From Apostichopus japonicus (lineage: Eukaryota > Echinodermata > Holothuroidea > Aspidochirotida > Stichopodidae): a stretch of DNA of 64,000 nt. The position numbers and the translations under genes were made by a program. The notes beneath the pieces were generated by a model. The model was given only the letters and a program-made list of their open reading frames with translations, did not search any database and was not told the DNA's origin. Shown here piece after piece: positions 1-64,000 of this stretch. The stretch is taken from the NCBI RefSeq assembly GCF_037975245.1, contig NC_092579.1:5891001-5955000 (forward strand), in the 5' to 3' direction. Position 1 is the first letter of the stretch; each line of letters opens with the position of its first letter.

Positions 1-334
1 ATAAATAAGAAGTTCATTATTTTGACTAGTCAACTAACATTTCAAATACTGAAGTAAAAATCAACAAAATATTCAAGTTTCTGGTTTAGCTATTTTCATT
101 TTTGAATTACTTTTGAATTGTTAATCAATGTTGCTCAGAATTTTGAGTTAATTGGATCAAATCCCTAGTTTGCCAAAAAAAAAAAATTCGTATTTGCCTA
201 TATTTCCCAGTCAGTTTACCTTTGTTCATTTTGACAAAAGTAAAACAAGTGACCTCACTAGATAAGTTTTAATTTTTCAGCACAAATACGAGCAGCTTCT
301 TTATCGACAATACAGAACAGTTTTATTTACGTAC

Positions 335-35602
<35,268 letters not shown>

Positions 35603-36947
35603 GATTGCAGATATCCTTTTCGATGGTTGACCCAAAATTTGCGTAACAGGTATTTCCTTCTGATATACACTGAGTTCTCGCCGTTACCTAAGCCAAGAAC
35701 TGAGCAACATGTTTCCTTCCAAGATAATTAAACTCGAATCCTTTGTATGTCCGTTGGCCTGGTTTAATTTAAAAACATCCAAACTCTGAATTCTTCTGTA
35801 AGTGGTGTCAGAGGTAGTTTTGAGAAAACAAATCCAGTTTAATAATGATAATAAAAAAGAAGTATTATCCGCAAAATGATTATTGTAGTGAATTACTAAT
35901 TTACTTTCCCCTATACGTATATACCTAAGCTACAATTATAGTGTTACATGACTGTTTTCGTTGAACTGTGCGTGCGTGTGTGTGACGGGTATTCCTTGCA
36001 CGCATCGATAACTTTTTCTAATATCTCGCAAACAGAGACGGGCAAACAATCCCATGAAACCGTTTTTTGTTGACATTGTTCGAAAGCTTTTGATATTATA
36101 ATGAGCTGTGAGTAACTAATCAATACCAGAGAGGCGTTAAGTAATCTCATCAAGGTTCAGAAGTGTTCTTCTTTTTCTTTGCACTCTTGCCATCATTTTC
36201 GGTCGTAGGGGTTTTATAGTTCGTTATATTTACATTCGATCAGAAAGACATTAAGATTACACTTTTCATTGTAATTTACAGACGAATTGTTTGTTTTTCC
36301 GGGTCTTTGTTTTTTTTTTTTAAATAATCATTGCAGCTTTTTGAGATGAAATAGATTCTGGTATTTAACTATATACTGATTCAGCAATAAAGTTTTATCA
36401 AACTTGCAAATACTGCACTGATGCGAGCGAACCAGGTGGGGACCCGGTGGGGATCGACAATAATTGTGTCACCGGGCCCATGTTTCTTTAAATGTCCATT
36501 ATCCCCGCAGTACTGCGATTTTTAATAAATATATTATGAAAATGAGAATACATTATTCTTTATTCAAAATTTGCCCGGGTCATCTAATTGCCCGAGCCCC
36601 GGACTGTAATTTCGTCAAATGAATGTTAATATTCAGCGATCCTGACTTAAATCCATTTAATCACATGTAATAATCAACTTGAAAACTTTTGTTTTTAAAT
36701 TCCATTGATTTAAATAAACCTGTTAAAGCTCGTTTTATTTGTTATAGGTCTATACATAATACTGCTATTTTTTTTAGTTTTCACCAACACATGCAGAAAA
36801 TTTCGTTCCAGCAATCTTTTATATTTTTTAAACAGTGCACATTTGTAGTCACCAGAATATTCTATTAAAGCCAAAAACACAAACTATAATCATTACTATA
36901 AAGAGATAACTGTCAGGAACAAATTCCCCAAACAAGCTTAGCAAAAA

Positions 36948-37318
36948 CAGTGGCGTAGGAAGGTACTTTTGAGTGGGGGGCTGAAGACTGATGGCCGGCC
37001 TGGGGGAGGAGTCTAAGGGGAGGTGTGTCCCCCTCCCCTTTGGAATCTTTTGCATTTCCTGGTGGCCTCAGATGCAATTTGGTGCAATATAGCACACTTC
37101 AACACTCACTCCAATTTGTAAACTTAATTTGTATTTTCACCTGGCCTTAGATGCAATTTGGTGCTCCAAATGAGATTTTTTTCTCATTTGGAAATGAAAA
37201 AAGGGTTTTCTGACTTGCGAAGCGGGGCGGGGGGGGGGGGGGATTGATACTTCCGCCCCTCCACATTTTTCACTGGGGGGGTGCTGGCGCCCCCAGCCCC
37301 CCGGTTCCTACGCCCTTA
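36948..37318. mobile_element. hAT-like MITE family member, copy 2
   Basis: Starts CAGTGGCGTAGGAAGG and ends CCTACGCCCTTA. Flanks AGCAAAAA (36940-36947) and AGCAAAAC (37319-37326) match at 7 of 8. Same orientation as copy 1, 2 kb away, and keeps the 'aggtgtgtccccctcccc' segment missing from copy 1. Confidence 0.85.
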
Positions 37319-38543
37319 AGCAAAACTATTCGAAAGATTTCACATATTTAATGTTCTTCCACGCACTGGCAAGGCTTAAAATTCATTCAAGTTCAAATGT
37401 GATATTATCGAGCAACGTATGTTCATTTTAGTTTAAGGTTTTCTTTATTTGTATTAGAGATTGATTTTGCAAAACCTGGAACTTCTCGTATATATATATA
37501 TCATGAATTACGCATATACATATGCCAAAAAGACAAGTTATTTTGAAATTTCTTTTTAGGAAAAAATTAGTTTGAGGGAATGGTGGAGGGTAGCCTATAG
37601 GGGACCGTAAATATCCTATATCTCGGTTTCCAAACATGAGACGAAGATTTAAATTATAATTTTCATCAGCTGATATCATAATTGATTAAAATTACTTCAA
37701 ATGTGAACATATGTAATATAAGGAAACTTCAAGTCGATGTGGTCAAACGGGTGAGAAAAAAAAAACAGGATACGTGGTGGATAAACACGTTGCCATAGTG
37801 ACTCGCGACCTCAATCCACGGCTCGGTTTACGACGATGGTTTTGTTCCTTACTTGCAAATAGAAAACTTTGAATTCATTCCATTCAAAACAAGATCATTG
37901 AACCGAACCATACTTGAAAGGAGGTCACGAAATGTCTATATCTTGTTCCTTATTCCGAGATTTAGTTTCCTGACGACTATATCAATTTATGTCTATGTTA
38001 TATCTGTATATGTATAGGCTGTCTCGTATGCGGAAAAGATGTGATAGGATTCAGCGAAGCATGTCGCTTATTATAATATTGTGGCGTAAAACGTACAGTG
38101 AGTGTATTCCGCTATGTAGACCTTCTAGATTTGATTCAGGTCAGTGGAGGTGTTCATAGCAGTGCCCCAAAGTGTCAACAGCTTGCCATAGGTTGTAAAA
38201 AGTTTCCTTTCAGAAGAACTTATTTTTTCCCCGCCTCCAAAATATTCCGAGATTGACGAGGAGTGTTGGATTGTACACATTTTGAGAGCATGCTTTGTGA
38301 CGTATAGTTAAAAGATGATTTGGGCACAATTTTGGTCTTGATAGGCCTATATGCTATTATCTGAGCACGAAGACGAGCAAAATTGTGTTAGCAATGTGTC
38401 TATATAAAGCTGTTGAGGTTAAAAAGACACCTTTAAAATATGCATGCGAAAACTCTGAAATGCTCCTTTAAGGCTTCAGAGATGATGACGTCAGCTATAC
38501 TCAGCCTGCATGCCTATATTATACAAATTATGAATGGTTATGA

Positions 38544-38859
38544 GTGCAATAGTGCAAATATTTCATAAGTTGAAAGATGGAATGTTCCATTCAACGAGGC
38601 GCAGCCGAGTTGAATGGAACAAATTACATCTTTCAACGAATCTTATACATATTATATTAAGATGGGTAAAATGCACTCATGCAACAGATTGTTTTGAACA
38701 GATAGGTTTCTCTGCTCTCTTACCATTGAAAAAAAGTGCTACCAAAAAAGTAAAAGCCATGGTTCCGTATTTCATAGAGTTGAATAGAGCGTATTTTGCA
38801 TGCAATCAACGATCAATTGACCAATCAAATGACCAGAATACAATTATGTGTTGCATAAA
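38544..38859. repeat. Palindromic interspersed repeat, copy 1
   Basis: Shares about 300 bases with 57679-57988 in the same orientation. At its left is a nested palindrome: outer arms GTTGAAAGATG (38569-38579) and CATCTTTCAAC (38627-38637), inner arms GTTCCATTCAAC (38584-38595) and GTTGAATGGAAC (38609-38620), and the 13-base loop GAGGCGCAGCCGA. A 115-codon open frame across it is not conserved in copy 2. Confidence 0.85.
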
Positions 38860-40404
38860 TAATGTTAATCGATTGTGCTAGGAATTAAGCCTTGGCCCGG
38901 GTTTAGCAAAGCAGAAAGACGCAATGAAAAACGGGAGGGAAAAAAAATGTTAGAACTATATATGTGTACAGGCTCTGCACACACACTTTTACAGAAAGAA
39001 AAAGAAAAACACAACAAAATGAAAACCTTTATTCGTATGGTCTGACATTTCACTTAAAGGGAAAGAACTGGGACCATTTCAACTATGAATATTTGGTAAA
39101 ACGCTACGTAGGATTCAGTGAATACAAATATTACCAGGACGCTTTAATTATGTACTTCTTTCATCAGTCAAAAAACTAAGCCCTGATGTATCCGTTAAAT
39201 AGTAAAATAAAATACCTCAGGCTGGAAACGAGTCATTCGCAGGCTCAGTGTACATCAGTCCGTAACCAAATTTTGCAACAGGAACAATGAACTATAAGGC
39301 AAATACTTGTAAAGAGTTTGCCGACGACACATGTGACACATAATGTTCATGGGGATGGGGCTAGGGGGAGGGGTACCAATATTTTCTATGTTTTTTGATA
39401 CCGAAACGATTTAGAACATATGTGTTAGGCGCATCCACTGACTAGCAGTTGGAAGCACGCACGTAAAATCGATTTCTTACTTCGATCGGAGTGAATAACT
39501 GGCATCGACTGAATAACAAGGAAGTACAGAACGTTCTTTAATTTTGTTATTGAATTAACTGTCACCGCAAGTTTATAATCAATTTAAACAAACGTGAAAG
39601 AAATAAATCCGGGTAATACTTAAAGCTGGAGTTTGTGATGAGTTTCCTTCTGACTTTACTTCCAGGAAATACTAACACACACAGACTCTTTTCTCATTAC
39701 CTTTTCTAAGCCTTACAAACGATGGCGCTATGCCAATTTTCTGATTCTCCTGATTCTTCGTTGTAAGAGTCCCACTATGAAGGGGCTCTATTGCTTATGA
39801 CAGTGGCTCATGCTGTGCGAGTCCAACCAAATGGCAGTTCCCATGGTCAACCAGAGAGCCTTGCCATCCCAGTAGGCAGAAACCCTTCAAAAACAATTAT
39901 TTGTCATTGATATGAGGTATTCTTTGTGTGGCATCAAACCCTCATTGAACACGGTCCCCGGGTCTGTAGCACCTTCTGCCACTCTCCACCTCTCTATCTC
40001 TCTCTTTTGACAAAGCTTACCTTTCTGCCCCCCCCCCCTCCCCGGCCTTCAAAATCATGGGTCGGTTGTCGTTGCACGAAGTCTAATATGAGCGCAATCA
40101 TGGCATGTTTCAATACACTGAATTGTCATGAAATAGCTGAATGTGATAGTAAGTGTGCTCGTTGCCCGTGCCAGTTATATTGTACCACACTCCAGAATTC
40201 CGAAGTTATAGAAGTGTAGAGGGGGAGTCGATTAAATTTCTTTGATCGGGGATACAAATGTTTGTTTTCTGCCGAAAATATAGCCTATCATTGATAAATA
40301 TATTTTCCTCTTAGTCAATTATATCCTTTTTGCTTGTGTTTTTTTAGTCTTTTCTGGAATAGAAGAATGGAAGCAGAGGGCCGGGGGGGGGGGGGGAGCA
40401 AGTT

Positions 40405-40924
40405 CAGGCGCGTAGCCAGTCGTAGTAGTGTCAGAGGAATAGTCAATTTTTTGTTCCTATTAAAAGAGTAAGAGAATTAAGGTAATGATGACTTTTCATG
40501 TCACGACACAGGCTCTATCCCAGGAGCACAAGCACCTATTTTAAGTGGGGAGGGTAAGGTGTTACGTCGTCCAGGTGTGGCCGGGTATGAATGGAGTGAT
40601 GTCTCTTCCCTTCAAGAATTTATATAAAAATGTAGGGTGGTTAGATGCAAAATAGTGTTATATTTGCCACTTTTGAAACAATGTTGAGCAATTTTCGACT
40701 GTATATGTTATACTGCATGTACCCCCACCGGTGCCTTGTCGTTTCGATAAGGGGAATTAAATGCAAAATGGTGATATCGTTCAAATCATTCTAACTACAT
40801 TTGTATAGTAAAACTTTAAAGCCTGCCAAATATATAAGACTTTACATGCGTGCACATTTTGTTGCTGTCCCAGTTGGTCCCAAAAATTTCTCTGGGGAGA
40901 ACCCCACCTATGGCTACGCCGGTA
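40405..40924. mobile_element. Possible 0.5-kb TIR element
   Basis: Left CAGGCGCGTAGCCAG and right CTATGGCTACGCCGGTA are roughly inverted. Flanks AGCAAGTT and GTCAAGTT match at 6 of 8. It resembles the end motif of the other CAGTGGCGTAG-type elements in this window. A G14 run immediately precedes the left flank. Confidence 0.45.
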
Positions 40925-41780
40925 GTCAAGTTGTATCGCCATGTGAGAGGGCACAGTGTGGACTTTCTGATATGGCGCCGTTGGCAATATCTGCCAATGT
41001 ACTCTACGCTATTTAATTCCCGTTTGTCGTTCAAATCTATTAATTTCTGTTCACGGGAAGATTGGCATTTCGTTATACGGTTGGATGTGGATCCAACCAC
41101 TGCCATTCCCAACCGCTTCCAACTGCAGTGGGTCGAACCCTTTTATTGTTTACATGTTACGTCATATGTTATGGACTCGAAATAGGCAGGACGATGACGG
41201 AAGAGAAATCATTTAAATAGGACAGATGATAACTTTCCAACCTAGAATATCTTCTTCTTTTTTTTTTTAGCATAAAACTAGTTCTTTAGTAGGCATTATA
41301 TATTTTTATTAAAAAATAATAATTCAAAAGTATCGAAAAGACATAATTAGATTATAATTATAATAATAATATTCAATAATATTTTACCTGGTAAATAACT
41401 GACACTGATGCGCAACAATTTCCCGACAGCTGCACAGTTCAGTACTAAATTTGTATGTAGCCGTTACCATTCCTCCCTTATATTCGTATCCTACTGTACT
41501 TGGTGAAAATGGTTAGGGTTATTGGTATTAGACGCGTTCGAACTTACATTGTATACATCATGTACACAAGTCGATACTAGTCTATATGTATGTCCGTACA
41601 GTTCGCATACGTACGTTGTATTCATTTGTGATAACGAATTCGTAATGTTAGGACTTTTCCACACCGCTCTGTATGATAAGGGCGTCACTTTCTCATATTT
41701 AGCTTACTTTTAGACTTTCCTGATTGAAAATTTTGAATTTTATCACCTTTTTCAACGCATGTTGTCTCGAGGATTGTGAT

Positions 41781-41970
41781 ATGTCGGAAAATAAAGACAA
41801 AGGAGAAGAAGGAGTGGGTGATTGTAGAACTTGTGAACAAATGTGTTTGGAACAGTTGGACAGGGAATGTAACTTAGACGAAAGGTTGAAAGAAGAGAAA
41901 CGTTTTGCATCAGAAAATCTGTGGTATCAATTCCAAAACAGTGCTAGTGCCGTTACGGCATTGTACAAAG
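41781..41970 (+). CDS. HAPSTR1: HAPSTR1 exon 1
   Basis: 63 codons plus one base. Acidic, cysteine-containing N-terminus MSENKDKGEE, then the first LWYQFQNSASAVTALYK segment. Ends AAAG|GTATAC. Confidence 0.9.
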
Positions 41971-44900
41971 GTATACATAATTCACCACTTCATTTGTTAA
42001 TTTTTCATTCTTGGAAAGAAGGATTTAAACTTATTCTAACCTATGCTATGACTTACTTAGGCTTAACTTAAGCTTAGTCACTTACCAGTGCCTACGAGTT
42101 AGGCTATAAGCCTAACCACAGATTTTGCTAATGGCCTAACATTTATGTCGATAATAGATCTAGTATGCAGAGTGTTAAACCTTAGCAGAATAAACCTATT
42201 CAGTCTTTTGTCACCCTAAATGATACTCTTGAACTTTGAAGGCCTGGCTCTATAATGGTGTCATACATCGAAAGTTAGGCTATGCCGAACGCTACGTCAA
42301 GGTTGCGATGTTAAGTAAGAAGCACCAATGTGAATATTGTTTTACGAAATAACGTTAATGATGATGTCTCATATTTTGTTCTGTGGTACACCATAGTTTT
42401 ATCTGGTGTACCGCTACTTTGTGGAATTGATGGATTGATTGGATTCCCCAGAATGAGTTGGCACAAGCCTAGCACACCAAAGCTTTTTCAAAGTGGTTCC
42501 AATTTGACTTCTAAACAGGTCTATGGCAACTGTAGTGTCAATAACTAAATACAATAACAAAGACTAGCAGGTAATACATGTGCTTCATTACAGAATACCC
42601 TGCAACTCTTGAATCTCACAGATGATTACAGGAAGTCCCTATACTAAACAATGTAGTGTGGATCTCATAAAGCCCCTGTGTGTGTGAGTTGTGGGATATT
42701 CTGCAATTGCTTCAAAACATGAGCATATATATGTCTATTGCCATATGTTTTGTTTTGTTCTATTATTAGCCTACAGAAGAGCTATGTCAGACTTGAATTT
42801 TGGCCTCTCTCTTATTCAATTTCGGTCATTTTAATGGATATAGCTGGGTTTTCATCAGACTCTTCAGTTGTAAGTTTTATATTTTTGTGAAATATCTGTG
42901 CATATGATTCACTTTCAAGCCTGACCCAGTCTCTAATTTAACTTATCAAGCTCAGTAACGACACTTTTCTACCCTCTTTTCCCATTTTTTTGTTCTTGCA
43001 GAAAGAGAGCGATCTCAATCATCTCATGATGGGCAGGTTCCACTGTGGCTAGTTTTTCAGAATGCAGCAACTAATGTTACTAAATTATACAAAGGTGAGA
43101 CATGATAGAGTTCTATGCATTGCTACAGTATTCTATAGATAAGTTGCTATTTTACCTGTACCCTATATTGTACTGATTTGTTATCCTGTAACTGTTTCGG
43201 ACAATGTATTGCGAGGGCAGACTTTGCTGATTTAATGGCAATCACATTCAATAAGTTGGCAAACAAAGTTGTTTGCCATTACTTTCCACTCAAAATGTAC
43301 ATCTTGCTGAGCACTGATAAGAAACTTAGCATGACCCAGAAAATTACTTACAGTAATTTGGCAAAACTTTTCTAGACCTTTCAAGAAACTTTTAATATAA
43401 AGTGAAGGAGGGGCTTACCTAAAAGTTGATCTTTGTAAAGTGAGATGAAACTATCTTTTTTGAGCACTACTCTAAGTTCCTATAATTAAAAATGAAAAAC
43501 ATAATTTAAGTTTTGGTGTTTAAATACTGTTAGGTCTATACTGTATATAAATTTACTGTTCTAGCAGGCTTGTACAATCGCAACGTAACCCTTTAATAGA
43601 TGTGATGCAGTCTATACGAATTGGCGTTCCTTTCAGCCATTCAGCATTTTAACACAAAGGCTTTTGTTAATCGAAACAGTTGGAGGGTTTCCTTGTAAGC
43701 TCAAGAATGGCTCAGAAGTTCAGAACACTTCAACAGCTTCAATATTTTTATTACTTCTGAAAGTCCATTTCCCCTGCAATCACTATGGGATACTTCAATT
43801 GAGATTTGCACAAATCTAAAATAGTTTGCATTTATTTGCACACATATCCTAAATAGCTGGATTTGTTTTCATGTCAGTGGCGAACTCGTTAATGATGCGT
43901 TACAACTTCCTTACTGTCTTTGTCATGTTTGGTCTCCATATTCTTTCATTGCCTGCATACTGTAGCAATACATTTGGTTGAAATACCACTCAAGTTTTCG
44001 ATGGGCTGGTAGAGGAAAAAGGAAACAGGATACTAATGTACAGTTCTTTGCTGCACAGCGTACCTACTACCTTTTTTTAAGTCTTGTGGCTTGGCTTAGA
44101 ACTTGGAGGTTTCTCGTTTAAATAAAAAAGTAAGACACTCCAAAGCTTAACAATAATATGTACAGTAAGCACTAAAAGGTAGTAGTTTCGGTATAGATCC
44201 TGTGAGTTGTCTGAATTCACAGCATTAGTGTTGAATACACAAGACGTGGCAACTTTGCAGTGTAAAAACATAGAAACTACACTTAATGGTATACTATTGG
44301 AATATCTGAACTTTATCCTAGTCTGAGTGTCGTTTTTCAATTATACTGTGAATAATTAAAAGAATAATGTTCCTTCCGCATTTTGTTTCCAGAACAGAGT
44401 AATATATACTGTACATAATTTTAAGTTTCTTAAGGAAGAAGCCTGAGAGTTACATGTTTTTTTTTAGTTTGCTAACATTCTTGGGGGGGGGGGGAGAAGT
44501 GGTGGGGGAGGGGAACCTTCAGAGGGATCAATTTCACTTTTGACAATGATTTTCATCAATATAGAAGGTCAGGCCTAGAATCTCAATTTTAGCAACTAAA
44601 AGCTAAAAATGCAAATGCTCAGAAAATCTACTAGCTGAATTTCAGGAACTCACTGTCATTCTCCAGTGTTACTAAGCACATCGGAAGTCACTGGCATTCT
44701 TCAGTGTTACTAAGCACATCGGAAGTCACTGGCATTCTCCAGTTTTACTAAGCACATCGGATGTCACTGGCATTCTCCAGTGTTACTAAGCACATCGGAA
44801 ATCACTGGCATTCTCCAGTGTTACTAAGCACATCGGAAATCACTGGCATTCTCCAGTGTTACTAAGCATATCGGAAGTCACTGGCATTCTCCAGTGTTAC

Positions 44901-47900
44901 TAAGCACATCGGAACTCACTGGCATTCTCCAGTGTTACTATTAGCATATCGGAAGTCACTGGCATTCACCAGTGTTTACTACTTAGGGGCACATCGGAAC
45001 TCACTAAACAGGCTTATAAGAGCAGCCCAATTATACTTGTTGATAATAAGCAGTCATGTACAGTAGGGCCTATGTAAGGTTTTGGAATGCATGCTGATAT
45101 TTTTAGTAATGATTGTTTCCAGACATGTAGTGATGTTCTTAATGTCTTCTGATTGCTAAAAGACATGTACAGTAGTGATGTTCTTAATGTCTTCTGATTG
45201 CTAACAGGCATGTAGTGATGTTCTTAATGTCTACTGATTGCTAAAAGGCATGTACAGTAGTGATGTTCTTAATGTCTTCTGATTGCTAACAGACATGTAG
45301 TGATGTTCTTAATGTCTTCTGATTGCTAAAAGACATGTACAGTAGTGATGTTCTTAATGTCTTCTGATTGCTAACAGACATGTAGTGATGTTCTTAATGT
45401 CTACTGATTGCTAACATATGTACAGTAGTGATGTTCTTAATGTCTACTGATTGCTAACAGACATGTAGTGATGTTCTTAATGTCTACTGATTTGTTAACA
45501 GACATGTACAGTAGTGATGTTCTTAATGTCTTCTGATTGCTAACAGACATGTAGTGATGTTCTTAATGTCTTCTGATTGCTAAAAGACATGTACAGTAGT
45601 GATGTTCTTAATGTCTTCTGATTGCTAACAGACATGTAGTGATGTTCTTAATGTCTACTGATTGCTAAAAGGCATGTACAGTAGTGATGTTCTTAATGTC
45701 TTCTGATGCTAACAGACATGTAGTGATGTTCTTAATGTCTACTGATTGCTAAAAGACATGTACAGTAGTGATGTTCTTAATGTCTTTTGATTGCTAACAG
45801 ACATGTAGTGATGTTCTGAATGTCTACTGATTGCTAAAAGGCATGTACAGTAGTGATGTTCTTAATGTCTTCTGATTGCTAACAGACATGTAGTGATGTT
45901 CTTAATGTCTACTGATTTGTTAACAGACATGTAGTGATGTTCTTAATGTCTACTGATTGCTAAAAGGCATGTACAGTAGTGATGTTCTTAATGTCTTCTG
46001 ATGCTAACAGACATGTAGTGATGTTCTTAATGTCTACTGATTGCTAAAAGACATGTACAGTAGTGATGTTCTTAATGTCTTCTGATTGCTAACAGACATG
46101 TAGTGATGTTCTGAATGTCTACTGATTGCTAAAAGGCATGTACAGTAGTGATGTTCTTAATGTCTTCTGATTGCTAACAGACATGTAGTGATGTTCTTAA
46201 TGTCTACTGATTTGTTAACAGACATGTAGTGATGTTCTTAATGTCTACTGATTGCTAAAAGACATGTACAGTAGTGACGTTCTTAATGTCTTCTGATTGC
46301 TAACAGACATGTAGTAATGTTCTTAATGTCTTCTGATTGCTAACAGACATGTAGTGATGTTCTTAATGTCTACTGATTGCTAAAAGACATGTACAGTAGT
46401 GATGTTCTTAATGTCTTCTGATTGCTAACAGACATGTAGTGATGTTCTTAATGTCTTCTGATTGCTAACAGATATGTACAGTAGTGATGTTCTTAATGTC
46501 TACTGATTGCTAACAGACATGTAGTGATGTTTAATGTCTACTGATTTGTTAACAGACATGTAGTGATGTTCTTAATGTCTTCTGATTGCTAATAGACATG
46601 TAGTGATGTTCTTAATGTCTACTGATTGCTAAAAGACATGTACAGTAGTGATGTTCTTAATGTCTTCTGATTGCTAACAGACATGTAGTGATGTTCTTAA
46701 TGTCTACTGATTGCTAAAAGGCATGTACAGTAGTGATGTTCTTAATGTCTTCTGATTGCTAACAGACATGTAGTGATGTTCTTAATGTCTACTGATTGCT
46801 AACAGACATGTGTGATGTTCTTAATGTCTTCTGATTGCTAACAGACATGTAGTGATGTTCTTAATGTCTACTGATTTGTTAACAGACATGTAGTGATGTT
46901 CTTAATGTCTACTGATTGCTAAAAGACATGTACAGTAGTGACGTTCTTAATGTCTTCTGATTGCTAACAGACATGTAGTGATGTTCTTAATGTCTTCTGA
47001 TTGCTAACAGACATGTAGTGATGTTCTTAATGTCTTCTGATTGCTAAAAGACATGTACAGTAGTGATGTTCTTAATGTCTTCTGATTGCTAACAGACATG
47101 TAGTGATGTTCTTAATGTCTTCTGATTGCTAAAAGACATGTACAGTAGTGATGTTCTTAATGTCTTCTGATTGCTAAAAGACATGTAGTGATGTTCTTAA
47201 TGTCTTCTGATTGCTAACAGATATGTACAGTAGTGCTGTTCTTAATGCCTACTGATTGCTAACAGTTATTAATGTAGTGTAGACAAGTGTGGTAGAGTAA
47301 TTAACATTTAATTTCCCATAAAACTGGAAAAGAAGTAAACGTTACGCCCTGTTTATCTTTGCTAGCTGTTGGTTTGATTTTCAAAGCAGTGACATTGACA
47401 TGAAGCACAATGTCACTGAAGGATCATGCAAGGTTTTCAGAATTGCCATTTTCATTTCATGGAATCTGTTTTGTTCATGCACAAAGAGAACCAATTTCTC
47501 TCTGGACTGACAGTCGTTTACCTTTGTTTTGGACAAACTTTTGCAGGAGATCTGCACGCAGTAACGTTGTATGAATGAGGAAGTAGTTTTCCAGTATACA
47601 AATACTGTTCTTTTCATAACACTGACAGTTTGTGTCTGGTGTGCATTTCGTGAACTGGTTTTGTCTTTCTCTGACATTCACTTCAAGTTTAATTTTTTTA
47701 AATTTATGATTCCCAATTTTAATTTTTTTAATTTTTATTGTGTTGTTATTATTAGAATATATTTATCATTAAAAAAATGTTAATTTATTATTTAGTTCAT
47801 TAATTTATAGTTATTATTTAATTTAATATTTATTTGAGTTTAATTTTCAATTTAACTCTGACATCCACTTTAATAACAAAAGTAATTATATAAATTTTAC

Positions 47901-50843
47901 AGATTGAGGAGATTTATTTAATACATGTTTGTATATTTAGCATGCCAGTACTAAACAGCCCTTAGGCAGCAAACTATAACAGCACAGTTTTAAAGTGCTA
48001 AGTTTTCAGGGGTTGTTTTTTCCATCTCATTTATCGTAGTTCTGCCTCATGTAATAGATAATACTCTGGGAAATACGGATATCGTTCTTATAAAGTAGCT
48101 AGATTTGTTAGACAATGGAACATCTTGTGTCATGCAATTGAGATGAGCTCAAAATAAGTCACTAGCTCAGTATGTTAGTAAGTACTACAGTACAGTAGAT
48201 GTGTCATAGCATTTCCATGCCATAGCATGTATGAAAAGCAGGCTGAAAATACCCCATATTTTCAAGAAGTGTCTCTAGTTGTTATTTTCATTTTATTGTA
48301 AAATTAGTTCTTTAGTATAATAAGTATATTATATACAATAGTGTTAGTACAGTATACAGTACTGTAGTAGTGTACCGTCTCTAGTTGTTATGGTCCCAGT
48401 TGATGAAGGGGGGTTGGCATAACTCACATTTGATTAGAAACAATGCAATCTTGCATCTGGGAGGTGTGAGGAGATGAAAACTATGAAACCTCCCTTTTAG
48501 GGACAATGATATGAAGACCAGTTCAAGGACCAGTCATAAAGGAATAATATTACTTGATAACTTCACCCCCCCCCCCCCCCTCCGCTCCTTCCTCTGTGGT
48601 TGGAATTAAGGTCAGGATAGTTTTCTTATCAAAGATACCACTGTCAAACTTCTTCTGTCTTTTAATAGCATAAGTATTGATGGACCTGTTTGGATTTTAT
48701 AGAACCCCTGCAAACGCCTTTGCCTTAAAGTACCCACCAAATTTTTTGCAGATCCCCTGAAGGTCCTCATACCCCAGGTGGAGAAAGTTGGAACTTTGTG
48801 CATACATGTTACGTTTAGGTAACCTCGTTGTTTCCCCCGATGGGTTTAAATATCCTTTGTAAAAAGCTCCCAATATTGTGACTTTAGCATCCAAATTTGT
48901 TACGACCGTAGTACCATTTCTGTGAGTGACACAGTGGTGTTCAAAATCTGTGAATAAATTCCATCTCTTCCGTTATCAACTTAAAAATAGACAGTTGCCT
49001 ACCACGGTACCACATAACTACTCTTTGGCTCTTATTCGAAAATCTCCTCTATTCTGATTGGTCACCAAATTTTTACAGATCCCCTGAAGGTCCTCAAACC
49101 CCAGGTGGAGAAAGATGGGACTTAGTGCATACATTTTACGTTTAGGTAACCTCGTTGTTTCCCCCAATGGGTTTAAATATCCTTTGTAAATAGCTCCCAA
49201 TATTGTGACTTTAGCATCCAAATTTGTTACGACTGTAGTACCATTTCGGTGAGTGACACTGTGGTGTTCAAACTCCGTGAATAAATTCCATTTCTTCCTT
49301 TATCAATTTAAAAATAGACAGTTGCCTACCACGTAACTACTCTTTGACTCTAACTCAAATCTCTCTATTCTGATTGGTTAGTCGGTTTTGCACTGTGCCA
49401 TGTGTTCCTCTTCGCTCTTGATGTTATGTACCAACACACGGTTTTACCTTTTGCTTCACAGATAGTATAGAATCTCACAGACGTAGTCTAGATCTGGGTA
49501 TTAAAATAGGCCAACAGAGGCGGACGAGAGACGTGGTAGCCTGGGCCAAGAAGAGGAGACGGTTTATTCATAAGGAGGACCTGCTAGCATTTCTCTGCGG
49601 TAACTCCCCGCCTTCAAGACCTCGAGGCGTCCAGCTGCCCAGAAGCTCATCGGATAGATCATCTCCTCGTTCGCATACGCCGTCCTCGCCTCCCAGAGAA
49701 CAGGACACTGGAGATGAACTGCAAACATTCAGAGATGCTCTAGCTTTGCACGGTCAGTTTTTCAGACTCTTTTTATTTTGAAAATTTCTTTTGTAAGTTA
49801 ATAATATCTGCCAATCTCTCATAATCCTATAAAACCTTCAAATCCTCTCTTTAGGTATAAGTGTGATGCAACATGGCAGAGAGTACTTTTGGTATTCACA
49901 CTTGGTGTAGCAATATGGAAGGCTCTGAATCCTTCCCCACCCCCCCCCCCCTCCCCCTCTATTAAATAAAATGGTTCCTTTGTACAAAATCTGCTATATG
50001 TCTGCACTTTTATAGCAATTTGCCCAGTTTGATCAGAATTTTGCTATGGGATTTCTGATGAATTATTTCTTGCATGGTACTGTAACATTTGGGTCGCTTT
50101 TGATGAAGAGTTGTTCTGTAGTGAAGCTGCTGATCCACAGCAATGACCGCTTAGCCTCAATGGACAAGAGTGTGATATTGATTCCAAGCAAGCTAAGAGT
50201 AAATTTCGTCATGCTCACAAAACTTATGGGGAAAGCTATAGACCCCTACTGTAGTTGGTATATCTATGCCTGTCTGTTTGTCTGTCTGACTGTCTGTCTG
50301 TGTTGGACTTTGTGCCTGATGTACTCTCAGTTAACAGCATGGGTACCAAAGCCCACTTCATTGAACACACAATGCTACCTTTTCTATAATTCCATGTTTT
50401 TGCACCACTCAGCCCCTTTCCTGTTTCCTTGAAGTTGAATCCCACTAGGATAACGACTTTTGTTTCAGGTGTCTCTGGATCTTTTTTGTGAAAAGTTGCA
50501 TTTGAGTATCCAAGGTGATTATCTGTAGAGTGACTATATGATTAAATTCACCATATCTGCTTGCCTGGGTTATGTGCTTACCTATTGTGTGGCTCTAGTA
50601 ACAAACCAAAATTTCACTTTGATTAAAATGTTTCTTTTTTTCTTCTTCTCTCCATGTATAGGACTGAATGGAGCCATGGCCAATGTAGGTGTTTCTCAAT
50701 CACCCCCACATTCTAGGAGGAGACACAGCAGTTCTCTACAAGACCTTGAGGACGTTCTTAGCAACTCGCAGGATGCCAGAAAGAGGAACACAATCGAAAC
50801 TCTTCCAGATTCACCATCTCCAAAGCGATCAAGATACTTATGA
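41781..50843 (+). CDS. HAPSTR1: HAPSTR1 (C16orf72/UPF0472) orthologue, complete, 4 exons
   Basis: Exons 41781-41970, 43002-43094, 49462-49752 and 50662-50843 join in phase 1 to give 251 residues (human about 275). Family hallmarks: two related segments LWYQFQNSASAVTALYK and LWLVFQNAATNVTKLYK, then the DLGIKIGQQRR...VAWAKKRRR helix, a DLLAFLCG motif, a Ser/Pro-rich stretch, a FRDALALHGLNGAMA motif, and a C-terminus SPSPKRSRYL. In mammals HAPSTR1 is a nuclear protein that works with the ubiquitin ligase HUWE1 in stress signalling. KKRRR and PKRSR are candidate nuclear localisation signals. The start at 41781 has G at -3; an in-frame ATG at 41724 would add 19 residues with no family support. The gene is divergently oriented to the EGF gene. 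Confidence 0.93.
41971..43001. other. HAPSTR1 intron 1
   Basis: 1.0 kb of AT-rich sequence without recognised elements. Confidence 0.6.
43002..43094 (+). CDS. HAPSTR1: HAPSTR1 exon 2
   Basis: 31 codons between TTGCAG and GTGAGA. Encodes the second, more strongly conserved repeat WLVFQNAATNVTKLYK. Both repeats end at the same LYK|phase-1 boundary, which suggests an ancient exon duplication inside this family. Confidence 0.92.
43095..44650. other. HAPSTR1 intron 2, left part
   Basis: AT-rich, no gene or element recognised. A G12 run lies near 44484. Confidence 0.5.
44651..45005. repeat. 38-bp minisatellite, nine copies
   Basis: Unit CACTGGCATTCTCCAGTG plus 'ttactaagcacatcggaagt'. Each unit contains a small hairpin, CACTGG/CCAGTG around CATTCT. 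The last two copies carry short insertions. In HAPSTR1 intron 2. Confidence 0.95.
45121..47265. repeat. Satellite of alternating 40-bp and 45-bp units
   Basis: About 50 units of 'gtagtgatgttcttaatgtc' followed by 'ttctgattgctaacagacat'. A longer form has five extra bases ('gtacagtagtgatg') and usually ends 'aaaag' in the preceding unit. Over much of the array the long and short forms alternate, giving an 85-bp higher-order period, with local runs of only short units. In HAPSTR1 intron 2, between exons 2 and 3. Confidence 0.97.
47266..48735. other. HAPSTR1 intron 2, middle part
   Basis: AT-rich, including a very AT-rich stretch 47685-47900. A C14 run lies near 48566. No gene found. Confidence 0.5.
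48738..49375. repeat. Direct duplication of about 310 bases
   Basis: 48738-49040 and 49065-49375 both read 'cccctgaaggtcctcatacc', 'taggtaacctcgttgtttcc', 'gtgactttagcatccaaatt' and so on, with about 7% differences by eye. The second copy ends 85 bases before HAPSTR1 exon 3. Confidence 0.92.
49462..49752 (+). CDS. HAPSTR1: HAPSTR1 exon 3
   Basis: 97 codons, TTCACAG acceptor and GTCAGT donor. Holds SLDLGIKIGQQRRTRD, the WAKKRRR basic cluster, LLAFLCG, a Ser/Pro/Arg-rich low-complexity run and FRDALALHG. Confidence 0.93.
49753..50661. other. HAPSTR1 intron 3
   Basis: 0.9 kb. A C12 run lies near 49940, and a (TGTC)n-like stretch ('ctgtctgtttgtctgtctga') at about 50271-50302. No other feature. 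Confidence 0.55.
50662..50843 (+). CDS. HAPSTR1: HAPSTR1 exon 4 with stop codon
   Basis: 60 codons including TGA at 50841. Begins LNGAMANVGVSQSPP, continues RRRHSSSLQDLEDVL and ends DSPSPKRSRYL, matching the conserved C-terminal Ser-Pro-x-x-Lys-Arg motif of the family. Acceptor is GTATAG. Confidence 0.93.
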
Positions 50844-53800
50844 TGTCTCCCTAGAAAAAAAAAACGCAAAAAAAAACTGCTCGTACAACAAAGAAAGAAA
50901 AAAAAGAACTTTGGTTTTCGGAGTCGAGTTCCGCTGCTGTTTCTGATGTCATCAGACCCGTTAAAAATGTTTGTCGGATAAGTTTCGGTGCTTATTTCAT
51001 AACCGTGCAAAAAGGGAAAAAAATGGTGATGATTAAACAAAAACCAAAAAAAAAATTAATATAGATATATATACATATATATATATATACATACACACTG
51101 AAACCAGATTTCAATGAGGAATTCCTTTGTCACTGTGGAAAGCCTGTGTTCTTAAAATTGCTGAAGATTGTGTGCAAAAGCATGTGTGGCAAATGGTTGT
51201 ACATGTTGCAAAACAATAGCCTCAAGCTTTGGCTATTTTTTTTTTTAATCTTCTGTTTATCGTTTACTTTTCTGTTTCTTACTTATGATGTAAGGAACAC
51301 TTACTGTAGTAAACACTTCACATTAATTACAGTCAAACCATATTGTCGTATGTCATTCAATCATCGATATTTTTTGGGGGGGAAGTGAACCTTTTAGTTT
51401 ATCTTATCCTTTGTTTATGTGTAACCTAATAGCTCGGTCTGTTACCTTTCTTTTACCTTCCAGACAGCTATATGAGGCAAGAGAGTCATTTGCCTTTTTA
51501 TTATTATTGATGGTCTATGGTTGCTTTTAAGATTGTATTAGGATGTGTTTTCACTATTTACAGACTAAAAAATGTGAATTAATTTGTTAAAGATAACACC
51601 ATCATCATGCCATACTGTGTGCTTCAGATCCACATCATTACTATGGTTTGATAGTTATACACCAATGTGGCATTAAAGGCCATAAGTTGTGTAATGTGAA
51701 AATTAAACAAATGCCCATTTTGGCCTCAAAAAATGACAGTTAACAGAAACCAAAAGCATGTAAAAATATGTGCATGAACATGATTGTTATTTGACATGCA
51801 TGATTCCTTTGTGCCTTGATGTCTTATCTTTGTTTTCTTGAATTATCCAACAAATATATAATAGTTCTTGGCTTTTACAGAACATACTTAACTCTCATTC
51901 TTAAGGTAACATGGATAAGATGCTTCCTCTGAAAGCAACGAAACTTTACCAAACACAGAATTAAACAAGCATGTTTCATTTAATTTGAAATCGAAACCTT
52001 GTCCCGCAACTTTGAAAATTCTTTACCAATGTTTGGAATACACACTTGAAACCAGCATTATTCCAAATACACTACCTCTCAAGTGAAGTGATTTTTTTTT
52101 AAATTTGCCTCTATCTTCACTTCCCCGCCTCACAAATCATCTTTTCAAATTTTTACGCTTCTTTATAAATTGTGATGTGATATAACCAGTCATGAAACTC
52201 ACTCTACTCAGCCATAAACCTAGTTTTGCAAAATGAAAAAATTTTCCTTGTGGAACTTTATAGTACAGTGTAAGTCACCGACTGGACACGTCTAGAAAAC
52301 TGGGCCTCTGAAACTGAGTCATATATATGTGTCAGTGTCTGAAGATTTTATAAGTCTAAGTCATCGAAGTGTAACACAGACCTTGTAAAAAAAAAAAAAA
52401 ATTTCCATTGACACTTTATTCTTAATCAGTTAATTCTTTGGCATCGTGACATTTTATGGCTTTGTAAATATCTATAGGAATGGCTCAATGATGGCTGGCT
52501 GTAAAGACATCATATTTGATGTAATGATACTGTGTGTCAGTTTGTCTGTCTGTTAATGTCATTCCTCCATCTGTTGTTGGGAAGGTAATTTATTCAACTA
52601 TGAAGACACGACTGTAGTCTGTTTGCAGCGTGCGGATAATCTCACAGAAGTGGGAAGAATGCTCGGCTTCAAACAATCACCCACAACAATTGTTCAGTAT
52701 AAATTAGTGTGTTTACCATCATGCTCCCCCTTCTTGGTTACCATCCCCCCACACCCCCCCCCCCCACATCCCTTCCCATTCTGTATGAAACAATTTTGCT
52801 GTAGAGTCTTCAAGTAACAAAGTTGCTGCCATGTTAATGTTACTCATGAAGATAAAGCAACATGTCATTTGCTGTACAATTGGTTATATTGATCCGGGGT
52901 CAAAGTTGAATGTGAAATCTTAATAGGTACCTCAAGAGGCTTTAACTGATTCATCATCATAATAGTTAATGAAAATGCCAGAAGTTCTGGAAAGTACTTT
53001 TTTGGAACGATGTGACTGTTCTGGTAATTCACAGACATCAAAGGGGGGCACATTTAGACAATTATCTCTGTGAGACAGAATGGGTTCATGGGTAATAGTC
53101 AATGTCGATTGAAGTTTCAGCAAGAGTTGTCATCGTGTAACTTTCTAGCATATTTTGTGGACTTAATACTGGTGACCTATAACAATATGGTCAGTGTTAT
53201 CGTTTTATACACAGAGTGTTTATACAGGATACATTAATGAATTAACTTTATTATTATTGTTATGATTATTGCAATGTGAAATTGAGTGAAACAGTTTTTG
53301 CATATTCAAGAGACAGTTTTAAATATTCATGTAGTATCGAACTTAGCAGACAATATACTGATTTTGTACTTGTAATGATTACCCATTCAATGCTATTTGA
53401 AGTGAAGCAGATTGTAATGTTATAGTCTGGTCTCCTTGAACAGTCGTAGCCCTGATGGTCAATACGTACAGTAAAAACGGGATTATCTACAACACGTTGG
53501 GACTTGCAGAATGTCGAGAAATGTGAACAAAAATCAGTTGATAACAAAATATATATATATATATATATCCAGTTACTAAAGTTTCTAATACTGAAGTACA
53601 GAATTGTCATAATTCACTTCATTTTAAGGTACTAGTGATATTGATTACTTGTGTCAAGTCACTTTGTTATCTCAATTGTAACTCCACTTTGAAAACTATG
53701 GACTCTAGCCTACAAATCTGTACTACCCTTGTCTCAAGTGTTGTTTTGCCATTGTATCTATCCGTAGGTGTTACAATCACATGATGGTTTGTTTTTGGAT

Positions 53801-55640
53801 CTGACTAATCCAGATAATTAGATGTTCTGGATAATCCTGTACTTAGCGGCTAACTACTAACAAATACAACAAGTTACACAGAGGACAAACTCTTGATGAT
53901 ATCATAATATGGGTTATGAACCTGTACACTCAGGCTCCCCATGAACTACTGTAATGGCATATATCTATCTGACTACATAAACTGTTTGAGGTCAAATATT
54001 AAATATGGAGAATGTAAACATGTTTTGCTCTTACACAGGATATGGGAAATGAATCAGTGGTGTCTTAACATGTTTTCTACACGTTTACCATTATGAAATT
54101 TTACATTTTTGGACAACATTGGACAGAACCATCTCTAACTCAGTGTATATGTGTTTGACAGAAGCGGTTTATTGTATGTACAAACACTTGAGAGATTGTG
54201 AGAACAGAAAACTGTTTGAAGGGTTTATACTCGGCGATTATTTATTGCAAAGATCTCACGGATGGCATATTGTACTTCCCATGATGCTCTCCTGAGTCTC
54301 TTCATTACAATTGTTCTTGTAACGACATCACCAAAGACTACATTGTGTGTGTAGAACGTTATGGTCTACATTCATTGAGAAAGGCATTCAAATATATATG
54401 GAAGAGGCATGCATTGTCCCTCATTGAGACAAGTTAACCATACTCAGTTCCCCGGAATAGCTCAGATCATCAGGAAAAGAACCTGTTGATAAAGTTAAGC
54501 AATGGGGTTTAGCCAGGGTATCAACCGATAGCCATTAAAATAACTTTGACTTAGTTTCTCCTTTTTTTTAAATTTATTTCCCATTTGATTTGATTTATTT
54601 TTTGGGTAAAAGAATGATATTTCTGGTTGCCATGGGATCCTAAACATTGACCTCAGGATGACTGTGAGCCTGCCACTGGTTTAAATCTAGTTCCAGCTGA
54701 AAACTTTTCTTCAAGTTTCTTTGTAATTTCCCAGTCTTGTCCTCTTGTTATTCATGTTCATACAGTTTTGCTTTGGTTTTGGTGAGATGACGATTGGAGG
54801 CAAAACCAAATCACTGAGCAGTACTATGCACTTTGAAAGTGAATTGCGACTAAAACTTAGTAAAGGGGAAAAAAAGAATGCGAAAGTAGCAATTCAGTTA
54901 TGTATCTTCTTAGAATGTAGCCTTATTGTAGTAGAGTGGTATATATATGACAGGATCTCATAGCGGGATTTGACCACAGGTGGAACGTTAAAGGGATATT
55001 CCAGTGGTAGCTGGACAGTGTGACATGAATGTGGAGGAGACAAAATATTCTTCACTTTTAGTTAAACCCATTTCTCATTTTTTTTTTTTTTTCATCTTTC
55101 ATATTCACTCATAAAATTTCACAAATCTGTAGATGCAAAACGCTTAAAAAGACGTGTTTTGGTTCTAAAGATGCGGAAAATTTGGCAGCAAACAGTGAAC
55201 CTCTACCTCCAGGATATCCCTTTAATATGTGTTTTGTGTAAAGATACATACTGAAAAGGTACCCCATGGTTGCCTGAAATGCCCTCTTGTCCTGTCTCTG
55301 TCCCTTCTTGCATGTCCTAGGCCAATTTTTTTTTTTTCGATAAGGATTAATCGTATTATTTCAGTTTCGGCTGAATTGAAACCGAAACAATCCATTAATA
55401 TGAATTTTGCTACCTTTCCTGTTAGTATATGCATTTTGAAAATGTTCATGACAAAAGTTTTCCTAACAGTGAGAATGTTTTGATATCAGCTCATTTGTGA
55501 GATTTTTCTCTTGAAGTTAAGAATTGAGTAATCCTGAATTTAAGATTTTTTTTTTAGCACATCAGGGAAAGGGGGGCGGGGGAGGGGAGTTCCTTGCAAT
55601 GCATATGTTGCAATTTGGAATTCTTTAATAAACAATACTG
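50844..55640 (+). other. HAPSTR1: Presumed HAPSTR1 3' UTR and flank
   Basis: No further reading frame is convincing. A canonical AATAAA lies at 55627-55632 and could end a long 3' UTR; ATTAAA variants occur earlier, for example near 51703 and 51961. Long A, T and C runs are frequent. The true cleavage site cannot be fixed from sequence alone. Confidence 0.3.
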
Positions 55641-57678
55641 TGATGGCTTATGTGGAATTGGGTGAGGATAAAGCTGAAATCCAACTGGCAGTTGATGATA
55701 TCAAACCCATTAATACCGATCAAGGAATTTGAAATGCATCAAAAGAAAGTACGCTACAGATGCTCATGGACCTGAAAATTGGTCTCTTTGAAGGAAGTGA
55801 TAGGGAGTAGCAGAATCCTACCATTTTGTTCAAAATGCATGAATGCTACCTCTTTTGTTTTAAGGATAATTGTACGAAGTAAGCTCAATCTTGCATTGTT
55901 GAGGCTGCTGGGGAGCGAGGGGGGGAGGACTTTGTGTGTAAAAAATTAAACTTGTCACTCCAGGTTATTTTTTGGACTGATAGGTAGAAGAAGAACTTTA
56001 CATGTTGATGGTTTCTGATTTATCAGTTTTGGTAAAAATATTAAACTTGAAAAATATTTATCCATTTTGTTGTTGTCGTAATTTTGTGTGCTGGTCTTAG
56101 GTATCATAGTAGTTGAGATGTGGTAGAGTAGAATATTTCAGCTAAGTTATCCTCTTATAGTATGTGGGACTTAGATGTGATTGGCTTTTTCTACTTGTTC
56201 TGTGTGAAATTTCATGGTTTGCTTTAATAGGTAACTGCTGGAGTATTCTGTTAGACCTCACCCACGTCCCTAATCCCATCTTACATTTTCCCATTCGCAG
56301 CCACCAAGTAGCATAAACAAAGTGTGGTTCCACATCGATAAATGATATTCTCCAGATGATATATCGGATAAAACCAGTTGGACTGATCATGGGTGGCTGT
56401 GTGAAGATTGGTTCTAAACTCTTTCTGCGATATTATTCTCTAAACCTTAGCAATTATTATTATTACTTTCTTGGGGGGGGGGGGGCAGTGGCCTAAGTGG
56501 GTTCCATAATATAGCACATGCCTTTCTCTACCCGAGTTAGCCAATGGCCTTGTCTAAGAACCAGACTTGTAGAATGAGGTCAACAGGATGAGTAATAATA
56601 ACCAGGCTGTTATTTTCACGATGCTTAAGCGTCCACTAATGTAGGAGAAGCCAACAATGGCTTACAACTACCACATCAGGTATGCATTCAACAAATTAAC
56701 TCAAATTTGGAATCTTTTCAATTTTTATAAAGTCATTTCAGATAGGATGAAAAGCCCATCTTGCTATGACAATGCAGGGGGTCGAACTCTGATTGCTAAG
56801 CCACCTTTACCCACTGGGCAACAGTACAGGTACATAAAATTCCATTTGGTATATAAGTAGGAGTAAAAGGCAAAAATATGATTTACTAACATACTGTTGC
56901 ACTGCTATCCATAATAGTCTTGTAGCGAGATTGTACTGTCACCCTGATGGATTTGTACTCTCAAGCTCTCACTCTAGTGCAAAGTTTAGTAGTCCTACTT
57001 GTACTTAGAGCATTGTACTGGTACTCATGCTGTTGTATTTATACAAGTCTGATCTTTACTAGGGTCTTGCACCCCCCACCCCCTCCCCACACACAACAAC
57101 ATTGCAACTTAAGATGTCACTCTGCCAGGCATATTTAGATTCTTAAGTAAATCTGTAATTAGCTCTTAATGCAAAGTTGTGCTCATAAATACACTTGATA
57201 TTTTGTGTGAGGTCGAAAAAATGGGGGCCTACACCCTTAGCAAAGGTTGAATTCTTCCCTGGCTGATGGAGGGGGTCGGGATCCCTGAGCCCACCCAGCC
57301 CCACCCTTTATAACCACCACTGGTAATATATGCTCAAGAGTACAAATTCTTGAGGGCGAGATCAAGCACAGAACAAGTATGCTAGAATACAATTACAGAC
57401 TTAACTATAAGTATGTTAAGAACACACCTTGATGGAATGGAAACTTCTGTTTTAACAGTCAAAAACCTTCAAAGACTCAACAACTCATTTATGATTTAGA
57501 ATCTCTTTATTGATTTCAATACATATTTAATATCGATATAAATGAATCATGAACACTTGAAGTATTAATAGTCCTGATTTCATATAAATGATCAGCTGCT
57601 GTATACATAGCTCCTAAATGTTAAAGATGATAGACATATTACATTAGTTATTATACAAATAATGAATGGATTCCATTC
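55641..57678. other. Intergenic, with a SINE-like fragment
   Basis: 56757-56823 on the minus strand reads like a tRNA-derived head: 'gcccagtgggtaaaggtggc' followed by a box B-like AGTTCGACCCC. No full SINE body was followed. 57210-57330 has GC-rich debris ending 'accaccactggtaat' like other repeats here. An AATAAA on the minus strand lies at 57511-57506. Confidence 0.35.
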
Positions 57679-57988
57679 GTGCAATAGTGCAAATATTTCA
57701 TGAGTTGAAAGATGGAATGTTCCATTCAACTCGGCTGCGCCTCGTTGAATGGAACAAATTACGACACAACACCTTCAAATTTGGATATAATTGGATGTAA
57801 AATTCCCTCATGCAACAGTTTGTTTTGAACAGACAGGTTTCTCTGCTCTCTTACCATTGAAAAAAAGTGCTATCAAAAAAGTATAACCCATGGTTCTATT
57901 TCATAGAGTGCAATAGAGCGGATTTTGCATGCAATCAACGAGCAATTGACCAATCAAATGACCAGAATACAATTAGGTGTTGTATAAA
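57679..57988. repeat. Palindromic interspersed repeat, copy 2 (loop inverted)
   Basis: Inner arms GTTCCATTCAAC (57719-57730) and GTTGAATGGAAC (57744-57755) are identical to copy 1, but the 13-base loop reads TCGGCTGCGCCTC, the exact reverse complement of the loop at 38596-38608. The right outer arm present in copy 1 is replaced by unrelated sequence. The rest matches copy 1 in the same direction. Confidence 0.88.
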
Positions 57989-60275
57989 GCAAAATATAGA
58001 AGATGAATTTATGAAAATTTCAGATCAGTGAAGGGGAGGAAGCAGTGACATAGATGTTGCCGACCTGAGCTGGCTCTCAAAACCACTGATAATATACAAT
58101 AATGACATATATAGCTGTAATAGAGGAAAGCATTACTTCTTACAGTAATAATCAGTGTTTAAGAGTGGACATAACATGGAGAATGTCACCTTCCCTTGAA
58201 GAATTTGAAATAACTCTCCACAATTCTTAAATGACATCATGAAAAACGTTCTAAGGTTGCAAGTCACCTGGTCCATTTCTGAAGCTAATGGAATGAGTTT
58301 TTGACAATTTGCTACAAGCAACTGACTTTTTTGGTTCCGCATGTATTCTTCGATGTATTATTCATACAAAGTAGATTGAAAACGTACCAGAACTGTGCAA
58401 TTGACACGTACGAAACATTGAAAAATTTCAGTTGTAGACTCAAGAGCCTCTTATCAAAAGAATGAACAAATTAAGTCATTGCAAAATGAGTTGGAATGTC
58501 TATTCAAGAAAAATCTTTTCTTTTCAGTTTATAATGACAACATAACTTTATGTCAGCCTACGTTTGGCACAAATCTAAAAACATAAACTGACCGTAGGTT
58601 CTTTATCCCCTACTGGTCAAACCATCTCTCATATCTTTCCCTTCCTTCATGGTAACAAAGATGATTGCTTAGCGCAGTAAGTTGTGATTCATCACTTTCG
58701 TTACACAACAATGAGAAAATGTTCACTGACCCTCCCCAGATGTAGGGAATATTACCAACGAATTCAACCCCACCGTAGTTTTGCTTCTTTTTATCCCTCG
58801 TGAATCCCATTTTTCCTATTGACACCCAGTCATATTGCTGGAAACCTATTTGTGGAATGTTACGTCGAAAATCACGACACGTGTGTAAAAATTCTTGAAA
58901 AAACAATCGTTCCTTTCGAAAATAAATGATACACTAATCTCCTCGACCTACCACACTTTCAAAGCAGAGTTACACAGGCTAGCCTACATTGCATTTACAA
59001 ATTGGATCGTCAATTAACTGCTGATTTCACCTGTCTGGCTCGGCAAGAAAACTACATACTAGAGATCATTTCTCACAGAAGCTTAAGAGTAAGTCTGTTG
59101 AGAATTGGATTACATTCAGACACTGCTTTTGGCTGACCATGTATACCAATATATACATGCTTTATGAGAACATAACCATTGGTTAACCATATAATGAGTC
59201 ATTAAACTACGCTCAAAAAGTCATCGATGGTTTTGGTAAAACCGTGCAGCATCATACATCCATGGGAAGTAACGGCAAACATCTGATCTTTATGAACGCG
59301 AATTCTCCATGTTACATTAAAAGTGAAAGAACATTACATTAGTGTGCATTGTGAAGTGGAAAAAAGGCAGATAATTGCAACAGTAAAAACAACTCAATTC
59401 TCATTCGTTTAAAAGACTCATTCGTTTAAAAGTTTTAACAAAAGATCATAATCTTTGTCAAGTTAAGAAGGTAGACTTAGTACATTAAAGGACTATAGGT
59501 ACCTAATCAGGATGTGGATAATGGTGGAATATTTTTGACGAGCTCACAATCACTGCAGTGATTTCAGTATTTGAGAAAATGGTCGGATGCTGGGGTATAC
59601 ACTCTTGTCCATCAGATGGGAACGTTAAATGGCCGTCCCAGGAATGGTAGCGAATTGACATCCCTGCCTCGTTATCTTCTGAACACTTATCAGAAAGAGA
59701 AGGCTTGAAATAAGCCGGTGTTCATCCAGGATCTAACACGGATAGGATATCAAATAAGCTACAGTAAGGCTTCCTGATCCTTGGGTCTGTAAACTAAGCC
59801 AAACTAGACTGCAAGCAAATTGTTTGTGTTTGATTTCCACAGTTTCTCAAGCACATGGCGACACAAATTGTCATAGATCCATAAAAAGAAGAATTGGGAC
59901 ATTTCACTTCCCTTCTATTATTCTCAAACCTTAAAGTGCCCCTTTCCAACGATTGCCTTCAAAAAGTTATGAAAACTGATATTAATAAATACAATTTTCT
60001 ATGGATAAATGATTGCTTTTACTACATTGTAATTAAACATAAAACAAAACACATTTCATCCCCAAAAACAACTACCCAAAATTGCAAAGTAATCACAGCT
60101 CTCATATTTCGAGTTCCTTTGGTTATATATATCAACACCTTAAGAGAAATCAGACCATTTTCATGTTATCTTCTGACGTAAACGCAGCAAGATGTGATTC
60201 CAAGAAGGACAGCAACAAAGAAAGGAGGGCACAGGGAATCTGGAAACTTCTCAATTATTTACAACCCCATGACAT
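57989..60275. other. Spacer or 3' UTR of the Pro/His-rich gene
   Basis: Apart from the reading frame at 58610-58933, nothing is recognised. It may be transcribed as 3' UTR from the minus strand. Confidence 0.35.
58610..58933 (-). CDS. Orphan reading frame or gene fragment, family not recognised
   Basis: Open for 107 codons between an upstream TAG and a terminal TAG, with no ATG near its start. A pyrimidine tract plus CAAG at 58894 could be a splice acceptor, which would make 58610-58893 a terminal exon. The predicted peptide is not low-complexity: it includes QQYDWVSIGKMGF, GNIPYIWGGS and ERYERWFDQ, with balanced amino-acid use unlike the chance frames around it. It sits about 1.3 kb past the stop of the Pro/His-rich gene, so it could be an exon of a nested gene, an alternative 3' exon, or a pseudogene piece. 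No family match is claimed. Confidence 0.35.
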   Translation of the reverse strand, partial: CIIYFRKERLFFQEFLHTCRDFRRNIPQIGFQQYDWVSIGKMGFTRDKKKQNYGGVEFVGNIPYIWGGSVNIFSLLCNESDESQLTALSNHLCYHEGRERYERWFDQ

Positions 60276-60409
60276 TCACTGGTATGGATTACCATATACT
60301 CCTGTGGCACCACCAGGGTACCCGCTTGGTGCTGGGTACCCTGGGTAGCCGGCTGGTGCAGGAGCTGACCCTGGATATCCACTGGGTGTTGGGTTCACTG
60401 GAGGGTAAC
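60276..60409 (-). CDS. GYPG-repeat terminal exon with stop
   Basis: Completes a Gly codon, then YPPVNPTPSGYPG and further GYPG units, ending GNPYQ and TGA. Acceptor CCTCAG. The frame continues from the proline-rich exon without a shift. Confidence 0.82.
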
Positions 60410-63400
60410 CTGAGGAAAAGAAAACCAAAGAATAAACAATAGAATAGAAAGGCTTTACCCAGTAAATAAATGCATAAATTAATCGGAAGTCCAAATTAAT
60501 AGACAATAGGCAAATTTGTTGGATTTACTCTCAGAATCAATTTAAATGAATCAACAACTGAAACATGTAAAGTTCTCCTGGATGAGGAATTAGAGCCATC
60601 TTATTCCCAGGACTCCAGGAGTATTAAGCAGAAACCTATAGCAGGAATAGCCCTCTACATCATGAGCTATAACTGCCATGTAGCTTAATCAAATTACAAT
60701 GATCACAGAATGTTCTAATATAAGGAAATCTTTGAATATGTATATTAAGCACACTCCATGAATAACCAAACTACACCAAAGGCACCTGCCTCCATCTCCC
60801 AAACCATCCCCACCCCCACATCTAGGTCCTCCATAACTAACAAATGTTTCAAGTTGACATTACTATCATGTAATCATGTCACTGCTTCCCTAACTTTCTC
60901 ATAAAAAACTGAGAATTTGTCCTATTTTTTAATATCATGATTATTTTGGTATCTTGAAAGGCTAATAAGCTCCTCCGTTCACCCGCCAGAGAACGATCAG
61001 ATTGCTTAATTCCGCAAACTTTGTTTACTTCCATTCACAGAGTGAAAGATGGTAAGATATTTTCTTTGTTTGAGATCTTCCAGCTGTTAACTATATGAAA
61101 GTCCATTGCTTTATATACTGCTGACAACTCACTAAAGACTATTTTTGTAGCTGTGGGCCATATTCACCAGGCGTGATTGCGCATATGGCAAGCCATATGT
61201 GCAATAATTCGATAAACCGAGTTTATCGCCGTTAAACTCTGTTTTTAGATTGATAAACTCAGTTTATCGAATGGAAAAACGTGTTTTTCGCGATTATCTC
61301 AGTTTATCAAGCGAAAAGCAGGGTTATCTTGATAAACTAAGATTATCGGCGATAAACCGAGTTTATCAAATGGGAACTATGTTTTTAGCTCGATAAACTA
61401 AGTTTATTGATAATCTCTGTTTATTCTCTGTTTATCGATAAACTTAGTTTATCGCTCGATAAACCAAGTTTATCGAATTGGATATGGCACGCCACATGTA
61501 CAATGATTCGATAAACCGTTAACACTGCTTTTTGCTCGATAAACTGAGTTTATTATGAAAAACATGGTTATCCAGTCGATAACTCCGTTTTATCGATCGA
61601 AAAACAGAGTTTAACGACGATCAACTCCGTTTATTGAATTTTTGCACATGTGGCTTGCCACATACGCAGCAGAGTTGGAAATTGAATCGGTGAACAGATC
61701 GCACTGGACCGAACACAAAAAATTAATGGTTGGTTAAATGATCAGTGTATGAGTAGACTGTAAAAATTGTCAGCAAAATCTCTAAAACAGAAAATTGAAA
61801 TAGGAGGGGGTTTGTATGATGGTCCCTATTATTCCCTATCATCTGAAATTCAATTAGCCTAAATTGAGTTCACTTCTGGCTGGCAGGGTAGGAGAGGGGA
61901 AGAGGGCATATATGCCTCTAAAACTATCAAAGTTTCGAACATGTCACTATTAGAAGACAATTTCTCCATCAAAGCGGAATTTTCATTTGCATTTTAGACA
62001 GAACAAAACAATTCCGCTTCACCAGTTATAGGGAACCAAATGGTTACAACCACATAGATCTCTTCGTTAGACTGAGGGAGGGGAGGGAGGTGGGGGAAGT
62101 AATTATCGGTAAATCATACATGTATGATTTGATTAGAATGAATTAATATACATAAACAATACCTTTAAAGGTTGATTCAATGCCAAGGATGTAGTAGGGT
62201 GGCAGAGACAGGAGGAGACATGGCTAGGGAAGAGGAAAGGGCTGGGTGGAGGAATTCTCAGTCTCACAATTTGTGGCACAAAAGACAGGTCAATTGTTGG
62301 AAAAAAGAGTTTTTATGTGAAAATACTGCTAATGACATTTCACTGATATAATTGTTTTTCCACTGGTGCTTCTTGAAGCTGTTCGAAGCACTGGTGACCA
62401 TAATTTCACCATGTCTCTCTTTCAAATTCGAAACCATTTTTTCTGGTTTCATCAAAACTTACCAGGAGGTTGAGGGGTGTAAGCTGGGGGTGGTGGATAC
62501 TGGCTGGGAGGTGGCTGTGGGTATGCGCCAGCAGGAGGTGGTGGAGCCACTCCAGTCGGGTACGATGAGGGTGGTGGCGCAACTGTGGTCTGTAGAAGAC
62601 AGGGGAAAAAGAGGAGGTCATTGAATCGTTTGTATGAAATTGGAAACTCTTGGACTAGGCTTTTATGGATACCCACCCTCACCATTAAATTAAGCTAACA
62701 GACACTTGGACACACACAGAGAGCATCATTGTAAATGTAACTATAATATTGTGGACAGGATCAGGAATCTTATTCTCAACACTGCTGCCAAATTTTTTAC
62801 ACGTCATTCAGTATATAATCTGCCTACAATGTAGACCACAACAAAATGCATCGTAACTTTTGGGATTACATTCCTGAGTAACAATGGCACAGTTTGCTAC
62901 TTGTGAGTAATCATTAGGAACTAACTACGTTGAAGAGAGTCAGAGTAACAAGAATGGCTGACAGATCTGTATAATCTACTGTAGTAAATTACAATTAAGT
63001 GAGGTTAAGTACAAAGCACTTAGGGATTGATACTAGTGATAGTCAATCCATGATATAGTACATTAGTGCAGTTACATAATTGCATACATATCATATCAAA
63101 ATGTTATTTATAGGAACAATGCACAAAACTGCCACGAAGAAAAAAAAATCCTGGACTGGTTGTTAACAATTGTTAAAGGAATTTATTTCAGCGAACTGAT
63201 GCTTCAACCCCCAACCGTTCGTTGTTCATAGTTCTAAGCTTGATTACTGGACAGTCTGAATTCTGATCTTCTCGTCAAAGGCTGTACCTATAATGGTCAT
63301 TTCAATTATAAATTTGTTTCTGAAATGGTTGAAAGAGCTCCCAAAGTTCTCAGAAGATTTTGATACGTTTTACACGTTGAGAGACTTATTGAAGACGGCA

Positions 63401-63967
63401 GTTTTGCTAAGAATGGATAAATCTTGACTGCTGGCAGAACTTTGTTCACAGCTTGATTACTTTTAGTCCAAAATTTCCATCTTCAATCTTAACTCATCTA
63501 AACACAGTAGTTTGTAAACCACCACCTTAAAGAGCTAAAAAGAAAGAAAACAGATGTTGCTACTTTCAGAAAAGGCAAGGGGAGTGAGCGGAGGAGGATG
63601 TTGCAGCAAACACCATGGACTAAGATCTAATGTATATAATAGCATTTTCAGCTCAAGTACCTATGGAATGCTAGGACAGTGGGTAGGTGGGGTAGAGGGA
63701 GGTGGGGGGTGGGATACTACCCCTTTGGACACAGAAAAGTACAGAATTTCCATGTGAAAGTAATTGAGGTATAATGGACATATCAAATACACTCACCGTA
63801 TGATGATGAACAACTGTGATATTAGCCTTGGGAGGTACATGGTGGGTGCGATGAGGGAAGTGAGGGGGAGGAGGGGAATGATGGTGGTGGTGATGCTGGT
63901 GGTGGCTGAATACATCAGCTCTATGGCCAGCAACGGTTGCTTTCTGATGAGCAACTTGGGATTTGTG
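60276..63967 (-). CDS. His-rich, Pro/Tyr/Gly-rich C-terminal protein, last three exons
   Basis: Exons 63967-63797, 62589-62463 and 60409-60276 join to give 143 residues up to TGA. Upstream exons lie beyond the right edge. The first part is histidine-rich with a run of six His and a PPPPHFPH segment. The tail is low-complexity: PPPPAGAYP, SQYPPPPAY, then SGYPG/AGYPG repeats ending GVYGNPYQ. Such XYPPX/GYPG tails occur on several membrane-associated and RNA-binding proteins and often bind WW, SH3 or penta-EF-hand partners. Nothing here decides the family, so no function is assigned. Confidence 0.75.
60410..62462. other. Last intron of the Pro/His-rich gene
   Basis: Holds the foldback element at 61179-61667; the remainder is AT-rich with purine-rich patches near 61885 and 62075. 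Confidence 0.5.
61179..61667. mobile_element. Foldback element made of GATAAAC...GTTTATC palindromes
   Basis: Terminal inverted repeats of 37 bases: left begins GCGCATATGGCAAGCCATAT, right is its reverse complement with 5 mismatches. A third partial copy lies at 61482-61513. Between them are more than ten short palindromes of the form GATAAAC-n3-GTTTATC or half-units, alternating with 'aaaaacg/cgtttttc' spacers. No coding capacity. Confidence 0.8.
62463..62589 (-). CDS. Proline-rich exon (second from end)
   Basis: 42 codons plus one base. Starts TTVAPPPSSYPTG and ends YTPQPPG, roughly half proline. Contains PPPSQYPPPPAY, a candidate WW/PY-type or SH3 ligand. Donor GTAAGT, acceptor TACAG. Confidence 0.8.
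62590..63796. other. Second-last intron of the Pro/His-rich gene
   Basis: 1.2 kb, AT-rich; a G-rich patch at 63575-63720 on the plus strand. No element recognised. Confidence 0.5.
63797..63967 (-). CDS. Histidine-rich exon (third from end)
   Basis: 57 codons, phase 0 at both ends, acceptor TCCAG and donor GTGAGT. About a third of the residues are His, including one HHHHHH run and a terminal VVHHHT. The histidines may bind metal, but this is not shown. A cryptic alternative is that the whole exon is an expanded CAC/CAT repeat. Confidence 0.7.
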
Positions 63968-64000
63968 CTGGAGAAAAAATAAATTTAAAAAATGTCAACG

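Follow-up and report, generated by a model that had tools for sequence, protein, structure and literature searches.

Template switching is documented to invert the spacer between two perfect inverted arms (PMC8604942). In yeast genes, 10 such spacer inversions are described; they occurred only where the arms were longer than 9 bp, and in 9 of the 10 cases the arms were already perfect. The inversions recurred in four genes, up to five times, and in two genes both forms were reached by flips (PMC8604942). In rRNA, 69 patterns with inversion of the loop only are reported, which is above the number in simulation, and most of these loops are 4 nt long and partly self-complementary. The same report includes one inverted microRNA loop and gives no enrichment for loop inversion combined with a compensatory change in the stem (PMC8794818).

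Related events are described in other genomes. Between human and chimpanzee there are 59 microinversions of 17–33 nt, all with flanking inverted repeats of 3–75 nt; their authors favour break-induced replication for many cases and allow template switching where the arms are long and perfect (PMC8755829). In the chloroplast DNA of plants, individual species have loops of 25–27 bp in either orientation, and the arms around them are 18 bp or longer (PMC2903610). Short-range template switches have been surveyed in the great apes (PMC7954356). Such arms need not be the cause in every case: the hotspots of microinversion in birds are reported to have no association with stem-loops (PMC3123225). Among the matching papers listed, which were not all that matched, none names a loop flip within a MITE or another transposon in its title or in the opening of its abstract, which does not imply that such flips are absent from print.

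The hairpin that we describe here resembles the yeast, rRNA and microRNA cases, as these are presented in PMC8604942 and PMC8794818: perfect arms of more than 9 bp are unchanged, the spacer is reverse-complemented, and the flanks are collinear. It differs from them in that the spacer has 13 nt (instead of 2–5 nt in yeast, or typically 4 and sometimes 7–8 nt in rRNA) and in that the two forms are found in two copies of a repeat within one animal genome. It shares with the chloroplast hairpins, such as that of trnH-psbA, the presence of both loop directions between palindromic arms that are kept, but those are polymorphisms within species, in organelle DNA, with the longer loops and arms given above (PMC2903610), whereas we compare two nuclear repeat copies. 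As in the human–chimpanzee comparison, the inversion is exact, has flanking inverted repeats and lies in an animal genome; the human–chimpanzee cases are at orthologous loci and span 17 nt or more, while ours is between paralogous copies and spans 13 nt (PMC8755829).

Two hairpins with opposite loops

The window (the whole 64-kb stretch of DNA that we analysed) contains two hairpins whose arms are identical and whose loops are opposite. In copy 1, the left arm (TGTTCCATTCAAC) is at 38583–38595, the loop (GAGGCGCAGCCGA) is at 38596–38608, and the right arm is at 38609–38621. In copy 2, the left arm is at 57718–57730, the loop (TCGGCTGCGCCTC) is at 57731–57743, and the right arm is at 57744–57756. 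All of these are given on the plus strand. The left arms were evaluated by pattern counts, shuffles and comparison with Markov sequences; the right arms were located by pattern counts and direct reading, and the loop of copy 1 by direct reading. The two 13-nt loops are perfect reverse complements (13 of 13 bases). The first-pass annotation of this DNA had placed the hairpins at 38584–38620 and 57719–57755 and had claimed identical arms, reverse-complementary loops and repeats in the same direction, all of which hold to the base. Its positions are correct as well, except that the perfect arms have 13 bp in both copies, one base longer than it gave; arms and loop together span 39 bp.

The arm–loop–arm pattern occurs twice in the 64 kb and in none of 100 dinucleotide shuffles. 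In five first-order Markov random sequences of the window's length, the longest perfect arm was 11 bp (with spacers of 3–40). Allowing up to 3 mismatches, the core CGAGGCGMAGCCGAG matches only the two hairpins within the window; at least two matches arose in 3 of 100 shuffles, so this search is weak by itself. Exact matches to a single arm are the four arms themselves, and with up to 2 mismatches there are 9 matches, compared to 8.2 expected, which is the chance level.

Both hairpins have strong folding potential as single-stranded DNA: −26.9 kcal/mol for copy 1 (z = −11.1) and −15.9 kcal/mol for copy 2 (z = −4.9). Within the loop there is an inner GGC/GCC stem, which is kept in both orientations. 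Because of this inner stem, an inversion leaves 6 of the 13 loop positions unchanged, and the other 7 reveal the flip. Copy 1 also has a pair of outer arms, identified by folding and direct reading: GTTGAAAGATG at 38569–38579 pairs with CATCTTTCAAC at 38627–38637 (both on the plus strand). Copy 2 retains the left outer arm and is missing the right one. The outer pair in copy 1, with one member gone from copy 2, suggests that the ancestral repeat probably held a longer palindrome.

The repeat that carries the hairpins

Each hairpin lies within a copy of a repeat of about 340 bp. Copy 1 (38517–38859, plus strand, 343 bp) is 86% identical to copy 2 (57649–57988, plus strand, 340 bp) over an alignment of 349 columns in the same direction, and the extent of copy 2 was taken from this alignment and from a profile of the two copies. 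The profile gave no third copy in the window; setting aside both copies and the hairpins' matches to themselves on the opposite strand, the best other match had E = 2.3.

Both copies have the short terminal inverted repeat TTATACAA at their left ends (38519–38526 and 57651–57658, plus strand). Its partner in copy 1 is TTGCATAA at 38851–38858, where 7 of 8 positions pair, and its partner in copy 2 is TTGTATAA at 57980–57987, where all 8 pair. Among 20,000 random segments of the window of similar length, 41 have such a pair of 8 bp no more than a few bases from their ends. Beyond these terminal repeats, copy 1 is flanked by ATA and ATA, and copy 2 by TTA and AGC. For both copies, a duplicated TA target is possible, which would be indistinguishable from the terminal repeat.

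MITEs are non-autonomous DNA transposons. The repeat resembles them in being short, in having short terminal inverted repeats and in having no recognised coding frame: a 115-amino-acid frame that runs across copy 1 had no Pfam match at E = 0.001. The repeat had no Rfam match at the gathering threshold either. The sequence suggests a MITE-like element that was probably mobile, a likeness that comes from the terminal repeats and the size, with two copies seen in the window.

We also searched collections in which an animal repeat is not expected, so that the lack of matches there carries little weight. The IMG/VR viral contigs contained neither the 29-mer and 25-mer with the loop of copy 1 nor 9-bp arms around any 13-base loop; prokaryotic genome contigs had no instance of 11-bp arms around any 13-base loop; and phage records had no match to copy 1. 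The core and arm strings were not found as text in the literature, which is a weak result, as such strings are seldom printed as text.

The two copies are homologous and collinear on both sides of the hairpin, in one same-strand alignment that extends from terminal repeat to terminal repeat. On the left-hand side of the loop, 51 of 52 columns from column 31 onwards are identical. The 60 columns closest to the loop contain a 3-base gap, and 53 of them are identical. In the right-hand block, which starts at column 155, 177 of 190 ungapped columns are identical. The columns just to the right of the hairpin (about 115–154) are far more diverged than the remainder. The hairpin's surroundings have about 1 mismatch in 71 bases, compared to 13 in 190 for the right-hand block (Fisher p = 0.12; the calculation used 1 in 72, and the blocks were picked after looking).

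How the loop may have come to be inverted

A single inversion is the simplest account of all seven differences between the loops. If the loops are aligned straight, 7 of 13 positions differ, and all 7 are transversions. The alignment outside the loop has 40 differences in 324 ungapped columns (11 transitions and 29 transversions). Independent point substitutions might have produced the reverse complement by coincidence, and the six positions that read the same in either direction, thanks to the inner stem, do match in the straight alignment too. But under the repeat's own divergence, the probability of at least 7 changes in 13 positions, each to the single matching base, is about 1.7e-7 (the binomial tail times (1/3)^7; a post hoc figure that treats sites as independent), and the arms are identical. 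We therefore rejected this explanation, whose probability is negligible. It is slightly easier to imagine an error of sequencing or assembly that reversed one hairpin, as strong hairpins can trouble both sequencing and polishing. Such an error would need to reverse exactly the 13 bases of the loop, in one of two copies that are 14% different and 19 kb apart and hence readily told apart, so we consider an artefact to be very improbable. The loop flip is a real, clean and ordinary case of a known type of mutation.

Two other explanations accept the flip and differ in its cause. The hairpin could be the relic of a longer, near-perfect palindrome, made up of outer and inner arms, in which only the loop would show an orientation. 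The loop would then be set both ways by insertion in either direction, or by gene conversion or recombination with relatives that pair either way. The outer arms GTTGAAAGATG and CATCTTTCAAC flank the inner arms in copy 1, which makes a longer palindrome likely, and the strong divergence to the right of the hairpin, along with the slightly greater similarity of its surroundings, would allow for an exchange with a longer palindromic relative by recombination or gene conversion. On the other hand, the difference in identity between the blocks is not significant, and no longer palindromic relative was seen. Also, the similarity in the same direction continues across the loop, from terminal repeat to terminal repeat, which means that two independent insertions would need to have struck the same base. 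Overall, we view a palindrome relic as unlikely, although it is the alternative that we take most seriously. The first-pass annotation had also suggested that the loop might be an invertible micro-switch or a trace of cruciform processing, and such a switch could be operated by a site-specific recombinase. Only the geometry is suitable, with a segment between inverted arms that is present in both directions. Yet the authors of the human–chimpanzee study argue that a recombinase could not pair segments shorter than 33 bp, which do not have the length to form a loop (PMC8755829), and this one has 39 bp including its arms. The open reading frames that we scanned (6 of the 23 listed, which makes for weak evidence) contained no recombinase domain, and the 115-amino-acid frame across copy 1 had no Pfam match. 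With two copies at two loci there is no sign of repeated flipping, and we rejected the switch as highly improbable.

The reading that we prefer is that a template switch between the perfect arms, or copying in the course of break repair, flipped the loop, starting from one ancestral hairpin (probability roughly 0.8). That some copying or repair event was responsible is very likely. Both hairpins would derive from a single one that an ancestral copy of the short MITE-like repeat carried. Among the later copies, one lineage would have arisen when DNA synthesis reached the hairpin and switched between the perfect 13-bp arms, by an inter-strand template switch or by microhomology-mediated break repair inside the loop. 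The loop would have been copied off the other strand, and synthesis would then have jumped back, leaving the arms and flanks unaltered and the loop exactly reverse-complemented. A single event of this kind, without any function, would be enough.

Several observations bear on this template-switch or break-repair reading. In its favour, the hairpin is well suited to template switching: its perfect arms are longer than 10 bp, and it folds strongly as single-stranded DNA. Against it, the spacer of 13 nt exceeds those of the yeast cases, one clean flip does not explain the diverged stretch at columns 115–154, and another pair of repeats has an inverted repeat whose 11-bp arms enclose an unflipped loop. 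Also, only two copies were seen, and the event is deduced from paralogs instead of from a dated lineage; two copies are compatible with either direction of change, with one or several flips, and with flipping that continues. Template switching and break-induced replication, which the human–chimpanzee authors favour for many of their cases (PMC8755829), would both account for the flip. The original proposal of a loop flip between inverted arms remains the best reading, given the exact reverse complement and the unchanged arms. Of the three routes it offered (recombination, template switching or a recombinase), template switching fits best, and the recombinase is without support.

Might the loop flip repeatedly?

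We speculate, with more doubt than conviction, that the hairpin is a hot spot at which the loop flips repeatedly within a dispersed family of palindromic repeats. If so, then the direction of the loop should be scrambled relative to the phylogeny of the copies, and it might be polymorphic at single loci. In that event, the repeat would report on template switching in the nuclear genome of an animal, naturally and in many copies. Should the family prove large, it could act as a replicate experiment on the frequency of spacer flips in an animal germ line, in which arm length and loop sequence are constant.

Other inverted repeats in the window

To put the flip in context, we compared inverted repeats (arms of at least 6 and a spacer of 3–30) across nine pairs of repeats within the window, and we found nine that are kept in both copies, in five of the nine pairs. 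One of these nine is flipped, and no other has arms as long (13 bp); 1/9 is a rough figure, as some of the nine overlap. The comparison covered ungapped inverted repeats in matches of at least 80 columns and at least 75% identity, and it excluded self-overlapping matches and any repeat whose start falls in the tandem arrays (44600–47300).

The direct repeats at 34876–35229 and 36947–37317 are 84% identical and share a hairpin whose T6 loop sits between 11-bp arms, the next longest of the nine, and is unflipped. Two segments of 149 nt, at 61178–61326 and 61520–61668, are 81% complementary in inverted orientation, with 193 nt between them. Further perfect inverted repeats with arms similar to GATAAACT are found between and near these two segments.

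Sequence context

The window is AT-rich (37.8% G+C), with a CpG observed/expected ratio of 0.56. The minus strand of 3328–26652 contains EGF-like exons and CUB domains (among six frames scanned, two matched EGF and two matched CUB), and repeat comparison indicates many more EGF-like repeats. This region probably encodes one or more large EGF/CUB proteins. We take the base composition and these exons as signs of animal DNA. On the plus strand, the open frame at 49422–49781 matches the Pfam family TAPR1-like (E = 3.3e-27). The sole Rfam match in the window is to tRNA at 21736–21799 on the plus strand (35.3 bits, with a gathering score of 29), and it could mark a tRNA gene or else a repeat of tRNA origin. 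Finally, there are two neighbouring tandem arrays: the first, at 44645–44981, has 8.8 copies of a 38-bp unit, and the second, at 45120–47265 (2.1 kb), has a 40/85-bp unit, with 25.5 copies of 85 bp.
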